From Stieleria maiorica (GTDB lineage: Bacteria; Planctomycetota; Planctomycetia; Pirellulales; Pirellulaceae): 64,000 nucleotides of DNA. The notes under the pieces were generated by a model that was given only the letters and a program-made list of their open reading frames with translations, searched no databases and was not told where the DNA came from. Below, piece after piece: positions 1 through 64,000 of the stretch (its first letter is position 1; the number at the start of each line of letters is the position of its first letter). The position numbers and the translations under genes were made by a program. Where the stretch lies: positions 2,267,409 through 2,331,408 of the forward strand of contig NZ_CP036264.1 of the NCBI RefSeq assembly GCF_008035925.1. The letters are read 5' to 3'.

Positions 1-255
1 ATGCAGCAACCGTGCCAATCAACGCATGGAAATCCGCGGATTGATCGTAAGTTGTTTTTTGAAAATCACTTACGGCGCCAGGGGCGGATCCGGGCCTGCG
101 TACCCCGGTCACAGAAATGGAAGACTTTACACCGATTTGAAAGATTGACGCCCAGCGCAGGTGCGTTAAACTCCTCTGTTGTTGAGAATCAGTTTCAACA
201 TCACGCACTTCTGACGTCCCACCGCCCCCCTCCGCGTCAAGCTTTCTGGATTCTG

Positions 256-540
256 ATGAATTCGACGATTCTGAATGTCTTTCCCAGCGACTCCGGCGAC
301 CAGCGACTTGTGCTGGCACAAGAAACCGATGCGGCCGGCACGATCACCCTGGTGCTCCGCCAGGAGAGCCGCTCGCCCCACGTCGGCTGGTTCGTGCAGA
401 GTCGAATCGCGATCGAACCGAATCAGGTCGCGGCGTTGAAGATGACGCTGACGAGCAATTTGGTGAAAGAGGTGAAAGAAACGACGTCGCCGGAGGATGC
501 TCCCGCGGTGATCAGTTTCCGCACCGCGATGGCCGGCTAG
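256..540 (+). CDS. Small unknown protein (94 aa)
   Basis: I do not recognise the family. The ATG at 256 is preferred over the ATG at position 1 because the upstream stretch reads as an Arg/His/Pro-rich shadow translation with no domain character, while the last 94 residues look like a normal soluble protein with alternating hydrophobic strands (segments around TITLVLRQE and VGWFVQSRIAI, then a likely helix). There is no signal peptide and there are no cysteines. The strand-strand-helix pattern is vaguely reminiscent of small single-stranded-DNA-binding PC4-like folds, but no diagnostic residue supports that, so no function is assigned. The gene stands alone; the next 500 bases are repeats. 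Confidence 0.55.
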   Translation: MNSTILNVFPSDSGDQRLVLAQETDAAGTITLVLRQESRSPHVGWFVQSRIAIEPNQVAALKMTLTSNLVKEVKETTSPEDAPAVISFRTAMAG

Positions 541-670
541 CTGCCCTGGGATTCGCTTCGCGCCCCGGCCGTGTCACGGCCGCGATCTGCTACCAATCGA
601 GTTGGGCCGGCGGAGTTGGTCACGTAGCGGCCGGTTTGTTTGGGAGGTTCGAGAGCCGTATCGAAGATTA

Positions 671-744
671 CCCCACGGATGGCAGGGCGTCCCCACGGAT
701 GTCAACCAGCCTGTAATCCGTGGGGACGCGCTGCCATCCGTGGG
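671..744. repeat. Long hairpin repeat
   Basis: Arms 672-700 and 716-744 are reverse complements with one mismatch and a 15-base loop. The short word CCACGGAT is repeated within each arm, so each arm is itself built from shorter units. It lies in the 496-base gap 541-1036, which holds only repeats. Confidence 0.85.
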
Positions 745-780
745 TTCCTTTGTTGTGACAGGTTGGGACTCGATGAGAGG

Positions 781-962
781 GACCGTCCAGCTTAGGGCAG
801 AGGCGAAACGCGACGAATCCAAATGATCTGGCCGATTGGGTAAGACGTGGTCGGTGGATGGGTGTACGACGTCCTTTCTAGGGCGTCGCACTGAGCCCCG
901 CGCGCGACGGCCCGGAAGGGCCATCGTACCCCAAGAAAAGCATCGCCCTAAGCTGGACGGTC
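781..962. repeat. 182-bp composite repeat with 18-bp inverted ends
   Basis: Positions 781-798 and 945-962 are perfect 18-base inverted repeats that enclose the dispersed repeat at 863-932. I see no target-site duplication outside the ends and no open frame inside, so this is a palindromic composite rather than a proven transposon. Confidence 0.75.
863..932. repeat. Dispersed repeat family A, copy 1
   Basis: This 70-base segment recurs in inverted orientation at 16341-16411. Both copies start and end with words such as TACGACGTCCTTTCTAGG and GGGCCATCGTACC and are imperfectly palindromic. Both lie downstream of genes, which suggests a mobile or RNA-structure element. Confidence 0.8.
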
Positions 963-1036
963 GCTAAAGTGATGCCCCTATCGTTGGTGTGAAACGCCTG
1001 TCGACGCGCCATGTCGACGGCGTGGGCTCAAAACGA

Positions 1037-2563
1037 TCAGTCGTCGAGTTTGGATTCGAGTTTCTTCAGCTGGTCGCGCAGCCGTTGGATCTCAGCTTTC
1101 ACATCGTCCGAATCGTCCGCGACAGTTGGTGGGGGCGATGGTGCCGACGGCGGCGGCAAGACGGCTTCGGCGGCCGGTTCCGCTTGCGGATTGTCAGCCG
1201 TTGCGGCTTTCGACTCCGCAGGCGTTGGTGATGACGCATTCGATTGGCCGAACATGCCGCCGAGGACCGAGCCGAGGCCGCCGACCAGCGAACCGCCGGC
1301 GTTGCCATTTGCGGGTGTCGCAGTTTCTGGACTGTCGTCGCTTTGAAGTGAAAGCGTGGCCGTGGCGAGTCGATTGTCACGGATCAGTTGGAGTTCGGCC
1401 GGGGAATCGGCAGGCACGGTCGCTAGCAACGCGTACAATCCGGCGGTGTCGGAAACCATCTTGCCGTTGATCGCGACAATCCGGTCTTCCGTTTTCAGGC
1501 CTGCCGCGTCTGCCGGCGACCCGGGCTGGACTTGGGTCACGTGGACACCGCGGCGGCCGCGAACGTCACGAACTTCCGCGCCGATCTTCGGCTCGGCCGC
1601 CATTTTGGGTGCGGTTCCGGTGCTTGTTGCAGGAGCCGCGCCGGCTGTTTCGGTGGGCGAAAGCGGTTGCGGCCGCACCGTCGCCGCAACGGGAGGGTAA
1701 GCCGGGCGATCGGAGGGTTCAGCCGCGCCCTTGCCGGGTTGAGCGACCAGGGTGATGTCCAAGTCGCTGACTTGGCCGCCGCGTCCGATCCGCAGTCGAA
1801 CGCTGTCGCCGGGCGAATGTTTGCCGACTTCGCCGACCAATGCGGCGACGCTGGGCGTGGGGACACCGTCGATGGCAAAGATAAAGTCGCCGACACGCAG
1901 CCCTTCGTGGTTGGCGCGGGCGTGGTTGGCGAATTCCGTGATTTGAACGGCCGGGTAGCCCGGGTTGGCGGACACGCCCTTGATGCCGATCGAGGCGGCG
2001 GCAACGCGTGACGGCGGTTGTCGGTCGATGGAGTCGCCGAAATCCAGCGGGGAAAGAATGGATTTCCCAAAGCTCTCAGAAGGCCCGGGCAGTGCCGGAG
2101 CGGCCTCCGGCTCGGGTAACGCGTCCGCCCCCGCCTGACGCACGCCGCCGGGGCCGATCGCCGGAGTCGGGGCGGTGTTCGGAGTGTTTGGGCCAGGGTT
2201 CGGGGGAGCGATGGATGGAATTCGGCTGACCCCGCCGACGGCCGGACGCGCCAGCGAGCGGTAGCGGGCCGTCGGGCCCGTGGAGTCTGTCGCGTTGTTA
2301 GCCGGGGCGTTTCTGTCCGCCGAATCTTGTGCCGCGGCGTCTCGCCTGGCCGCACCACGAGCCAAGGGGCGGGCCGGCAGTGGGCGGGCGGGCAGTTCGT
2401 TGTCGCTCGCTTCGTCGTCACGTTGTTCCAGCTGGTTTTGCACCAGCGGTGCGATCCGGCTGCGCAACCGTTGCAGCAAACCTTGCCCGCTGGCATCGCC
2501 GGCGAAAAATGTAGCCGACGCGACCAGCACGGTGATCGAGAGCGGTAGATGCAGTGAACGCAT
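1037..2563 (-). CDS. Secreted protein with two PDZ domains
   Basis: This is a 508-aa exported protein. Residues 1-26 form a signal peptide (hydrophobic core ITVLVASATFFAG). A long Ala/Pro-rich low-complexity region follows, then PDZ domain 1 at about 193-275 (GLRVGDFIFAIDG) and PDZ domain 2 at about 325-405 (AGLKTEDRIVAING). After another disordered stretch the C-terminus ends in a charged coiled coil (EIQRLRDQLKKLESKLDD). The DegP/HtrA family couples PDZ domains to a trypsin-like protease, but no catalytic His/Asp/Ser region is present here. A role as a periplasmic scaffold or peptide-binding adaptor is inferred. The gene is monocistronic and divergent from the flagellar group. Confidence 0.85.
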   Translation of the reverse strand: MRSLHLPLSITVLVASATFFAGDASGQGLLQRLRSRIAPLVQNQLEQRDDEASDNELPARPLPARPLARGAARRDAAAQDSADRNAPANNATDSTGPTARYRSLARPAVGGVSRIPSIAPPNPGPNTPNTAPTPAIGPGGVRQAGADALPEPEAAPALPGPSESFGKSILSPLDFGDSIDRQPPSRVAAASIGIKGVSANPGYPAVQITEFANHARANHEGLRVGDFIFAIDGVPTPSVAALVGEVGKHSPGDSVRLRIGRGGQVSDLDITLVAQPGKGAAEPSDRPAYPPVAATVRPQPLSPTETAGAAPATSTGTAPKMAAEPKIGAEVRDVRGRRGVHVTQVQPGSPADAAGLKTEDRIVAINGKMVSDTAGLYALLATVPADSPAELQLIRDNRLATATLSLQSDDSPETATPANGNAGGSLVGGLGSVLGGMFGQSNASSPTPAESKAATADNPQAEPAAEAVLPPPSAPSPPPTVADDSDDVKAEIQRLRDQLKKLESKLDD

Positions 2564-3012
2564 GTGATGTCAGTTTGGGTTAGGGCAAAGACGGAGAGCG
2601 AAAGTGTGGCAACGTAACGGCGGGGTGTAGCGGAAGCCGCCAAGGCGTTCGGCCCCCCGAAGCGGCGTCGCCGCGCCGGTGCGAAACTCTTGGCGAGTTC
2701 CGCGACGGGAAAATCGCAGGCCGGCAACCAAGGACTCGAGGCGTCAATCATACGCTTCAATCGCAAAAAATCGAGGCGTCAGAGGGGCGGCGTCCCCCTT
2801 CGTGTCGCGGCAAGTTACCACCTGTGCGCCTAATCCGCCTTGCATCGCCACCCGGAAAAAGGCTATGCCCGTCTCACGCGGCTGACGACTTGAGTCATTC
2901 CGGCGATTTTTCACGGTTTTACCGTGTGTGCTTTTGCCGGGTTTGGCCGGGGCGTGTCGCAAGTCGCGGGGCGTACAAGCAATTTGAACATTCGATTAAT
3001 GCGGAGGCCACG
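2564..3012. other. Intergenic region between divergent genes
   Basis: This 449-base gap separates the PDZ gene from the flagellar group. It must hold both promoters. I found no convincing sigma-28 or sigma-54 motif, no RNA gene and no credible small gene. GGAGG at 3003-3007 is a good ribosome-binding site for the ATG at 3013. Confidence 0.5.
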
Positions 3013-3435
3013 ATGGCCAAAGGCTGGATGGAACCGGAGCAGTGCAGGAACCTGTTGGTGCTTGTCGAAACTGTGACCGCACCGTTATTGATTCAACACC
3101 AGGCGCCGGTGTGTCTGGAATTGGACATCGAGCTGGAGATCCCGGTCCCTTGCGACCACCAGCGGACCGCAGATCTGATCACCGCACTGAGCAAGCAGGC
3201 GTTGGAGGCGATGCCCGACGGCGGCGATTTGATGATCACGGCCTGCCAGACCGCTGCCGGGTTGGAATTAGAGATCGCCGACAGCGGGACCGATGCGACC
3301 CGGCGCGAGCGCCACCTGCCGATCGCGGCCGCGGCGATCAATGCGGAGTTGCAGTGGCAAAACTGCCCTCAGGGCGGCGTGGCGGTCACCATTCTGTTCC
3401 CCTCGCAAGCATCTCGTAGTCGATTGGCAGCGTAA
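3013..3435 (+). CDS. Small histidine-kinase-type ATPase-like protein
   Basis: This is a 140-aa soluble protein. The ATG at 3013 follows a GGAGG site; the longer upstream extension is basic and lacks domain character. The layout resembles an isolated HATPase_c fold: a helix region (DLITALSKQALEAMP), then strand-turn-strand (GGDLMITACQTAAGLELEIADSG), where DSG sits where an N/D-x-G box would be, and a final GGVAVTILFP strand as in kinase ends. The family assignment is inferred from this pattern only. The stop is two bases from fliF, so the genes are probably co-transcribed, and a regulatory role in flagellar assembly or signalling is possible. Confidence 0.6.
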   Translation: MAKGWMEPEQCRNLLVLVETVTAPLLIQHQAPVCLELDIELEIPVPCDHQRTADLITALSKQALEAMPDGGDLMITACQTAAGLELEIADSGTDATRRERHLPIAAAAINAELQWQNCPQGGVAVTILFPSQASRSRLAA

Positions 3436-3437
3436 GC

Positions 3438-4949
3438 GTGTTGCGTCAGCGGACCGAACGATTCAAATCTCACCTGGACACCGTACCGCCTCTCTCGGGC
3501 GCATCGGCGTTGTCGCGGGCGGTCGCGTGTGCGATCGCCGGTCTGTTGATCTTGGGTGGGATCGTCTACATCTCTCCGCGCGGTTCGACACCGACGATGG
3601 AACCGCTGTTTGGCGGGCAGTCGCTGCATGATTGGGAACTCGGTCAAGTCGAATTGGCGTTCAGCAAGGCTGGGTTGAGCGGTTGGCGGCCCGAAAACGG
3701 ACAGATTCTGATTCCGCGCGAGAAACGGCACGAATACTTGGCGGCCCTGGAGCAGGCCTCGGCGCTTCCCTACGCATTGCAAAGCAGTGTCGAAGAGGCG
3801 CTCAACGGGGGCGGTTACTTCGAATCCGAAGCGGCCAAGCGGACCCGCCATCAAGTCGCCAAGGCGCGTGATCTGGGCAAGAAGATCGCCGCGTTTGACG
3901 ACATCGTTTGGGCCAGCGTCGATTACGACGAGCAGTCCGCCGGGGGATTCGATGGGCGAACGATCCAGTCGGCCAGTGTCTTGCTGGTTTCCAAAAACGG
4001 CAAACCGATCGCGCCCGGACGGATCAGCATGATTCAACACCTGGTCAGCGGAGCCTACGCCGGGATGGATGCCGACCAAGTGACCGTCACGGACACCTCG
4101 GCGCGCAAGACGTACAACGGATCGGACGACCCGCTGACCCGTCAGCAGCGTCAATCCGAGTATGAACTCGAACAGCGGCTGACCGAACTGTTGGGCGGAT
4201 ACCGCGGCCTGCACATCGCCGCGCGATCGGTCTACCGTGAGTCCAGTGCCGGCAATGCGGACGATCAAGACGCGCCGCGTGCCGGGAAACCCATCGCGCT
4301 TTCCAAGTCGATCAAAACGAGTGGGCCCCAGGGCGAATTCCAAATGCGCGTCTCGGTCGGTGTTCCCGAAAGCCAATTCCACGCCCAATGGGTCAACGAT
4401 TACCGCGCCCGGCATCCCGAGTCGGATTTCGCCCAAGCACCGACGCACGAGCAATTGGCCGCCGTCCGCACCAAGGTGATGGACAACATTCGCGACGCGA
4501 TCATTCCGCTGGTCGAAAGCGATACCGCCGGTGATGAACACGCGGTCCAGGTCTGGAGTTTCCCCGACGCGGACCAAACTCCCGTCTACACTTCACCGGC
4601 CCGCCCGATCGGACGCTGGGCCGCCATCGTCAGCCAATTGCGATCCAACCCGGTGCTGACGATCGCGTTGGGAACGCTGTTGCTGGTGGCGATCGGATTC
4701 GGTATCGCCACGCTACGGATGCGATTGAGACATTCCCCGATGGCGCAGGACGCCGTGCGGGAGGCAGCCGCCCGCGGGACCATGGACCGCGGCACGGCCG
4801 GGAAAACGACTCGGTCGTCCGATCGCCCCGCAGCGACGGAGACGACTGCCGACGAGACCAGTTTGCGAGATGATTTGACCGAACTGGTCGAGTCGAATCC
4901 GGAGCTGGCCGCACAAATCGTCCACAGCTGGATCGCCGATGCCGCTTAA
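3438..4949 (+). CDS. fliF: Flagellar M-ring protein FliF
   Basis: This 503-aa protein starts at GTG 3438, two bases after the previous stop. Residues 29-45 form the first membrane helix (VACAIAGLLILGGIVYI). The YscJ/FliF ring-building region follows (LEQASALPYALQ, RTRHQVAKARDLGKKIAAFDDIVWASVDYD cut into shorter matches, VTVTDTSA). A second helix spans about 403-425 (TIALGTLLLVAIGFGIATL). The C-terminal tail (DLTELVESNPELAAQIVHSWI) matches the FliG-binding tail of FliF. FliF forms the MS ring in the inner membrane. The usual flgB-flgC-fliE and fliH-fliI neighbours are absent, so flagellar genes are scattered in this genome. Confidence 0.9.
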   Translation: MLRQRTERFKSHLDTVPPLSGASALSRAVACAIAGLLILGGIVYISPRGSTPTMEPLFGGQSLHDWELGQVELAFSKAGLSGWRPENGQILIPREKRHEYLAALEQASALPYALQSSVEEALNGGGYFESEAAKRTRHQVAKARDLGKKIAAFDDIVWASVDYDEQSAGGFDGRTIQSASVLLVSKNGKPIAPGRISMIQHLVSGAYAGMDADQVTVTDTSARKTYNGSDDPLTRQQRQSEYELEQRLTELLGGYRGLHIAARSVYRESSAGNADDQDAPRAGKPIALSKSIKTSGPQGEFQMRVSVGVPESQFHAQWVNDYRARHPESDFAQAPTHEQLAAVRTKVMDNIRDAIIPLVESDTAGDEHAVQVWSFPDADQTPVYTSPARPIGRWAAIVSQLRSNPVLTIALGTLLLVAIGFGIATLRMRLRHSPMAQDAVREAAARGTMDRGTAGKTTRSSDRPAATETTADETSLRDDLTELVESNPELAAQIVHSWIADAA

Positions 4950-4972
4950 CACCCGATAGACCGACTTCGTCC

Positions 4973-5995
4973 ATGATCACCTCTTCCGAAACCTCCTCCG
5001 GATCATCGATCGGCCATAGCGATTCGATCCGACAGATCGCCATCTTGCTGCACACGCTGCCCCAGCGGACACACCGCGTGTTGTTGGGACAATTGGGTGC
5101 CGAAGACAAGCGATGCATCACCGAGGAAATGTCGGCGATGGGGGAAGTCGATGCCATGGAACAAGTCCATGTGCTCAATCGCATGCGGGACGATTTGCAG
5201 ACCGAAACCAGTCGTGTCGAAAAAGTCGAATCGGAGATTCAGGACGAGATTCAGATCGGCCGCGCAAGAGTATCCAAGAAACGCTCCCAACCGATGTACC
5301 GCGGTTCCGCTTCCGTTGCCGAATCGTCCGCGGAGACGACGCGGGGAACGACCGCACCTCAAGCATCCAGTGACGATGGTGTGTCGTCCGAACAGCTCGC
5401 TTCATCGGACGCCTTGAACTCGTCCCAGGCGTCGCCATCGGTGCCGGAGACGTTGCCCATCCGGCAAGCGGATTGCTCGGTACCGGACGATGCCATGCGG
5501 ACCATGTTCGCTCAATTCCACCAGACACAGGCTGCCGGCGTCTTGCCACCTCAGTCACGTCGATACGAATCCGACCAACTCTCCGTGCCGCACGGTGTGC
5601 CAGAAGAAGGCCCACCGGAATCCTGCCGGCCGACACCACAAGACGCCGCGGCCGGGGCCCCGCCACAGCGCTTACGGGGCGCCGATCCACGGTCCCAGGC
5701 CGACGAACTGGCCGAACGGATCGATCGATTCTTGACACAACTGCCGCCTCAAGAACTTTGTCGCGCGCTCGGGATGGTGTCGACCAAACAAGCGTTCTTG
5801 GTGTTGTGCGGGCTGCCCAACGCGACCGCCGAAACCGTCCTGGACATGCTGCCACGCCGCCAAGCACGAAAGGTCCGCAGTGACATGCGCCGGATGGGCC
5901 AGCTGCAGCTGTCGGACATCGACGCGGCGAAACAGATCGTCGCGCAGATCGCAATCCGCTTCACGCAGCAACCGTCGACCTCGCTCGCGGCATGA
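4973..5995 (+). CDS. fliG: Divergent, compact FliG-like motor switch protein
   Basis: This 340-aa protein begins 23 bases after fliF. Residues 15-75 resemble the FliG N-terminal domain that binds FliF (RQIAILLHTLPQ, MSAMGEVDAMEQV). Residues 242-335 resemble the FliG C-terminal torque domain (LCGLPNATAETVLDMLPRR, RSDMRRMGQLQLSDIDAA). Known FliG proteins have a middle armadillo domain with an EHPQ motif between these parts. Here that span is low-complexity Ser/Pro/Gln-rich sequence and I see no EHPQ. It is probably the rotor protein, with the middle domain lost or rebuilt as a linker. The pairing with FliF supports the assignment. Confidence 0.78.
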   Translation: MITSSETSSGSSIGHSDSIRQIAILLHTLPQRTHRVLLGQLGAEDKRCITEEMSAMGEVDAMEQVHVLNRMRDDLQTETSRVEKVESEIQDEIQIGRARVSKKRSQPMYRGSASVAESSAETTRGTTAPQASSDDGVSSEQLASSDALNSSQASPSVPETLPIRQADCSVPDDAMRTMFAQFHQTQAAGVLPPQSRRYESDQLSVPHGVPEEGPPESCRPTPQDAAAGAPPQRLRGADPRSQADELAERIDRFLTQLPPQELCRALGMVSTKQAFLVLCGLPNATAETVLDMLPRRQARKVRSDMRRMGQLQLSDIDAAKQIVAQIAIRFTQQPSTSLAA

Positions 5996-6000
5996 GCACG

Positions 6001-6112
6001 CACGCCAGCACGTGGCGTGAGCCAGTGGCGGGCGGTGCTGGTGGAGTTGATTGACGGGCCGCTCGCTGACGCTTCCCGCTGGCATTTGCGCTCGCTGACG
6101 CTTCCCGCTAGG
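6001..6112. repeat. Dispersed repeat family B, inverted copies
   Basis: Two tandem inverted copies (6055-6083 and 6085-6112) of the unit GCCAGCGGGAAGCGT-AGCGAGCGGCC, with a degenerate facing half at 6001-6032. The family recurs at 27301, 28782, 55040 and 55131. Its presence argues that the peptidase downstream does not start at GTG 6017. Confidence 0.85.
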
Positions 6113-6127
6113 ATAACTGCAAATCAG

Positions 6128-7870
6128 ATGTGGACTCGGACGACGGGAGAATCGAGCTTGGTTGGCGACGCGTCGAATTTCGGCAAACGAATTGTCGCTG
6201 CGACGTTGATGTTGGGCGTTTCCGTTCTGTTGGGTTGGTTCGAATACCGAGGTCCGGCGCCACTGGGGATCGATGCCCCGACCGACCAGCCGTCGGCGGC
6301 CAGGATGCGCGCGACGCTGGTTGAATTGCTGGGGGATCCCCCGCAAAAACACACGACGGGAACCGCGTCGGGTGAAGCCTTTTTACAACGTCTGGAAAAG
6401 AAGCTCCGAGGTTACGAGGTTCCAATGCGGCGGATCGAAATCCCCTGGGATCCGCAGCGTCAGGATCGTCATCCGGGAGGCCGCGTCGACCTGTTGCCAC
6501 CCGGGACGGTGTTGAAAAACCTGTGGGTCACCGTCGAAGGATCTGATCCCTCGTTGGCACCGATCCTGATCGCCACGCACCATGATTCGTGCCGCTGGGG
6601 GCCCGGTGCCGGGGATGCGGGTTCGGCCGTTGTCACCTTGGTTGAACACATCCGCCATCTGTCGACGTCCCGGCCGGTTCGCACCACGCATTACTTGTTT
6701 ACCGATGGGGAAGAATTCGGGCTGCTGGGCGCGTACGCGATCGTTGCCCAAGAATCGCTGCCCTTTCCCCGCCCCGCGTTCGTGTTGAACTTCGATGCCC
6801 GCGGTACGCGCGGCGGGATTGCGATGTTTGAAACGCATGTCAACAACAGTGGCTGGGTTTCGACCATCATTGACGACTTGGCGCGACCAAAGATTACTTC
6901 GTCACTGGCCGTCACGATCTATCGGTCACTGCCCAATGCGACGGATTTCAACGCCTGGCACGGCAAACTGGGACTGTCCGGATTCAATTACGCCGTCATC
7001 GGGGGTGCCCATCGTTATCACCGCCCCGAAGACACGCCGCAGAACCTGAGCGACCGGACGCTCCAGCACATGGGGGCACAATTGTTTTCGATGCACCGTG
7101 CCATCGACCGCTTGGATGGTCCGACGACGCGCCGGTTGAACGCATCGACCGAAGACCCCGCGCACGGCAACGCCGTGTTCTTTGATCTGTATGGTTGGAC
7201 CGTGGTGCACTTCGGCGAAGGCATCCAGAGGGTGATCGCGATTGTGGCCGCTGCGTTGATGGGAGTGGTGTGTCTGCGCGGACGTTCGCTCGGTCGAGTG
7301 AGACGCTTGCCGCGGCACGCCTTGGTCGTCCTGCTGTCGATCGCCGCCGGATTGTTGGTCGGCGTCGTGATTCAACTCGGTTTGCGGACCACGCCGTTTT
7401 CGGTGTTGAAGTACACTCCGATCGATCTGCAGGCGGGGGTGGTCACGATCGCCGCCTCGTTCCTGGTCGTGACCGCGTTGCTGGAACGTTTTACCAAGCG
7501 GATCGAATCCGACGAAGCGGAGGTCGTCAGCGATTGGATCTGGTGGGTGACCGCAGCGTTGGGGACCGTGCTCGCGATGGCGCTTCCCGGTGGCGCGTAT
7601 CTACTGGTCTTGCCGAGTTTCACCTATGCGTTGGTTCGCATCGTGTCGCCGCAGGCGACGCTGGCGGCCTGGTCTGGCTGGGCGGCCGCGGTCATCTTGG
7701 CTGGGCCGTTGGTGATGTTGCTGGTGCAAGCACTGGGGCCGTGGCGACAACCGGTTTACGCGGCGCTGGCGAGCCTGTTGGCGGTGTTGGCCATGACGGC
7801 GTGGGCGGCACAAAAAAAGGCGAGGCCGATTCCGAAGAACCGACCCCGCCTCGCACGGGGGGACGCTTAA
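6128..7870 (+). CDS. M28-type peptidase with polytopic membrane domain
   Basis: This 580-aa protein starts at ATG 6128; an earlier in-frame GTG at 6017 would translate repeat DNA. A membrane anchor at about 22-38 (AATLMLGVSVLLGW) is followed by a zinc-dependent M28 aminopeptidase-like domain: THHDS near residue 149, GPGAGDAGS just after it, and TDGEEFGLLGA near 192, as expected for metal ligands and the catalytic Glu pair. From about 367 the chain has roughly seven hydrophobic helices (for example LLSIAAGLLVGVVIQLGL). The catalytic domain probably faces the periplasm and cleaves peptides or amide-linked metabolites. The substrate is unknown. Confidence 0.85.
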   Translation: MWTRTTGESSLVGDASNFGKRIVAATLMLGVSVLLGWFEYRGPAPLGIDAPTDQPSAARMRATLVELLGDPPQKHTTGTASGEAFLQRLEKKLRGYEVPMRRIEIPWDPQRQDRHPGGRVDLLPPGTVLKNLWVTVEGSDPSLAPILIATHHDSCRWGPGAGDAGSAVVTLVEHIRHLSTSRPVRTTHYLFTDGEEFGLLGAYAIVAQESLPFPRPAFVLNFDARGTRGGIAMFETHVNNSGWVSTIIDDLARPKITSSLAVTIYRSLPNATDFNAWHGKLGLSGFNYAVIGGAHRYHRPEDTPQNLSDRTLQHMGAQLFSMHRAIDRLDGPTTRRLNASTEDPAHGNAVFFDLYGWTVVHFGEGIQRVIAIVAAALMGVVCLRGRSLGRVRRLPRHALVVLLSIAAGLLVGVVIQLGLRTTPFSVLKYTPIDLQAGVVTIAASFLVVTALLERFTKRIESDEAEVVSDWIWWVTAALGTVLAMALPGGAYLLVLPSFTYALVRIVSPQATLAAWSGWAAAVILAGPLVMLLVQALGPWRQPVYAALASLLAVLAMTAWAAQKKARPIPKNRPRLARGDA

Positions 7871-7928
7871 TATCTCGTTGTTGTGCCAGCTTCGTCTCGC
7901 GTCCCTCGCACACCTAGACAGTAGTCTG

Positions 7929-7962
7929 TTTCCTGACGGAGCCATACAAAAGCTTCAGGAAA
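7929..7962. terminator. Possible hairpin between convergent genes
   Basis: An 8-base stem (TTTCCTGA / TCAGGAAA) with an 18-base loop lies between the peptidase and the TIM-barrel gene, which converge. There is no clear U-run, so terminator function is tentative. The word TTTCCTGACNGAGCC recurs near 58828. Confidence 0.35.
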
Positions 7963-8035
7963 AGGATCGTTTTGGCGGCCTCGCCCCCCGGGCGGCGCCG
8001 GGTTGTTTGGTCCGTAACGGTGCTAACGATTAACG

Positions 8036-9007
8036 CTAGGCACGAAGTGCGCTACGGAGTCGATCGAGGGCCGCGGGAATGTGGTCGTATGGCTGTTCGT
8101 CTTCGTATTCCAGAACCACGAAGCCTTGGTAGGTGCTGTCACGAAGGATCCCGGCGATCCGATCCAAGTCGGCCGGATACTCCGTCCCGTCGGGCTTCTT
8201 CATGTTCATTTTGACTTGGACGTTCACCGCGTAGGGGACGCACTGTTCCAAATCGCGGTAGGGATCCTCGCTGTAGAAATTGCCGGTATCCAAGTTGATG
8301 CCGACCCAGGGATGGTCAACGGTATGAACGATCGGCAGCAATTGGTCGGGACGTAGATTGCCATGGTTCTCGATGCCCAGAAAGACGCCACGCTGGCCGG
8401 CCCGCTCCGCACAGCGTTTCATTGCCGCGACGGCTTCATCCATCCGTTCGGGGTGATCGTCCAGTTCCTTGCCTTTGCCGGCGAAGAATCGGATGTGGGG
8501 CGCGCCCAAGACGGCGGCCTTGTCGATCCACTCGAGGGCGGTTTCGATTTCCCGGTCCAGCTTTTCGCCGGCGCCTTGAGTGAAGTTGTTGCCGATGGCG
8601 GTGCCGGAAATCGTCACGCCGCGGAGGAACGCTTGTCGGCGGAGTTCCAAGAAGTAGGCGTCGTCGGCGTCGGGCGGGAAAAAGTAGCTGGTCAATTCGG
8701 CCGCTTCCAATCCTTGCTGCACGCAATAGTCCAGAAAGCCGACCATGTCGATCGCCTTGCCTCCGCCGGCCGGTTCTTTCCGCTTGCCCTTCATGAATGA
8801 AAAGTAGTTGCGGAGTGAATAGGCGGCCAAACCGAGGCGGAACCGTGGATCACCGCTGCGCGGAAACGGTTCGGCGGCGGTCGTCGTCGCGGGGCCAAGC
8901 AGGCTTGCGGTGCCGGCGGCGGCACAGCCCGCACCGATGGCGGTGATGAATTGACGGCGGCTGGGCGGATTCGTCTTGTGGCGGATCGATCTGGGGTGTG
9001 TCGGCAC
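8036..9007 (-). CDS. Tat-exported TIM-barrel (AP endonuclease 2/xylose isomerase-like) protein
   Basis: This 323-aa protein starts with GTG at 9007. The N-terminus has a twin-arginine signal (SRRQFITAIGAG, then a hydrophobic Ala-rich stretch), so it is probably exported folded by the Tat system. The body is a sugar-phosphate isomerase/epimerase barrel: LGLAAYSLRNYF, YCVQQGLEAAELTSYFFPP, GAPHIRFFAGKG, FLGIENHGN, VGINLDTGNFY, VNVQVKMN and FVVLEYED mark successive strands, and the Glu/Asp/His ends could bind a divalent metal. Planctomycetes carry many such paralogues, presumably acting on sugars in the periplasm. The substrate cannot be read from sequence. The next gene upstream is hemC. Confidence 0.85.
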   Translation of the reverse strand: MPTHPRSIRHKTNPPSRRQFITAIGAGCAAAGTASLLGPATTTAAEPFPRSGDPRFRLGLAAYSLRNYFSFMKGKRKEPAGGGKAIDMVGFLDYCVQQGLEAAELTSYFFPPDADDAYFLELRRQAFLRGVTISGTAIGNNFTQGAGEKLDREIETALEWIDKAAVLGAPHIRFFAGKGKELDDHPERMDEAVAAMKRCAERAGQRGVFLGIENHGNLRPDQLLPIVHTVDHPWVGINLDTGNFYSEDPYRDLEQCVPYAVNVQVKMNMKKPDGTEYPADLDRIAGILRDSTYQGFVVLEYEDEQPYDHIPAALDRLRSALRA

Positions 9008-9056
9008 GGGGTTGACCTTGGGGAGGAGTGATGGGGGGATTCTTTTGTGCCCAATT

Positions 9057-10082
9057 CTATCGCCCCGCTTCGATCAGCGGTTTGGCGCCCTGATCGATCA
9101 GCATTGCAGCGACGTTACGTCCCAGTTCGATCGCGACGCGTTGCCAGTCGTCGGAACTCAAGTCGATGGGGGTGTCGGCTTGGGATTCCAAGCACGTTTT
9201 GCCATCGGCCGACAACACGCGGGCGATCAAATTCAGGGTGACCGATGGCTGATCTCCGCCGCCGCGTTCGGTCACGGTTCCCAGGGCTGCGATCGGAGCC
9301 AAACAGCCGCCGTGCAGGTCGGACAATAACGTCCGCTCGGCCGACGTGCACGCCGCCGATCGCGGGACATTGATGCGGGAAACCACCGAAACGGCATGGG
9401 AGTCGTCGCCGCGGACTTCGATCGCCAAGGCACCTTGGCCGGGGGCGGGCAGCATCAGGTCCAGCGGCAATTCGACGCGGGGTAAATCCATCATCTCCAG
9501 CCGTTCGATTCCCGCGGCTGCCAAAATGATCGCGTCATACTCGCCGTCATGCATTCTCTGCAGCCGCGTTTGCACGTTCCCGCGGATCGGCAACACTTCC
9601 AGGTCCGGGCGGACTTTCAGCAACTGTGCGGCGCGGCGGCGGCTGCCGGTCCCGATGCGTGCGGCATGCGGCAGGTCCTCGAGTTCCGTGCCCGCCGGCG
9701 AGACCAGACAATCGGCGACCGTTTCACGCTCCGGCGAGGCCACCATCCGCAGCCGGGGGTGGGGCTCGGTGGGCAAATCCTTCATCGAGTGCACCGCGAC
9801 GTCACCTTCGTCTTCCAGCAGCGCCTGCTGGATCCGTTTGGTGAACACACCGACGGATCGTTTGCCGTCGATCGGCCGCATGTCGACGTCACCACTACTG
9901 ACCATCGGCACGATTTGCGGCGGCAGCGTCCGCTCGGCCAGCAGCCCGGCGACGTGGCGAGCCTGCCACAGGGCCAGCGGGCTTTCACGCGTCGCGATTC
10001 GCAGGACACGACCGTCCCCGTTTTCAGCGGGCAAGTGGGAGGGCGGGGGATTGGATATTGACGGTTGATCCGATGCTGGCAA
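9057..10082 (-). CDS. hemC: Hydroxymethylbilane synthase (porphobilinogen deaminase)
   Basis: HemC joins four porphobilinogen molecules into hydroxymethylbilane in cytosolic tetrapyrrole synthesis. The protein shows the family start (LRIATRESPLALWQA), the lysine/arginine active-site region (GVFTKRIQQALL, DVAVHSMKDLP), IGTGSRRRAAQL, RGNVQTRL, LPAPGQGALAIE and the cofactor cysteine in HGGCLAPI near residue 259. The start is uncertain: no ATG lies near the expected N-terminus. TTG at 10082 (341 aa) or TTG at 10034 (325 aa) fit the usual 310-aa size, while the frame further upstream lacks domain character. It is divergent from the kinase gene and no other heme gene is adjacent. Confidence 0.93.
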   Translation of the reverse strand: MPASDQPSISNPPPSHLPAENGDGRVLRIATRESPLALWQARHVAGLLAERTLPPQIVPMVSSGDVDMRPIDGKRSVGVFTKRIQQALLEDEGDVAVHSMKDLPTEPHPRLRMVASPERETVADCLVSPAGTELEDLPHAARIGTGSRRRAAQLLKVRPDLEVLPIRGNVQTRLQRMHDGEYDAIILAAAGIERLEMMDLPRVELPLDLMLPAPGQGALAIEVRGDDSHAVSVVSRINVPRSAACTSAERTLLSDLHGGCLAPIAALGTVTERGGGDQPSVTLNLIARVLSADGKTCLESQADTPIDLSSDDWQRVAIELGRNVAAMLIDQGAKPLIEAGR

Positions 10083-10336
10083 GATAACAGGCCGAGTTCG
10101 AGTGAGGAGAAACCGACGTGTCGGGCGACATTCACCCGTCTGCGTCTTCCGGATCTTAGAGTAACGTGCCGGATCCGATTCCGGCAACTCCTCCGGTCTT
10201 GCGGTATAGTGACAGATCGGCGGCAGTCGTTCGGAATCACGAACGGAATCACGAGCGCGGCCCCATCGGCCCGGCGGCGAAACCGAACACCACGCGACGA
10301 TCCATTTGCACCCGCCGCGCCCCGGCATCCATCACG

Positions 10337-13093
10337 TTGAACAATCCACTCCACAACAGCGACGATTCGACGCCCGATTCGCTATCCAGCGAATTTGAAG
10401 GGGGAGTCGTCGATTCGGCGGAGTTGAAAAGCGCGCCGTCCTACCGCGACGCGGTCAGCGCCGATCCGGCGACCTGCGAGATCGGGGATTTGTCCGAGCC
10501 GGAGATTGACCTGAGCGTGGCCTCGGACCAGGCGTTTCCCCCGGACGATGATTCTGAATCAAGTGCGCCGCGAAAAACGAAAACAAGAGCCAAGCGCGCG
10601 CCGACCGAGGAAACGGTTCCCAAACAGATCGGCGAGTACCGCATCACGGGCTTGATCGGTTCGGGCGGCATGGGACAGGTGTTCTCGGCCGAGCACGTGC
10701 GGATGCAACGCAAGGTCGCGCTGAAAATCTTGCGCGGTGATCGGATGTCCGATGAAGCGTCGGTGGAACGATTCTACGACGAAGTGCGTGCCGCCTCGCG
10801 CGTGATGCACCCGAACATCGTCACCGCCTTTGACGCCGGCGAATTCGGCGGGATCCATTATTTGGTCATGGAGTATGTCGACGGGATGACGTTGACGCGA
10901 CTGGTCGCCAAGAACGGCCCGCTGTCACCCGGGATGGCCGCCGCGGTGATCCGACAAGCCGCATTGGGGTTGCTGCATGCCCATCGCGCCGGAATCGTGC
11001 ACCGCGATGTCAAACCCGGCAACCTGATCCGTGCGGAGGACGGGACGATCAAGGTCCTGGATCTGGGGCTGGCCCAAATCAGCAACGTCCTGTGGTCCGA
11101 AGACGGTCGCGAACTCGGACGCGTCCAGGACCCGGATTCGCATCACAAGCGCAAAGGCCGGTTGATCGGAACGCTGGCCTACATGTCACCGGAGCAACTC
11201 GAATCGCCCGATGAAGCCGATCCGCGGAGCGATATCTATTCCCTCGGCGCGGTGCTGTTCTTTTTATTGACCGCCAAACCACCGTATCAGGGTGAGTACT
11301 TGGACCAGGTCTATGGGCACCGCCACGGAGAGATCCCGGACCTGATGCAGCTGCGCAGCGACGTCGATCTGGGGCTCAGCAATCTGTTGCGGCGGATGAT
11401 GGCCAAACGGCTCAGTGAACGCTACGCGTCACTGGACGAGGTCGTGGAAGATCTGGGGGCCTATGCCGAGGAATCGCACAGTCCGGCTTGGTTGGCCGAG
11501 TTCATCAATCGGCAAAGCAGCGGCAACGATTCGACGATCTCCGGGGGATCCACGGCGATCGCCAACCAGCCCGTGTTTGCGATCGAGATGGCCATGTTTT
11601 ATGCGGCCGCGGCGGAATCCGTCCAAGGGATCGGGATCCACAATCTGACCGCCGGCGGCGACGACCAACCGTTGTTTCGGATGGCGATTGCCAACGATCA
11701 CGGCAGGTTGCTGTTCGACATGGACGCCAATCAAATGCGTCTGACCGCGCCCCGCAGCGTCGTTCATTGCTTGCCGATGTACATCGGCAAGGACATCGTC
11801 CGCCGCGAGATCGCCGGGCGGCATTGCCCGCCGGAGGTGTTGCTGGCGCTGGCCATTCGGCGAATCGTTTCCAACGGTTGGCCGGGGCACGCCATGCCCA
11901 AATTGGCATCGATGGTGGTTCCCGCCTGTTACGACCAGTTTCATCGTCGCAGCATCAAACAGGCGTCGCGATTGGCGGGGCTGGAATCGGTTCGATTGGT
12001 CGACCGCAGCGTCGCGGCCATCCAATCCTTGTTGATGGACATCGACGCTGCGGTGGTCAGCGAGAACAAACCGATCGACATCAATTCGGCCGAAACGATG
12101 TTGTTTATCGGATTGTCCGGCCAAGCCACCGAGGTCGCTCTGGTCAAACGCGACGGCATGCAATTGACGCAACTGGCGACCGCCGGCCATTGGCACACCA
12201 GCATGTTGAGCTGGCAGCATCGCCTGGTCACACTGGCCGCCGAAGCATTTCGGCGCCGTCACGGGTTCGACCCGACCGAACACACCGTCACGGCGTCGCG
12301 ATTGCAGGTGTCGTGCGAGCAGGCGATGAATTCGTTGCTGATGATGCCCGAGGTCACGATCAGTGTCGACAAAGACGATGCGTCATGGTCGATCACCGTG
12401 TCGCGGCAGAAGTGGCTGGAACAATGCGCCGATTTGATTCACGGGATCCGCCGCGACATGCATTCGGTTTGCCAGCAGGCGGGCGTGCATCCCAAAAAGA
12501 TCGATTCCGGCGTGATCCACGGACCGTTGTTGCGGATCGAGGAATTGCAGCACCGCTTGTTCAAAAAACTGTCGCCGGAACTGGATATCCGCGTGGTCGA
12601 TCACAGCGACATCGCTCGAGGGGCGGCAGCCTGTCTGGCCGCCGAATTGCCGCAGCGCACGGATTTGCTGGTGCCGCCACGATGCGTGTCTAGCCAAACG
12701 ATCGGCATCGTCGTCGAAGACAGCCGCGGGCGGCGCCGCATTCTGCCGATCATCCCCCGCGGCACGAAATTACCGGCGCGCACCAACCGCAAACTCACGA
12801 TCGCCAAAGATCGATTCTCCATGACCTTGTCGGTCGTCGAATCCTCCGGCGTCCGCGGCGACAAGTGGCACTCGCTCGGACGCTACGAATTCAACGTCGA
12901 TAAAGATTCCAACAACCAACTGAAACGAACCCGCAGCATCGGATTCGAATTGAACGTGGACGGGTTGTTGACCGTCCGTGCCCAAACGCCCGGAACGCCC
13001 GAAAGCAAACGTTTGCCGATCATTCCCGAGCCGCTGTTGGACCCCAGGGACGAACCCGAGTGGGCCCGTTGGGTGTCCGCGTTGGATGTGTGA
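10337..13093 (+). CDS. Serine/threonine protein kinase fused to Hsp70-like domain
   Basis: This 918-aa protein starts at TTG 10337; a longer frame from 10166 reads as noise. After a disordered acidic region (1-95) comes a Hanks-type kinase at about 100-375: Gly loop GSGGMGQV, VALKIL, HRDVKPGNL near 221, a DLG variant of the DFG motif, and GTLAYMSPEQ. Residues 412-918 resemble Hsp70/DnaK: SVVHCLPMYIGKDI, VVPACYDQFHRRSIKQASR near 526, LFIGLSGQATEVALV near 592, DIARGAAACLAAEL near 761 and a substrate-domain-like end (IGIVVEDSRG, PIIPRGTKLPA). The N-terminal DxGTT phosphate loop of true Hsp70 is not visible, so ATPase activity is doubtful. No transmembrane helix is evident. The role is unknown. 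Confidence 0.88.
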   Translation: MNNPLHNSDDSTPDSLSSEFEGGVVDSAELKSAPSYRDAVSADPATCEIGDLSEPEIDLSVASDQAFPPDDDSESSAPRKTKTRAKRAPTEETVPKQIGEYRITGLIGSGGMGQVFSAEHVRMQRKVALKILRGDRMSDEASVERFYDEVRAASRVMHPNIVTAFDAGEFGGIHYLVMEYVDGMTLTRLVAKNGPLSPGMAAAVIRQAALGLLHAHRAGIVHRDVKPGNLIRAEDGTIKVLDLGLAQISNVLWSEDGRELGRVQDPDSHHKRKGRLIGTLAYMSPEQLESPDEADPRSDIYSLGAVLFFLLTAKPPYQGEYLDQVYGHRHGEIPDLMQLRSDVDLGLSNLLRRMMAKRLSERYASLDEVVEDLGAYAEESHSPAWLAEFINRQSSGNDSTISGGSTAIANQPVFAIEMAMFYAAAAESVQGIGIHNLTAGGDDQPLFRMAIANDHGRLLFDMDANQMRLTAPRSVVHCLPMYIGKDIVRREIAGRHCPPEVLLALAIRRIVSNGWPGHAMPKLASMVVPACYDQFHRRSIKQASRLAGLESVRLVDRSVAAIQSLLMDIDAAVVSENKPIDINSAETMLFIGLSGQATEVALVKRDGMQLTQLATAGHWHTSMLSWQHRLVTLAAEAFRRRHGFDPTEHTVTASRLQVSCEQAMNSLLMMPEVTISVDKDDASWSITVSRQKWLEQCADLIHGIRRDMHSVCQQAGVHPKKIDSGVIHGPLLRIEELQHRLFKKLSPELDIRVVDHSDIARGAAACLAAELPQRTDLLVPPRCVSSQTIGIVVEDSRGRRRILPIIPRGTKLPARTNRKLTIAKDRFSMTLSVVESSGVRGDKWHSLGRYEFNVDKDSNNQLKRTRSIGFELNVDGLLTVRAQTPGTPESKRLPIIPEPLLDPRDEPEWARWVSALDV

Positions 13094-14122
13094 TCAACCG
13101 CTGACCGAGATCACGGCCTTGATCACCCCGGTTTCGGGCTTGGTGAAGGACTCGAAATCCGTCAACACCTTGTCCATGTCGGTGCGGTGGGTGATCCACG
13201 GATCGGTGTTGATCAATCCGCCTTCGATCAATTGGATGATGCGCGTGAAATCACCGGGCAAGGCGTTGCGTGATGCCAGGATGGACGCCTCGGGCTTGTG
13301 CATCGTGGGGTGGCGGAAAGTGATTTCGTCGGTCGTGATGCCGACATAGACCAATGATCCGGTGCTGGCCAGATAGTTCAACGCGCCGCCCATCGAATGA
13401 CGGTTTCCGGTCGCGTCGACGATCGATTGATAAAGGTCGCCGCCGGTCAATTCCTTCATCCGCTCCAGCTCGCTGCCGTCCCCTTTGAACTGCACCGTGT
13501 TTTCGATGCCGTAGTTATCGCGGACGAATTCCAAGCGGTCGGGGTTCATGTCCATCACGCTGATCTTTGCCCCGGTGAATTTGGCAAACTCCAGCGTCGC
13601 CAGTCCGATCGGGCCCATCCCAATGATCATCGCGTGGTCGGCCGGTTGCGGGTTGGCTCGGTCGTTGGCGTGGCAGCCGATCGCAAGTGTTTCGACCAGT
13701 GCGAGTTGGTCGAAGGAGAGCTTTTTGGACGGGTGCAGTTTGTCGGCGCGGACCAGGAACGACTCGCAGAGTCCGCCGTCCATCATCACACCGATGACTT
13801 TCAAGTTTTGGCAGCAGTTGGTCGCTCCTCGGCGACAGGGGTAGCAGGTGCCGCAGTTCATGTAGGGTTCGACGCTGCAGCGATCGCCGGCGGCAACGTT
13901 CGTCACGCCTTCACCGACCGCGACGACTTCGACGCCGAGTTCGTGGCCGGGGATTCGCGGGAAATCGAAAAACGGAAACTTGCCCAAGTAGCAACTGATG
14001 TCCGTCCCGCAGACGCCCATCCGGTGAGTGCGGACCAGAGCCTGTCCCGGTCCGGGGGCCGGCGGTGATTCGATTTCAATGGGCTTGAGCGTTTTGACTT
14101 CACTGATTTGGATCGCGCGCAT
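13094..14122 (-). CDS. Zinc-dependent alcohol/polyol dehydrogenase
   Basis: This 342-aa medium-chain dehydrogenase starts at ATG 14122. It has the catalytic zinc site (GVCGTD, IPGHELGVEV), the four-cysteine structural zinc loop (NCGTCYPCRRGATNCCQ) and a Rossmann fold (IIGMGPIGLATLE, ISVMDMNPDRLEF, where the Asp after the second strand suggests NAD). It lies seven bases downstream of the amidohydrolase in the same direction. By comparison with sugar-acid pathways, the pair probably oxidises a sugar and then opens its lactone; L-fucose, L-galactonate or a related substrate is possible but not shown. Its stop abuts the stop of the convergent kinase gene with no gap. Confidence 0.88.
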   Translation of the reverse strand: MRAIQISEVKTLKPIEIESPPAPGPGQALVRTHRMGVCGTDISCYLGKFPFFDFPRIPGHELGVEVVAVGEGVTNVAAGDRCSVEPYMNCGTCYPCRRGATNCCQNLKVIGVMMDGGLCESFLVRADKLHPSKKLSFDQLALVETLAIGCHANDRANPQPADHAMIIGMGPIGLATLEFAKFTGAKISVMDMNPDRLEFVRDNYGIENTVQFKGDGSELERMKELTGGDLYQSIVDATGNRHSMGGALNYLASTGSLVYVGITTDEITFRHPTMHKPEASILASRNALPGDFTRIIQLIEGGLINTDPWITHRTDMDKVLTDFESFTKPETGVIKAVISVSG

Positions 14123-14129
14123 CGATGGG

Positions 14130-14963
14130 TTACTCCAAGTGATAAATGCGTTTGGCGGTACCGCCGAAAATTTGTTGTTGTTCGTCGCTGGAAAGTTCAG
14201 CGGCCAGTGACCGGACGGTTTCCAGCCAGTGATCGTAATGGGTGCGTAGCAGACAGACCGGCCAATCGCTGCCGTACATCAACCGGGACGGGCCGAACGC
14301 GTCGAGCACGATTTCCCAGTACGGCCGGACCGTTTCGATGTCCCAACACGAGTCGACGACTTCGGTGACGACGCCGGAAAACTTGCACGATAGATTCGGC
14401 AAAGTTGCGATTTCGCGGATCTGTGATTCCCACCGCGCGTCGACTCGGCCGTCTTTGACGGTCGGTTTCGCGATGTGGTCCAACACCATCGGGAGGTCGC
14501 CGTGTGTGCGGACGAACTCAATGGAAGGTTCCAATTGTCGTGCGAAGATCAAGACATCGTAAACCAGATCACGGCCGGCCAATTCGCGGATCCCGCGATT
14601 GAAGTCCGCGCCCAAGATGAAGCGATCATCGGGTTCATCCTGGACGACGTGCCGCAGTCCTTTCAGTTGACGATTGTCGGCGAAACGATCCAGTTGTGCG
14701 GTGACTTGATCGGACGCGAAATCGACCCAGCCGACGACGCCCTTGATCAACGGTTCCGATTCCGCCAACGCGAGCAGCGTTTCGGTCTCTTCCAACGTCT
14801 GTCTGGCTTGGACGGAGACGAAGCCATCGACGCCGTTTTCAATCGCAAGCGTTTTCAGCTCGTCGGTCCAGAAATCGCGTCGCAACACCGACATCTGGTC
14901 GTTGATCCATGGATACTGATCGGCGGAGTAGGTCCAGAGGTGATGGTGTGAGTCGATCAACAT
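14130..14963 (-). CDS. Amidohydrolase 2 family lactonase (fuconolactonase-like)
   Basis: This 277-aa cytosolic protein has the metal-binding TIM barrel of the amidohydrolase 2/COG3618 family: DSHHHLW at the N-terminus, KGVVGWVDF, LKGLRHVVQDEPD, MVLDHIAKP, LSCKFSGVVTEV and the C-terminal MYGSDWPVC, where the Asp completes the site. Family members hydrolyse sugar lactones such as L-fucono- or L-rhamnono-1,5-lactone and related compounds. It is the first gene of a two-gene unit with the downstream dehydrogenase, which fits an oxidative sugar pathway. The exact sugar is not evident from sequence. Confidence 0.88.
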   Translation of the reverse strand: MLIDSHHHLWTYSADQYPWINDQMSVLRRDFWTDELKTLAIENGVDGFVSVQARQTLEETETLLALAESEPLIKGVVGWVDFASDQVTAQLDRFADNRQLKGLRHVVQDEPDDRFILGADFNRGIRELAGRDLVYDVLIFARQLEPSIEFVRTHGDLPMVLDHIAKPTVKDGRVDARWESQIREIATLPNLSCKFSGVVTEVVDSCWDIETVRPYWEIVLDAFGPSRLMYGSDWPVCLLRTHYDHWLETVRSLAAELSSDEQQQIFGGTAKRIYHLE

Positions 14964-15404
14964 GGCCGGTCAACATCAGGGCGGGTGCGGGGAGAGCTGC
15001 TTCGGAGAGCAACGGGCAAGAACGGATGCCGGCTTCACCGTAGCTGCCGTCGCCAGACGGCGGTCGTTCCACGCTCTGGCGAGCGTCGCTACAAAGTAAA
15101 CGGCATCCGATGATCGTCGACAAGCCACCTTTGCCCCGCTTCGTCCCGGCTCGGTCATCCCAGCCGTGTTTTGTGAACAATCGGAAGGACCCGGACAATC
15201 GCCAACGCTGGCAAACCCATGACCGATTCACCGAAATTGCAGATCGGCTGGTCCGGCGTCCGATGCACACCCTACGGCAGCCCCTTATGCCGACTGTCAG
15301 CTGCGCACGCACCTCTTCCCGGCCATCGCCCACCCTTCCGGCGACCACCGGCAACTCGTCCGCGGCGGCAATGGCCGCACCGATTCAACCTACCCAAAAT
15401 TCTC
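14964..15404. other. Intergenic region with palindromic repeat
   Basis: This 441-base gap lies between the divergent amidohydrolase and sigma factor genes. It holds repeat family C (15040-15092) flanked by a short inverted pair, GGATGCCG at 15024-15031 and CGGCATCC at 15101-15108. No clear promoter, RNA gene or credible small protein was seen. Confidence 0.5.
15040..15092. repeat. Dispersed repeat family C, copy 1
   Basis: The segment runs from GTAGCTGCCGTCGCCAGACG to CTCTGGCGAGCGTCGCTAC and is an imperfect palindrome. Related copies occur at 20811-20876 and 58729-58788. Confidence 0.75.
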
Positions 15405-16310
15405 ATGTCTGAATTCGTCGCCCCCTCAGTTGATCCGGATCTTGACGACGTCAAAAAAACTCGCAAAGCGAGTCGCAGGACCGATGCCGCTCAATCGCCG
15501 CTGGAAACCTACTTACGCGAGATCAACGAGACGGCGTTGTTGACGGCCAAAGAAGAGCTCGAATTGGCCGCCCGCATCGAACAAGGTGATGTCGAAGCGC
15601 GTGACCGCATGGTCCGGGCCAACTTGCGGTTGGTCGTCAACATCTCACGCGGCTACACCGGTAAAGGCCTCAGCCTGCAAGACCTGATCGAGGAGGGAAA
15701 CCTGGGCCTGCTACGGGCGGTCGAGGGATTCGACCCGACCGTCGGAACCCGGTTCAGCACCTACGCCAGCTACTGGATCAAGCAATCGATCAAGCGGGCG
15801 CTGATCAACAGTGCCAAAACGATTCGCATTCCCGCTTACATGGTGGAATTGTTGAGCAAGTGGCGACGTGCGACCGCGCGGTTGAGTGAAGAACTCGGCC
15901 GCACGCCGACCAACGAAGAAGTCGCCCGTGTGTTGGGGTTGCCCAAGAAGAAGCTGCCGATCATTCGCAAAGCGATCCGAATCAGCAACAGCACGCCGCA
16001 GAGCGACCAGAGCGAATCGGGGTGGTCGCTGGGTGAGATGGTGATGGACGAACGGCTCAAGGCCCCCGACGAAATGATGCTCGATCACGACATCTTGCGC
16101 CACGCCATGGAGCTGTTGGGGGACCTGGAGGAACGCGAGGCGATGGTCTTGAAACTTCGGTTCGGCCTGGACGGCAGCGAACCGAAAACGCTCAAGGAGA
16201 TTGGCGCCGAATTGGGGCTGACCCGCGAACGCGTTCGGCAGATCGAAACCGAGGCGCTGCGCCGGCTCGCCGATGGCTTGACCGACCCCCGTGAACGATT
16301 CGGGCTGTAA
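15405..16310 (+). CDS. RNA polymerase sigma factor, sigma-70 group 2
   Basis: This 301-aa protein starts at ATG 15405. Regions are clear: 1.2 (PLETYLREINETALLTAKEE), 2 with core binding and -10 recognition (RANLRLVVNISRGYTGKG, DLIEEGNLGLLRAVEGFD, FSTYASYWIKQSI), 3 (RIPAYMVELLSKWRRA, LGRTPTNEEVA) and 4 with the -35 helix-turn-helix (TLKEIGAELGLTRERVRQIE). The long region 1.1 and the insert of the housekeeping RpoD are absent, which fits a group 2 alternative factor (RpoS/SigB-like of actinobacterial type). It directs transcription under conditions not evident here. It stands alone; repeat family A follows its stop. Confidence 0.93.
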   Translation: MSEFVAPSVDPDLDDVKKTRKASRRTDAAQSPLETYLREINETALLTAKEELELAARIEQGDVEARDRMVRANLRLVVNISRGYTGKGLSLQDLIEEGNLGLLRAVEGFDPTVGTRFSTYASYWIKQSIKRALINSAKTIRIPAYMVELLSKWRRATARLSEELGRTPTNEEVARVLGLPKKKLPIIRKAIRISNSTPQSDQSESGWSLGEMVMDERLKAPDEMMLDHDILRHAMELLGDLEEREAMVLKLRFGLDGSEPKTLKEIGAELGLTRERVRQIETEALRRLADGLTDPRERFGL

Positions 16311-16340
16311 GGATCATCGCGACGAAACGGACTGCGTCTC

Positions 16341-16411
16341 GGGGTACGATGGCCCTTTCGGGCCGTCGTCCACAGGGGGCTTCCCGCGAGGACCTAGAAA
16401 GGACGTCGTAC
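16341..16411. repeat. Dispersed repeat family A, copy 2
   Basis: This is an inverted copy of 863-932, placed between the convergent sigma factor and beta-propeller genes. The central part differs while both ends are conserved, as expected if the stem-forming ends matter. Confidence 0.8.
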
Positions 16412-16428
16412 GGGCGAACCGCCGGTTC

Positions 16429-17343
16429 TTATCGCAGCACCACCGAATTCGACACCGAGTTCCCCAGGTGCTCGAAATCGGTGAACGACCAGACGACGTT
16501 TTTCTTGCGATCGATTTCGACGATCTGCGGCTGACCGGGGCCGGCGTGACAATTGCCGACGATGATGTTGCCGTTGTCTCGCACCTGCAGCGTCGTCACC
16601 CACGCCAGCGTGATGCCTTTCAAGTCGTTCTGGTCGACCTGCCACACGATCTCTTTTTCCGGCGTGACTTCCAGCACACTGTGCCCGTTCCCGGTGCCGA
16701 TCAGCGTGTTCCCGTTGGGCAGACGCAGGGCGCTGAAGACCGAGTCGCCGAAAGCCTCCGGCCCGTGGCCTCCCAGGGGCTGTTTGCCGAACAACGGCAC
16801 GTCGTACTCCCAGACGATCGCTCCGTTTCGGGTGTACTCGCGAACGTAACCGTCGCCTTCTTGAGCGACCAGATACGTCCAGTCGTCGCCGGCGATGATC
16901 GGGCGGACCAACCGCGTGTCGCGGTGAGGGTGGGGGCGGTCGCGTTTGAGATTGAATTGTTTGTGAACGTTTCCTTCGCGGTCGATCTCGTAGATCTTTC
17001 CTTCGCCGCTGAGCGCCACCATCAGCTTCTCGCCGGGCAGCGGCGCGATCGAATGCAATTCGACTTTCTTGGCCGTTGCCAGCCGGAGTGCGTCAAAGGA
17101 CCAGACGACGTCACGGCTGTTCGCGTCCAATTCAACGATTTCGGTTCCTTGGTGCGTCAGCACGTTTCCGTTTGGCAGCACATGGATGTCGTGCGGTGCA
17201 GCCTTCAGTTTTACCGACGCGGTCACTTGGCCGTCGGAATCGAACCAGTAAAGCGTATTACGTTCGTTGGCGACCAACGGGGACCCGGCGGTCAGGGGAG
17301 CGGCCAGGATCAGCGCAACGGACAGGCAAAAGAGGAATCGCAT
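16429..17343 (-). CDS. Secreted beta-propeller (PQQ/arylsulfotransferase-like) protein
   Basis: This 304-aa protein carries a signal peptide (MRFLFCLSVALILAAPLTA). The ATG at 17343 places the signal at the very start; an ATG at 17376 overlapping the upstream stop as ATGA would add 11 residues. The mature part is a repeat-built propeller with blades marked by HDIHVLPNGNVLTHQG, IVELDANSRDVVWSF, ALRLPNGNTLIGTGNGHSVLEV, EKEIVWQVD and RDNGNIIVGNCHAG, the N-G-N-x-L pattern typical of this group. The family has both enzymatic and binding members, and no catalytic residues are recognised here. It is probably co-transcribed with the preceding membrane protein. Confidence 0.8.
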   Translation of the reverse strand: MRFLFCLSVALILAAPLTAGSPLVANERNTLYWFDSDGQVTASVKLKAAPHDIHVLPNGNVLTHQGTEIVELDANSRDVVWSFDALRLATAKKVELHSIAPLPGEKLMVALSGEGKIYEIDREGNVHKQFNLKRDRPHPHRDTRLVRPIIAGDDWTYLVAQEGDGYVREYTRNGAIVWEYDVPLFGKQPLGGHGPEAFGDSVFSALRLPNGNTLIGTGNGHSVLEVTPEKEIVWQVDQNDLKGITLAWVTTLQVRDNGNIIVGNCHAGPGQPQIVEIDRKKNVVWSFTDFEHLGNSVSNSVVLR

Positions 17344-17372
17344 GGATGGGATATTGGAAAGGGGGAAAACGG

Positions 17373-18635
17373 TCATGAGATCGCAGCGGGAAAATCGCTG
17401 TCGAAGTGGGGTTCAATTTCCGCGATGCTGGGTAGCCCGGCTCGGGCCAGCAATTGATCGAGTTGTTCTCGGCGTTGGCGCGGGTCCTGCGGTCCGGCGG
17501 TGGAGGGTTGATCCGCATCGGGGCCTCCGAGATCGGATCCGACCTCGCGTATCGTGGCGGCGAATCCACGTCGCCATTTCGCTTCGATCAGTTTGAATCC
17601 GATCACGACCAACGCGACGATCACCCCGATGGTGATGCCCCCGGTCTTCCAGTTCCCGGTGATCAACGCAAACAACACGAATGGCAAGCACACCAGCACG
17701 GTCAGCAGACCCACCAGCTTCGCCATCAAACCCTTGAAGGACTTGCCGAGTTCGCCGAGCATCATGGCCGGGTCGATGTGTCGGGTCATCAGGAGGATGG
17801 GGACCAGTGGGCCGAGTGCCTGAGCGGCGGTCATGGGGGTTCCGGCGGGGCCGCTGATGCGGCATTGATGCTGGTAGCCATCGGCCTCGATGCACTGCAC
17901 GTCCCAGTCCGTCCAGCAATGCGCCATCTCGCCTGCGACGGATCGGATCTCGCGTCGGCCCCATAGATCGATTCGGCGCGCCGGCACATCAAACAGGACG
18001 GCTTCGCTGACGTTGCGTTCGGCGGGCACGTCGTAGGCCGGCAGCGATTTTAAACGCGCCAGCGGGTCGTCTTCGTTGCGAACCACATCCGACGTGATTT
18101 CACCGATCAGGCGATGCTGGACCGTTTGGTCGTCGTCCACGATCGTCACCCAGGCAAAGAACTCGTCTTCGCCATCGGGATCAAATTCTTCGCAATGCGG
18201 CGTTTCCTCGTCCAACGTTTCACTACGGAATTCCAGCGGATCAACGTTAGCGTCGACGACTCGCAATCGCTGCGCACTGGCGTGGCTGATCGAATCACCG
18301 GCGGCGATTTGCAGGTCACACATCGAATCGGCGTACAGGATCTCGAACCCCGGCCAGGCTTCGGCGATCAGGGTGTCCAGCAGTTGCTGCGACCGCGGTT
18401 GGTCGACCTCGTCGTTTTCGCTGTACCACAGCAATGCCTGGGCGTCATAATCGATCACCGCACCGGCTTCGCAATCGGTGTCGAATTCGTTGACCGGTTC
18501 ACGGCCGGCCAGCCACTGGTGCAACGCATCCTGACCCCAGACCAGCTGACGCGCGAAACAAGCCGCGCCGTAGGGGTCGATAAACATGGTGGTTTCCCCG
18601 TCGCGAATCAACGCAATCAGTGCGGCCTGGATCAT
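17373..18635 (-). CDS. Unknown membrane protein (420 aa)
   Basis: I do not recognise the family. The N-terminal 280 residues are acidic and globular (IDYDAQALLWYSENDE, EFFAWVTIVDDDQTVQHRL), without a signal peptide. Two adjacent hydrophobic helices follow at about 310-352 (LLTVLVCLPFVLFALIT, GGITIGVIVALVVIGFKL), then a charged cytoplasmic tail with a helical segment (RREQLDQLLARAGLP). The topology suggests a cytoplasmic sensor or binding domain anchored at the inner membrane. The stop overlaps the alternative ATG of the beta-propeller gene by four bases, so translation may be coupled. The sulfatase gene ends 18 bases upstream on the same strand, so a three-gene unit is possible. Confidence 0.75.
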   Translation of the reverse strand: MIQAALIALIRDGETTMFIDPYGAACFARQLVWGQDALHQWLAGREPVNEFDTDCEAGAVIDYDAQALLWYSENDEVDQPRSQQLLDTLIAEAWPGFEILYADSMCDLQIAAGDSISHASAQRLRVVDANVDPLEFRSETLDEETPHCEEFDPDGEDEFFAWVTIVDDDQTVQHRLIGEITSDVVRNEDDPLARLKSLPAYDVPAERNVSEAVLFDVPARRIDLWGRREIRSVAGEMAHCWTDWDVQCIEADGYQHQCRISGPAGTPMTAAQALGPLVPILLMTRHIDPAMMLGELGKSFKGLMAKLVGLLTVLVCLPFVLFALITGNWKTGGITIGVIVALVVIGFKLIEAKWRRGFAATIREVGSDLGGPDADQPSTAGPQDPRQRREQLDQLLARAGLPSIAEIEPHFDSDFPAAIS

Positions 18636-18653
18636 CTTCGTCGGTCTGCTGGT

Positions 18654-20078
18654 TTACGGTTGCCAAGCGACACGTCCGCCGCGCTGGATGTGTGCACGAA
18701 GCGAGCGTTTCAGCTGGCTCGTGATTCGCGGGTTCTTTCCGATCACGTTGTGTTCTTCATACGGGTCGATCTCTAGATCATACAGTTCCAGCGGTGAGAA
18801 CGGGTCGTTCTGCATCAATTTCCATCTGCCGCGGATGAGAGCATGGTAGGCGCCGCCGACGTATCGATTGTTGCCTTCGCGACGGACAAAGTACAGTTCC
18901 CGGGGTTCGTCGGGCATCGGTCGGTCTTGCAAAATCGGCATCAAGCTGACCGCGTCCGACTCCGGGTCCCGCACGGCGCCGGCCAGTTCCAAATACGTCG
19001 CCGTCAGGTCAAACGTCAACCCAGCATAGTCCGATTCGCTGCCGGCGAGGCTCTTGTCCAGCGGGCGAATGATGAAGGGGACTTTTAATCCGCCGTCATA
19101 ATGGCTTTGTTTGCCCTCGCGCCAGGGCAGATTTCGCTGGCCGTGTGGAATTGATCCGCCGTTGTCACTGGTGAAGGCGACGACCGTGTTGTCGCGAAAA
19201 CCCAGGCTGTCCAGGTGCGTCAGAAATCGCCCCAGATGGAAGTCCAAGTGCTCCACAAAGGCGACGTTCAATGCCCGTTTTTCATCCATGTCGGGAAAAC
19301 GCTCTTTCGTACGGTCCAACCAGTCCGGCGGCGGTTGGATCGGGAAGTGCGGCGCGTTGTAGGGCAGATACAGAAAGAACGGTTGCTCGGGTGACTTGTT
19401 TCGCTCGTCTACGTAATCGATCGCCCATTGGGTGAACAACTCGGTCGCATGGCCCTCCGGTTCGATCGGATCGGCGTTGTGACGCATGAAGTTGATGCCG
19501 CCACGACGATGATGGTAATAGTCATCCATCATGTCACCCAGAAAGCCATGGAACAGGTCAAAGCCGCGTTCATTGGGCGTGTTGGGTGAGCTTAACCCCA
19601 AGTGCCATTTGCCGACGATCGCGGTATGGTAACCGGCATCGCCCAACCGGTCGGCGATCGTCACTGCGCCGGGGGCGAGGTACCCCCACGAATCCGGCGG
19701 CGAGGTCCGAATCACACCCGGCACCCCGACACGATCGGCATAGCGACCGGTCATGATCGCCGCACGCGTCGGCGAACACACCGTGCAGTTGGCACGCATG
19801 CTCGTAAACGTGATCCCTTGGGCGGCCAGGCGATCCAAGTTGGGTGTTCTTAAATCCGGTGCCCCCTGATAGCTGACATCGCCGTATCCCAGATCATCGG
19901 CCAGAATCAGCACCAAGTTGGGACGCTCTGTCGACTGCGCCGTCGCCAGCGATGTTGTACCGCCAAACGCAATCAGACTTGCCGCGGCAGTGAGGGCCGA
20001 TCGGACGAGTCTGCGTACCGATGGAGTCACCAATGGTCGGCGACAACATGCCCGGGCCAAGCCAAGAAACTGAATCAT
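18654..20078 (-). CDS. Type I sulfatase, exported
   Basis: This 474-aa formylglycine-dependent sulfatase has a basic N-terminus followed by a hydrophobic segment (SALTAAASLIAFGG), presumably a signal peptide. It shows the metal site (LVLILADDLGYGD), the Cys-x-Pro-x-Arg signature with Cys101 (CSPTRAAIMTGR), GKWHLG, APHFPI and the second metal pair (FTSDNGGS). Cys101 would be converted to formylglycine by a sulfatase-maturing enzyme, which is not in this window. It hydrolyses sulfate esters, probably of marine polysaccharides, in the periplasm. The full length is present. The gene is divergent from the unknown gene at 20275. Confidence 0.93.
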   Translation of the reverse strand: MIQFLGLARACCRRPLVTPSVRRLVRSALTAAASLIAFGGTTSLATAQSTERPNLVLILADDLGYGDVSYQGAPDLRTPNLDRLAAQGITFTSMRANCTVCSPTRAAIMTGRYADRVGVPGVIRTSPPDSWGYLAPGAVTIADRLGDAGYHTAIVGKWHLGLSSPNTPNERGFDLFHGFLGDMMDDYYHHRRGGINFMRHNADPIEPEGHATELFTQWAIDYVDERNKSPEQPFFLYLPYNAPHFPIQPPPDWLDRTKERFPDMDEKRALNVAFVEHLDFHLGRFLTHLDSLGFRDNTVVAFTSDNGGSIPHGQRNLPWREGKQSHYDGGLKVPFIIRPLDKSLAGSESDYAGLTFDLTATYLELAGAVRDPESDAVSLMPILQDRPMPDEPRELYFVRREGNNRYVGGAYHALIRGRWKLMQNDPFSPLELYDLEIDPYEEHNVIGKNPRITSQLKRSLRAHIQRGGRVAWQP

Positions 20079-20274
20079 CTCGATCCTTCCGTTAAAATTT
20101 CAGACAATGCTTGATCCTCTCACCTGGGCGCAGAAAAAAACAGGAGGTCGCTGCCCTGTCGACCGGACAGTGATCCCCTGGTGGTATGGAACCTAAACAC
20201 TGTTTCCGGGCAATAGTTTCTTCTCTCCAACCGCCCAAGTCAAATCTCGTCAGCGAACCACTCGCACACTTGAT

Positions 20275-20790
20275 GTGTTAACCGAGAACCCCAACTTTCG
20301 GATCAGGTTTGATGCCGGTCCAACTTGGGAACCCGCTCAATCGAATCTGACGTTTCATGTCGCCGACGTGACCTTCCGGCCAGGCGTCAATCGGACGCTT
20401 CGGTTGAGTCAAATGAAACAGCTCGCACGACGATGCACGGGCGTGCTGGAAGGTTTCAATGACGGCAATTCCGATCGTCAAGTGTTACGTTTGTTGCCGA
20501 AGCCGATCTTTCGATTCGGTAATTCAAATGTCAAAACCGGGGGCGATGCCGTCGACGGTGCCATTTTTGTGTTCGCCCAAGGCAATGATCCGGAGATCTT
20601 GTTGATCATCGAAGCGACGCTTGCCGAGGGGCAGCCTGTGTGGCGTTATGCCTTCGCCAGAGCATCCTCCGCAAAACTCTCCGCAGCGTTCGACGGAGAA
20701 ACGGTTTGGACCGCTAACAAATTCCCTGACGACTCGGTCGCTTCCGGTCCACACTTTACCGTCCGCCAAGCGATCGATTCGATTGACTAG
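20275..20790 (+). CDS. Unknown protein (171 aa)
   Basis: I do not recognise the family. The frame starts at GTG 20275 and encodes a mixed alpha/beta soluble protein without a signal peptide or cysteine pair; there is one Cys in ARRCTGVLEG. Strand-like segments (DGAIFVFAQGNDPEILLIIEA, PVWRYAFARASS) suggest a compact globular fold. The frame is clean, ends with a balanced composition and has no competing frame, so it is probably real. The TAG stop lies inside the arm of a long inverted repeat (20788-20808), so the repeat has landed on, or supplies, the end of the gene. Confidence 0.6.
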   Translation: MLTENPNFRIRFDAGPTWEPAQSNLTFHVADVTFRPGVNRTLRLSQMKQLARRCTGVLEGFNDGNSDRQVLRLLPKPIFRFGNSNVKTGGDAVDGAIFVFAQGNDPEILLIIEATLAEGQPVWRYAFARASSAKLSAAFDGETVWTANKFPDDSVASGPHFTVRQAIDSID

Positions 20791-21011
20791 CTGGACAGCG
20801 CCACTTTGGCGTAGCTACGCTCGCCAGAGCGTGGAAAACCCAGGGGATCCACCTTCCGGCGAAGGTAGCTACGTTCGACCGGCGATCCACAGCGTTTCTT
20901 CAGCAAAGTGGCGCTGTCCAGCTAGTGCCGCGTCCAAATCGGGACGCGGCTAGCGACCGAGGGTCTGAGAGGACCGATAGGACACATGCGACATAGAGGT
21001 CCTATTGGTCC
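20788..21011. repeat. Cluster of three nested or adjacent palindromes
   Basis: Outer arms 20788-20808 and 20904-20924 are perfect 21-base inverted repeats. They enclose a family C copy (about 20811-20876). A 9-base stem follows (20927-20935 with 20942-20950), then a 13-base stem with one mismatch (20971-20983 with 20999-21011). The cluster fills the gap between two convergent genes and could act as a bidirectional terminator. Confidence 0.8.
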
Positions 21012-21085
21012 CATCCGTCCGATCGCACCCAACTCCCTTCCATGCGGCAGTCACCTCCGGCGCGTTGATGATGAGAGCTCGAACG

Positions 21086-23083
21086 TCAGCGGCGGGCCAT
21101 CTTTCGTTGCTTGCGAAACTGGTTCGGGTTGGTCGCCTGGCCGGTGACTTCGTACAAGAACTGACTGGGGATCGTCGGCACGGGCTTACCCCATTTGCGC
21201 CGCGTCAGCGCCATCGAAAGCGTCAGTTGTTCTTGGGCGCGGGTGATTCCGACGTAACACAGTCGCCGTTCTTCGGCGATGTCTTCCTCGCGGCCCGATT
21301 TGACGCTGCGCGAATGCGGCAGCAAGCCTTCCTCCATCCCGACCATATAGACCACCGGGAACTCGAGGCCTTTGGCGGCATGCAGGGTGAGCAGCCAAAC
21401 GGCGTTCTGCATCGCCAGCTTGTCTTTTTCATTGCCCATCTCGCGACCGGAGAGGGCGATGTCGGCCAGGAAACCGGTCAAGTCGGCGTCGTCGCGATTG
21501 TCTTCGAAGGCGCCGATCGCGTTGGCCACTTCCCCGAGTGATGCCATGCGGTTTTGACGGTCTTCGGGCTCGTCGTACAGCCGGTTGATTTCATCGGCGT
21601 ACGCAGTCCGCGTCAGCAACGTGTCCATCGCCGCGGACAGCGATTCGCTTTTTGCCCGGGCGGTGACGTCGGCAAACACCGATTGCAGGTCGGCGACGCC
21701 GCGTTGGGCCGCCGGGGACAGATCGGCAACGATGTCACGGCGTTGCATGATCTGCCAAATGGACACACCGTCGGCCACGGCGTGTTCCATCAAGGTCTTT
21801 ACCGTTTTGGGGCTCATCCCTCGCGACGGCGTGTTGATGATCCGCAACAGCGACACTTCGTCATCGGGCTGATCGATCCATTTCAGGTACGCCACGATGT
21901 CGCGGACTTCGCGGCGATCGAAAAACGATTGGCTTCCCAGCATGACGTAGGGGACGTCGGCCTTGCGCAATTCGGTTTCGAACAGACGCGGTTGTTCGTT
22001 GGTGCGAAACAGGATCGCGATGTCGCGCGGTTGGATGTGTTCGTTTTCGATCAGGTGTTTGATCTCGCCGACGACCGATTGTGATTCTTTGGTTTCGTCC
22101 TTGTGCTGTGCGATCCGCGGCCGCACGCCGTCGGGGCGCGAGGGGCGAAGCACTTTGTCGTGGCGTTCGGCGTTGAACTTGATCAGCCGGTTGGCCATTT
22201 CCAGGATCGCGCCACAGCTGCGGTAGTTCGCCTCCAGACAGACGATTTTTGCGTCCGGCCAATCGTTCTTGAAGTTCAAGATGTGAGTCACATCCGCCCC
22301 GCGCCAGGCGTAGATCGACTGGTCATCGTCGCCGACGACGCACAGGTTGCGGTGCTTGCCGGCCAAGTGCTTGGTGATGCGGTACTGGCTGCCGTTGGTG
22401 TCTTGGTATTCGTCGACCAGGACGTGGTCGAATTTACCCGCCTCGGCGTCACGGATTTCCGGATGCTGGTCGAACAGGACTTCCGTTTGCAGCAGCAGGT
22501 CGTCGAAATCCATCGCGCCGCGCGTCTTGAGGCCTTCCTGGTAGCGGCGGTAGCCTGCCGCGGCCAAGTGTTCCTTGTCGGTCGACGCGACCATCGGGGC
22601 TTGGTCGGGATGAATCGATTCGTTTTTCCAGTTGCTGATGATCCCCAGCAAGTCCCCGGGCTTGAGCGCCGTGCCGGGAAGTCGCAACAGGCGGAGGATT
22701 TCGCGCGCGAGTGATTCTTGGTCGCTGCGATCGTAGATCGAGAATTTTGCCGGATAGCCCAGCGCGGTGGCGTGTCGGCGGAGCACGCGGACGCAGTGGG
22801 CGTGGAACGTGCTGATCGTCGGCTCGGGGCGTTTTTCGCCCCTCTTTTTGCGTTTGCCGGCATAGCCGAGTAGCTCGCCGACGCGTTCTTTCATTTCGCC
22901 GGCGGCCTTGTTGGTAAATGTGACCGCCAGGATCCGATCCGGAGCGGTTCCGTGGCGGATCAGGTTGGCGATGCGAAACGTCACCACACGCGTCTTTCCG
23001 GTCCCGGCGCCGGCCAACACCAGCAGGGGACCGGAAAGGGTTTCGACGGCGTCCGATTGCGCCGGGTTCAATCCGTGAGCCAA
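21086..23083 (-). CDS. uvrD: UvrD/PcrA superfamily 1 DNA helicase
   Basis: This 665-aa ATP-dependent 3'-5' helicase acts in DNA repair and in clearing replication blocks. All motifs are present: LAGAGTGKTRV (Walker A), AVTFTNKAAGEM, LVDEYQDTN, VVGDDDQSIYAWRG, LEANYRS, LLTLHAAKGLEFPVV and YVGITRAQ. The TTG at 23083 is chosen because AGGA lies just upstream and the frame before it is Arg/Pro-rich and runs into the next gene. The C-terminus (RRKWGKPVPTIPSQFL, then a short basic tail) is shorter than the Tudor-bearing tail of PcrA. It lies 35 bases downstream of the membrane protein gene. Confidence 0.93.
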   Translation of the reverse strand: MAHGLNPAQSDAVETLSGPLLVLAGAGTGKTRVVTFRIANLIRHGTAPDRILAVTFTNKAAGEMKERVGELLGYAGKRKKRGEKRPEPTISTFHAHCVRVLRRHATALGYPAKFSIYDRSDQESLAREILRLLRLPGTALKPGDLLGIISNWKNESIHPDQAPMVASTDKEHLAAAGYRRYQEGLKTRGAMDFDDLLLQTEVLFDQHPEIRDAEAGKFDHVLVDEYQDTNGSQYRITKHLAGKHRNLCVVGDDDQSIYAWRGADVTHILNFKNDWPDAKIVCLEANYRSCGAILEMANRLIKFNAERHDKVLRPSRPDGVRPRIAQHKDETKESQSVVGEIKHLIENEHIQPRDIAILFRTNEQPRLFETELRKADVPYVMLGSQSFFDRREVRDIVAYLKWIDQPDDEVSLLRIINTPSRGMSPKTVKTLMEHAVADGVSIWQIMQRRDIVADLSPAAQRGVADLQSVFADVTARAKSESLSAAMDTLLTRTAYADEINRLYDEPEDRQNRMASLGEVANAIGAFEDNRDDADLTGFLADIALSGREMGNEKDKLAMQNAVWLLTLHAAKGLEFPVVYMVGMEEGLLPHSRSVKSGREEDIAEERRLCYVGITRAQEQLTLSMALTRRKWGKPVPTIPSQFLYEVTGQATNPNQFRKQRKMARR

Positions 23084-23118
23084 TGAAAGTCCTTTTGGGG
23101 TATCGAAACGAGGAGCGT

Positions 23119-23730
23119 TTAGCGAAGCGCGTCGCGGTCGACGACGGGGTCGGCCGAACCGGTCGCCAGCAGCACCATGTTGCCTTGTTGGGGTTGGTTC
23201 GAATTCATCAGCGTGCGGTTGAACGGGATGTAGTAGCACGCATAGGTCCCCGTGGTCGTGTTCAACACATAGACCACCGACGACGCCAGGGGATTGTTAT
23301 TGCTGCTGGGCATATCGACCAGTCCCGTTGTCATCATGTACTCGGCCCCTTTGCCGGATCCCAAGGCGTCGTGAACGTTGACCACGAACAGCCCCAGAAA
23401 CTTTCCCAACCGGGGATACATGACGGAACATTGCAGCAGCCCCGAGTTGTGGTCCAGCACGAACAAGCCTTCCGCACGATCGCTGATGAATCCCGTTGCC
23501 ATCGAAAACTTTTCGCTGGACACCGCGGCGGTGGCGTCCAAGGTCGGCAGCTTCACCCCCAGCGGATTTGCCTGTTGATCCGCGCCCGCCGCGGCCTGAC
23601 GCAGGGCATGGGTCTGACCGGCGTAATACGCCGCGGCAAAGATCGACGCCAATGTGACAACGGCCAGCAGGGGGATCGACCGACGGCGAAGGAACGATCG
23701 CTGGTCAGTTTGTGGAGGATGGTCAACCAT
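23119..23730 (-). CDS. Membrane-anchored unknown protein (203 aa)
   Basis: I do not recognise the family by name. Residues 15-38 form a single membrane helix after a basic segment (FLRRRSIPLLAVVTLASIF), so the rest probably faces the periplasm. The domain contains repeated strand patterns (AEGLFVLDHNSGLLQCSVMYPR, SVVYVLNTTTGTYACYYIPF) in which F/YVLxxxTG is propeller-blade-like. The gene is the first of a two-gene unit with the helicase, but the cellular compartments differ, so a shared function is not implied. Confidence 0.72.
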   Translation of the reverse strand: MVDHPPQTDQRSFLRRRSIPLLAVVTLASIFAAAYYAGQTHALRQAAAGADQQANPLGVKLPTLDATAAVSSEKFSMATGFISDRAEGLFVLDHNSGLLQCSVMYPRLGKFLGLFVVNVHDALGSGKGAEYMMTTGLVDMPSSNNNPLASSVVYVLNTTTGTYACYYIPFNRTLMNSNQPQQGNMVLLATGSADPVVDRDALR

Positions 23731-23935
23731 AAAAATTCTGCTCCGTGCGGCAAGGATGGGGGGACAGGCGGTGATCGAAAAGTGAACCCGCGCTCCGGGG
23801 TCCGCGTTTCTGGGACGCGAGAGACGGGGAATTGTAGGCCAGCCGACGTGTCTTTACGATTGCGGGCCACGCGAGATTTCAATCCCACGACGAAAAATTG
23901 TCCCTGTTTGCATCACCGAGGTCAACAAAATCCCT

Positions 23936-25132
23936 ATGGGCATCAATGAACCCCTGAATCGAAAACTCCGCATGGCGCTCGTCGGCGGCGGACAAGGCTC
24001 GTTCATCGGTCGGGTCCATTCGATCGCCGCCTGCTTGGACAATCGCGCCGTCTTGACCGCCGGGGCACTCTCGAGCAACCCCGAGCGGGCCAAGTCATCG
24101 GCCCCGGACTACGGGATCGAAGACTCACGCGCCTACACCAGCTATCAGGAGTTGATCGAATCGGAACTGGCCTTGCCCGAAGACCAGCGGATCGATTTCG
24201 TCAGCATCGCCACGCCCAACCACGTCCACTTTGAAGTCGCTCAAGCAGCCGTCAAAGCGGGGTTCAACGTCGTCTGCGACAAACCGATGACGTACGACCT
24301 TGCCCAAGCCGAACAGCTTCTCGAAACGGTCCAAAACAGCGACGTCGTTTTCGCGCTGTCGCACAACTACACCGGTTACCCTCTCGTCCGTCAGGCACGC
24401 GCGATGGTGCTGGCCGGAGAGCTGGGTGAAATCAACGCGATCCGATCTCGGTACATCCAAGGCTGGCTGCGTGATTCGATCGAATCGGACGATCAGAAAC
24501 AGGCCGCCTGGCGGACCGATCCGACCAAAAGCGGTGCGGCCGGGGCGTTCGGTGACATCGGCACCCACGCCTATAACCTGGGCCGCTTCATGACCGGGTT
24601 GTTGCCCGAACAAATCAGTTGCCACCTCAAGACCTACGTGCCCGGACGACGGTTGGACGATTACGGCACCGCGGTGATCCGCTATGAAAACGGTGCCCTG
24701 GGAACCGTGACCGCGTCGCAGATCAGCCACGGACGCCATTGCGGTTTGGAAATCGAAATCGATGGCACCAAGGGCTCGTTGACCTGGCACCAAGAGAACC
24801 CCAACGAAATGTCCTTCCGCCGCAACGGAAAAGCACACCAGATCTTGGTTCCGCCGCCCGAACCGGAGTACCAGGACCGCATGGGCGCCGGCGTGTGCCG
24901 TTTGCCCGCCGGACACCCCGAAGCCTTCTTCGAAGCGTTCGCCAACATTTACATCGGGGCCTTTGATGACATGGTCAAGCGGGCCGCGGGGCAACCGTTT
25001 GACGGCCGCGATTCGATCTATACGAATTGTTATGACGGCGTCGAAGGCATGTACTTTATCCAACAGTGCGTCGCCAGCAGTGGTCAGGATGCCGCCTGGG
25101 TACCGCTGCGGCACGAAGCGGCGCGGCGTTAA
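23936..25132 (+). CDS. Gfo/Idh/MocA family oxidoreductase
   Basis: This 398-aa cytosolic NAD(P)-dependent enzyme has the N-terminal Rossmann fold (MALVGGGQGSFIGRVH), the D-K-P motif (VVCDKPMTYDLAQAE), where Lys is the usual catalytic residue, and the HNYTGYPLVRQAR and FGDIGTHAYNLGRF segments of the C-terminal domain, whose Asp/His are typical catalytic partners. Family members oxidise or epimerise sugars and cyclitols. The ATG at 23936 is the only good start. It is probably monocistronic; a palindromic repeat separates it from ispD. The substrate is not evident. Confidence 0.9.
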   Translation: MGINEPLNRKLRMALVGGGQGSFIGRVHSIAACLDNRAVLTAGALSSNPERAKSSAPDYGIEDSRAYTSYQELIESELALPEDQRIDFVSIATPNHVHFEVAQAAVKAGFNVVCDKPMTYDLAQAEQLLETVQNSDVVFALSHNYTGYPLVRQARAMVLAGELGEINAIRSRYIQGWLRDSIESDDQKQAAWRTDPTKSGAAGAFGDIGTHAYNLGRFMTGLLPEQISCHLKTYVPGRRLDDYGTAVIRYENGALGTVTASQISHGRHCGLEIEIDGTKGSLTWHQENPNEMSFRRNGKAHQILVPPPEPEYQDRMGAGVCRLPAGHPEAFFEAFANIYIGAFDDMVKRAAGQPFDGRDSIYTNCYDGVEGMYFIQQCVASSGQDAAWVPLRHEAARR

Positions 25133-25172
25133 TGCGTGTGGCCGGGTTTTCGGGTAGCCGATGGGTTCGGAG

Positions 25173-25250
25173 AGTCGCCGTGTTCTCCGAACTCGGCGAG
25201 CGCGTCAAAGCGGAGCTGAGCCCGCGCCGACCTCGGAGAGGACGGCGACT
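25173..25250. repeat. Inverted repeat upstream of ispD
   Basis: Positions 25173-25190 and 25233-25250 form an 18-base inverted pair with two mismatches. It ends 24 bases before the ispD start, so it could be a terminator of the preceding gene or affect the ispD leader. Confidence 0.6.
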
Positions 25251-25274
25251 GTCCATTTGCGTGAAGAAACCCTG

Positions 25275-25991
25275 ATGTCAAATTCCCCAAAAAACGTTGC
25301 AGTCATCTTGCCCGCCGCCGGCAGTGGCCGGCGATTCGGTCGCGAAGAGAATAAGCTGTTCGCGGCTCTTGCCGGCGAGCCGATCTGGATCGTCGCCGCC
25401 CGGCGTTTGCGAGTTCACCCGAGGGTGTCGCGGATCGTGATGCCGGTTTCGGACCAGGACCGGCCGCGATTCGAAGGCGACTTTGCCGATCACGTCCGGA
25501 AATTGGGGATCGAATTGGTCGCCGGCGGTGCGGAGCGAACCGAGAGCGTGCTGTCGGGTCTAAGTCATGTCGCCGAGGACGGTTCGGTCGGCTTGATCGC
25601 GATCCACGATGCGGCCCGTCCGTTGGTCCGCCGCGATGACTTGGACGCCGTGTTCGCCAAGGCCGACCAGACCGGTGCGGCGATCCTGGCCGCGCCCGTG
25701 ACCGCGACCGTCAAACAGTCGCTCGACGCGGGGGTGTCGTGCCGGACGGTGGACCGCAGTACCCTCTGGCTGGCCCAGACGCCACAGGTCTTTGCACTGG
25801 ACGTCTTGCAACGCGCTTACGCCAAACACCGCGGCCGGCCGGCAACCGACGACGCCGAACTGGTCACGCGGATCGGAGTCGACGTGGCGCTGGTTCAGGG
25901 GGCGCCGGACAATTTAAAAATCACCCATCCCAATGACTTGGTCGTCGCCGAGGCGATCCTGAAAACTCAAATCGAATCCCATCATGCCTGA
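25275..25991 (+). CDS. ispD: 2-C-methyl-D-erythritol 4-phosphate cytidylyltransferase
   Basis: IspD transfers CMP from CTP to MEP in the non-mevalonate isoprenoid pathway in the cytosol. This 238-aa protein shows the nucleotide-binding loop (ILPAAGSGRRFG with K in REENKLF), GGAERTESVLSGL, the catalytic HDAARPLV and the C-terminal TQTPQ-like segment (LAQTPQVFALDVL, TDDAELV, NLKITHPNDLVVAEAIL). Length matches the family. ATG 25275 is chosen; the frame upstream translates repeat DNA. The gene overlaps tyrS by 8 bases, so the two are probably translationally coupled. No other MEP gene is adjacent. Confidence 0.94.
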   Translation: MSNSPKNVAVILPAAGSGRRFGREENKLFAALAGEPIWIVAARRLRVHPRVSRIVMPVSDQDRPRFEGDFADHVRKLGIELVAGGAERTESVLSGLSHVAEDGSVGLIAIHDAARPLVRRDDLDAVFAKADQTGAAILAAPVTATVKQSLDAGVSCRTVDRSTLWLAQTPQVFALDVLQRAYAKHRGRPATDDAELVTRIGVDVALVQGAPDNLKITHPNDLVVAEAILKTQIESHHA

Positions 25992-27270
25992 AAAAGACCT
26001 GATCGAAGAACTGCGTTGGCGCGGCTTGATCCACCAAGTCACCGACGAACAGGGCCTGAAGAAGCTGCTCGATTCGCAGCCCCAGACGATCTACATCGGA
26101 TTTGACCCCACTGCGACCAGCCTGCACGTTGGGTCAATGATGCAGCTGATGTTGCTGCGGCGGTTCCAGCAAGCCGGACACCGCCCGATCGCCTTGGTCG
26201 GCGGTGCGACGGGGATGATCGGCGACCCGACCGGCAAAAGCGAAGAACGCAACCTGCTGTCGGCCGAACAATTGCAAGCCAACATCGCCGGCGTCGAAGC
26301 CCAAATGCGGCAGTTCCTTTCCTTCGAAGGCGACCATGCGGCGCTGCTGTTGAACAACTTTGATTGGATGAAAGGCTACAGCTACCTGGAATTCTTGCGC
26401 GACGTCGGAAAGAACTTTCCCGTCGGCACGATGATGGGCAAGGAATCCGTCCGGGCCCGGCTGGGCAGCGAAGCCGGCCTCAGCTACACCGAATTCAGCT
26501 ACATGCTGTTGCAGGCCTATGACTTCGTCTACCTGTGTCGCGAGCACGGCTGTCTGATCCAGGCCGGCGGCAGCGACCAGTGGGGCAACGTGACCGCCGG
26601 CATCGATCTGGCCCGACGGATGCTGGGCAAGCAGGTCTTCGGGATGACCGCCCCGCTATTGACGACCAGTGACGGCCGCAAGATGGGCAAAACCGAAAGC
26701 GGCGCCGTTTGGCTGGACCGGAATCGCACCAGCCCCTACGCGTTCTACCAGTACTGGTTGAACGTCAGCGATGACGACGTAATGAAATGCATCGCCTATC
26801 TGACCGAAATCGAGCGTGTAGAATACGACGCGCTGGCGGAAGTGACCGCGTCGGATCCGGGACGCAACACGGCCCAAAAACGATTGGCCGAGTGGATGAC
26901 GCAGTTCGTCCACGGTGACGAGGGATTGAATTCCGCGCTCAAGGCCAGCAAAACCCTGTTCGGCGGCGAGATCGAAGCGATGGACGACGCGATGCTGAAC
27001 GAGATCTTTGCCGACGTGCCCAGCCAGGAGATGGCCCGCGAGGCGTTGTCCGGCGAAGGGTTGTGGGTCGTTGAAGCATTCCAGCAAGCCGGGCTGGCCA
27101 AGAGCGGCGGTGAGGCGCGGCGGGCGATCAAAGATGGTGGTGCGTACATCAATAATCAACGCGTCACCGACATGAACCGCCATTTGGTCGAGTCCGACTT
27201 GGCCAGCGAAACCGTGATGGTGCTCCGTAAAGGCAGGAAGAATTACGCGCTGCTGCGGTTCTCGCACTAG
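25984..27270 (+). CDS. tyrS: Tyrosyl-tRNA synthetase
   Basis: TyrS charges tRNA-Tyr with tyrosine in the cytosol. The 428-aa protein has the class I HIGH-like motif (SLHVGSMMQL), FDPTATSLH, the tyrosine pocket (QAGGSDQWGNVTAGI) and the KMSKS-equivalent KMGKTESG. The C-terminus carries the S4 RNA-binding domain (SGGEARRAIKDGGAYINNQRV). Length is typical of bacterial TyrS. The start overlaps the end of ispD. No T-box or leader peptide is visible, as the gene has no untranslated leader of its own. Confidence 0.96.
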   Translation: MPEKDLIEELRWRGLIHQVTDEQGLKKLLDSQPQTIYIGFDPTATSLHVGSMMQLMLLRRFQQAGHRPIALVGGATGMIGDPTGKSEERNLLSAEQLQANIAGVEAQMRQFLSFEGDHAALLLNNFDWMKGYSYLEFLRDVGKNFPVGTMMGKESVRARLGSEAGLSYTEFSYMLLQAYDFVYLCREHGCLIQAGGSDQWGNVTAGIDLARRMLGKQVFGMTAPLLTTSDGRKMGKTESGAVWLDRNRTSPYAFYQYWLNVSDDDVMKCIAYLTEIERVEYDALAEVTASDPGRNTAQKRLAEWMTQFVHGDEGLNSALKASKTLFGGEIEAMDDAMLNEIFADVPSQEMAREALSGEGLWVVEAFQQAGLAKSGGEARRAIKDGGAYINNQRVTDMNRHLVESDLASETVMVLRKGRKNYALLRFSH

Positions 27271-27300
27271 TGGTCCGTTGAATCTGTGCTGGCATCGCAT

Positions 27301-27328
27301 GCCAGCGGGACGTGTCAGCGAGCGGCCG
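27301..27328. repeat. Dispersed repeat family B
   Basis: One 28-base direct-orientation copy of the GCCAGCGGGA...AGCGAGCGGCCG unit, between tyrS and the EF-hand gene. Confidence 0.8.
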
Positions 27329-27360
27329 ATCTTTCTTTAGGCGAATCCGCCTGGATCAGC

Positions 27361-27366
27361 TAGACT
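27361..27366 (+). promoter_or_regulatory. Possible -10 element for the EF-hand gene
   Basis: TAGACT within GCTAGACTG, 36 bases before the ATG at 27403. The same GCTAGACTG word precedes the GYF_2 gene at 29557-29565. The -35 region is weak, so this is tentative. Confidence 0.35.
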
Positions 27367-27402
27367 GACGAAACCTTCGTCTCCGCCCGAGGTTTCATCA
27401 CC

Positions 27403-28779
27403 ATGAGCACTCTAAAAACTTCAGTTTTCGCGGTTTGCTGTGTTTTCTTCCTGCTGGCCCCCTCGCCGGCATCCGCCCAGCGCGGTGGCGGTGACCGGGG
27501 TGATCGCGGCGGCGGAGATCGGGGAGGCGGCGGTTTCCGTGGCGGCCCCGGTGGCGGATTCCCGGGCGGTGGCCCCCCCGGCGGAGGCGGTTTTCGCGGC
27601 GGCCCCGGCGGCAGCCCGTTCGGCGGCGGTGATCGCGGCGGTGGCGACCGCGGTGGCCGTGGCGGCGGTTCGCGTGGCGGATTCGACCCCAGCAGCTTTC
27701 TCAGCCGCCTGGACCGAAACGGCAACGGGACCATCGACCCGGACGAACAGGAAGGCCCCGCGCAGTTTCTGATCCAGCGTTTGCAGTCGACCGACCCGAG
27801 CATCAAACCGGGCCAGCCGATTTCGATCAAACGAGTCACGGAGTCCTTTCAGAAGATGCAAGAGCAGCGTGGCGGAGGCGACTCGTCTCGCGGCCGCGGT
27901 GGTTCCGGCGACGATTCGCTGACCCCCGAGCTGCTGGTTCCGGGTTTCGGCACCGACGCCCCTCCGCCGATGCTGGCCGGATTCGGTCCGGCCGCGGAAA
28001 TGATGGACGTGGTGGTGACCGATGAGGACCGTCGACAAGCCGCCGAAACGATTCGTCGCTACGACCGCAACCGCGACGGCGTGCTGCAGAAGGACGAGCT
28101 TTCCAGTCGCTTCTCCGGCAACCCGATGGATTTCGACCGCAACAAGGACGGGCGATTGACCGACGGCGAATTGGCCGTTCGTTACGCCCGCCGCCGCGAG
28201 TCCTCGGAAGATCGTCGCGATGACGACCGCAATCGGCGCCGCGACAGTGATCGCAGCGGCGATGTCGAACCGCCGGACGTCTACGGCGGTCGCAAGTCCT
28301 ATCGCATCACCGGTGACAAGCGATTGCCCGAAGGTTTGCCGGGGTTCTTTACCGATAAGGACGCCAACAACGACGGCCAGGTCGAAATGGCGGAATTCGC
28401 CAGTAAATGGGATGACCAGACGGTCGGCGAATTTTTCCAATCAGATCTCAACCGCGACGGCGTGATCACCGCTGACGAAGCGATCCGAGCGGTCGAGCGG
28501 GGCGCCAGTTCCTCCGCCGCGACCACCATGGCCTCCACCGCGTCGTCTTCCTCCGGAAGCAGCTCCGCCCCGGCAGGCGAGATCGGCACGCCGGACGACA
28601 AGATGATCAGCTATGCCGAACGCATCATCGGCCGCTACGACGAAAACAACGACAAGAAGTTGGTCGCCAGCGAATGGAAGAAGATGCTGATGAGCCCGGC
28701 CGACGCCGACGCCAATCGCGACGGAACCATCACCGTCAACGAATACGCCTGGTGGATGCAGTCGCGGTCACGCAAGTAA
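27403..28779 (+). CDS. Secreted Gly-rich protein with seven EF-hand motifs
   Basis: This 458-aa exported protein has a signal peptide (VFAVCCVFFLLAPSPASA) and a Gly/Arg/Asp-rich stretch (about 27-95). Calcium-binding DxDxDG-type loops follow near residues 102 (DRNGNGTIDPDE), 219 (DRNRDGVLQKDE), 243 (DRNKDGRLTDGE), 319 (DANNDGQVEMAE), 348 (DLNRDGVITADE), 411 (DENNDKKLVASE) and 435 (DANRDGTITVNE). The loop at 411 has Lys-Lys in place of the usual Gly and may bind poorly. It is probably a periplasmic or cell-surface calcium-binding protein. Partners are unknown. A -10-like TAGACT precedes it. Confidence 0.88.
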   Translation: MSTLKTSVFAVCCVFFLLAPSPASAQRGGGDRGDRGGGDRGGGGFRGGPGGGFPGGGPPGGGGFRGGPGGSPFGGGDRGGGDRGGRGGGSRGGFDPSSFLSRLDRNGNGTIDPDEQEGPAQFLIQRLQSTDPSIKPGQPISIKRVTESFQKMQEQRGGGDSSRGRGGSGDDSLTPELLVPGFGTDAPPPMLAGFGPAAEMMDVVVTDEDRRQAAETIRRYDRNRDGVLQKDELSSRFSGNPMDFDRNKDGRLTDGELAVRYARRRESSEDRRDDDRNRRRDSDRSGDVEPPDVYGGRKSYRITGDKRLPEGLPGFFTDKDANNDGQVEMAEFASKWDDQTVGEFFQSDLNRDGVITADEAIRAVERGASSSAATTMASTASSSSGSSSAPAGEIGTPDDKMISYAERIIGRYDENNDKKLVASEWKKMLMSPADADANRDGTITVNEYAWWMQSRSRK

Positions 28780-28781
28780 CT

Positions 28782-28940
28782 GCCAGCGGGACGCATGAGC
28801 GAGCGGCCGTGACTCAACTCCACCGCCAGCGCGGGCCACTGGCTCGCCGGCCTGTTGGTTTAATGAGCCGACGGCGCTAGCCGCGGGCCCAGCGGTGACA
28901 ACCTTGCCTTTGGGGGCCCGTGGCTAGCGCCATCGGCTCA
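28782..28940. repeat. Family B repeat plus long hairpin
   Basis: A family B copy at 28782-28809 is followed by a 27-base inverted pair (28864-28890 and 28914-28940, two mismatches). The pair lies between the convergent EF-hand and nrdR genes and is a plausible bidirectional transcription stop. Confidence 0.8.
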
Positions 28941-28987
28941 CGATTGCTTCGGTTGTGACTAGACCCGACAGCCCCGCCCGCATCTCC

Positions 28988-29452
28988 TCAGGTCCGGATC
29001 GGGCGTTTGCTCAGCCGGGTGACTTCATTGATAAAGTCTTCGGCGGAATGGAATTCCTGGTAGACGCTGGCAAAGCGGATGTAGGCGACTTCGTCCAAGC
29101 GGGACAGATGCGCCATGACGATCTCGCCGACCTCCTTGGCCGGAATTTCGGTCTCGTATTCCTGGTAGATCTCCGTCTCGATGCTTTGGACGATCTGCTC
29201 GATCTTGTCGCTGGGGACGGACCGTTTGCTGCAGGCGCGTTCGATGCCGCGTCGAATTTTTTCGCGATCCAGGGGTTCACGGGTCTGGTCGCGTTTGACG
29301 ACGCGCAACGTCAGTTGCTCAATTTTTTCGACCGTCGCGAACCGGCGGTTGCAATTGGTGCAGACCCGCTTGCGGCGGATCATGTAACCGCCTTCGGCCG
29401 TCCTGGTGTCGAGGACGCGGTCTTCATCAAGATGGCAAAATGGGCAGCGCAT
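28988..29452 (-). CDS. nrdR: Transcriptional repressor NrdR
   Basis: NrdR represses ribonucleotide reductase genes in response to ATP/dATP. The 154-aa protein shows the N-terminal zinc ribbon (MRCPFCHLDEDRVLDTR, CTNCNRRF) and the ATP-cone domain (VVKRDQTREPLDREKI, RGIERACSKRSV, LSRLDEVAYIRFASVYQ). Length and order match the family exactly. It stands alone and no nrd gene is in the window. I did not find convincing paired NrdR boxes nearby. Confidence 0.96.
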   Translation of the reverse strand: MRCPFCHLDEDRVLDTRTAEGGYMIRRKRVCTNCNRRFATVEKIEQLTLRVVKRDQTREPLDREKIRRGIERACSKRSVPSDKIEQIVQSIETEIYQEYETEIPAKEVGEIVMAHLSRLDEVAYIRFASVYQEFHSAEDFINEVTRLSKRPIRT

Positions 29453-29534
29453 GGGCGACCAGTCGGAGCAAGGCAGGAGGTCAAATTTCTATTATCTGGC
29501 CAAATGGCGGAAAAACGCAAGACCGCGCCCTTTT

Positions 29535-29564
29535 TTGTCGCCGGAGCCACGTATCTGCTAGACT
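29535..29564 (+). promoter_or_regulatory. Possible promoter of the GYF_2 gene
   Basis: TTGTCG at 29535-29540 and TAGACT at 29559-29564 are spaced 18 bases apart, 47 bases before the GTG start at 29612. The match to a sigma-70 consensus is moderate. Confidence 0.4.
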
Positions 29565-29611
29565 GTTTGGATTCCAGCGAACCGGGGGCTTTCTAGGGAG
29601 CGATTCAAACC

Positions 29612-30025
29612 GTGACGGCTTGGTTTTTACAACGAATGGAAGGCAACGTTCAAACGGAAGTGGGACCGTTGCGTCCGAGCGAATTGTTGGCAATGGTCCG
29701 CAAGGGCGAGATCAAACCGGAGACGCGGTTGCGCAAGAATGACTCGGCATGGTTTCCTGCCAGCGACGTCGGCGGTTTGTTCGAAGCCGCGGTCCGTCAA
29801 GAGATCCAGTATTATTGCCCGGCGTGCGGACTGCGGATCGACCAGCCGCCACGGACCTGCCCGCGATGTCTGCGTGACATCGGGCGTGGGGAAGCGCGCG
29901 AGATCAAACCGGAAAAGATGACGGCCAACATCGCGTTGAGCGGGGAGGCGGAAGAGCACAAGGAGGAGCGTCAGAGCGTGCAGAACTGGTTGCAGAAGAA
30001 GGTCAGCGGCAGATCAAAAAAATAG
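29612..30025 (+). CDS. GYF_2 domain protein with zinc ribbon
   Basis: This 137-aa soluble protein starts with GTG. Residues 1-60 match the GYF_2/DUF4339 pattern (MTAWFLQRMEG, VGPLRPSELLAMVRKGEI, TRLRKNDSAWFPASDV), a domain thought to bind proline-rich or other peptide ligands. Residues 68-90 carry two CxxC pairs (YYCPACGLRI, RTCPRCLRDIG), a zinc ribbon. The tail is charged and helical. Planctomycete genomes contain many such proteins, often with membrane helices, but none is seen here. A role as a protein-protein adaptor is inferred. Confidence 0.82.
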   Translation: MTAWFLQRMEGNVQTEVGPLRPSELLAMVRKGEIKPETRLRKNDSAWFPASDVGGLFEAAVRQEIQYYCPACGLRIDQPPRTCPRCLRDIGRGEAREIKPEKMTANIALSGEAEEHKEERQSVQNWLQKKVSGRSKK

Positions 30026-30083
30026 CCGCGAGATCCTCCCCGCGATCGAGTGTTTGCTCGTCGCGAGGAGAACCGGGCGGCTA
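30023..30083. terminator. Hairpin between convergent genes
   Basis: Imperfect inverted arms 30023-30050 and 30057-30083 begin with the TAG stop of the GYF_2 gene. The position between convergent genes suggests a bidirectional terminator, although the loop rather than the 3' side is T-rich. Confidence 0.5.
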
Positions 30084-30106
30084 CTGGGTGAATCGTCGTG
30101 ATCGGA

Positions 30107-31444
30107 TCAGTATCGCAGTTCGATACCAAACGTTCCGCCGTAGAACAGCAAGCCGTCGTTCATGTCGATGCGGCTGCCCAAGGCGTTGGTGACGGCGGCG
30201 TCGATTTGACCGGGGACCAGAGCGGTGTTGGTGATGTACAGGACTTCGCCGCCGCCGCGGATCGACAGGATTTCTCCCAGCTGATACCTCAGCGCCAAGC
30301 CGACATCAAAGACGCCGCAGAAGTCGTCGTCGTCGCGGCTGGTGCTGAGCACCGTGGTGCCTTGATTGCGAAGCCGGATTTCGGAATCCGCAAAGTTGTA
30401 GTGGACGCCGATCCGGGCTCGCAGATCGGTGTAAAGGTTCTGCGTCAGCGGATTGAGCAGGTCGAGTCCGAGTTGAAGGCCGACCATCGTGTTCTCGGTG
30501 CCGGCCGTCAGATCGGCGGAGGACGCAAAGATGTCTTTTTGTGACGCGTACCCGAAGTCTTCTTCGACGCGGATCAATCGACCGCCGAACAGCACTTTGG
30601 CAACGTCCCAGCCGACGATCGTCTTGTTCAGCTCCGCGCTCCAGTACTCGGTGTTGTAGAACTGCGTTTGCAGGTTGGCATCTTGAAAGGGATCCAGGAA
30701 CGAGCCGTCAAAGTTTTGCGGGTGTGGATTGGCGGTGGTCGGCGGACCATCACCATCGAACAGGAATGAATCGATGTTGCCCGGCGAGTTCGTGTCGACG
30801 ACCCGCAGGCTGCGATTCCACTCGGTCGGTCCGGTGAAAGTGAACTCGTATCCGTTGACGCAATTGGGCAGCGTCCCGAACGTGATGCGGGGCATCCATT
30901 CGAAACCGAAATCATCCATGCGTTCGTTTTGGGTCAAACTGAACCCGTCCTCGCCGTTGCGTTCCATGTACATCGCTTCGACGATCACGTAGTAGTAGGG
31001 ATCACAGGGGACGCCGCAGGCCATGCTTTGACCGCCGTAGCCAGACATGCCATAGCCGCCGCAGGCTCCGTTGCAGGAATGCTGCATGCAGCTTTGGCAG
31101 GCGTATCCGACTTGAGCGACGCCAGCGGAGTCGGCCGAGGCGAAGTCGCCGCCGACGGCGTGGGCGATCGATCCGGGGGCGAGTCGGCCGGGGCGGACGT
31201 CCGCCGCGGTGGGCACGTCCGAGGCGGAGAGGATCTTGGTTCCGGGGGTGAACATCGCGGCCGCGCCGGCCGGATAGCCGGCGGTCGCCTCGGAGGGCGT
31301 CGGCTGGCCGGCACCGAGCGTGCCCACTAATCCGGTTTGCGCCGAGGCGGTCGCGCCGCCCACAGCGATCGTGGCGGCCGCGGCGATCGCCAGAACCCTT
31401 GCGGCGTGACGCCGGAGGACGGAGTGGATCAGAGGGCTGTTCAT
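30107..31444 (-). CDS. Outer-membrane beta-barrel protein (BBP7-like)
   Basis: This 445-aa protein has a signal peptide (VLAIAAAATIAVGGATASAQ). A Cys-rich segment follows (YACQSCMQHSCNGACGGYG), then a barrel-like domain of alternating aromatic strands (YYVIVEAMYMERNGED, PRITFGTLPNCVNGYEFTF, ARIGVHYNFADSEIRL, VGLALRYQLGEILSIRGGGEVLYI) ending in a terminal aromatic residue (FGIELRY), as outer-membrane proteins do. This fits the planctomycete BBP7 porin family. It lies 138 bases downstream of the large envelope protein gene on the same strand, but the gap could hold its own promoter. Confidence 0.82.
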   Translation of the reverse strand: MNSPLIHSVLRRHAARVLAIAAAATIAVGGATASAQTGLVGTLGAGQPTPSEATAGYPAGAAAMFTPGTKILSASDVPTAADVRPGRLAPGSIAHAVGGDFASADSAGVAQVGYACQSCMQHSCNGACGGYGMSGYGGQSMACGVPCDPYYYVIVEAMYMERNGEDGFSLTQNERMDDFGFEWMPRITFGTLPNCVNGYEFTFTGPTEWNRSLRVVDTNSPGNIDSFLFDGDGPPTTANPHPQNFDGSFLDPFQDANLQTQFYNTEYWSAELNKTIVGWDVAKVLFGGRLIRVEEDFGYASQKDIFASSADLTAGTENTMVGLQLGLDLLNPLTQNLYTDLRARIGVHYNFADSEIRLRNQGTTVLSTSRDDDDFCGVFDVGLALRYQLGEILSIRGGGEVLYITNTALVPGQIDAAVTNALGSRIDMNDGLLFYGGTFGIELRY

Positions 31445-31582
31445 GTCGAACCTCGTTGACTAAATCGCTGCGGAACAGTTCCGCGATGAATCAGTGGTTA
31501 GTGTGACGTTTCTGAATCAGGTTGAATCGCGTCTGATGTGTCGGTCCCGTTACCGGAACAGCGACAGACCATCCCGCTTGGA

Positions 31583-34096
31583 TCATCGAACTTTCAAATT
31601 GTCTTGGACCGGGACCAGACAACTTTTGCGTACCATGCGAACGATTTGCTTTGCCGTTTCCTCATCATCGCAACGGCCTGCGACGACCAGTTCTCCGCCG
31701 CGGAGCGACACGACGACGCTGGCGGTGGGAAACGCCTTGTCGATCGAATCATTCAGCAACTCGGTGTGGGCGGCGACTTTTTCACCGATCGCGTCGACAC
31801 CCTCGCTGACCTGGATCTGGAAGGTCTGTTTCCGCGTCGGTTGGCCATCGACGACGTCGGCCCAGATCGTCATTTGGGTTTGCCCCGTTCCCGTGCCGAT
31901 CAGCTTGATTTGATTGGCCCCCGACGCGAATGCCTGGCAAACGTCCTTGTCTTCGATCGTGAATCGTCGAACGCGACCGCCGATCGTCATCGACCGGACC
32001 TGGGCACGCCGCAGTTGCAAGACGACCGCCTGGTGTTGGTCACCGGATGGCGACCCCGGGCCGCCGTGCGTCTGTGACGCCCGCGGGTCAGGGACCGTCA
32101 CGTCAATCCGTTTCTGTTCCGGATCGATGCTTTGTCGTCGCAGGTTGGATCGTGATGAAGCGAGTCGGGCGGGGAGACCGGAATCGGCCCTCGCGATCGA
32201 TGGACGCCCCTTCTCGGCCGCGGCACGCGACGCCGCTTGCGACGGATTGACTGCCACCGGTGCGGCGATCAACGGGGCTTCATCGGTGCCGATCTGTTCG
32301 ATGCCGGGTGCTTCCGAGGTCACGATCGCATGCGATCCGACGCGACCGGTTGTCGCCTGGCGTTGCGTCCGTTCGGCGTCCGTTTTGCCCAGCACCGTCC
32401 GGGTGGCGACGGGCTGACGCCTGGAAATCGCTGGCATCGCATCGTGCGTGTCAGGTTCCGCCGATCGGACATCCGACGGCCCGTGTGGTTGCCCGCCCGC
32501 GGTCGCAGGTGCCTTCACGACCAACGTGTCCTGTTGGACGTCACCGGACATTGCGGCACTGTTGGACTGGGCGTTTGTGGTCGGCCATTGTTGATCCTGT
32601 TCCGCGGGATCCGTCTTCGCCGCTTCGTTGAACCGAATCGGATCAATCGCCGACTGCACGACCGCGGCGTCGTGATCGGAGAACTGAAGGTCGACCGGCG
32701 GCGTCGCGATCGCGACCGCTTTGGGATGTCGATTGACCGCGATCTGCGAGACCGGATCCTGTGTTGATTGCTCTGCGGTCGCGGTGGGCTGAGGTAGGGG
32801 CTGAGGCGCCGGTTGGACTTTTTGCAGCACCGGTTGGGCTTGTTGCTGCGAAGGCACCTTCAACAGTCGAGCGCGTGCGCGGTTGCTGACGACCAGCGCG
32901 TCGATTTCGTCATCGCTATTTCGGTCGGCCTCGGAAACCGCCTCGATTTCGTCGGCAGACGGTTGGGCGTTGCCTGCATCGATCGGTGCCAGAGCCTCGG
33001 GGAGAAAGTTGACGGCCGGGGCGAGCTTCACCGGTGTGCCGATCGCGACCGGGGCCGAGTCGGGTTTGCTTGCCGGTGGAGCAGACGGGGGCGACGAGGC
33101 GTCCTCGCTTTCGGGGGCGTCAGGTTTTGCCGTGTCCGAGATGGGGCCTTGCGCGATTGGTTCTGAAGCCGCCGATGCGGTTGAGTGAGACGCGGAGGGT
33201 GCTTCGCCAGCGTCGTCGGCCGGGGACGGATCGACGGGGTCAGCTTCGGCTGCTTCGGCCGGAGCCTGAAAATCACTGGTGAACGCATCGTCGTCTTCAG
33301 CCGTGTCGTCGGACAACGTGAAGAAGATCGGTTGGGTTTCCTGGATCGTCGTCTGGTGATCGCGGGCATCGGTCACCGGAATGACGCGCGAGGATTGTTC
33401 CGCGGCGACACCGATGGGAACGGCTTGGCCGCGGCTGGCCCAGCGTGTCGGTTCGGCTGCCATTGCGGCCGGCGCGGAACCGATCGGTGCGGAACTGATC
33501 GGGGTTGCGGCGCCTGTGGGGATCGCCAGCGGTGCCGGCGAGGTCGATGGCGCAGCGACCGCGAGACTTCCCCGCGCCGATTGGCTTGGCGGCTGCGTTT
33601 GGTTTTGCGGTGCGTTTGAGACACCGGCAGCCTCTTGGCTGAACCGATCAAACGCCTCGACCTGCGTGGCATGGGCGTCGATGCTGTCCAGCGCGATCAA
33701 CGGCTGATCGCTCACACCGCTCGGCTGAAAATTGGGATTCTGACGCACCCGTCCGACCGGACGGCCCGCCAGGTCGCTGGGCATGTCGACGCGGTCGGTG
33801 ACGACACGCGGGTCGCTGGAGTTGGCGGCGCTTGCGGGCTGGTCGGATGCAAAGAACGGATTGGACTGCACCACGCCTACCGACATCCCCGAGGCGCTCT
33901 CGGCGCCCTGACGGACCAATTGCGGCGTGCCGGCGGTTTGATTGAAATAACGCGATTGAATCATCGCACCGCGCGGTTGCTGCGCGCCGGCGGATGAGCC
34001 CGTTGCGACCAGCACCGCCAGCAAAACCGCACGCTTTGCGATGCGTCTTGATGGGTCGGCGTTCTGGCCTGTTGATTTCGCGTTAATTCCACGCAT
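31583..34096 (-). CDS. Large envelope protein with secretin N-terminal-type domain
   Basis: This 837-aa protein has an N-terminal hydrophobic segment (AVLLAVLVATGSSAGA), probably a signal. About 600 residues of Ala/Pro/Ser/Gln-rich disordered sequence follow. The last 140 residues hold the pilus-formation/secretin N-terminal domain (VRRFTIEDKDVCQAFASG, NQIKLIGTGTGQTQMTIWAD) and a BON-like end (GVDAIGEKVAAHTELLNDSI, VVSLRGGELVVAGRCDDEETA). In CpaC/RcpA secretins this domain precedes the pore domain, which is missing here. It could cap, anchor or recruit a secretin, or bind the outer membrane. The partner is not in the window. Confidence 0.78.
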   Translation of the reverse strand: MRGINAKSTGQNADPSRRIAKRAVLLAVLVATGSSAGAQQPRGAMIQSRYFNQTAGTPQLVRQGAESASGMSVGVVQSNPFFASDQPASAANSSDPRVVTDRVDMPSDLAGRPVGRVRQNPNFQPSGVSDQPLIALDSIDAHATQVEAFDRFSQEAAGVSNAPQNQTQPPSQSARGSLAVAAPSTSPAPLAIPTGAATPISSAPIGSAPAAMAAEPTRWASRGQAVPIGVAAEQSSRVIPVTDARDHQTTIQETQPIFFTLSDDTAEDDDAFTSDFQAPAEAAEADPVDPSPADDAGEAPSASHSTASAASEPIAQGPISDTAKPDAPESEDASSPPSAPPASKPDSAPVAIGTPVKLAPAVNFLPEALAPIDAGNAQPSADEIEAVSEADRNSDDEIDALVVSNRARARLLKVPSQQQAQPVLQKVQPAPQPLPQPTATAEQSTQDPVSQIAVNRHPKAVAIATPPVDLQFSDHDAAVVQSAIDPIRFNEAAKTDPAEQDQQWPTTNAQSNSAAMSGDVQQDTLVVKAPATAGGQPHGPSDVRSAEPDTHDAMPAISRRQPVATRTVLGKTDAERTQRQATTGRVGSHAIVTSEAPGIEQIGTDEAPLIAAPVAVNPSQAASRAAAEKGRPSIARADSGLPARLASSRSNLRRQSIDPEQKRIDVTVPDPRASQTHGGPGSPSGDQHQAVVLQLRRAQVRSMTIGGRVRRFTIEDKDVCQAFASGANQIKLIGTGTGQTQMTIWADVVDGQPTRKQTFQIQVSEGVDAIGEKVAAHTELLNDSIDKAFPTASVVVSLRGGELVVAGRCDDEETAKQIVRMVRKSCLVPVQDNLKVR

Positions 34097-34523
34097 GCCG
34101 CGTTCCTATCGTCCCGTTGTTTTCGGCCCCAATGAACCGTCATCCGGTTCATCGAAAGGATGTGCCCCCCTCGGCACACCGACGGCACACAGCGATCGCG
34201 CGCTGAATGTCCGTTGGTTTACGTATCGGATGCGTGTTGGCGCGACATTAACGATTCTCGGGGCTCCAACGGCTGTAACGCTGGAATCGTTTGTCGCGGT
34301 TGATACGCCGGTTGTGCTCCGCCACGGGTCACATCAAACGCTGTGAATCGATAGGATTGGACCAAACGTGTCACAGCGATGCTCGACAACAACGCAGCAA
34401 GGCTAGTGCGGGGCAACTTTTAAACTTGGGGTACCTGACCCCTTTTCCGCTCGACAAACGCAACCCGAAAATAAAATGCTGACAAAGCACTAGCCGAAAC
34501 GGATTTTCAAAAGGGGGGGATGC
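34097..34523. other. Intergenic region upstream of the addB-like gene
   Basis: This 427-base gap separates divergent genes. It contains the 43-base repeat at 34430-34472. An AGGGGGG stretch at 34512-34518 is the ribosome-binding site for TTG 34524. No RNA gene or convincing promoter was identified. Confidence 0.5.
34430..34472. repeat. 43-bp dispersed repeat D, copy 1
   Basis: This segment is identical over 43 bases to 47465-47507 in inverted orientation. It begins GGTACCTGACCCCTTTTCC. The second copy forms a full palindrome, this one only a half. Confidence 0.9.
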
Positions 34524-37427
34524 TTGGCCGTGTCAGATGATCTTTTTCCCACGCGGGGGTGCCGGCGTGAGTTTGTCGGCTGGGATCGGCCGCTGCTGCC
34601 CCAGGTGGCGGGGACCTTGATCGATTCCGCCGCGGAAAACGCGACCTCGGATTTCAGCGGTTGGATCTGTGTGCTGCCGACGGCCCAATCGTCGTTGCGC
34701 TTCGGCCAATTGCTCCGCAGCGCCGCGGAATCCCAAGGGCTGGATTACACCGCGCCCCGGATCCTGACGGCGGGAGACCTGGCCGAGGCCTTGTATGAAC
34801 CCGAGAAACCGATCGCGATTGAATTCGAGCAAACGTTGGCCTGGGCGCGAGTGTTGCGCCAGTGGGACGCCCGGTCACTGCGACCGTTGTTGCCCGTATT
34901 GCCGGAAACCGACGCGATCGGGCCGTGGTTGGAACTCGCCGGCACGCTGCGGCGTTTGACGGCGGATCTGGCGGCCCATGATGTGAGTTTCACGGACGTG
35001 GTGGTGGCCAGTGACCGTGACGACGAAAAACAACGCTGGAAATTGCTGCAAGAACTCTACGGAATTTATCTTAGCGAACTCGCGACGGCCGGCATCAGCG
35101 ATCCGCACCAGCAACGAAGGCGGGCGATCGAACGCAAAACCATCCGCTCGGATCGTCGGATCGCTTTGATCGGCACCAGCGATTTGAACCCCTCGGTGGC
35201 CAACGTGATCAACGCGGTCGACGGTGACCTTGTGGCCTACATCGCTGCCCCCAGCGACAAGGCGTCGTGGTTTGACGATTTGGGATGTCTGCGGACCGAT
35301 GCGTTTGCCAAGCTGCAATTGCCGCTGGCCGATCAACACCTGGTCCCCGCCGGCGATATCGCCGATCAAGCGACTGCGGTCAGCGAGGCGGTGACGGAGT
35401 TTGCCGCGTCCCATCCGATCGGTCAAATTGCGGTCGGCGTGACGGACGAATCCCACGTCGAGGCCACCGAAATGCAACTGGACGGTTGCGGATTTCCCAG
35501 CTACCGCCACGTCGGTTGGACCGTCGCGTCGACGGCCGTGGGGCGATTGGTTTCCATGACCGCCACCCTGGTCGCCAGACCGACTTGGCGGTCGCTGGCG
35601 GCGCTGGTCCGGCACGGCGATGTCCATCGCGTGCTGACGTCACGACTGGCGGCATCACAGGGAACGAAGTCCGATGGCAAATCCGCGCGGCAAGACTACC
35701 TGATCCCGCTTGATCAAATGTTGGCGAATCATCTGCCGGTAAACCTGGCCGATCCGCTGCCGACGGCCGCGATGAAGAACTACCCCGTCGCGGATCAGCT
35801 GCGCACGATCGTGCTCGAGTGGCTTTCGGCGTTGATTCCTTCCCAGACATCCGCCGTGTCGACTCGCACACGACCGATCGCCGATTGGTGCTTGTGCCTG
35901 CTGGAGTGGCTCGATTCGATCTATGCCGGATTCTCGACCGACGATGCGATTGCCCATGATCGCCGACTGACGGCCGAAGCGGTGTCCAAGGCCCGAGAGC
36001 TATTGACACGGTTCACGAAACTGAGCGGCCACTTGGACGTGCCCGTCACGGCCGCGTCGGCGCTGGAGATGATCGCAGCGCGGTTGGCGGATTTGCGCGT
36101 CGGCCAGGTGCGGGGCCAGGATGACATCCAGATTCACGGCTGGCTGGATCTGGCGTTGGACGATTCCCCGGCCATGGTGGTGGTCGGATTCAATCATCCC
36201 TATGTTCCTGCGGCGGTCACCAGTGATCCGTTCTTGCCCGGATCGCTGCGATCGCGGTTGGGCATCGCCGACAACGAACGCCGCTACGCCCGCGACGTCT
36301 ATGCGACGCAGTTGTTGCTGTCGACCCGCAAGGACGTGCGTTTGATCGTCGGCAAACGGTCCGCCGACGGTTCCCCCACCCCGCCCAGCCGATTGTTGGC
36401 CGCGTCGCCGACCGAGGACGTCGCCCGTCGCATTCGAACGCTGTTGGGTGGAACGCGTCACAAGGTCAACGTCAGTCACCGCTGGGACAACGATCGAGAC
36501 ACGACGGAGCTGCCGATCCCCAAAATCCAGACCACCGAGTGCCCGGTGAAAACGATGAGCGTGACGGCGTTCAAGGCCTACCTGGAATGCCCCTATCGGT
36601 TCTACCTGCGGCACGTCTTGCAACTCAAACCGGTCGATGATTCGGCCCGCGAGCTTGCCGCCAACCAGTTCGGCGATCTGGTCCACGGTGCGGTGGAACA
36701 CTTCGGCGAGTCGGCCGAGAAAGACGAAGCGGACGAAAAACGGATTTTTGATTCGCTGCGCCACCATCTGCACGACTATGCCGCCAACCACTATGGCGAT
36801 CACGCCGAGAGTGCGGTGCGGCTGCAAGTCCGTCAAGCCGAACAGCGACTGCGTTTCGTCGCGGCCGAACAAGCCAAGCGAATCGATCAAGGGTGGCGGA
36901 TCCACGCAACCGAGGCCAGCGTGGAAGAATCCAAAGGCGCCGGCATCACCGTGGACGGAAAAAAGATGGGGCTGCGTGGCCGATTTGATCGTATCGACCG
37001 GCATGTGCAAACCGGACAGTGGGCGATCCTGGACTACAAGACCCACGGCCACAAACCCGAAAAAAAACACCTCCGCAAGAACCGCGACACCGGCGAATTC
37101 GAATGGATCGATTTGCAATTGCCGCTGTACCGAATGATGGTCCCGTTCCTGGGCATCGACGCGCCACCGCAAGAGGTCCAGCTGGGGTATTTCAACGTCA
37201 GCGATAAAGCCGAGGAGACCAAGATCAATCTGGCGGAGTTCGGCGAACCGCTGATGCAGCAGGCCATAGAACTGATCCATCAATGCGTCCGCCGCATCTT
37301 CGCCTGTGATTTCTCGCCGAACGAGCAAGGCGTGATGTACGACGATTACGAGATGATCCTGCAGACCGGTGTGGCCAGTCGCATGCTGGCCGGCGCGTCG
37401 GTCGGCGAAGGAGACAACGACCAATGA
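34524..37427 (+). CDS. addB: AddB-like PD-(D/E)xK nuclease subunit
   Basis: This 967-aa protein starts at TTG 34524 after AGGGGGG (GTG 34530 is an alternative). The N-terminal region resembles an inactivated helicase-like fold (WICVLPTAQSSLRFGQLL, RRIALIGTSDLNP). The C-terminus is a RecB-family nuclease: MSVTAFKAYLECPYRFYL near 689, RGRFDRIDR, WAILDYKTHG near 835 and LQLPLYRMM, so the catalytic Asp, Asp and Lys and the Q-Y motif are present. The iron-sulfur cysteines of Firmicute AddB are not evident. With AddA it would resect double-strand ends before RecA loading. Its stop overlaps addA as ATGA. Confidence 0.88.
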   Translation: MAVSDDLFPTRGCRREFVGWDRPLLPQVAGTLIDSAAENATSDFSGWICVLPTAQSSLRFGQLLRSAAESQGLDYTAPRILTAGDLAEALYEPEKPIAIEFEQTLAWARVLRQWDARSLRPLLPVLPETDAIGPWLELAGTLRRLTADLAAHDVSFTDVVVASDRDDEKQRWKLLQELYGIYLSELATAGISDPHQQRRRAIERKTIRSDRRIALIGTSDLNPSVANVINAVDGDLVAYIAAPSDKASWFDDLGCLRTDAFAKLQLPLADQHLVPAGDIADQATAVSEAVTEFAASHPIGQIAVGVTDESHVEATEMQLDGCGFPSYRHVGWTVASTAVGRLVSMTATLVARPTWRSLAALVRHGDVHRVLTSRLAASQGTKSDGKSARQDYLIPLDQMLANHLPVNLADPLPTAAMKNYPVADQLRTIVLEWLSALIPSQTSAVSTRTRPIADWCLCLLEWLDSIYAGFSTDDAIAHDRRLTAEAVSKARELLTRFTKLSGHLDVPVTAASALEMIAARLADLRVGQVRGQDDIQIHGWLDLALDDSPAMVVVGFNHPYVPAAVTSDPFLPGSLRSRLGIADNERRYARDVYATQLLLSTRKDVRLIVGKRSADGSPTPPSRLLAASPTEDVARRIRTLLGGTRHKVNVSHRWDNDRDTTELPIPKIQTTECPVKTMSVTAFKAYLECPYRFYLRHVLQLKPVDDSARELAANQFGDLVHGAVEHFGESAEKDEADEKRIFDSLRHHLHDYAANHYGDHAESAVRLQVRQAEQRLRFVAAEQAKRIDQGWRIHATEASVEESKGAGITVDGKKMGLRGRFDRIDRHVQTGQWAILDYKTHGHKPEKKHLRKNRDTGEFEWIDLQLPLYRMMVPFLGIDAPPQEVQLGYFNVSDKAEETKINLAEFGEPLMQQAIELIHQCVRRIFACDFSPNEQGVMYDDYEMILQTGVASRMLAGASVGEGDNDQ

Positions 37428-39952
37428 GCACCGAAGTGGCATCCCACGATCGTTCCCCCGGTGACGTGTTTCTTGACGGCAGCCTGCCTCCGGTACTGGT
37501 GCGGGCCTCGGCCGGCACGGGTAAAACGTACCGATTGACCGCTCGGCTGTTGCAGATCCTATTCCAAGGTGCGGCGCCCGAATCAATTCTTGCCACCACG
37601 TTCACACGCAAGGCGGCCGGCGAAATTCTGGAACGGATCCTGTTGACGTTGGCCGAAGCGGCCGACGGCGAAAACGATGCGGCGCTGGAGGATCTGCGGC
37701 GGCAAGTCGGGCTGCAGACGTTGCCGCGGAGCATGTGTTTGCAATTGTTGCAGCGGCTGGTCGCATCCATTCATCGCGTCCGCATCTGCACGCTGGACAG
37801 CTTGTTCACTCAGCTGGCAAAATCGTTTCCGTTCGAATTGCAACTGCCGCCGGTGTGGCGTTTGACCGATGAAATCGAAGAGGCGTGGTTGCGTGAACGC
37901 GCGGTCGATTCGATGGTCTCGATGCTGCAACCCGGCGAATTGGCGACCTTGCTCTCGATGCTCAGCAAAGGGGAAACGAAACGGTCGATCGTTCGTGAAT
38001 TGATCCAAATCGTCTCGGGCACCTACACCCAAGCACGCCAAACGGCCCCCAATGCCTGGACCCAATTGGACGCCCCGACCGCGCCCGATGATGCCGCGTT
38101 GACCGCCGCCGCCGCCTCGCTGCGACTGTCACAACCGCCGCAAAAAACGGTCCGGGCCAAACTCGATGCGATGGCCGAATTGTTGGAATCGCGACAATTC
38201 GATTCGCTGACGACCGAAACGCTGATCAAGAACTACGCCAAAGCCAAACGGGATGGGGAGGAACCCAAACTGGGGCGATCCAAGTTGCCCGAGGGAATCG
38301 ACGACGCCTTGGGCGCGCTGTACGCCGCGGCCCGCTCCAACACCCTGTCGTTGTTGGCCGCCCAGAATGATGCGACCGGGCAAGTGCTGGCGTTGTATGA
38401 TGGACAAGTCGCACAACTTAAACAGTCCCTGCGCACGCTCGGCTTTGACGACATCGCCGTGCGGTTGGCCGACCAGTTTTCCCGGGTCGATCACCGGTCG
38501 ATCAGCCGACGCATGGACGGTGCGATCGACCACGTTTTGTTGGACGAGTTTCAAGACACCTCGCCGGCCCAGTGGCAAGTCCTCCGGCCGCTGGCGTTTC
38601 GTGCCGCCGATGCGACCGTCGATCCCGATCCCGATCCGGATCCGGAAAAGCCGGTCAGGAGATCGTTTTTCTGTGTCGGTGACACCAAGCAAGCGATCTA
38701 TGGCTGGCGCGGCGGCGTGGCAGAGATCTTTGATGCCGTCGGTGCGGAAATCGACGGCATTGAGTCGGTCGAACAGAACACCAGTTTCCGTAGCAGCCCG
38801 GTGATCATGGATGTGGTCAACCGAGTCTTTCAGAACATCACGCGACACAACATCGCCGACGCGGCAACCGGCGGCCATGACGCTGACAAGGCGACCTATG
38901 AAGCCCACGCGGTGGTTCGGTTCGCCAAGCGGTTTCCGGATCACGTCGCCTTCAAAGACTCGCTGCCCGGTTACGTTCGCATGGAAACGTGCGAAAAAAT
39001 CGATAGCCGCGACAGCGCGGAAAAGACCCAGGCCTGTTACGAGCTTGCCGCCCGCCGGATCGCCGATCTGGCCCGCGCGGCGCCGGGGCGTTCGATCGGT
39101 GTTTTAACGCGGACCAACAAAGGTGTCGCGAAGCTGATCTTTCTGTTGGAACAACTTGACGTCGATGTCAGCCAGGAAGGCGGTAACCCGCTGGTCGATT
39201 CGGCGGCGGTCGACTTGATCCTGTCGGCGCTGATGATGGCCGAGCATCCCGCCGACGGCCGCTGGAAGTTCCACGTCGACCATTCACCGTTGGGGAATGT
39301 CGACGGCATGTCGGCCGATTATGTTCGAGAACTGGCCACCGAACGCGGCATCGCACGGACGATTCAACATCTGGCCGGTGTGATCGCCCCGGTCTGTGGC
39401 CCGCGTGACACGACGCGGTTGAAACAATTGATTCAATTGGCGGTTTCGTATGAACCCAACGCGACCGACCGGTTGAGAGACTTTGTGCGGATGGTGCGTG
39501 AAAAACGAGTCGAACGACCGCAATCGGCTGCCGTCCGCGTGATGACGGTTCACCAGTCCAAGGGCTTGGAATTCGACGCGGTCTTCCTGCCCGAACTGGA
39601 TGGCAGTCTGACCGGGCGACCTCCGCTGTGCATCGCCGATTCACGCAAGTTGACCGATCCGCCGGTCGGGCTATCAAGGTTCTTGACCAGTGAAGCCTGG
39701 CACTTCCTTGATTCCCCTTGGCGAAAAGCGTTCGGGCGTGATGCCGCCGGGAAAATGACCGAGGCGCTGTGCTTGTTGTACGTCGCGATGACGCGCGCCC
39801 GGCAAGCGTTGTACATGATCGTCCAACCTTGCAAGAGTGACGACAAGAAGCCCGCCGCATTGATCCACGCCGCACTGGGTGTGGATACCGATCCGACCGC
39901 AGGAGAAACGTTATTGTACGAAGACGGAGATTCGAATTGGTTTAAATGCTGA
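37424..39952 (+). CDS. addA: AddA/RecB-like UvrD-family helicase
   Basis: This 842-aa protein has the full helicase motif set: RASAGTGKTYRL near 28, TTFTRKAAGEI, LLDEFQDTSPAQW near 374, FCVGDTKQAIYGWRGG, NTSFRSS, MTVHQSKGLEFDAV near 714 and LLYVAMTRARQAL. Known AddA proteins are about 1,200 aa with a C-terminal nuclease domain. This one ends just after motif VI, so only the AddB partner carries a nuclease. It unwinds DNA ends using ATP. The ATG overlaps the addB stop by four bases, which indicates translational coupling. A hairpin separates it from the next gene. Confidence 0.9.
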   Translation: MSTEVASHDRSPGDVFLDGSLPPVLVRASAGTGKTYRLTARLLQILFQGAAPESILATTFTRKAAGEILERILLTLAEAADGENDAALEDLRRQVGLQTLPRSMCLQLLQRLVASIHRVRICTLDSLFTQLAKSFPFELQLPPVWRLTDEIEEAWLRERAVDSMVSMLQPGELATLLSMLSKGETKRSIVRELIQIVSGTYTQARQTAPNAWTQLDAPTAPDDAALTAAAASLRLSQPPQKTVRAKLDAMAELLESRQFDSLTTETLIKNYAKAKRDGEEPKLGRSKLPEGIDDALGALYAAARSNTLSLLAAQNDATGQVLALYDGQVAQLKQSLRTLGFDDIAVRLADQFSRVDHRSISRRMDGAIDHVLLDEFQDTSPAQWQVLRPLAFRAADATVDPDPDPDPEKPVRRSFFCVGDTKQAIYGWRGGVAEIFDAVGAEIDGIESVEQNTSFRSSPVIMDVVNRVFQNITRHNIADAATGGHDADKATYEAHAVVRFAKRFPDHVAFKDSLPGYVRMETCEKIDSRDSAEKTQACYELAARRIADLARAAPGRSIGVLTRTNKGVAKLIFLLEQLDVDVSQEGGNPLVDSAAVDLILSALMMAEHPADGRWKFHVDHSPLGNVDGMSADYVRELATERGIARTIQHLAGVIAPVCGPRDTTRLKQLIQLAVSYEPNATDRLRDFVRMVREKRVERPQSAAVRVMTVHQSKGLEFDAVFLPELDGSLTGRPPLCIADSRKLTDPPVGLSRFLTSEAWHFLDSPWRKAFGRDAAGKMTEALCLLYVAMTRARQALYMIVQPCKSDDKKPAALIHAALGVDTDPTAGETLLYEDGDSNWFKC

Positions 39953-39963
39953 ATCGGACCCTC

Positions 39964-40029
39964 GTAGTGGACGACGCGAGGAGTCCTCGCAGTGCGCACG
40001 TCCAATGGACTCGTCGCCTCGTCCACTAC
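39964..40029. repeat. Hairpin repeat inside the repair operon
   Basis: Arms 39964-39986 and 40007-40029 pair over 23 bases with two mismatches. They lie in the 137 bases between addA and the exonuclease gene, and could attenuate or stabilise the operon transcript. Their presence argues against the in-frame ATG at 39946 as the start of the next gene. Confidence 0.8.
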
Positions 40030-40089
40030 CCGAAAATCAGGCTGCCGAAACCCTTCCCCCCCACACCACACCCCATTCCCCACGCAACC

Positions 40090-41406
40090 TTGACCACACG
40101 AAAGATCCTTCACGCGGCGGACATCCACTTGGACAGTCCGCTGAAAAAGCTGGACCGTTATGACAGTGCGCCGTCGCATCGAATTCGTCGCGCGTCGCGT
40201 CGTGCGCTCGAGAACATGACGGCGCTTGCGGTCGATGAAGACGTCGATCTGGTCGTGATCGCTGGCGATTTGTACGACGGCGACTGGCCCGACCAGAACA
40301 CCGGTTTGGCGTTTGTCAAAGAGGCGGCCAAGTTGGTTGCCGCCGGAATCCCGGTGCTGGTCATCCGAGGCAACCATGACGCTGCAAATTTGATGACCGC
40401 GTCGTTGCCGCTGCCCAAGAATCCCGACGGTAGCGACCTGTTCCTGCAAACCGGCAAAGCGGAGTCGAGGTATTTGGAGGACATCGGCGTCGCGGTTCAC
40501 GGCCAATCGTTTCGCAGCCGTGCCGAAAAGGCCAATCTGGCCGCAAAGTATCCCGACGCGGTGGCGGGAATGTTCAATCTGGGCATGCTGCACACGGGGT
40601 TGGAAGGTGCGACCACGCACGCTCACTATGCGCCCTGCACAGCGGCACAGTTGACCGACAAGGGGTACGACTACTGGGCACTCGGCCACATCCACGTTCG
40701 CGGTGACCATCGGATCGAAGGCGGCCCACCGATCGTTTTTAGCGGAAACCTGCAGGGGCGGCACATCGGCGAGCAAGGTGCCAAGGGCTGCGTGCTGATC
40801 GAAGTCGATTCGAGAAACCAATGCCGCTACGACTTTCGTCCGCTGGACGTATTGCGTTGGCACGAGTGCCGGATCGATGTGAGTCAAATGCAGGAGCGGG
40901 ATCAGATCCTTGATGCCTACCAACATTGGGTCGCGGATCAAATCGATGCCAGTGACGGCCGTCTGTTGGTGGCCCGAGTCCGATTGGTCGGTCAGTCGGC
41001 ATTGCACGCTTCGCTGCACCAGAACGCAGAGTGGATTCGAGCGGAATTGCAGGCGATCAGTGTTGCCGCCGGTGACGAATTGGTCTGGCTGGAAGACGTC
41101 AAGATCCGAACGGCGATGCCGAGCGACCAAAAAGTTTCGCTCGATTTCGACGGCCCACTGGAAAGCCTGGCATCGGTGCTGGAAGGGCTGCGCAACGATC
41201 CGTCGCTGGCATCGCACATCGAGCGTGAACTCGCCGGGCTGACCAAAAAACTGCCCAAGGAACTCAAGGGGGATGATGACCAGGCGGCGTTTCCGTTTGG
41301 CGATGATCAATGGGTCGCGGGATTGGTCGAATCCGCCGCCGCGGATGTCGTCGGACGACTTCAACAGGATGAATCAACCGCCAATGCATCAGGAGCAACG
41401 AAATGA
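40090..41406 (+). CDS. SbcD/YhaO-like DNA repair nuclease (metallophosphoesterase)
   Basis: This 438-aa protein starts at TTG 40090, where the phosphoesterase fold begins (KILHAADIHLDSPL). The two-metal site is complete: ADIHLDS, VVIAGDLYDGD, VIRGNHDAAN, LGMLHTG and WALGHIHVR. The C-terminal half (RIDVSQMQERDQIL, KVSLDFDGPLESL) is the accessory region found in YhaO. SbcD/Mre11-type enzymes cut hairpins and blocked DNA ends together with an SbcC/Rad50-type ATPase. The partner is the next gene, which it overlaps as ATGA. The upstream in-frame ATG would translate a hairpin repeat. Confidence 0.9.
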   Translation: MTTRKILHAADIHLDSPLKKLDRYDSAPSHRIRRASRRALENMTALAVDEDVDLVVIAGDLYDGDWPDQNTGLAFVKEAAKLVAAGIPVLVIRGNHDAANLMTASLPLPKNPDGSDLFLQTGKAESRYLEDIGVAVHGQSFRSRAEKANLAAKYPDAVAGMFNLGMLHTGLEGATTHAHYAPCTAAQLTDKGYDYWALGHIHVRGDHRIEGGPPIVFSGNLQGRHIGEQGAKGCVLIEVDSRNQCRYDFRPLDVLRWHECRIDVSQMQERDQILDAYQHWVADQIDASDGRLLVARVRLVGQSALHASLHQNAEWIRAELQAISVAAGDELVWLEDVKIRTAMPSDQKVSLDFDGPLESLASVLEGLRNDPSLASHIERELAGLTKKLPKELKGDDDQAAFPFGDDQWVAGLVESAAADVVGRLQQDESTANASGATK

Positions 41407-44400
41407 TCATCGAACGACTCGATCTCAAAGCGTACGGATTGTTCAGTGACGAAGCCTTGGACCTGTCCGCCGGTCCCCGTCGATTCCATCTGGTGTACGG
41501 CCCCAATGAATCGGGAAAGTCGACGTGTTTGCGCGCGATCAGTGCGTTGTTGTTCGGCATCCCGACGCGGACGACCGACAGTTTTTTGCACTCCAACGCC
41601 AAGCTGCGTGTCGGTGCGACGTTACTCGGTTCGGACGGCAATCGATTGAGCGTGATTCGGCGCAAGAACGGCAAGACAAAGCTGCACGCCCAAGACGACA
41701 AGACACCGGTCGATCCGGCAGCGTTGGAACAGATGCTCGGCGGCATCGACGAAGCCGCCTTTCATCATCGTTTTGGGCTGTCCCACGAGCAGCTGGTCGC
41801 CGGCGGACAAGCGGTCTTGGAAAGCAAGGGCGAACTGGGCGAAATCCTGTTCGCCGCCGGTGCCGGGGTCGGCCGGTTGCGGGCGATTCAAGCCGAACTG
41901 GAATCCGAAAGCAAAGAACTGTTCCTCGAACGCGGCAAAAAACGCATCAACGCGTTGCTGAGTGAATTGGACGAGAAACGCAAGGTCGTCCGAGAGCTGC
42001 AGTCGCCTCCGGCGGAATATCAATCGCTGAAACGCCAATTGGCCGACGCGGAGCAGCAATCACGGGAGCTGGCCGACCAGCGAACACGGCTGGCGCAGTC
42101 ACTGGCCAAGCAGAAGGCGTTCCGCGAAGCCCATGGGATCGTTCCCGTTTGGAGACGGCACAAGGCGGAACTGGAAACGCTTGCGGCGCTGCCCACCCTT
42201 GACGAGGACTTTGCCGCACGTCGCCGCGAAGCTGCTGCCAATCGCCAAACCTACCAGCGTCTGGTCGGCCAATTGCGCCAGGAAATCGAGACGCTCCAGA
42301 CGCAACTTCAATCGTGTGCGGTTGACCCCGCGACGATCGAAAACGAAGCGGAGATTGTGGCGTTGTTCCAAGGGATCGCCGCGCGACAGGCTGCATCCAA
42401 AGACCAAGCCAACCTGCACCGGGTGGTCAACAATCGCAACCGCCACCTCCGCGAACTGCTGCGTGACCTTGACATCGACATCCCCGACGATGCGACCAAC
42501 GACGACGTCGATTCCGTGGTCGCCGATCTGCACGTCAGCGATGCAGCACAGGTGCGCATCAGCGAGCTCGCCGGGGATTGCGAAATGCTCCGCCAGCAAG
42601 AACGGGATTCTCAGGAATCGCTCCAGGCCCTGCGCAAACAGCTGGCCGAATTGGAGGACGAGCTGGAGCGTCACCCCGACGTTGCCGATCCGGGCATGAT
42701 CGAGTCGGTGCTTTCGGAAATCGGACCTCCCGGGGCACTGTTGGACCAGGCCGATCAAGAGCAGGCGATCTGTCGCGACTTGCAATCACAATGCGAACGA
42801 TTGATCGGTGAGCTTCGGTTGGGCCCGATCAGTCTGGACGATGCGGCGCGTCTGCAGCTGCCGACCGCGGCGGAGATCGATGATCACGACCAAATGCTGT
42901 CCGATCGGACCCGCGCCGTCGACGATGCGAAAAAAGCCCTCGCAAATCTGCAGCAACAGTTGCACGACGCGGGCGAACGGTTGAAACGTTTGCAGGCCGA
43001 CCAGCCGCTGCCGACCGAACAAGAACTGGTGCAATCACGCGAAACGCGAGACCAGTGGGTCGATCAACTGGACCAAGCACGAAGCGATGAAGCAATGTTC
43101 CAGGCGTCCACACGCAAGGTCCGTCAATCGATCCGTACCGCTGATGACGTGGTCGACACGATTCGAAGTCATCAGAAACAAGTGGCCGAGCGCGCTTCGG
43201 CGACCTCAGATCTTGCTCGAATCAAGCAAGAGATCACCGCCGCCGAATCGGCGCTCGAACAAGCCGACGTGTCGGCCGCCGATGCATCACGCAGCTGGGA
43301 CCAGCTTTGGCAACGTTGTGGCGTCGCCGCCGGCAAGGTCCGCGAGATGCGAACTTGGATCGCCAAACACCAATCGTTCGTCGAAAAATTCCGTTCGCTG
43401 GAAACGCAGCGCGGGCGATTGCAGTCGACCGAGTCCCGGATCGGACGCAATGCCTCGCGCCTGGCGCACACGCTGCAAAACGCTTGGTCGACGCGCCCCG
43501 TCGCCGCCGGCCATGTCGAATCAGCCGGGTTTTCCGACGCCCCCGGCGATCTGGAAACCCTGCACGATCGTGCCACCGCACTGCGCAACGAACTTGCCAC
43601 CGCGGTCGCAAACCTGGACCAGATTCGTCGCAAACGGAGCGAAATCCAGGCCGCGCTGCCTGCCGCGGAAGCCAAGTATGAATCGAATGTGGCCAAACGG
43701 AAACAATGGGATTCCGATTGGAAGCGGGCCATCGCGTCCTTCGCCACCGATCAAGAGGCCAGCCCCAGCGTGATCAGCATGCGGCTGAAAAAGATCGCAA
43801 AACTATTCGAAGAGACGCGGGAACGCGACATCATCTTGGGACGGATCCGGTCGATCGACGATGACGGTCGTTCGTTTGCCCAGCGTGCCACCGCGATCGC
43901 CAGCCTGGTCGGACTCGATTGCAAACCGGATCAACCGAGCGTGGAGATTGCCCAGGCATTGTACGAACGTCTGCAAGCGGCCAAGAACGCCTCGAATCAA
44001 ATCGATCGACTCAAGGCGGACTTGACGGCGGCCAAAACCCGGCTTGTCGAGGACAGCCAGGTGCTTGAAGCCGCCGCCGGACAACTCGCCCAGCTTTGCC
44101 GCGAAGCCGGTGTCGATGATGCCGACGACCTGCCCGGCGTGGAACAAAAGTCCGCCGAAAAGCGTCTGGCCCTCCAGGCGATTGCCCGTGCGGAAGAACA
44201 GCTGGCACTGATCGCCGGCGGCGTCGCGGTGCAGGAGTTTGCCGAGCAGGTCGAATCCCACGACCTGGTCGAATTAGAACAAGAGATTCAGAATCTGGAA
44301 GAATCGTTGCAAACGCTCAATGAACGTTGGTCATCGATCGAACAGCAAGTCGGCGCGCTGAAAAAAGAACTGTCCAGAATCGACGGTGACGACCGGGCCG

Positions 44401-44954
44401 CCGAACTGAACCAGGATCTGCAATTGCTTTATGGAACGATCCAACGCGAGTCGCAACAGTACGCAAAACTTCGAATCGCATCGATGATTTTGCAACAATC
44501 GATCGAGCACTACCGCAGCGAGAATGAAAGCCCGGTGTTGAAAATCGCCTGCCAGGCCTTCGAAGAATTGACTTGTGGCCGTTACGCCGGATTGAAACCC
44601 GAGTTTGACGACAAAGGCCGGTCAAAGTTGTTCGGCATCGCCGCCTCGCCGGCCGAGGAGGAAAACCTGGTGCCCGTTGATGCGATGAGCCTGGGGACCG
44701 CCGACGCGCTCTACCTGGCCATGCGGCTGGCGTCGCTGGAACACCAACTGTCAGCCGGTCACGCGATTCCCGTTGTGATCGACGACTGTTTGATCCAACT
44801 GGACGACGAACGAACGATCGCGGCCATGAAGCGGTTTTCAAAACTGTCCGAGCGGACACAGGTGATCTTGTTCACCCACCATCAACACCTGATCGATCTG
44901 GCTCAATCATCCCTGGATCCGGGACACTATCACCTGCATCGCCTGGCAACCTGA
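41403..44954 (+). CDS. YhaN/SbcC-like AAA ATPase with long coiled coil
   Basis: This 1183-aa protein has the Rad50-type ABC ATPase split by coiled coils. The N-terminal part has the P-loop at 33-41 (YGPNESGKST) and a YhaN-type segment (EAAFHHRFGLSHEQLVAGG). Residues about 180-1000 are heptad-rich Glu/Gln/Leu/Arg sequence. The C-terminal part has a signature motif (MSLGTADALYLAMRLA near 1098), Walker B (VVIDDCLIQLDDERT near 1125) and the switch His (ILFTHHQHL). No CxxC zinc hook was seen at the coil apex. It would tether and process DNA ends with the preceding nuclease. Confidence 0.9.
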   Translation: MIIERLDLKAYGLFSDEALDLSAGPRRFHLVYGPNESGKSTCLRAISALLFGIPTRTTDSFLHSNAKLRVGATLLGSDGNRLSVIRRKNGKTKLHAQDDKTPVDPAALEQMLGGIDEAAFHHRFGLSHEQLVAGGQAVLESKGELGEILFAAGAGVGRLRAIQAELESESKELFLERGKKRINALLSELDEKRKVVRELQSPPAEYQSLKRQLADAEQQSRELADQRTRLAQSLAKQKAFREAHGIVPVWRRHKAELETLAALPTLDEDFAARRREAAANRQTYQRLVGQLRQEIETLQTQLQSCAVDPATIENEAEIVALFQGIAARQAASKDQANLHRVVNNRNRHLRELLRDLDIDIPDDATNDDVDSVVADLHVSDAAQVRISELAGDCEMLRQQERDSQESLQALRKQLAELEDELERHPDVADPGMIESVLSEIGPPGALLDQADQEQAICRDLQSQCERLIGELRLGPISLDDAARLQLPTAAEIDDHDQMLSDRTRAVDDAKKALANLQQQLHDAGERLKRLQADQPLPTEQELVQSRETRDQWVDQLDQARSDEAMFQASTRKVRQSIRTADDVVDTIRSHQKQVAERASATSDLARIKQEITAAESALEQADVSAADASRSWDQLWQRCGVAAGKVREMRTWIAKHQSFVEKFRSLETQRGRLQSTESRIGRNASRLAHTLQNAWSTRPVAAGHVESAGFSDAPGDLETLHDRATALRNELATAVANLDQIRRKRSEIQAALPAAEAKYESNVAKRKQWDSDWKRAIASFATDQEASPSVISMRLKKIAKLFEETRERDIILGRIRSIDDDGRSFAQRATAIASLVGLDCKPDQPSVEIAQALYERLQAAKNASNQIDRLKADLTAAKTRLVEDSQVLEAAAGQLAQLCREAGVDDADDLPGVEQKSAEKRLALQAIARAEEQLALIAGGVAVQEFAEQVESHDLVELEQEIQNLEESLQTLNERWSSIEQQVGALKKELSRIDGDDRAAELNQDLQLLYGTIQRESQQYAKLRIASMILQQSIEHYRSENESPVLKIACQAFEELTCGRYAGLKPEFDDKGRSKLFGIAASPAEEENLVPVDAMSLGTADALYLAMRLASLEHQLSAGHAIPVVIDDCLIQLDDERTIAAMKRFSKLSERTQVILFTHHQHLIDLAQSSLDPGHYHLHRLAT

Positions 44955-44999
44955 TTGTTAACCTCGTGTTGCGGTTGGTTGAAGATTCCGGGACGACGG

Positions 45000-45683
45000 A
45001 TGAATTCGCAGTCCAGTTTCTCCGAAAGGCGGTACGATTTTCCCCACACAGGGATCAAATCCGGTCAACGCATCGCAAGCGGGGCGTTTGATGAGAGGGA
45101 TATGGCGCGATTAGACAAACAGCTGGACAGGCTTTCAGGCGAAAAGGTTTTCCGGCTCCATTGGCCCGAGGATGACTCGATGGACGTGGAGTTGCTTCGG
45201 GCCGAAATGGTTCGGGAAATCAATTCGCACGACCACCGAATTCCGTTGGACCTTCGGAGCGTCAAGGGCGCGCCAGCGGAGTTGGTCGACTTGCTGGTCG
45301 ACATGGAACGCTACGCAAGGTCGAAGTCAAAGATCCTGTCGATGACTTGGATGCTGCCGCCGCTGCGCGATGCGATCGACCAGCGGATGGGACGGCAAAG
45401 CAAATCCAAATCGCAACGCGAATCGGACGCGGCCAGCAAGACGGCACGCGATCTATTGCGGCATGCGGAGCAAAAGCCAGGGTATGACCTTTCCAAGGCT
45501 GAAAAGCTCGATCGCAAGAAACGAGCCAAGAGGCCGAAACGAGGGACGCGCCGTTACCTGTCACTGGTCGCAATCATCCTGGTCGGTGCGATCGTCGTCG
45601 CTGGAGTGGAGGGATGGATCATCATGCAACAAGATGAAACCCTGGTCGTCCCCGAAAAGGGCTTTGAATCGCACCCCCAATGA
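45000..45683 (+). CDS. Unknown protein with C-terminal membrane anchor
   Basis: I do not recognise the family. ATG 45000 gives 227 aa; ATG 45102, just after GAGAGGGA, gives 193 aa and is an alternative. Most of the chain is charged and helical (LLRAEMVREINSHDHRIPLDLR, SKTARDLLRHAEQKPGYDL, then a very basic stretch KLDRKKRAKRPKRG). A single hydrophobic helix (YLSLVAIILVGAIVVAGVEGWI) sits near the C-terminus with a short external tail. The gene starts 45 bases after yhaN, so it is probably the last gene of the repair operon and could tether the complex to the membrane, which is inference. Confidence 0.65.
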   Translation: MNSQSSFSERRYDFPHTGIKSGQRIASGAFDERDMARLDKQLDRLSGEKVFRLHWPEDDSMDVELLRAEMVREINSHDHRIPLDLRSVKGAPAELVDLLVDMERYARSKSKILSMTWMLPPLRDAIDQRMGRQSKSKSQRESDAASKTARDLLRHAEQKPGYDLSKAEKLDRKKRAKRPKRGTRRYLSLVAIILVGAIVVAGVEGWIIMQQDETLVVPEKGFESHPQ

Positions 45684-45699
45684 CCGCCCACCCCCTCAT

Positions 45700-45806
45700 C
45701 TCTCCCACCCCAATCATCCTGCCCCCCATCATTCCGCCCTCTCATCATTCTGCCCCCCATCATTCTGCCTTCCATCGTTTTGCCCCTCAATCTGACATTC
45801 CGGAAT
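45700..45806. repeat. Degenerate tandem repeat of a 16-base unit
   Basis: Five or six imperfect copies of a CCCCATCATTCTGCC-like unit follow the stop of the membrane protein gene and run into the 3' end of the convergent methyltransferase gene. A related motif (CATTTTTCTGCCCCCC) occurs at 50318-50385. No conserved spacers are present, so it is not a CRISPR. Confidence 0.8.
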
Positions 45807-46470
45807 CCCATCCCACTTTCAAAATTCGGCAGCTAGTCATCGGGTGCAGACGGTCGGCGGAGTGAAGCGTGACCAGATTCTGTCCTGCCAACACACATTC
45901 CAGGTCGACCAGTCGACGATTCGGCAATCCCGTCTGCCATCGAAAGAACCGGTGCATCAACCACTGGTACGCTGCGGCTTGCCGGCGCCGCCAACGGGTT
46001 TTCGGCCATACAAAGTCGACGAAATAAAACATGCCCTGCGGCCGCAGACCAGCCAAGAACCGAGGCAGACAATCCGCAAGTTCACTTTCGGTGAAACAAT
46101 CCAGAATGAACGCTGCCACCAGCAAGTCATATTTGTCGGTCGGCACTGGAAACGTTCTCGCGTCGGTTTGCACAAACATCACGCGGTCCGATGCGCCGAC
46201 ACGTTCCACACGTCTGCGTTGGCGTCGTAACATTTGCTCACTCTGGTCCACCGTCGTGATCTGGCAATTCGGTTGAGTGAGACAAAGTTGCTGGAGCACC
46301 TGCCCCGTCCCATCTCCCAACACCAGTGCTCGGCCGGTCACAGGAAGTTGATCCACCAGCGCGACGCGGGCTCGGTAGAGCGAGTTACCGAACAGACAGA
46401 ACTCTAGCCCGCGGTAGACCTTTGCCAGCCGATCGTAGCCGCGCACCGAGAGTTCGCTTTGGTCCATCAC
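45787..46470 (-). CDS. Class I SAM-dependent methyltransferase
   Basis: This 227-aa protein has the SAM-binding Rossmann core: RALVLGDGTGQVLQQL (motif I, with GDGTG), ITTVDQSEQML (acidic residue binding the ribose), MFVQTDARTFP and YDLLVAAFILDCF. The later part (GMFYFVDFVWPKTRW, YQWLMHRFFRWQTG) is typical of small-molecule methyltransferases. Its start overlaps the stop of the UbiA-like gene by four bases, so the genes are coupled. A prenyl- or quinone-type substrate is suggested by the neighbour but is not shown. The C-terminus overlaps the tandem repeat. Confidence 0.85.
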   Translation of the reverse strand: MMDQSELSVRGYDRLAKVYRGLEFCLFGNSLYRARVALVDQLPVTGRALVLGDGTGQVLQQLCLTQPNCQITTVDQSEQMLRRQRRRVERVGASDRVMFVQTDARTFPVPTDKYDLLVAAFILDCFTESELADCLPRFLAGLRPQGMFYFVDFVWPKTRWRRRQAAAYQWLMHRFFRWQTGLPNRRLVDLECVLAGQNLVTLHSADRLHPMTSCRILKVGWDSGMSD

Positions 46471-47363
46471 AAAACGGTGGAGACGCTACAGAACACGACG
46501 GCGGGGAAGACCAAGGCAACATCGGCCAACGTCACCCATGGTCCGGGACGTGCCCCCGCACTGCCGCAAGACGTTTGTGTGCTGAGCGTTCGCCCCAGTG
46601 ACATCAGCAAAACATCACTGGCGATCAGGCAGAACGCGATGGTCGCAGGAATAATGCCTGCCAGCCCCAGCCCCGAAACGATCGACGCGTGAAGGCCCAA
46701 GGCGATCGGCAAGACGCGGGCGGCAAGTGGCGACCGCAAGACCCACGAGTCGAATCTTTGAACCCGATCCACGTCGCATTCCAGCGCCGCGATGGTCACA
46801 CAGTTCGCGGTGAACACCAGCGCGGTCATCACCACCGATACGACCAAGGACATGACATCGTCGGCCGCGGCTTCGACCCAGGCGTTCAAACTGACGCCGA
46901 AGGCAAAGACCATTCCGGCCTGCAATTCCTTGGGAAACCGACGCACCGAATCCTTGAGGAACTGCACACTCGCCACGTACGCCAGGACCGCCGCGATCGC
47001 TGCACATCCCCACCGCAATTGGGGCTCGGTTGCATTGGAAACAATCAGTGCGGCGTCCAGCACCAATATCAGAACCCACGCCACGCCTAGCGTTTTCCGA
47101 TGGCGGAAATGAAAGAGGTGCCGAATCGTATGGGATTGCGTCGTGTCCAGATGGAGCGAGTCAAGCAGCCGATCGGCGGTGTAGACCAGCCAGATCGAAA
47201 GGCCGATGATCGCCAGCTCGTACCCCGCCGGCGATCGATGACAAAACTGGTCGGTGAACACGAACAACCAGACCAGCCCAACGGTCACCGCATCGATCGA
47301 AAGCACGTTGGCCCACGCCCAGGCGGGGACGGTGTCGCGGTGGTGGGCAGGTGGAGTCGTCAA
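46467..47363 (-). CDS. UbiA-like prenyltransferase family membrane protein
   Basis: This 298-aa polytopic protein starts at TTG 47363 and has about eight hydrophobic helices (VTVGLVWLFVFTDQF, VAWVLILVLDAALIVS, CAAIAAVLAYVASVQFL, VVSVVMTALVFTANCV, GLGLAGIIPATIAFCLIA). Asp-rich loops resemble the two UbiA prenyl-diphosphate sites: VYTADRLLDSLHLD and ALECDVDRVQRFD. The first lacks the usual leading Asn, so the family match is good but not perfect. It would transfer an isoprenoid chain or act on a lipid in the inner membrane. It is the first gene of a two-gene unit with the methyltransferase. Confidence 0.72.
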   Translation of the reverse strand: MTTPPAHHRDTVPAWAWANVLSIDAVTVGLVWLFVFTDQFCHRSPAGYELAIIGLSIWLVYTADRLLDSLHLDTTQSHTIRHLFHFRHRKTLGVAWVLILVLDAALIVSNATEPQLRWGCAAIAAVLAYVASVQFLKDSVRRFPKELQAGMVFAFGVSLNAWVEAAADDVMSLVVSVVMTALVFTANCVTIAALECDVDRVQRFDSWVLRSPLAARVLPIALGLHASIVSGLGLAGIIPATIAFCLIASDVLLMSLGRTLSTQTSCGSAGARPGPWVTLADVALVFPAVVFCSVSTVL

Positions 47364-47464
47364 CGGACCGTGGACTCAATGATTCAACGAAGTATCCGCA
47401 TCTTGGACGTGGCTGCGGCGATGACACTCGAAATTGAACGATTCTAGCGGTCCGTCAACGTTAG

Positions 47465-47564
47465 ATTTTCGGGTTGCGTTTGTCGAGCGGAAAAGGGGTC
47501 AGGTACCAAAAACCAAATGGCCCGCAGGGGGCTTCGCATTTTTGGTACCTGACCCCTTTTCCGC
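47465..47564. repeat. Dispersed repeat D, copy 2, full palindrome
   Basis: The first 43 bases (47465-47507) are identical to 34430-34472 in inverted orientation. Here a perfect 26-base inverted pair (47487-47512 and 47539-47564) with a 26-base loop makes a long hairpin carrying GGGGTCAGGTACC in both arms. The form resembles REP elements mobilised by Y1 (RAYT) transposases, which is inference. Confidence 0.85.
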
Positions 47565-47707
47565 GGCACCCCCGCGAGATCGGACCGAGGGGAAACAGAA
47601 GACTGATTGGTCCCATGGGGCCGTGTGAATGCGCCACCCGATCCCCCTTTTTAGCCTGAAAGCCATCTGCACGGGTCGCAAATCCAGCCCAGAGCTAGCT
47701 GACCCCC

Positions 47708-47713
47708 TACAAT
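47708..47713 (+). promoter_or_regulatory. Possible -10 element of the redoxin gene
   Basis: TACAAT lies 30 bases before the GTG at 47744. No good -35 box is at the expected distance. This placement disfavours the TTG at 47720 as start, since the leader would be only a few bases. Confidence 0.35.
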
Positions 47714-47743
47714 GTAGAGTTGGTTCGCAAGCTGAGGTTTCAG

Positions 47744-48355
47744 GTGTTCGGTAAAGTCAAATTCACGATCGGATTGCTCGCCGTCGTTGTCGCATTTACG
47801 ACAAGCGGGTGTAGTCGCATGCCGGACGATGGGATCCGATTTGCAGAGGTGACCGAGTCGCAGCCGATTGCGATCGAAGATTTTTCGGACTTGCGATTCA
47901 CCGACAAGGATGGCAATCAGGTGGTGTTGGCCGAAGTGATGACGCGCGACTATTTGGTGCTGGTGATCACCCGAGGCTGGTACGGCGGCGTGTGTTTCTA
48001 CTGTGCGTCCCAGACCTCTCGTTGGGCGCGTCGATTCGATGAGCTGGAACCCTACAACGCTCAGTTGGTCGTCATTTTCCCCACCGAAACCGAAGAAGAC
48101 GCACCAAAGCTGGGCGAGTTGACCAAGCGGATCAAAGGGGGCGAGATACCCAACCAGGACGTTCCTTATCCGATTCTGTTGGACATCAATTTGTCCAGCG
48201 TCGACCAATTGGGGATTCGCGCGGAACTTGCCAAACCATCAACTTACATCATCGATCGCGAAGGACGCGTGCGATTCGCGTACGTGGGCGAATCGATCGC
48301 CGATCGCCCCACCGTCGACTCCGTGCTTCGGCAATTGGGCCAATTGAATCAATAA
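47744..48355 (+). CDS. Thioredoxin-fold lipoprotein (AhpC/TSA-like redoxin)
   Basis: This 203-aa protein starts at GTG 47744, six bases after GAGG; TTG 47720 is an alternative. The signal (IGLLAVVVAFTTSGCS) ends in a lipobox whose Cys would be lipidated, so the protein is anchored to a membrane facing the periplasm. The redoxin domain has a CxxC pair (VCFYCASQTSRW) at the peroxidatic or thiol-exchange position, followed by YNAQLVVIFPTETEED, PYPILLDINLSS and PSTYIIDREGRVRFAYVG. It probably reduces peroxides or disulfides. It precedes the transmembrane kinase gene by 26 bases in the same direction. Confidence 0.82.
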   Translation: MFGKVKFTIGLLAVVVAFTTSGCSRMPDDGIRFAEVTESQPIAIEDFSDLRFTDKDGNQVVLAEVMTRDYLVLVITRGWYGGVCFYCASQTSRWARRFDELEPYNAQLVVIFPTETEEDAPKLGELTKRIKGGEIPNQDVPYPILLDINLSSVDQLGIRAELAKPSTYIIDREGRVRFAYVGESIADRPTVDSVLRQLGQLNQ

Positions 48356-48381
48356 ATGTCCCCCGATACTTCGCGTCGAAC

Positions 48382-50313
48382 ATGCCGATCGTAGACCAAG
48401 AGCGGAAGTTCATTGAGACCTGTCTGGAGCTTCAGTTGCTCAAGGAAACCGACGCGAAATCGTTGGAGCAGCAGGTCGGTCAGGACGGGCAAGGGATCTC
48501 CCAACTGGCGCTTCAGCGCGGTCTGCTGACGCCGGCGGAAGTTGACATCGTGCACGCGCTGCAGCATCCGTCGGACACCGTTCCGGGGTACCAGATATTG
48601 GATCTGGTCGGCCGCGGCGGAATGGGGGCCGTGTACCGTGCGGTGCAGACCGACTTGGATCGCATCGTCGCGTTAAAAATCATCCTGATCAGCAACGTGG
48701 CGCATCCGAACGCCACGGCACGATTCGAACGCGAAGCCAAGGCGCTCGCCCGGCTCCGGCATCCCAACATTGTCCAGGCCTTTAACTTTGGCAAGCACGA
48801 CGGGCGCTATCACTTTGCGATGGAGTTTGTTCCGGGAAGGACCTGCGAGCAAGTCGTCAGAGAGGCCGGCACCATGTCGCCGCAATCCGTCTGGTCGATC
48901 GTGCGTCAGGTCGCATCGGGGCTGTTGCACGCCGTCGGCCAGAATTTGATTCATCGGGACATCAAACCGGCCAACCTGATCCTGCTGCCACCGCCGGAGG
49001 GTTCTGCTGCAAAAACCGATATCGTCAAGATCGCCGATTTTGGGCTGGCGATGTTTGCCGATCCAAGTGCCGAACAACTGAAAATCACGACGGGCGAAAA
49101 AGTGATGGGAAGCCCTGCGTACATGTCACCCGAGCAGTTCGGAGGCCGGGAGGTCGACTTTCGCACCGACATGTATTCGTTGGGGGCAACCGCGTGGCAC
49201 CTGATGTTCGGAAAACCGCCGCATCAGGGTCGCAGCATTGCATCGCTGTACCAGCAAAAATCAGAGCGGCTTTTGGTTCATCCCGACGACTTGCCGATCC
49301 AATTGCCCCGCGAACAGATGACGCTGCTGCTGGACTTGCTCGATCCCGATCCGGAGGTGCGCCCCGCCAGCTACCAACAGCTGATTGACCAAATAGATGC
49401 CTTGCTCGTCAACGCTGCCGCGACCCCGACCACGGTGCCATCCAGTGCCGTGGACGAACACCCGAATCGCGGATTCATCAGCGAGCAGCCGACCGTCGAA
49501 CGAGTGTCGCCGTTGGCCGAGGAAGAGACACCCACCGCAAGCAGCGGGGCATCGTCCGGCGAGAGCGTGACGCAAACGATCGCTTTATCTCATGCCCGGT
49601 CGATCCGTCGCATACGAATGAGCCGCTGGATCAGCGCCGTCGGGATCCTCGCAGTGGCCGCCCTTGCGATCGGGGGATTTCAATACTATCGCTCTCTGCC
49701 GGCGGCGCGAGTTCCGACCCGAGTGATCGGAAGCGTGCCGCTGTTTGACGGCGTCACGCTGAGCGGTTGGGACGTCGGCGGATCGATGGTCGGGGCTTGG
49801 AACACGCTGCAGGCACCCGATGCGTCCACCGCGATCGCCTGCATCACTCCTAAAGGAGCATTGACGCGGCGGTACGCCACCGATTCCATCCCCCGCATCA
49901 GCGTGTTCGTGTGGCCGCAGAAAGAAAGCGGCGCGATTGACATCGATTTTGCCTTCGACCCCAGTGATCCTTCCTCCCGTCGCGGATGTGTCCGGTTGCA
50001 GGGCGATCAATACCAGGTCGGGACGAAAACCTCCGATTTCGGTGACGTCGACGTGGCGTTCCGATCCGATGCTCTGCCCACCATTTTCGATCGCTTTCAC
50101 GTCATCGACATTGAACGACAACGTGACGATTGGTTCGTCTTCCTGGAAGAAAAGTTTATCGGTTCTCTGCCCGTCGAAGACGTCACCAACGGCAGCGCCA
50201 TTCGGCTGGTGGTTCATGAGAATCGCTCCCGCACCGCCGACCGACCACAAGCATTCTTCGCCGACGTTCAGCTGGATGAATTGGAATTCAAAGAGCGCGC
50301 GGATGCAGGGTAG
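48382..50313 (+). CDS. Transmembrane serine/threonine kinase with DUF1080-like sensor domain
   Basis: This 643-aa protein starts at ATG 48382. Residues 1-65 form a helical N-terminal region (LKETDAKSLEQQVGQ, LALQRGLLTPAEVDIV) that occurs before planctomycete kinases. The kinase spans about 69-340: GRGGMGAVYRA, VALKIIL, HRDIKPANLIL, DFGLAM, GSPAYMSPEQFGG. A helix at about 415-435 (ISAVGILAVAALAIGGF) crosses the membrane. The C-terminal 448-640 resembles DUF1080/LamG jelly-roll proteins (LFDGVTLSGWDVGG, RGCVRLQGDQYQVG, FADVQLDELEF). External glycan binding may control the kinase, which is inference. Confidence 0.85.
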   Translation: MPIVDQERKFIETCLELQLLKETDAKSLEQQVGQDGQGISQLALQRGLLTPAEVDIVHALQHPSDTVPGYQILDLVGRGGMGAVYRAVQTDLDRIVALKIILISNVAHPNATARFEREAKALARLRHPNIVQAFNFGKHDGRYHFAMEFVPGRTCEQVVREAGTMSPQSVWSIVRQVASGLLHAVGQNLIHRDIKPANLILLPPPEGSAAKTDIVKIADFGLAMFADPSAEQLKITTGEKVMGSPAYMSPEQFGGREVDFRTDMYSLGATAWHLMFGKPPHQGRSIASLYQQKSERLLVHPDDLPIQLPREQMTLLLDLLDPDPEVRPASYQQLIDQIDALLVNAAATPTTVPSSAVDEHPNRGFISEQPTVERVSPLAEEETPTASSGASSGESVTQTIALSHARSIRRIRMSRWISAVGILAVAALAIGGFQYYRSLPAARVPTRVIGSVPLFDGVTLSGWDVGGSMVGAWNTLQAPDASTAIACITPKGALTRRYATDSIPRISVFVWPQKESGAIDIDFAFDPSDPSSRRGCVRLQGDQYQVGTKTSDFGDVDVAFRSDALPTIFDRFHVIDIERQRDDWFVFLEEKFIGSLPVEDVTNGSAIRLVVHENRSRTADRPQAFFADVQLDELEFKERADAG

Positions 50314-50317
50314 AAGT

Positions 50318-50363
50318 GACAGAAAAATGGGCTCAACATTTTTCTGCCCCCCATTTTTCTGTC
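50318..50363. terminator. Hairpin after the kinase gene
   Basis: A perfect 14-base stem (GACAGAAAAATGGG / CCCATTTTTCTGTC) starts five bases after the kinase stop. It shares its words with the tandem repeat at 45700-45806. It may end transcription from both convergent genes. Confidence 0.55.
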
Positions 50364-50384
50364 ATCTTTCATCCATTTTCCTGT

Positions 50385-51203
50385 CTACTCCTTCCCACCT
50401 CGCTCGCCCGTTCCCGTATCCAACGCCCTATCGATCGTGAACGCCGAGGCCCGAATTCCAACGACTCCCAAATCATTCCTCCCAGGCTGGAGCACGCGTT
50501 CGAATTTGCTGGAACTCCACGTTTCATTCTTTCCATTGACGACGACCTGCTGGATTCTGGCACTTTCATGGAACGCTCGAAACACAATCCGCTCTCCGAC
50601 CGGTAACCCGGTGATCGTCAGTTTTCCGTTCTCGTCGCTGATGCCGGCCAAACGATGGTCCAGCACCAGAATCCATGCGTTCATCCAAGGGTGGATGTTG
50701 CAGCGAATCGGAACCGGCGCGGGTTCTGTTTTATCCAACGATCGCTGCCACGGTGCCCCAACCGGACGCGTAACTCCCAGTGGGGCATTGTTAAAGAACT
50801 GAAAGTTGGGGTTGTGCCCCACCGGATCGTTGTCTTCCACACGCAGCGTGTCTCCCTTTCGGGCGAGCAAAATGTGGGGCCGGAACCGGCAGTGCCCGAT
50901 CGTCAGCAGTTGCTGCTCGGACGGCGAATCTTGCTCCGGCAGCACCGTGCCACGTCGCCCGGTGTACACGTACAGGACGACATTTCGGATTCCATGGTTG
51001 GCCGGGTCGACGATCAACCGCTCGTCGGCAAGCGGCACTTGGCCGCAACACTGGCGATCCAGATGGGGCGTGATTCGGCGTGGCGTGGGCGGATCGCCGA
51101 GGTAGCGAAACGTCGCCACCAGCGTCGCGCTTTCCTCGGCCATTGCGGATTCCACCAAAAGCAACATCACGAGCGTCACGAGGAATCGCAATGATCGGTT
51201 CAT
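50385..51203 (-). CDS. Exported cupredoxin-like protein
   Basis: This 272-aa protein has a signal peptide (FLVTLVMLLLVESAMA). The chain shows an N-terminal sheet with a double cysteine (DRQCCGQVPLADERL, IRNVVLYVYTG) and a plastocyanin-like core: GDTLRVEDNDPVGHNP and RCNIHPWMNAWILV, where the His, Cys, His and Met are arranged as type 1 copper ligands. A carboxypeptidase-regulatory-like segment (GKLTITGLPVGERIVFRAFHE) follows. It is probably a periplasmic copper or electron-transfer protein. It is divergent from the sulfatase gene and its 3' end lies beside the hairpin at 50318. Confidence 0.78.
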   Translation of the reverse strand: MNRSLRFLVTLVMLLLVESAMAEESATLVATFRYLGDPPTPRRITPHLDRQCCGQVPLADERLIVDPANHGIRNVVLYVYTGRRGTVLPEQDSPSEQQLLTIGHCRFRPHILLARKGDTLRVEDNDPVGHNPNFQFFNNAPLGVTRPVGAPWQRSLDKTEPAPVPIRCNIHPWMNAWILVLDHRLAGISDENGKLTITGLPVGERIVFRAFHESARIQQVVVNGKNETWSSSKFERVLQPGRNDLGVVGIRASAFTIDRALDTGTGERGGKE

Positions 51204-51528
51204 GGGATACTTCGGGGGACGTGGACTGAAACTGTGAAATGCAACGTCGTTTTCCGGTGGTGCTGTAGCGGCATCCGCCGAGGCTTGTGGATTGAGTCAA
51301 AGATGCGAAATCAACGTCTGCATGCCAGCCCGACGCGTGAGCGAGGGGCGCCGCGTGGCCCCTCGCTCACGCGTCGGGCTGGCACTATTCCGTTCTCAGC
51401 AAGCCGTTGGCGTCTGGCACGGCCATTCAAACGTTTCCGCGCCGCCGGGACGTCTGTGCAGCGTGTATAGTAGGCGCTCGATTCGTTCCGTTGTCGATGA
51501 ATGTTCTCCACATTCGATCCTTAACCCC
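51204..51528. other. Intergenic region with long hairpin
   Basis: This 325-base gap separates the cupredoxin-like gene from the sulfatase. Apart from the hairpin at 51323-51384 nothing is recognised. It must contain both promoters. Confidence 0.5.
51323..51384. repeat. 27-base perfect hairpin
   Basis: Arms 51323-51349 and 51358-51384 are perfect inverted repeats with an 8-base loop. The unit (GCCAGCCCGACGCGTGAGCGA) resembles family B with altered central bases. An in-frame reading from 51292 would translate it, so the sulfatase start is placed later. Confidence 0.9.
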
Positions 51529-53154
51529 ATGTATATCAGACGATTCATGAGCTTCCGATTCCTCCCGGCGTTGGTGCTGATCGGGTGTTTGGCCACGCTC
51601 GTTGCGAATGCCGCCCGCGTTTCCGCCGACGACCGCCCCAATATCCTGTTCATTTTCAGTGACGATCACGCCCCCCACGCGATCGGAGCGTACAACGGTT
51701 GGCTGAAAAGCGTCGACCCGACGCCCAATATCGATCAACTCGCCAAGCAAGGCATCGTCTTTCGGAACAGTTTCTGTACCAATTCGATCTGCGGTCCCAG
51801 CCGTGCCGTGATCCAGACCGGAAAACACAGCCACAAGAACGGCTTCATGAACAACGGCAACTCGTTCGATTGGAACCAGCAAACGTTCCCCAAACTGTTG
51901 CAAAAAGCGGGCTACACGACGGCGATCTATGGAAAGTCTCACCTGAAAGGCCAGCCGCAAGGCTACGACGACTGGAAAGTGCTGCCCGGCCAAGGGCTTT
52001 ACTACAACCCGGACCTGATCACCCCGGACGGCCGCACGCGGATCGAAGGGCACTGCACCGACGTCGTGACGGATCTGGCGGTCGAGTGGCTCAAGGAAGG
52101 ACGCACCGATGACAAGCCGTTCCTGTTGATGGTCCAGCACAAGGCGCCGCACCGAAACTGGATGCCGGCGCTACGACACTTGGACCTGTACGCCGACATC
52201 GACCTGCCCGAACCGAACACCTTGTTCGACAAGTGGCATGACAACGCCCCTCCGGCGCGACACCAGGAATTGGAAATCGACCGGCACATGCACCTGAACT
52301 TTGACCTGTTCGTCGACTTGACGCCTGAATTCGATGGCAATGCGATCGTCGGACGCTTTGACAAATCGGCGTGGCGGAACATGCAACGGATGACGCCGGA
52401 ACAACTGCAAGCCTGGTTCGCCGCTTATCGCCCACGCGACAAAGCGTTTCACGAAGCCAACCTCACGGCCGACAGCTTGGTCCGCTGGAAATACCAACGG
52501 TACGCCAAGAACTACCTGCGCTGCGTCAAAGGCGTCGATGAAAGTGTCGGCACCCTGATGGAAACCCTCGATGAACTGGGACTGTCCGACAACACCGTCG
52601 TCATCTACTCGTCCGACCAAGGCTTTTACATCGGCGACCACGGTTGGTACGACAAGCGGTGGATGTACGAAGAATCATTGAAGATGCCGCTGATCGTCAA
52701 GTGGCCCGGCGTGACCAAACCGGGGGCGACCGACGATCATCTGGTGCAAAACCTGGACTATGCCGAGACGTTTCTGGAGATGGCCGGAGCGGAGGTGCCC
52801 GAAGACATGCAAGGCGAATCGCTGGTGCCGCTATTGAAAGGCGAATCCCCCGACGATTGGCGGCGCAGTATCTATTACCATTACTACGAATACCCGAGCG
52901 TCCACATGGTGCCGCGGCAATACGGGGTCCGCAATCATCGTTACAAGCTGATCCGGTTTTACCAATTCGATGAATGGGAATTTTACGACCTCGAAACCGA
53001 CCCCGATGAGCTGACCAACCAGTACAACAACCCCGAGTACGCCGACGAGATCACGGACATGAAACGCGAATTGGATCGTCTGCGAGAACACTATCAAGAC
53101 GACAGCGATGTGTCGGTGTTGCCGAAAGAGCGGCAAATGGAATTGCGATCATGA
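51529..53154 (+). CDS. Type I sulfatase, exported
   Basis: This 541-aa protein starts at ATG 51529 (ATG 51547 is possible) and has a signal peptide (FLPALVLIGCLATLVANAA). The sulfatase site is complete: ILFIFSDDHAPHAIG (metal), SICGPSRAVIQTGK with the formylglycine Cys near residue 88, GKSHLKG, HKAPHRNW and YSSDQGFYIGDHGWYD. The C-terminal part ends in the common YDLETDPDELTN segment. It would remove sulfate from a polysaccharide in the periplasm. The stop overlaps the OPT transporter start as ATGA, an uncommon partner that suggests uptake of a product. Confidence 0.93.
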   Translation: MYIRRFMSFRFLPALVLIGCLATLVANAARVSADDRPNILFIFSDDHAPHAIGAYNGWLKSVDPTPNIDQLAKQGIVFRNSFCTNSICGPSRAVIQTGKHSHKNGFMNNGNSFDWNQQTFPKLLQKAGYTTAIYGKSHLKGQPQGYDDWKVLPGQGLYYNPDLITPDGRTRIEGHCTDVVTDLAVEWLKEGRTDDKPFLLMVQHKAPHRNWMPALRHLDLYADIDLPEPNTLFDKWHDNAPPARHQELEIDRHMHLNFDLFVDLTPEFDGNAIVGRFDKSAWRNMQRMTPEQLQAWFAAYRPRDKAFHEANLTADSLVRWKYQRYAKNYLRCVKGVDESVGTLMETLDELGLSDNTVVIYSSDQGFYIGDHGWYDKRWMYEESLKMPLIVKWPGVTKPGATDDHLVQNLDYAETFLEMAGAEVPEDMQGESLVPLLKGESPDDWRRSIYYHYYEYPSVHMVPRQYGVRNHRYKLIRFYQFDEWEFYDLETDPDELTNQYNNPEYADEITDMKRELDRLREHYQDDSDVSVLPKERQMELRS

Positions 53155-55037
53155 GCGATTTGTCCGAATCATCCGCCCCGCAGGTCCCCGAATTGACGCC
53201 CCGCGTCTTTGTCCTGGGGTTGATCCTGTCGGTCGTCATGGGCGCGGCGAACGTGTATGTCGGATTGAAGGCGGGCATGACCGTGTCGGCTTCGATCCCG
53301 GCGGCCGTGATGGCGATGTTGCTGTTTCGGTTGCTGTTCAAGCGATCGAGCATCTTGGAAGCCAATCAGGTCCAGACGTGCGCGTCGGCCGGTGAGTCGT
53401 TGGCGGCGGGAATCATTTTCACGATGCCGGCGATGATTCTGATCGGGCACTGGGAATCGTTTGATTTCTGGACCGTTTCGTTGGTCGCACTCACCGGCGG
53501 CCTGCTCGGCATTTTGTTCATGATCCCGATGCGTCGGGTGTTCGTGGCCGACAACGAAGACCTGCCGTTCCCCGAGGGCGTCGCCTGTGCGGCGGTGTTG
53601 GAAGCCGGTCAGCAAGGTGACCAACAGCGCGGTGCGGCGACCAGTTTGTTGATCGGCGGCGCGTTGGGGGCGGTGTTCAAGTTTTGCGCGGGGTTTCTTG
53701 CGCTGGTCAACGACACGCTGCAAGTCGCCCGGACCGCCGGTGATCGGATCTTCTATTTCGGCGGAGACCTGTCGCCGATGTTGGTCGCCGTCGGATTCAT
53801 CGTCCGCTTGAACGTCGCCGTGTTGATCTTTGTCGGTGGCGCGATCGGATGGCTGATCGGGATTCCGTTGATGGGCGGCGCATCGGGTTACGACGATCCG
53901 ATCAACGGTGCTTGGACGATTTGGAGCACCGAAATCCGGTACGTCGGGGTGGGCGCGATGGTCGTCGGCGGGATCGGTTCATTGATCGCTGTGCGACAGG
54001 GGTTGTTCACGGCGGTCTCCGAATTGTGGCACGGATTGCGCGGCCGCCGGATTTCGCTGGACCACGGCACGCGGGACATCCCCTCGGGATTGATCTTGGT
54101 GCTCGGATTGGTCTGCACCGCCACGCTGGCAATCATCAATTATCGTTTCACCCACGATGTCGGCGTTTCGGCGTTGTCAACTGTTGTGATGCTGGCGATG
54201 GGATTCTTCTTCACGGCGGTGGCCAGCTACATCGTCGGTCTGGTCGGCAATTCCAACAGCCCGGTTTCGGGAATGACGATCACGGCGGTGCTGGCGGCCG
54301 GTGGACTGTTGTGGTTGTTCAACTACTCCGGCACCCAGGGCATGGTGGCGACGCTTGGCATCGCCGCGATCGTGTGTTGCGTGGCATGTACCAGCGGCGA
54401 TGTGTGCAACGATTTGAAGACCGGTTCGCTGGTCGGTGCCGCACCGTTTCGGCAGCAAACGATGCAGATCGCCGGCGTCTTTGTTGCCGCCTTTGTCATG
54501 GCACCGGTGCTGACCCTGTTGCACAACAACACGCCGGGCGGGATCGGCGGCGAGAAACTTTCGGCTCCCCAGGCCAGTCTGTTTGCCAGTCTGGCAAAGG
54601 GTTTTGCCGGCGAAGGCGAGCTTCCTTGGGGCCTGATCGGATTGGGCGCGGGTATCGGCGTGCTGATCTTGGGGATCGACGAAGTGCTCAAACGAAAAAC
54701 TCGACACCGTGCCCACCTGATGCCGATCGCCGTGGGCATGTACTTGCCCTTCGGACTGGCGACACCGATTCTGGTCGGCGGTCTGATCGCGTCGCTGTGC
54801 ACCCGGGGAAGGGAACGCGAATCACACGACCGATTGCTGCATCGCGGCATCCTGTTTTCGTCCGGTGTCATCGCCGGCGAAGCGCTGACGGCCGTGGGTC
54901 TGGCCGGCCTGGCAGCCTTCGGAGTCGCGGCCCTGGATTTGGGGCTGTCACCGGTCGTGAAAACCGTGCTTTCACTGGTCGTCGCGATGGGGATCGTGCT
55001 GGCATTCGTCGCCATGACCAAGCCCAAATCCGAATAG
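53151..55037 (+). CDS. OPT family transporter
   Basis: This 628-aa inner-membrane protein has about fourteen hydrophobic helices (FVLGLILSVVMGAANVYVGL, PAAVMAMLLFRLLF, TVSLVALTGGLLGILFMI, ILVLGLVCTATLAII, ATLGIAAIVCCVACTSGD, AAFVMAPVLTLLH). Family hallmarks include NVYVGLKAGMTVS near the N-terminus, the ACASGE-like CASAGESLAAGIIF, LPFPEGVACA and GDVCNDLKTG. OPT/YSL proteins carry oligopeptides or metal chelates, usually driven by protons. Its ATG overlaps the sulfatase stop, so it is translated together with that enzyme. The substrate is unknown. Confidence 0.9.
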   Translation: MSDLSESSAPQVPELTPRVFVLGLILSVVMGAANVYVGLKAGMTVSASIPAAVMAMLLFRLLFKRSSILEANQVQTCASAGESLAAGIIFTMPAMILIGHWESFDFWTVSLVALTGGLLGILFMIPMRRVFVADNEDLPFPEGVACAAVLEAGQQGDQQRGAATSLLIGGALGAVFKFCAGFLALVNDTLQVARTAGDRIFYFGGDLSPMLVAVGFIVRLNVAVLIFVGGAIGWLIGIPLMGGASGYDDPINGAWTIWSTEIRYVGVGAMVVGGIGSLIAVRQGLFTAVSELWHGLRGRRISLDHGTRDIPSGLILVLGLVCTATLAIINYRFTHDVGVSALSTVVMLAMGFFFTAVASYIVGLVGNSNSPVSGMTITAVLAAGGLLWLFNYSGTQGMVATLGIAAIVCCVACTSGDVCNDLKTGSLVGAAPFRQQTMQIAGVFVAAFVMAPVLTLLHNNTPGGIGGEKLSAPQASLFASLAKGFAGEGELPWGLIGLGAGIGVLILGIDEVLKRKTRHRAHLMPIAVGMYLPFGLATPILVGGLIASLCTRGRERESHDRLLHRGILFSSGVIAGEALTAVGLAGLAAFGVAALDLGLSPVVKTVLSLVVAMGIVLAFVAMTKPKSE

Positions 55038-55039
55038 CT

Positions 55040-55159
55040 GCCAGCGGGAAGCGTAAGCGAGCGGCCCGTGCCGGTTTAGCGATCACGGCGGGCCACTAGC
55101 TGACGCTGCGTGCTGGCAATCAACGCCGATGCCAGCGGGAAGCGTAAGCGAGCGGCCCG
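55040..55159. repeat. Dispersed repeat family B, two direct copies and one inverted half
   Basis: Copies at 55040-55068 and 55131-55159 are identical over at least 29 bases. The degenerate inverted half at 55091-55117 allows a hairpin with the first copy. The cluster lies between the OPT and DUF1080 genes. Confidence 0.9.
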
Positions 55160-55264
55160 TGACCGGATTGAGTATCATGACACCCCGCTAACTGGCATGG
55201 CGTGCGGCCGTATCGTAGTCGCACCAGCGTTCGCGTAACCCTCCAGCCTCCACGACTCCATCCG

Positions 55265-55903
55265 ATGAGATCACTTTCAATGTCGCACCGTTCGTTCGTC
55301 CGCCTTTCCGCGTTGCTTTTGACCGTCTCCGTTTGCATCAGCCCGGCGGCACTCGCCCACGAGGGAGCGCATGCCATCTTTGACGGAAAGTCGCTCGACG
55401 GCTGGGAAGTCCGTCCGGAGAAGGACACCGCAGACCATTGGAAAGTCGAAGACGGCAAGATCGTTTGCGAGAACGAAAACCAAAAGGGATCGGTGCTCTG
55501 GACGACCAAGAACTACAAGGATTACGAAATCGAACTCGACTACCAAACCTCCTCGGAGTACTACGACACCGGCGTTATGCTGCGCGGAGACGGCCACCAG
55601 GTCCAATTGGGAATCTCCGGCAGCTTGAAAAAGGACATGTCGGCGTGCGTCTATGCGCCCAGTGACAAACGCGGCAGCTATCCCGGCGTCTCGGAAAAGG
55701 GGACGGAGGTCTTAAAACTCGGCCAGTGGAACCATTTGCGAGTTGTGTTGACCGGCAAGCGAATCCAAACGTTTCACAACGGAGAGCCCTGTGTGGATTA
55801 CACCGGTGTGGCGATCAATGATGAAGGCCCGATCGGGTTGCAGCTGCACGGTGGACACCACATGAAGATTCAGTTCAAGAATATCAAGGTGAAAGAGCTG
55901 TAG
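55265..55903 (+). CDS. DUF1080 (3-keto-disaccharide hydrolase-like) secreted protein
   Basis: This 212-aa protein starts at ATG 55265 and has a signal peptide (LSALLLTVSVCISPAALA). The mature part is a single jelly-roll DUF1080 domain: AIFDGKSLDGWEV, WKVEDGKIVCEN, DYEIELDYQTS, TGVMLRGDGHQVQLG, WNHLRVVLTGKRIQTFHNGE and GPIGLQLHGGHHMKIQFKNIKVKE. Family members bind or hydrolyse glycans, and some act on 3-keto-sugars. No catalytic claim is made for this member. The transmembrane kinase at 48382 carries a related domain. Confidence 0.92.
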   Translation: MRSLSMSHRSFVRLSALLLTVSVCISPAALAHEGAHAIFDGKSLDGWEVRPEKDTADHWKVEDGKIVCENENQKGSVLWTTKNYKDYEIELDYQTSSEYYDTGVMLRGDGHQVQLGISGSLKKDMSACVYAPSDKRGSYPGVSEKGTEVLKLGQWNHLRVVLTGKRIQTFHNGEPCVDYTGVAINDEGPIGLQLHGGHHMKIQFKNIKVKEL

Positions 55904-55947
55904 GCTGTAAATGCAGTCGCGTGCGGCACAGCGAGTCCAACCAACGG

Positions 55948-57444
55948 CTACCACCACCAACGTTGTGCTGTCCCCTGGATCGCTGTTCCCTGGATCGCTG
56001 TCACTTCGATTGCTTTGGAACGCATCGTCGCGATTGCCTGGTCGGTCTCCGTTTGATTGACGACCGACCAGGCATCGATCGAGACGCCACCGGACACGCT
56101 GATGATCCATCCTTGTCGTCCCCGGAGCGTGGATGCCACGGAGGGAATCGTTTTGGGGACGTGATAGCGCGGCCCGGTCAGCCGGCTTGCATCGGTCAGC
56201 ACTTCGAATTGACAATCCGCGCGGACCGGCAATCCTTCGTTGGCCATCAACGCCCCGAGCACTGCCAAGTCGAAACAGTTTCGCAAATCGGCGAACACCG
56301 GCATTGCGGTCGAGAGTTCGTCATAGCGGTCGGTCATGGTGTCGGACCACTGTTGTGCCAGCGGGTTTCCAGTATCCAGGTTGGTGCGGCGGCCGTCGGT
56401 GGTTAACAGGCTGTCTTGGGTCATGGTGCGGACGGCACGTCCACGAATCTGCCATGCCAAGCGGTCCGGCGTGCAACGCAACGGATCGTAATCGGTTGCC
56501 ATCCACCAGCGAGGCGAAGTCACTTGACTTCCCTGTTTCTGACGTTGCAACAATTCCAGATAGCTGGGCATGGAATCGATCGGCGCGGCGTCCAAGCCCA
56601 TCGCCAGACGTTTCATGGCGTAGTCGGCGGCCAACATGACGTGGGCGAAGTGGCTGTCAGGGGCGATTCCATTGATCAACACCTGCTGGTGCCCGATCGC
56701 TTTTTCCAACGTCCCGGCCGCTTTGGGGGTGAACGTTCGCAGTCTTGCCTGGACGCGGGCGTACTGCCGCAATCCGTCGTCGGTCGGTTCGATCGAGCAA
56801 CTGATCTGGCGGTTGACGCCGTCGGTTCCAATTCGCAGGGCATCCATCAAGTCGTCCAATCGAAGCACGGCACGACCATCGGCAACGCCAACGACCTCGC
56901 CGGCCTGGTTGGCTTTCCATGGCCCGCCGGGACCGGCGATCAAAATGTCGCCGCCGGTCGCCGCACCGCCTGGAACAGGCGTGGCGGGAGGAACCGCAAA
57001 GACGTATTCGATGCGACGTAGCCCGGCAAGAAACGCCATGTCGGGCGTGATCGGTTTCCCCTCGCCCAGTCGCCGTGCCAACGCGCGGTCCAACCGGGCG
57101 AGTGAAACGACGCGAAAGTCGGACTCCGCGTCGCCCACCCCATCGATCGCGTCGGCGACCTGCGACCAGGACGCGCGTAGCTGACCCAGATCGTCGTGTC
57201 CGACCCGACCGACGACGCCATCCGCATCGACCCAGACGCCTCCGACTCCACCGCGCGATCCAATGATCGGAGTGATCCCGGTGACAAACGGTGTGCTGGA
57301 AACATTTTGGATCGCCGCGATGCCCTGTGCGGCGGCAATCGGTGCGGTGCCAATTTGTGCGGCGGCAAGAAACAGCACCAGCACCACGACCGCCCCGCGA
57401 GCGTACCGTGCAGCGATGCAACGAATCGAAGAAGAGACAGGCAT
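55948..57444 (-). CDS. Exported planctomycete protein, probably DUF1598
   Basis: This 498-aa protein starts at ATG 57444, behind a G-rich stretch; ATG 57486 is an alternative. The signal is ARGAVVVLVLFLAAAQIGTAP. Segments such as GGVWVDADGVV, DFRVVSLARLDRALARRL, DMAFLAGLRRIEYVFA, DILIAGPGGPWKA, GRAVLRLDDLMDAL and the QVLINGIAPDSHFAHVMLAADYAMKR block match my memory of the planctomycete-restricted DUF1598 family; this could not be verified here. The end is Trp-rich (RWWW). The function is unknown. The gene is convergent with the DUF1080 gene, 44 bases away. Confidence 0.72.
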   Translation of the reverse strand: MPVSSSIRCIAARYARGAVVVLVLFLAAAQIGTAPIAAAQGIAAIQNVSSTPFVTGITPIIGSRGGVGGVWVDADGVVGRVGHDDLGQLRASWSQVADAIDGVGDAESDFRVVSLARLDRALARRLGEGKPITPDMAFLAGLRRIEYVFAVPPATPVPGGAATGGDILIAGPGGPWKANQAGEVVGVADGRAVLRLDDLMDALRIGTDGVNRQISCSIEPTDDGLRQYARVQARLRTFTPKAAGTLEKAIGHQQVLINGIAPDSHFAHVMLAADYAMKRLAMGLDAAPIDSMPSYLELLQRQKQGSQVTSPRWWMATDYDPLRCTPDRLAWQIRGRAVRTMTQDSLLTTDGRRTNLDTGNPLAQQWSDTMTDRYDELSTAMPVFADLRNCFDLAVLGALMANEGLPVRADCQFEVLTDASRLTGPRYHVPKTIPSVASTLRGRQGWIISVSGGVSIDAWSVVNQTETDQAIATMRSKAIEVTAIQGTAIQGTAQRWWW

Positions 57445-57793
57445 CTGTAAACCCCCGCTTAAATGACTGCAATGTTCGCCTTTCAAGGTATGCGTTGGCG
57501 ATGCGGTGTCAAATCAATTTCTTCAGTCGTATCGTTGCTTTTAGGGAGGGGCGCGGAGGGGCGTGCGCTCGGAGCGGGATGCGTTCGCTGTGGCGCAAGT
57601 GCACTCAAAGACCAGCAATCAACCCTCCCCTCGCTTCGCCCGACCCTCCCTTCCAGAGAGGGTTCTGTCTTAATCTGAAACCAATTCTCGATCGATGTGG
57701 CGGTTCACACCCCGGATCAAGATTCCGGCTATGATTTTGAATTAATCCTTTGACGCTCCACACCTCCTTCCATCATCCCGCCGGAGTCCCACC
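57445..57793. other. Intergenic region upstream of the PIG-L gene
   Basis: This 349-base gap lies between divergent genes. It has G/C-skewed stretches (GGGAGGGGCG and CCCTCCC near 57543 and 57631) that can pair imperfectly. No promoter, RNA gene or credible small protein was identified. Confidence 0.45.
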
Positions 57794-58708
57794 ATGCGTT
57801 TTTTGTTGCTCTTGTGTTTCGCCGCGATCACGTTACCCGCCGGCCACCGATTATTCGGTCAAGAAACGTCGCAGCCATTGAGAATCATTTGTTTCGGTGC
57901 CCATCCCGACGACGCGGAATACAAGAGTGGCGGGACGGCGGCGTTGTGGGCGGCGTTGGGTCACAAGGTCAAATTGGTTTCGGTCACCAACGGCGACATC
58001 GGTCACTGGAGCATGGCGGGCGGTCCGTTGGCCACGCGCCGTGCCGCCGAATCGGCCAAGGTTGCCGAGCGACTGGGGGTCGTCAGCGAGGTGCTGGACA
58101 TCCACGACGGCGAACTGGAACCGACACTGGAAAACCGCCGCAAGATCACCGTCTTGATCCGGCAGTGGGACGCCGACATCGTGATCTCGCACCGGCCCTG
58201 GGACTACCACCCCGATCACCGTTACACCGGCGTGCTGGTCCAGGATGCCGCCTACATGGTCGCCGTCCCGTTCTTTTGCCCGACGACGCCGCCGCTAAAA
58301 AAGAACCCTGTCTTCCTGTACTCCAGCGATCGGTTTCAAAAACCTTACTCCTTCGAGGCCGACATCGTCGTGGATGTCGACAGTGTGTTCGAGCAGAAAG
58401 TCGACGCGCTGACCGCACTGGTTTCTCAAACCTTTGAAGGCGGCGCGTTGGGAAGCGCCGAGACGATGGCCGCCGCTCCGCCGGAATCCAAGCCGCAGCT
58501 CCGCCGAGAATGGCTGCGCGAAAAATGGGTCAGCCGCCAGTCGGCCGAAGCCAATCGATTTCGCAGCGGGTTGATCAAATGGTACGGCGAAACGCATGCG
58601 CAGCAGGTCAAGTATGCCGAAGCGTTCGAGATCTGCGAGTACGGCCGCCAGCCCAGCGACGACGAGATCCGCCAACTGTTTCCGTTCCTGCCGGCATCGA
58701 ACGAGTAG
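57794..58708 (+). CDS. PIG-L family deacetylase (LmbE-like), exported
   Basis: This 304-aa protein has a signal peptide (FLLLLCFAAITLPAGH). The PIG-L zinc site is present: CFGAHPDDAEYKSGG, GDIGHWSMAGG, RRAAESAKVAERLGV and WDYHPDHRYTGVLVQDAA. These provide the His, Asp and His ligands and the catalytic Asp. Family enzymes remove N-acetyl groups from GlcNAc-containing substrates, and exported members in planctomycetes probably act on glycans. A family C repeat follows the stop. Confidence 0.9.
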   Translation: MRFLLLLCFAAITLPAGHRLFGQETSQPLRIICFGAHPDDAEYKSGGTAALWAALGHKVKLVSVTNGDIGHWSMAGGPLATRRAAESAKVAERLGVVSEVLDIHDGELEPTLENRRKITVLIRQWDADIVISHRPWDYHPDHRYTGVLVQDAAYMVAVPFFCPTTPPLKKNPVFLYSSDRFQKPYSFEADIVVDVDSVFEQKVDALTALVSQTFEGGALGSAETMAAAPPESKPQLRREWLREKWVSRQSAEANRFRSGLIKWYGETHAQQVKYAEAFEICEYGRQPSDDEIRQLFPFLPASNE

Positions 58709-58728
58709 TCGGACGGCGTGAGACGGAC

Positions 58729-58788
58729 GTAGCCACGCTCGCCAGAGCGTGGACCGCGCGGAAACCACCTTCTGGCGAAGGTAGCTAC
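58729..58788. repeat. Dispersed repeat family C, copy 3
   Basis: Inverted copy pair GTAGCCACGCTCGCCAGAG ... CTTCTGGCGAAGGTAGCTAC, as at 15040 and 20811. Confidence 0.8.
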
Positions 58789-59787
58789 AATTCAATGGCG
58801 ATTCCCACTGCTGCTTCGGTAAACTTGATTTCCTGACAGAGCCAGGGCTGTACTTCAAACACAGCTCCCATTGGCCCCCGCCCTCCCCAACCGGATTTCG
58901 ACATGCGTCATCGATTCACCCTCGTGGTCTTGATCGGACTGTTTACCACGCTGTCCGCCGCCCCGACCCTCCGTTGTGTCGCCGGAAAACCGAACCTGTT
59001 GATCGTTACGGTCGACGACATGAGTTGCGATTCGGTCGGCGCGTTCGGCTGCGAGCTTGAGGGCACGACGCCGAACATCGACGCGCTGGCCGCGGCGGGT
59101 TTGCGCTACCATCACGCGCATGTGCAAGTCGGTAACTGTTACCCCTCACGCAACGTGATGTTCTCCGGACGCTACCCGCACAACACCGGGGTCGAGGGGT
59201 TTTATCAAGTCAAAGATCCCGACTATCCGCACATGGTTGACCTGATGAAACAGGGCGGGTACTTCGTCGCCATTCGCGGCAAGGTCTCTCATTCGACTCC
59301 CTATCAACCCTATGGCTGGGATGCGGACCTGACGATTCTGGACGGCGAGAAACAGGACATGAAGAATGCAGAGTCGTATTACAAATCGACTCGCCGTGGG
59401 ATCGCATTGGCGAAGCAGGCCGGCAAACCGTTCTGCATCAACATCAACATTTCTGATCCGCACAAGCCGTTTTACGCGATGGGCAAGCAGGGGGCGATTG
59501 TCCAGGACGAGAACGTCCCGTCACGGATCTTCACCGCCGACGAGGTCCCGATCCCCGGGTTCCTGTTTGATCATCCCGATGTTCGTTTGGAATTGGCGCA
59601 CTACTATTCGTCGGTACGTCGCGCGGACGATTGTTTCGCGGCCGTCATGAAAGCGCTGCGTGAGTCGGGGCAAGACGAACAAACCGTCGTGATCTTCCTG
59701 TCCGATCACGGGATGCCGTTGCCGTTTGCAAAAACGGCACTTTGGAATCACAGCACGCGGACCCCGTGGATCGTCCGCTGGCCCGGT

Positions 59788-59796
59788 GTCACAGCC
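59788..59796. repeat. Target-site duplication, left copy
   Basis: GTCACAGCC directly before the left end of the element; the same nine bases follow the right end at 61356-61364. Confidence 0.95.
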
Positions 59797-61355
59797 CTCG
59801 TTGTTATACACAAATTTTTGATGATGTATTGATTCGCGAAATCGCTCAAACTGTTGCTCACAGGGAGTTCAGGTGCACGACAGGTAGCAACGGAGTGTTT
59901 GCGATGGTGAGCCAATGGGTGATTGACGAATTAGAAACGGTGGATCTTGGCGACAAGAGACGAAATGAACGACTTGCCGAAGTGCTCTCCGCCATGGCTG
60001 GTTTGCCGAGCAAGAGCATTCCTGCTGCAGTCGGCGCAGGACACAACGAAACAACGGCAGCCTACCGACTTTTTGATAACGATGCGATCTGCTTTGAGGA
60101 CATTTTAGCGCCCCATATAGATGCCTGCTATAAGCGTCTTGCTGAGCAAGAAGTTGTCATCTTGGCTCACGATACGACGGAACTGGATTTGACGAAACCT
60201 AACACGCAAGTAGAAGGGGCCGGTCCGCTAGATGGCAGTTCACGCTACGGCGAGTTGCTTCACCCGCTGATGGCGTTCACTCCCACCGGCACGCCCTTAG
60301 GAACCGTTGCAGCGGAACTTTGGACTCGCGAGGAAGGTCCGTCAAAAGCCGATGATCGAAAGAAAGTGCCGATTGAAGAGAAGGAGTCTCTGCGATGGCT
60401 TGAAAACCACCGCGAAGCACAGTTAATCGCTAGCGAGCACCCCGAAACGCAAGTTGTCTGCGTGGCTGACAGCGAAGCGGACATCTTTGAAGTCATCGAG
60501 TGTAATTCCGATTCTCCAAAGAACTTTTGGTGGATTATTCGCAGTTGCTATGACCGTTCGATCGTTAATCAGCACGGTCGGCCATCAGGAAATCTGCATG
60601 AAAAACTCGCCGCGAGCAAAGTACGCTACACCAAAGCGATAACGATTCGTTCGCACCAACCCAAGTTAGCCTGTGACAAACGAGCACGCAATCAACCGCG
60701 AGAGGCACGCCAATGCGAACTCGAGGTGCGTGCAACGACGCTGACACTGAAGAACCCCTATCGGCCCGATCGACACCTACGGCCCACGAAAGTCAACGCG
60801 ATTTGGGCTCACGAGATCGATCCGCCTGAAGGGGATACGCCTATCAGTTGGCTGTTGCTGACCAATATGCCGATTTCGAACAAGGAAGAGATTGAGCTGG
60901 TGTTGTCTTACTACTGCATTCGCTGGTTGATCGAAGTATTCTTCCGAACTCTCAAATCAGGCACTCGCATCGAAGCAAAGCGGTTTGAAAAGATCGAACG
61001 ATTCGAGCGTTGTCTCGCTGTTTCGATGATCTTGGCGTGGCGAACGTTCTACAGCGTGCGGATCGGTCGCGAATGTCCAGACGTCAGCTGTGAAGCAGTA
61101 TTCGTAGCCGACGAATGGCAGCCGGTATACAAGATCGTCACCGGGGAAGATCCGCCAAAGAAACCACCGACGTTGAAGGAGATCGTCCGCATGATCGCTC
61201 GGCTTGGCGGCTACATCGACCGACCACGACATGACGAGCCTGGCACCGATACGGTCATGCGCGGCATGGAACGACTCTACGACATCAGTAGTTGTTGGCG
61301 AAGCTTTGGTCCAAATGCAACCAGATCAGGGGAATGAATTGTGTATAACAACGAG
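59797..61355 (+). mobile_element. IS4-family, IS50-group insertion sequence (1,559 bp)
   Basis: The ends are perfect 17-base inverted repeats (59797-59813 and 61339-61355) carrying TTATACACAA, the core of the Tn5/IS50 ends. A 9-bp target duplication, as made by IS50-type elements, flanks it. It encodes one transposase. The element is visibly less GC-rich than its surroundings, consistent with arrival from outside. It looks intact and so may be active. Confidence 0.96.
59904..61337 (+). CDS. IS50/Tn5-like transposase
   Basis: This 477-aa protein is close to the 476 aa of Tn5 transposase. ATG 59904 is chosen because the frame further upstream crosses the element end. The N-terminus has the Tn5-type DNA-binding region (LGDKRRNERLAEVLSAM, HNETTAAYRLFDND). 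The catalytic triad fits Asp90 (LAHDTTELD), Asp189 (CVADSEADIFE) and Glu344. The IS4 signature Y-x2-R-x3-E-x6-K is exact at Tyr337, Arg340, Glu344 and Lys351. It cuts and pastes the element through its 17-base ends. No frameshift or stop is seen. Confidence 0.96.
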   Translation: MVSQWVIDELETVDLGDKRRNERLAEVLSAMAGLPSKSIPAAVGAGHNETTAAYRLFDNDAICFEDILAPHIDACYKRLAEQEVVILAHDTTELDLTKPNTQVEGAGPLDGSSRYGELLHPLMAFTPTGTPLGTVAAELWTREEGPSKADDRKKVPIEEKESLRWLENHREAQLIASEHPETQVVCVADSEADIFEVIECNSDSPKNFWWIIRSCYDRSIVNQHGRPSGNLHEKLAASKVRYTKAITIRSHQPKLACDKRARNQPREARQCELEVRATTLTLKNPYRPDRHLRPTKVNAIWAHEIDPPEGDTPISWLLLTNMPISNKEEIELVLSYYCIRWLIEVFFRTLKSGTRIEAKRFEKIERFERCLAVSMILAWRTFYSVRIGRECPDVSCEAVFVADEWQPVYKIVTGEDPPKKPPTLKEIVRMIARLGGYIDRPRHDEPGTDTVMRGMERLYDISSCWRSFGPNATRSGE

Positions 61356-61364
61356 GTCACAGCC
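61356..61364. repeat. Target-site duplication, right copy
   Basis: GTCACAGCC directly after the right end of the element, matching 59788-59796. Confidence 0.95.
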
Positions 61365-62283
61365 CCCGGCGCGATCGACACGAACCACATGATTTCCGCC
61401 GTCGATCTGTTGCCGACCCTGCTGGACATCGCCGGAATCGATCATCCCGACGGTTTTGACGGTCGGTCTTTTTTGCCGACACTGCGCGGCGAGCAACAAT
61501 CCGGTCGCGACATGGTCTTCAAGGTCTACAACGAAAACTCTGGCGGAAACCGCAGCCCGATGCGTAGCGTCCAATCCAAACGCTTCGGTTACCTTTTCAA
61601 TCCCTGGTCCGACGGTAAACGTGTCTTCCGGACCGCAACGACCGGGACGCTGTCCTATCGAGCGATGGTCAAACTGGCTCCGACCGATCCGCAAATCGCC
61701 GCTCGGTTGGAATTGTTTCAGCACGGCGTTCCCGAAGAGTTTTATGATTACGAAAACGACCCCGATGCGCTCGTCAATTTGATCGATGACCCCAAGTACG
61801 CCGACGACATTGCCACGCACCGCGCGGCGATGCGACGATTCATGGTCGATTCGGGCGACCACGCCCTTGCCGCACTGGAGCATCGCAGCGACAAACAGTT
61901 CGTCAGCGACTATGTCGACAAAGTGCAAGCCGAAGCGGACGCGCGGCGGGCGAAACGGCGCGGTAACAATGCCAAAACCAAGCCGAATCCCAAACTGTTT
62001 CAGTGGCAGGTCCCTGCACAGGCAATACCGGGCAGATCGTTCACCGTCTCCATCGCTCACCGGTTACCCGAATCTTTGGGGGAACAGAACTTTCACGTCA
62101 CGATCAAAGACGCCGGCGGGAAACGGATCGAGCGAATCGTTCGCTCTGCATCGGGACAGGGCAAACTGGAGGTGACGTTCCAGATCCCCGAGCGGTTGTC
62201 CGGGAAAAAAATCTCTGCCGCGGCGTTCGTCGGTGAGGAGTTTTCCAACAACCTGATGTATCGAACGGTCAGCGACATCAAGA

Positions 62284-63417
62284 TTAACGGTCCAGCAAAT
62301 CCCCAATGAATTGATTCGCGTGTCGCGAGTTGACCGCGCGAGCCAGTTTCCAAATGGTACTGACTGTCCCGATGTGCTGGACCAAGCTGGGGCATGGGAA
62401 CAGAATGGGAATCTTATCGGAATTGGCGATCTGGCCGATCACCACGTCGATTCGGGACAGCCCCTTTCCGTCGGGCAACCGGCGGTGCTGAGAAACGAGC
62501 GGCGAAGTCAGGATCCGCCGCAGTGCCTCGGGGGAAAAGACGAACGCCACCGCTCCCCAGACCCAGCGGTCGGGAAACCGGTGCCACCCTGCGGAGGCTT
62601 GCGTGTAGGCTTTGCTGCAGTACAGCGACGCGATCCATGGCCCATCATCCGGCCAGAGCACGCTTTCCAAGTAGTCTCGCATCGCCGGAGCGCCCAGGAA
62701 CAACGCGTCGTCTTGGATCATCATGTAGGCATCCGCGTGGGGATCCCGCATGAACAACTCGCCGAGTGACAACATGTAGTTGGGAAAGGCTCCAACGGCC
62801 GGACTGCGGCGGCAGGCGACGAGCCGCTCAAGGGACTGCGGAACATCCACCTTACCGTCGATAAACAACCGTGGGTCGCTCCATCCGGATGTTAGGATCG
62901 AACCGACACTGCGCTCCAACGTCGGCAGTCGGCGTGCAGCCGTGGTGACACCCACGGCCCAGGTCGCGACGTTTTGATTCGAACCCGGGGGTGGCGTCTC
63001 CGGTCGTGGAAGAAGATCAGCGATGCTATCGACGGTGACCGCCCGAAGGTGATCGTACGATTTGCGTCCCCAATCAACGCAATCATCTTCGTCGGGGGCC
63101 ACGGCCGGCAATGACCGTTCCGCCCATCGATTCAGTTTCTTGGCCGATTCCAGATTGCATCCCGCGACTCCGTTTTCATCGATCACTTGTTCGGTCAACG
63201 CGAACAACAGCGACGCGACGATCGGGTTCAAGTCACGCTGTGACGGTGGGTAAGATCCACAGCATGCCCGACAGGCCGCCGCTGAAACCTGCAATCCCGT
63301 GTGGTTATTAATCCCCGAGATGCTTTTCAATAATCTGCATACGGCGATTTCGCCCGTGTCGGACGAATCGACCACTTCGCGATGCCGACAGGTTTCGGGC
63401 GCTCGACATTCCATCAC
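62284..63417 (-). CDS. Glycosyltransferase-like protein with N-terminal four-cysteine module
   Basis: This 377-aa protein is soluble. Residues 1-60 hold a Cys-rich module (Cys10, Cys27, Cys49, Cys52; GEIAVCRLL, QVSAAACRACCGS) that recurs in the divergent gene at 63769. Residues about 150-377 look like a GT-A type glycosyltransferase: WAVGVTTAARRLPTLERSVGS, RLFIDG, GAFPNYMLSLGELFM, MMIQDDALF (acidic, where DxD would bind the metal-sugar nucleotide) and PSLVQHIGTVST. The family assignment is from these patterns. Its ATG overlaps the stop of the small gene upstream by four bases. Its 3' end overlaps the sulfatase 3' end by 26 bases. The acceptor is unknown. Confidence 0.78.
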   Translation of the reverse strand: MMECRAPETCRHREVVDSSDTGEIAVCRLLKSISGINNHTGLQVSAAACRACCGSYPPSQRDLNPIVASLLFALTEQVIDENGVAGCNLESAKKLNRWAERSLPAVAPDEDDCVDWGRKSYDHLRAVTVDSIADLLPRPETPPPGSNQNVATWAVGVTTAARRLPTLERSVGSILTSGWSDPRLFIDGKVDVPQSLERLVACRRSPAVGAFPNYMLSLGELFMRDPHADAYMMIQDDALFLGAPAMRDYLESVLWPDDGPWIASLYCSKAYTQASAGWHRFPDRWVWGAVAFVFSPEALRRILTSPLVSQHRRLPDGKGLSRIDVVIGQIANSDKIPILFPCPSLVQHIGTVSTIWKLARAVNSRHANQFIGDLLDR

Positions 63418-63647
63418 TCCGCCGCGGCGACGCAGGTCGTCGCCCGCAATTGACCAACGAACTCGCCCGCCACCGACGGCGTCGGCCCCACCGTTGCACC
63501 GTCAACCGCACAATTCTTTTTGATCTGCCACTCGCTGCCGTCAAATCGCCAAAGCGTATAACCGAAACCCTCAGGGCCGCTCGAATGCGGTGGCGCGGAC
63601 GAATTCTCGTTTCGGACCGGGCGGACAATCGCTGTTTGCATCATCAT
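63414..63647 (-). CDS. Small unknown protein (77 aa) coupled to the glycosyltransferase
   Basis: I do not recognise the family. An AAGGAA site precedes a run of three ATG codons at 63647. The chain has a disordered start, an aromatic segment (YTLWRFDGSEWQIKKNCAV) and a Gly/Pro/Thr/Val-rich end with a second Cys (QLRATTC). There is no signal peptide. The stop overlaps the start of the glycosyltransferase-like gene, which supports a real, co-translated gene. It could be a substrate or small partner of that enzyme, which is inference. Confidence 0.6.
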   Translation of the reverse strand: MMMQTAIVRPVRNENSSAPPHSSGPEGFGYTLWRFDGSEWQIKKNCAVDGATVGPTPSVAGEFVGQLRATTCVAAAE

Positions 63648-63768
63648 TTGTTCCTTGCGCTGAAATCACGCTTAATCGATGGCCATGGCTACGCCCCCTG
63701 CCACTAGCATAGGGCATCTGATACCTGCCCATCAAACACGCAGAAATCTTTTTTTCAAGACTCTCCCT

Positions 63769-64000
63769 ATGAATTCCGGAAACCTGAATTGCCCGTTCCG
63801 CATCCATCCACGCCGTCAAGGGAACGGCGAGATCGCGACGTGTGGGTTGGTTCAACAGTTATTGCAGACCGAATCGAACGGTGGGACGGATGATGCGTGT
63901 CAGGTGTCGCGCGACGCTTGCGAGGCTTGCTCGGGATCCACTCCGGTCGCCAGCAGCTTTGTCAACGGAGTCTTTCCGTCGATCCTGAATGAAGCCTGCA
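63769..64000 (+). CDS. Partial protein with the same four-cysteine N-terminal module
   Basis: The frame starts at ATG 63769 and is open to the window edge (77 codons seen). The translated start shows Cys8, Cys25, Cys51 and Cys54 with IHPRR, GEIATCGLV and QVSRDACEACSGS. The same order, the same 17-residue step between the first two cysteines and the same final CxxC occur in the glycosyltransferase-like protein at 62284. Four such cysteines could bind zinc. The rest of the gene lies outside, so its enzymatic part is unknown. It is divergent from the small gene, with 121 bases between starts. Confidence 0.72.
   Translation, partial: MNSGNLNCPFRIHPRRQGNGEIATCGLVQQLLQTESNGGTDDACQVSRDACEACSGSTPVASSFVNGVFPSILNEAC

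What the first reader, a model, noticed from the sequence alone, without database searches (positions are those of the whole stretch)
62284..64000. Shared four-cysteine module on divergent genes around a small coupled gene
The glycosyltransferase-like protein (62284-63417) and the cut gene starting at 63769 begin with the same pattern: Cys, 17 positions on Cys, then 21-25 residues and a CxxC. Common words are GEIA, QVS and AC-x-AC-x-GS. A 77-aa gene overlaps the glycosyltransferase start. I know no named domain with this spacing. A locus of modified or zinc-bearing enzymes plus a small partner would be a new system.
Basis: partly seen in the sequence, partly recalled or inferred. Interest (0 to 1): 0.7.

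Follow-up and report, generated by a model that had tools for sequence, protein, structure and literature searches.

The report
Kinase-linked sugar-transferase gene cassette
Two sugar-adding enzymes that share an unnamed four-cysteine tag turn out to belong to a conserved bacterial gene set with a small tryptophan-containing protein and a giant sensor-like kinase, which looks like an undescribed signal-controlled sugar-attachment system.

Summary
The module is a real, unnamed domain: all four Cys occur in 59 of 59 distinct module stretches, and a profile from QDD-type transferases alone finds 13 of 13 double-GT2 proteins (E up to 4.5e-9; best decoy 1.6). The 77-aa gene is a second unnamed family (s). 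Past the window end lies a third part: a 1614-aa Pkinase-nSTAND1-FGE protein (K). Of 31 named module loci, 24 have such a kinase whole, 3 cut by the contig edge, and 21 have s; of 12 loci with a related transferase but no module, none has either. Of 20 other K loci fetched, none has s or module. Best reading: signal-controlled glycosylation with s as acceptor or scaffold; one s column is Cys or Ser in 24 of 26 aligned rows, and in one genome s domains sit in mucin-like proteins beside transferase genes. Acceptor, zinc and kinase control are inferred. K resembles published NTPase-FGS conflict proteins, but their shared-adaptor feature is not met.

The parts
62284..63417 (-). module-tagged GT-A-fold glycosyltransferase (377 aa, GTG start), QDD motif, no Pfam family
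   Evidence: AF2 with 20-row alignment pLDDT 83.7; Foldseek best hits POMGNT1 E 2.4e-8 and COLGALT1 E 8.3e-7
63193..63399 (-). four-Cys module of the first transferase (C10, C27, C49, C52)
   Evidence: the four Cys are the only invariant columns among the 43 rows and are present in 59 of 59 distinct stretches
63414..63647 (-). small gene s (77 aa), unnamed family with conserved W, P, G and a C-terminal Cys/Ser position; its end overlaps the transferase start (GTGA)
63648..63768 (.). 121-bp region between the divergent starts of s and the GT2 gene; promoters presumably lie here, not tested
63769..64000 (+). start of the module-tagged double-GT2 glycosyltransferase; the gene runs past the window end (L002 4769-6577), and beyond it, outside the window at L002 6493-11337 (-), convergent with it and overlapping its end, lies K, the 1614-aa Pkinase-nSTAND1-FGE protein
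   Evidence: PF00535, two stretches; K:
63781..63999 (+). four-Cys module of the GT2 protein

Best explanation
The locus is a three-part cassette: a receptor-like kinase (Pkinase-nSTAND1-FGE), a small W/P/G domain protein (s), and one or two probably cytosolic glycosyltransferases that carry the same N-terminal four-Cys module. Most likely the kinase-STAND protein senses a ligand through its C-type-lectin-like FGE domain and controls the transferases, which build a glycan on s, or on a target that s brings in. The acceptor atom is proposed to be the Cys or Ser near the C-terminus of s, and the four-Cys module, probably a structural metal site, docks each transferase onto s or the kinase. Shown: the three families, their physical linkage, the GT-A fold of the first transferase, its QDD motif, and kinase and NTPase motifs in most kinases (28 open frames: HRD-type in 26, DFG in 28, P-loop pattern in 23). 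Inferred: sensing, control, docking, acceptor and metal.
For: Linkage: kinase with FGE end whole in 24 and cut by the contig edge in 3 of 31 named module loci, s in 21 of 31, both 0 of 12 in module-less relatives of the same transferase (Fisher 1e-7 for 27/31, 3e-6 for 24/31, 6e-5 for s; loci are not independent and many control contigs are shorter). s and module are 0 of 20 at the other K loci that I fetched. All 10 module genomes found among 60 relatives have a K homologue, against 16 of the other 50 (without the window's genome 9 of 9, p 1.6e-4). In three genomes the cassette is split over two sites but all three parts remain: K+s and M+M (G003), K+M and s+M (G006, G009). Different transferase kinds share one tag: QDD type, double GT2, GT4. 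Acceptor idea: alignment column 63 of s is C 14, S 10, G 1, K 1 of 26, the next most C/S-rich column being a mixed small-residue column at 0.65; at least 3 C/S changes on the kinase tree over 16 loci. In one genome, G378, s domains sit beside Ser/Pro or Thr/Gly repeats in two mucin-like proteins, each followed by a GT2-like gene. The best PDB fold hits are protein O-glycosyltransferases, POMGNT1 and COLGALT1.
Against: No modification, phosphorylation or binding was measured. K homologues occur in 16 relatives without a module hit, among them a 78%-identical copy in G005 beside the same nitrilase gene, so K has work without s and module. Cassette kinases are not one clade: 11 changes of the label against 15.0 in shuffles, 12 of 500 as low. 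s was not found by profile in 10 of 31 loci: one has a subthreshold s (L075), four (L085, L090, L092, L093) have other short ORFs or nothing clear in the K-M gap, and L079, L082, L084, L086, L094 have none in the stretch held. The Cys/Ser column has 2 exceptions in 26 rows; of the 6 of 31 distinct s hits left out of that alignment, 3 have no readable end and 3 (L091, L042, third copy in L062) have no Cys or Ser in register, so it could be structural. Only 7 of 31 s frames score as membrane-anchored, so location is mixed. Fold hits of the transferase also include nucleotidyltransferases, and TM-scores are near 0.4.
Confidence: 0.42

Rival explanations
1. An immune or conflict system: the STAND-FGE kinase detects an invader and unleashes the tagged transferases as toxic or dormancy-inducing effectors; s is an adaptor.
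For: STAND NTPase-FGS proteins with an N-terminal S/T kinase are placed among counter-invader systems in PMC8195603 (section 7 read in full), and glycosyltransferases are listed among vWA-system effectors in PMC7159879 (passages). A constant tag on varying enzymes resembles the effector-associated-domain principle. Subthreshold GT4-conflict hits in three module proteins (best E 2.6e-5, 23.8 bits, cut-off 26).
Against: The module was found on no kinase frame in these loci, so the shared-adaptor feature is missing. The tagged enzymes with a recognised domain or motif are glycosyltransferases, one of them fused to a methyltransferase domain (L081), which fits biosynthesis better than varied toxins. 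The PADLOC matches shown for K (best 25 of 36) lie in the kinase domain, and s and both transferases have none. The FGE end is not hypervariable between close relatives. Near relatives keep the same neighbour (nitrilase gene beside K in L002, L035, L064).
Confidence: 0.25
2. A surface-polysaccharide gene set under kinase control: the transferases act on a lipid- or sugar-linked acceptor, and s is only a scaffold or regulator.
For: Several different transferase kinds, sometimes two in series (GT-A type, GT2, GT4, one methyltransferase fusion); s is membrane-anchored in some loci.
Against: I noticed no flippase, polymerase or initiating transferase in the neighbour lists read (the latter cut in the middle; no systematic search). 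s domains in mucin-like proteins and the Cys/Ser position point to a protein acceptor.
Confidence: 0.2
3. No joint function: the genes are only inherited together from common ancestors.
For: Loci are phylogenetically related, and K does occur alone.
Against: The set spans Planctomycetota and Verrucomicrobiota with divergent sequences and changed order; the parts are jointly kept where the cassette is split; 0 of 12 and 0 of 20 in the two contrasts.
Confidence: 0.06

Closest known systems
STAND NTPase-FGS counter-invader systems (PMC8195603, PMC7159879)
   Same: kinase, nSTAND1 and FGE (FGS) domains in one protein; conflict systems of these kinds are reported from planctomycetes; nearby genes vary
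   Different: no adaptor domain shared between NTPase and effectors; partners are module-tagged glycosyltransferases and the s family, neither mentioned in the passages that I read; no sign of FGE hypervariation
GT-A-fold protein O-glycosyltransferases (POMGNT1, COLGALT1, GalNAc-T2), by fold
   Same: GT-A fold of the first transferase with a QDD motif
   Different: no detectable sequence family, unrelated N-terminal module, bacterial and probably cytosolic
Glycocin-type S-/O-glycosyltransferase plus small peptide pairs (recalled, from no call)
   Same: small protein with a Cys/Ser candidate acceptor next to a GT2-family gene
   Different: no leader peptide or exporter recognised; a kinase-STAND receptor is added

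Membership tests
NTPase-FGS conflict systems | STAND NTPase and FGS domains in one protein | tested here: met
   nSTAND1 9e-17, FGE-sulfatase 4e-13 in the window's K; 3 of 24 named cassette kinases (L077, L081, L089) lack a detected nSTAND
NTPase-FGS conflict systems | N-terminal EAD or effector domain such as S/T kinase | tested here: met
   PF00069 3e-48
NTPase-FGS conflict systems | adaptor domain (EAD) shared by NTPase and effectors | tested here: not met
   no K frame carries the module or the s domain
NTPase-FGS conflict systems | FGS diversified by a DGR | tested here: inconclusive
   the two 100-column blocks over the FGE match are 79 and 91% identical in L002 vs L064, much like the rest; the short tail past it is 12%; reverse transcriptase not searched
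NTPase-FGS conflict systems | protects against invaders | not testable with these tools
   needs culture experiments
Glycosyltransferase family 2 (63769 gene) | PF00535 match over cut-off | tested here: met
   76.8 bits, cut-off 23.3, two stretches
Glycosyltransferase, GT-A fold (62284-63417) | GT-A fold with acidic motif | tested here: met
   model pLDDT 83.7, Foldseek E 2.4e-8 but TM about 0.4, QDD invariant in the 20 rows of A4
A named zinc domain (module) | match to a curated zinc-domain model | tested here: not met
   43 members against Pfam: 6 families, 1 member each, best E 0.11, none credible; PDB best E 0.79; one of 20 full-length proteins has a CCCH-finger hit at E 0.027
A named zinc domain (module) | binds zinc | not testable with these tools
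   needs metal analysis
Glycocin-type S-glycosylation (features recalled) | small precursor peptide with acceptor Cys/Ser beside a GT2 | tested here: inconclusive
   s and GT2 gene adjacent; Cys/Ser in 24 of 26; modification unknown
Glycocin-type S-glycosylation (features recalled) | leader peptide and dedicated peptidase/ABC exporter | not tested
   none noticed in the neighbour lists read; no systematic search

The most novel reading that the evidence does not exclude
A new class of receptor-controlled protein glycosylation in PVC bacteria: a kinase-STAND-lectin receptor switches on cytosolic transferases that a shared metal-bound module docks onto a dedicated 50-residue carrier domain, glycosylating one Cys or Ser; where s domains are built into mucin-like surface proteins the same logic decorates the cell surface.
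Probability: 0.28. Interest if true: 0.85.

Novelty: new variant of a known kind. Interest (0 to 1): 0.7.

Why it matters
It points to two domain families and a transferase family for which the Pfam and NCBIfam scans found no model, and to their regular coupling to a kinase-STAND-FGE protein. That gives one of the many planctomycete receptor-type kinases (106 Pkinase matches in this genome, some of them pieces of one protein) a concrete, testable output, and would add signal-controlled glycosylation to what is known of bacterial signalling.

Tried and rejected
Known zinc domain: rejected. Phage or plasmid origin: tblastn of the first transferase finds nothing in either collection; PHROGs gives only a weak C-terminal glucosyltransferase hit, E 0.0024. 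Kinase presence explained by kinase abundance: 106 matches in 9.9 Mb would put roughly 0.18 in 17 kb. A DGR-diversified FGE end: not seen. One ancestral cassette kinase clade: not supported. My first kinase search by a strict motif missed several kinases and was replaced by profiles. The homology test had a leaked copy and was redone. The first structure job was wrongly sent without an alignment and gave pLDDT 34, which left none for s. Dropped as chance: the s matches in G151, G317, G426 and G435 (E 3.9e-4 to 8.9e-4, stops in the matched stretch) and in G052. Left out of the 26-row column count: L081, L089 (two), L091, L042 and the third copy in L062; one copy from L145 was added. One of the 12 control loci, L097, holds a 320-aa kinase frame without FGE end. 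Of the 20 other K loci, L122 is a 5.3-kb contig with the kinase alone, and L123 is the separated kinase of a genome whose s and module genes lie on another contig.

Full report
Observation. The window's last genes are as described. The 377-aa gene 62284-63417 (-) has C10, C27, C49 and C52; the gene with its ATG at 63769 (+) has C8, C25, C51 and C54; both carry GEIA and QVS. The 77-aa gene 63414-63647 (-) overlaps the transferase's GTG start by four bases, which suggests translational coupling. The window lies at 2267409-2331408 of a 9.9-Mb single-contig genome, so I read on past 64000.

The module. Searching 60 relatives with the first protein gave matches in 12, of which 10 carry the module (in G040 only as a 71-aa open stretch); G021 and G030 match only in the transferase domain. 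A first alignment of 21 modules keeps four Cys invariant, and so does one of 43 chosen rows from Planctomycetota and Verrucomicrobiota, in which only these four columns are invariant. In an alignment of all 59 distinct module stretches (E up to 1e-6) the four Cys are present in 59 of 59. As a test of homology between the two kinds of window protein, a profile from 40 distinct modules on QDD-motif proteins, each under 55% identical to any double-GT2 module, found 13 of 13 distinct double-GT2 modules at E 1.9e-14 to 4.5e-9, with the best of 5000 shuffled decoys at 1.6. One search had given a similar result with one leaked copy and is superseded. No Pfam, NCBIfam or PDB sequence matches it credibly. 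None of 48 module ORFs in the named loci has a 19-residue stretch over the hydrophobicity cut-off, so they are probably cytosolic, where four invariant Cys more likely hold a metal than disulfides; that is inference.

The enzymes. The 63769 gene is a GT2 protein with two GT2 stretches. The first protein has no family, but an AlphaFold2 model from 20 sequences (pLDDT 83.7, pTM 0.70) matches GT-A enzymes in the PDB, best POMGNT1 (E 2.4e-8) and COLGALT1 (E 8.3e-7), along with nucleotidyltransferases and others; TM-scores are near 0.4. QDD is invariant in the 20 rows of A4. Of the 48 module ORFs 36 hold QDD, 7 a DxDD-S motif, and 5 neither; four of those five have Pfam group-1 transferase domains, the fifth is a 296-aa piece that I did not assign. 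Of the ten module proteins scanned, L081 also has a methyltransferase domain, and L092 and L075 have no family.

The small gene. Its family has conserved W, P and G positions. phmmer found it in 8 credible genomes of 60, all of them module genomes; a profile added a ninth, G020. A 392-genome sample of the phylum, the window's own included, has the module in 4 and a credible s in 4, with 3 shared (hypergeometric 1.6e-6; without the own genome 2 shared of 3 and 3, 1.2e-4; neither corrected for kinship). The module-only genome is G083, the s-only genome G378. Of 31 distinct s frames 7 score as having a membrane segment; the window's does not. Aligning 26 s domains, column 63 is Cys in 14, Ser in 10, Gly and Lys in one each; no other column is near this, the next being a mixed small-residue column. 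Three further s hits with a readable end do not have Cys or Ser in register. At least 3 changes between Cys and Ser are needed on the kinase tree over 16 loci. A position that swaps Cys for Ser but takes no Ala or Thr suggests a nucleophile to which something is attached; sugar fits both residues, phosphate by a Ser/Thr kinase does not. A structural role is not excluded. In genome G378 three s domains sit in a 526-aa protein with long Ser/Pro and Thr/Gly/Pro repeats and another in a 431-aa Thr/Gly-rich protein, each followed by a GT2-like gene (Pfam for the first; the second judged by eye from its similar sequence).

The kinase. Profiles for kinase, nSTAND and FGE regions over the 43 named loci show a frame of 1069-1830 aa near the module genes. 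Of 31 loci with the module, 24 have it whole (3 of them, L077, L081 and L089, without a detected nSTAND; in L077 it lies 3.5 kb away), 3 have its end at a contig edge (L072, L086, L087), and 4 have none (L065, L079, L082, L094); in L079 and L094 the module gene starts near the contig edge, L065 has a kinase homologue on another contig of the same genome (L123), L082 is a plain miss. s is found in 21 of 31. Of the 12 loci with the transferase domain but no module, 0 have either; seven of those contig pieces are under 11 kb, so the contrast is somewhat favoured. Where s is the next gene after the kinase (12 loci) the distance from kinase stop to the open s frame is -283 to 309 bases, 4 in two of them; in L064, L066, L067 and L069, as in the window, the GT2 gene lies between, convergent with the kinase. 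The window's kinase is the only full match of its kind in its own genome, among 106 Pkinase matches. The relation is one-sided: K homologues occur in 26 of 60 relatives, and the 20 further loci that I fetched have neither s nor module; at least three of these 20 (L111, L125, L129) still have a transferase gene within two called genes downstream. Cassette kinases are only weakly clustered on the tree. So K looks like a general receptor type with several partners, while the s-module set seldom occurs without K. A hydrophobic segment scores over 1.8 in 20 of 28 cassette kinases, not in the window's own, so topology is open.

Mechanism and rivals. I favour controlled glycosylation with s as carrier (0.42), then a conflict system with transferases as effectors (0.25), then a polysaccharide set with s as scaffold (0.20). 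The published NTPase-FGS systems (PMC8195603, section 7 read whole, other passages; PMC7159879, passages) share the receptor architecture. Their shared adaptor was looked for and is not there, so I do not file the locus as a member, though it may work alike.

Print. Searches for the combination listed no paper whose title or abstract start names the module, s or the cassette; from those listings I opened only the two eLife papers, subscription journals are mostly absent, and the absence claim goes no further. An anammox planctomycete S-layer protein is reported as heavily O-glycosylated (PMC5088730, title and start of abstract in the listing), so protein O-glycosylation exists in the phylum.

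Noticed in passing
window 58903-62309: A sulfatase-like gene is split by a transposase-like gene (59742-61337; both named from sequence by eye, no family scan) bounded by inverted repeats CCTCGTTGTTATACACAA / TTGTGTATAACAACGAGG and a short direct repeat GTCACAGCCC.
   Followed up: partly
L107 9146-10723 and L145 970-2265 (genome G378): Mucin-like Ser/Pro- and Thr/Gly-rich proteins carry s domains and are followed by GT2-like genes.
   Followed up: partly
L076, L077, L087, L090, L092, L093, L095; also L047: A second Cys/His-rich stretch (C-x-[YHF]-[LR]-G ... C-x-H-P-x-H ... C-x2-C-x-D) occurs in 7 of 48 module proteins and in the module-less relative L047 (regex).
   Followed up: no
L111, L125, L129: Other kinase-nSTAND-FGE genes have glycosyltransferases without the module within two called genes downstream.
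   Followed up: partly
L075, L090, L092, L093 between kinase and module gene: Short ORFs replace or diverge from s: Cys-rich in L075 and L090, with hydrophobic stretches in L092 and L093 (read by eye).
   Followed up: no
L110 6707-11464 (G005): A kinase 78% identical to the window's, beside the same nitrilase gene, without s or module genes: probably a natural loss, useful for comparison.
   Followed up: partly
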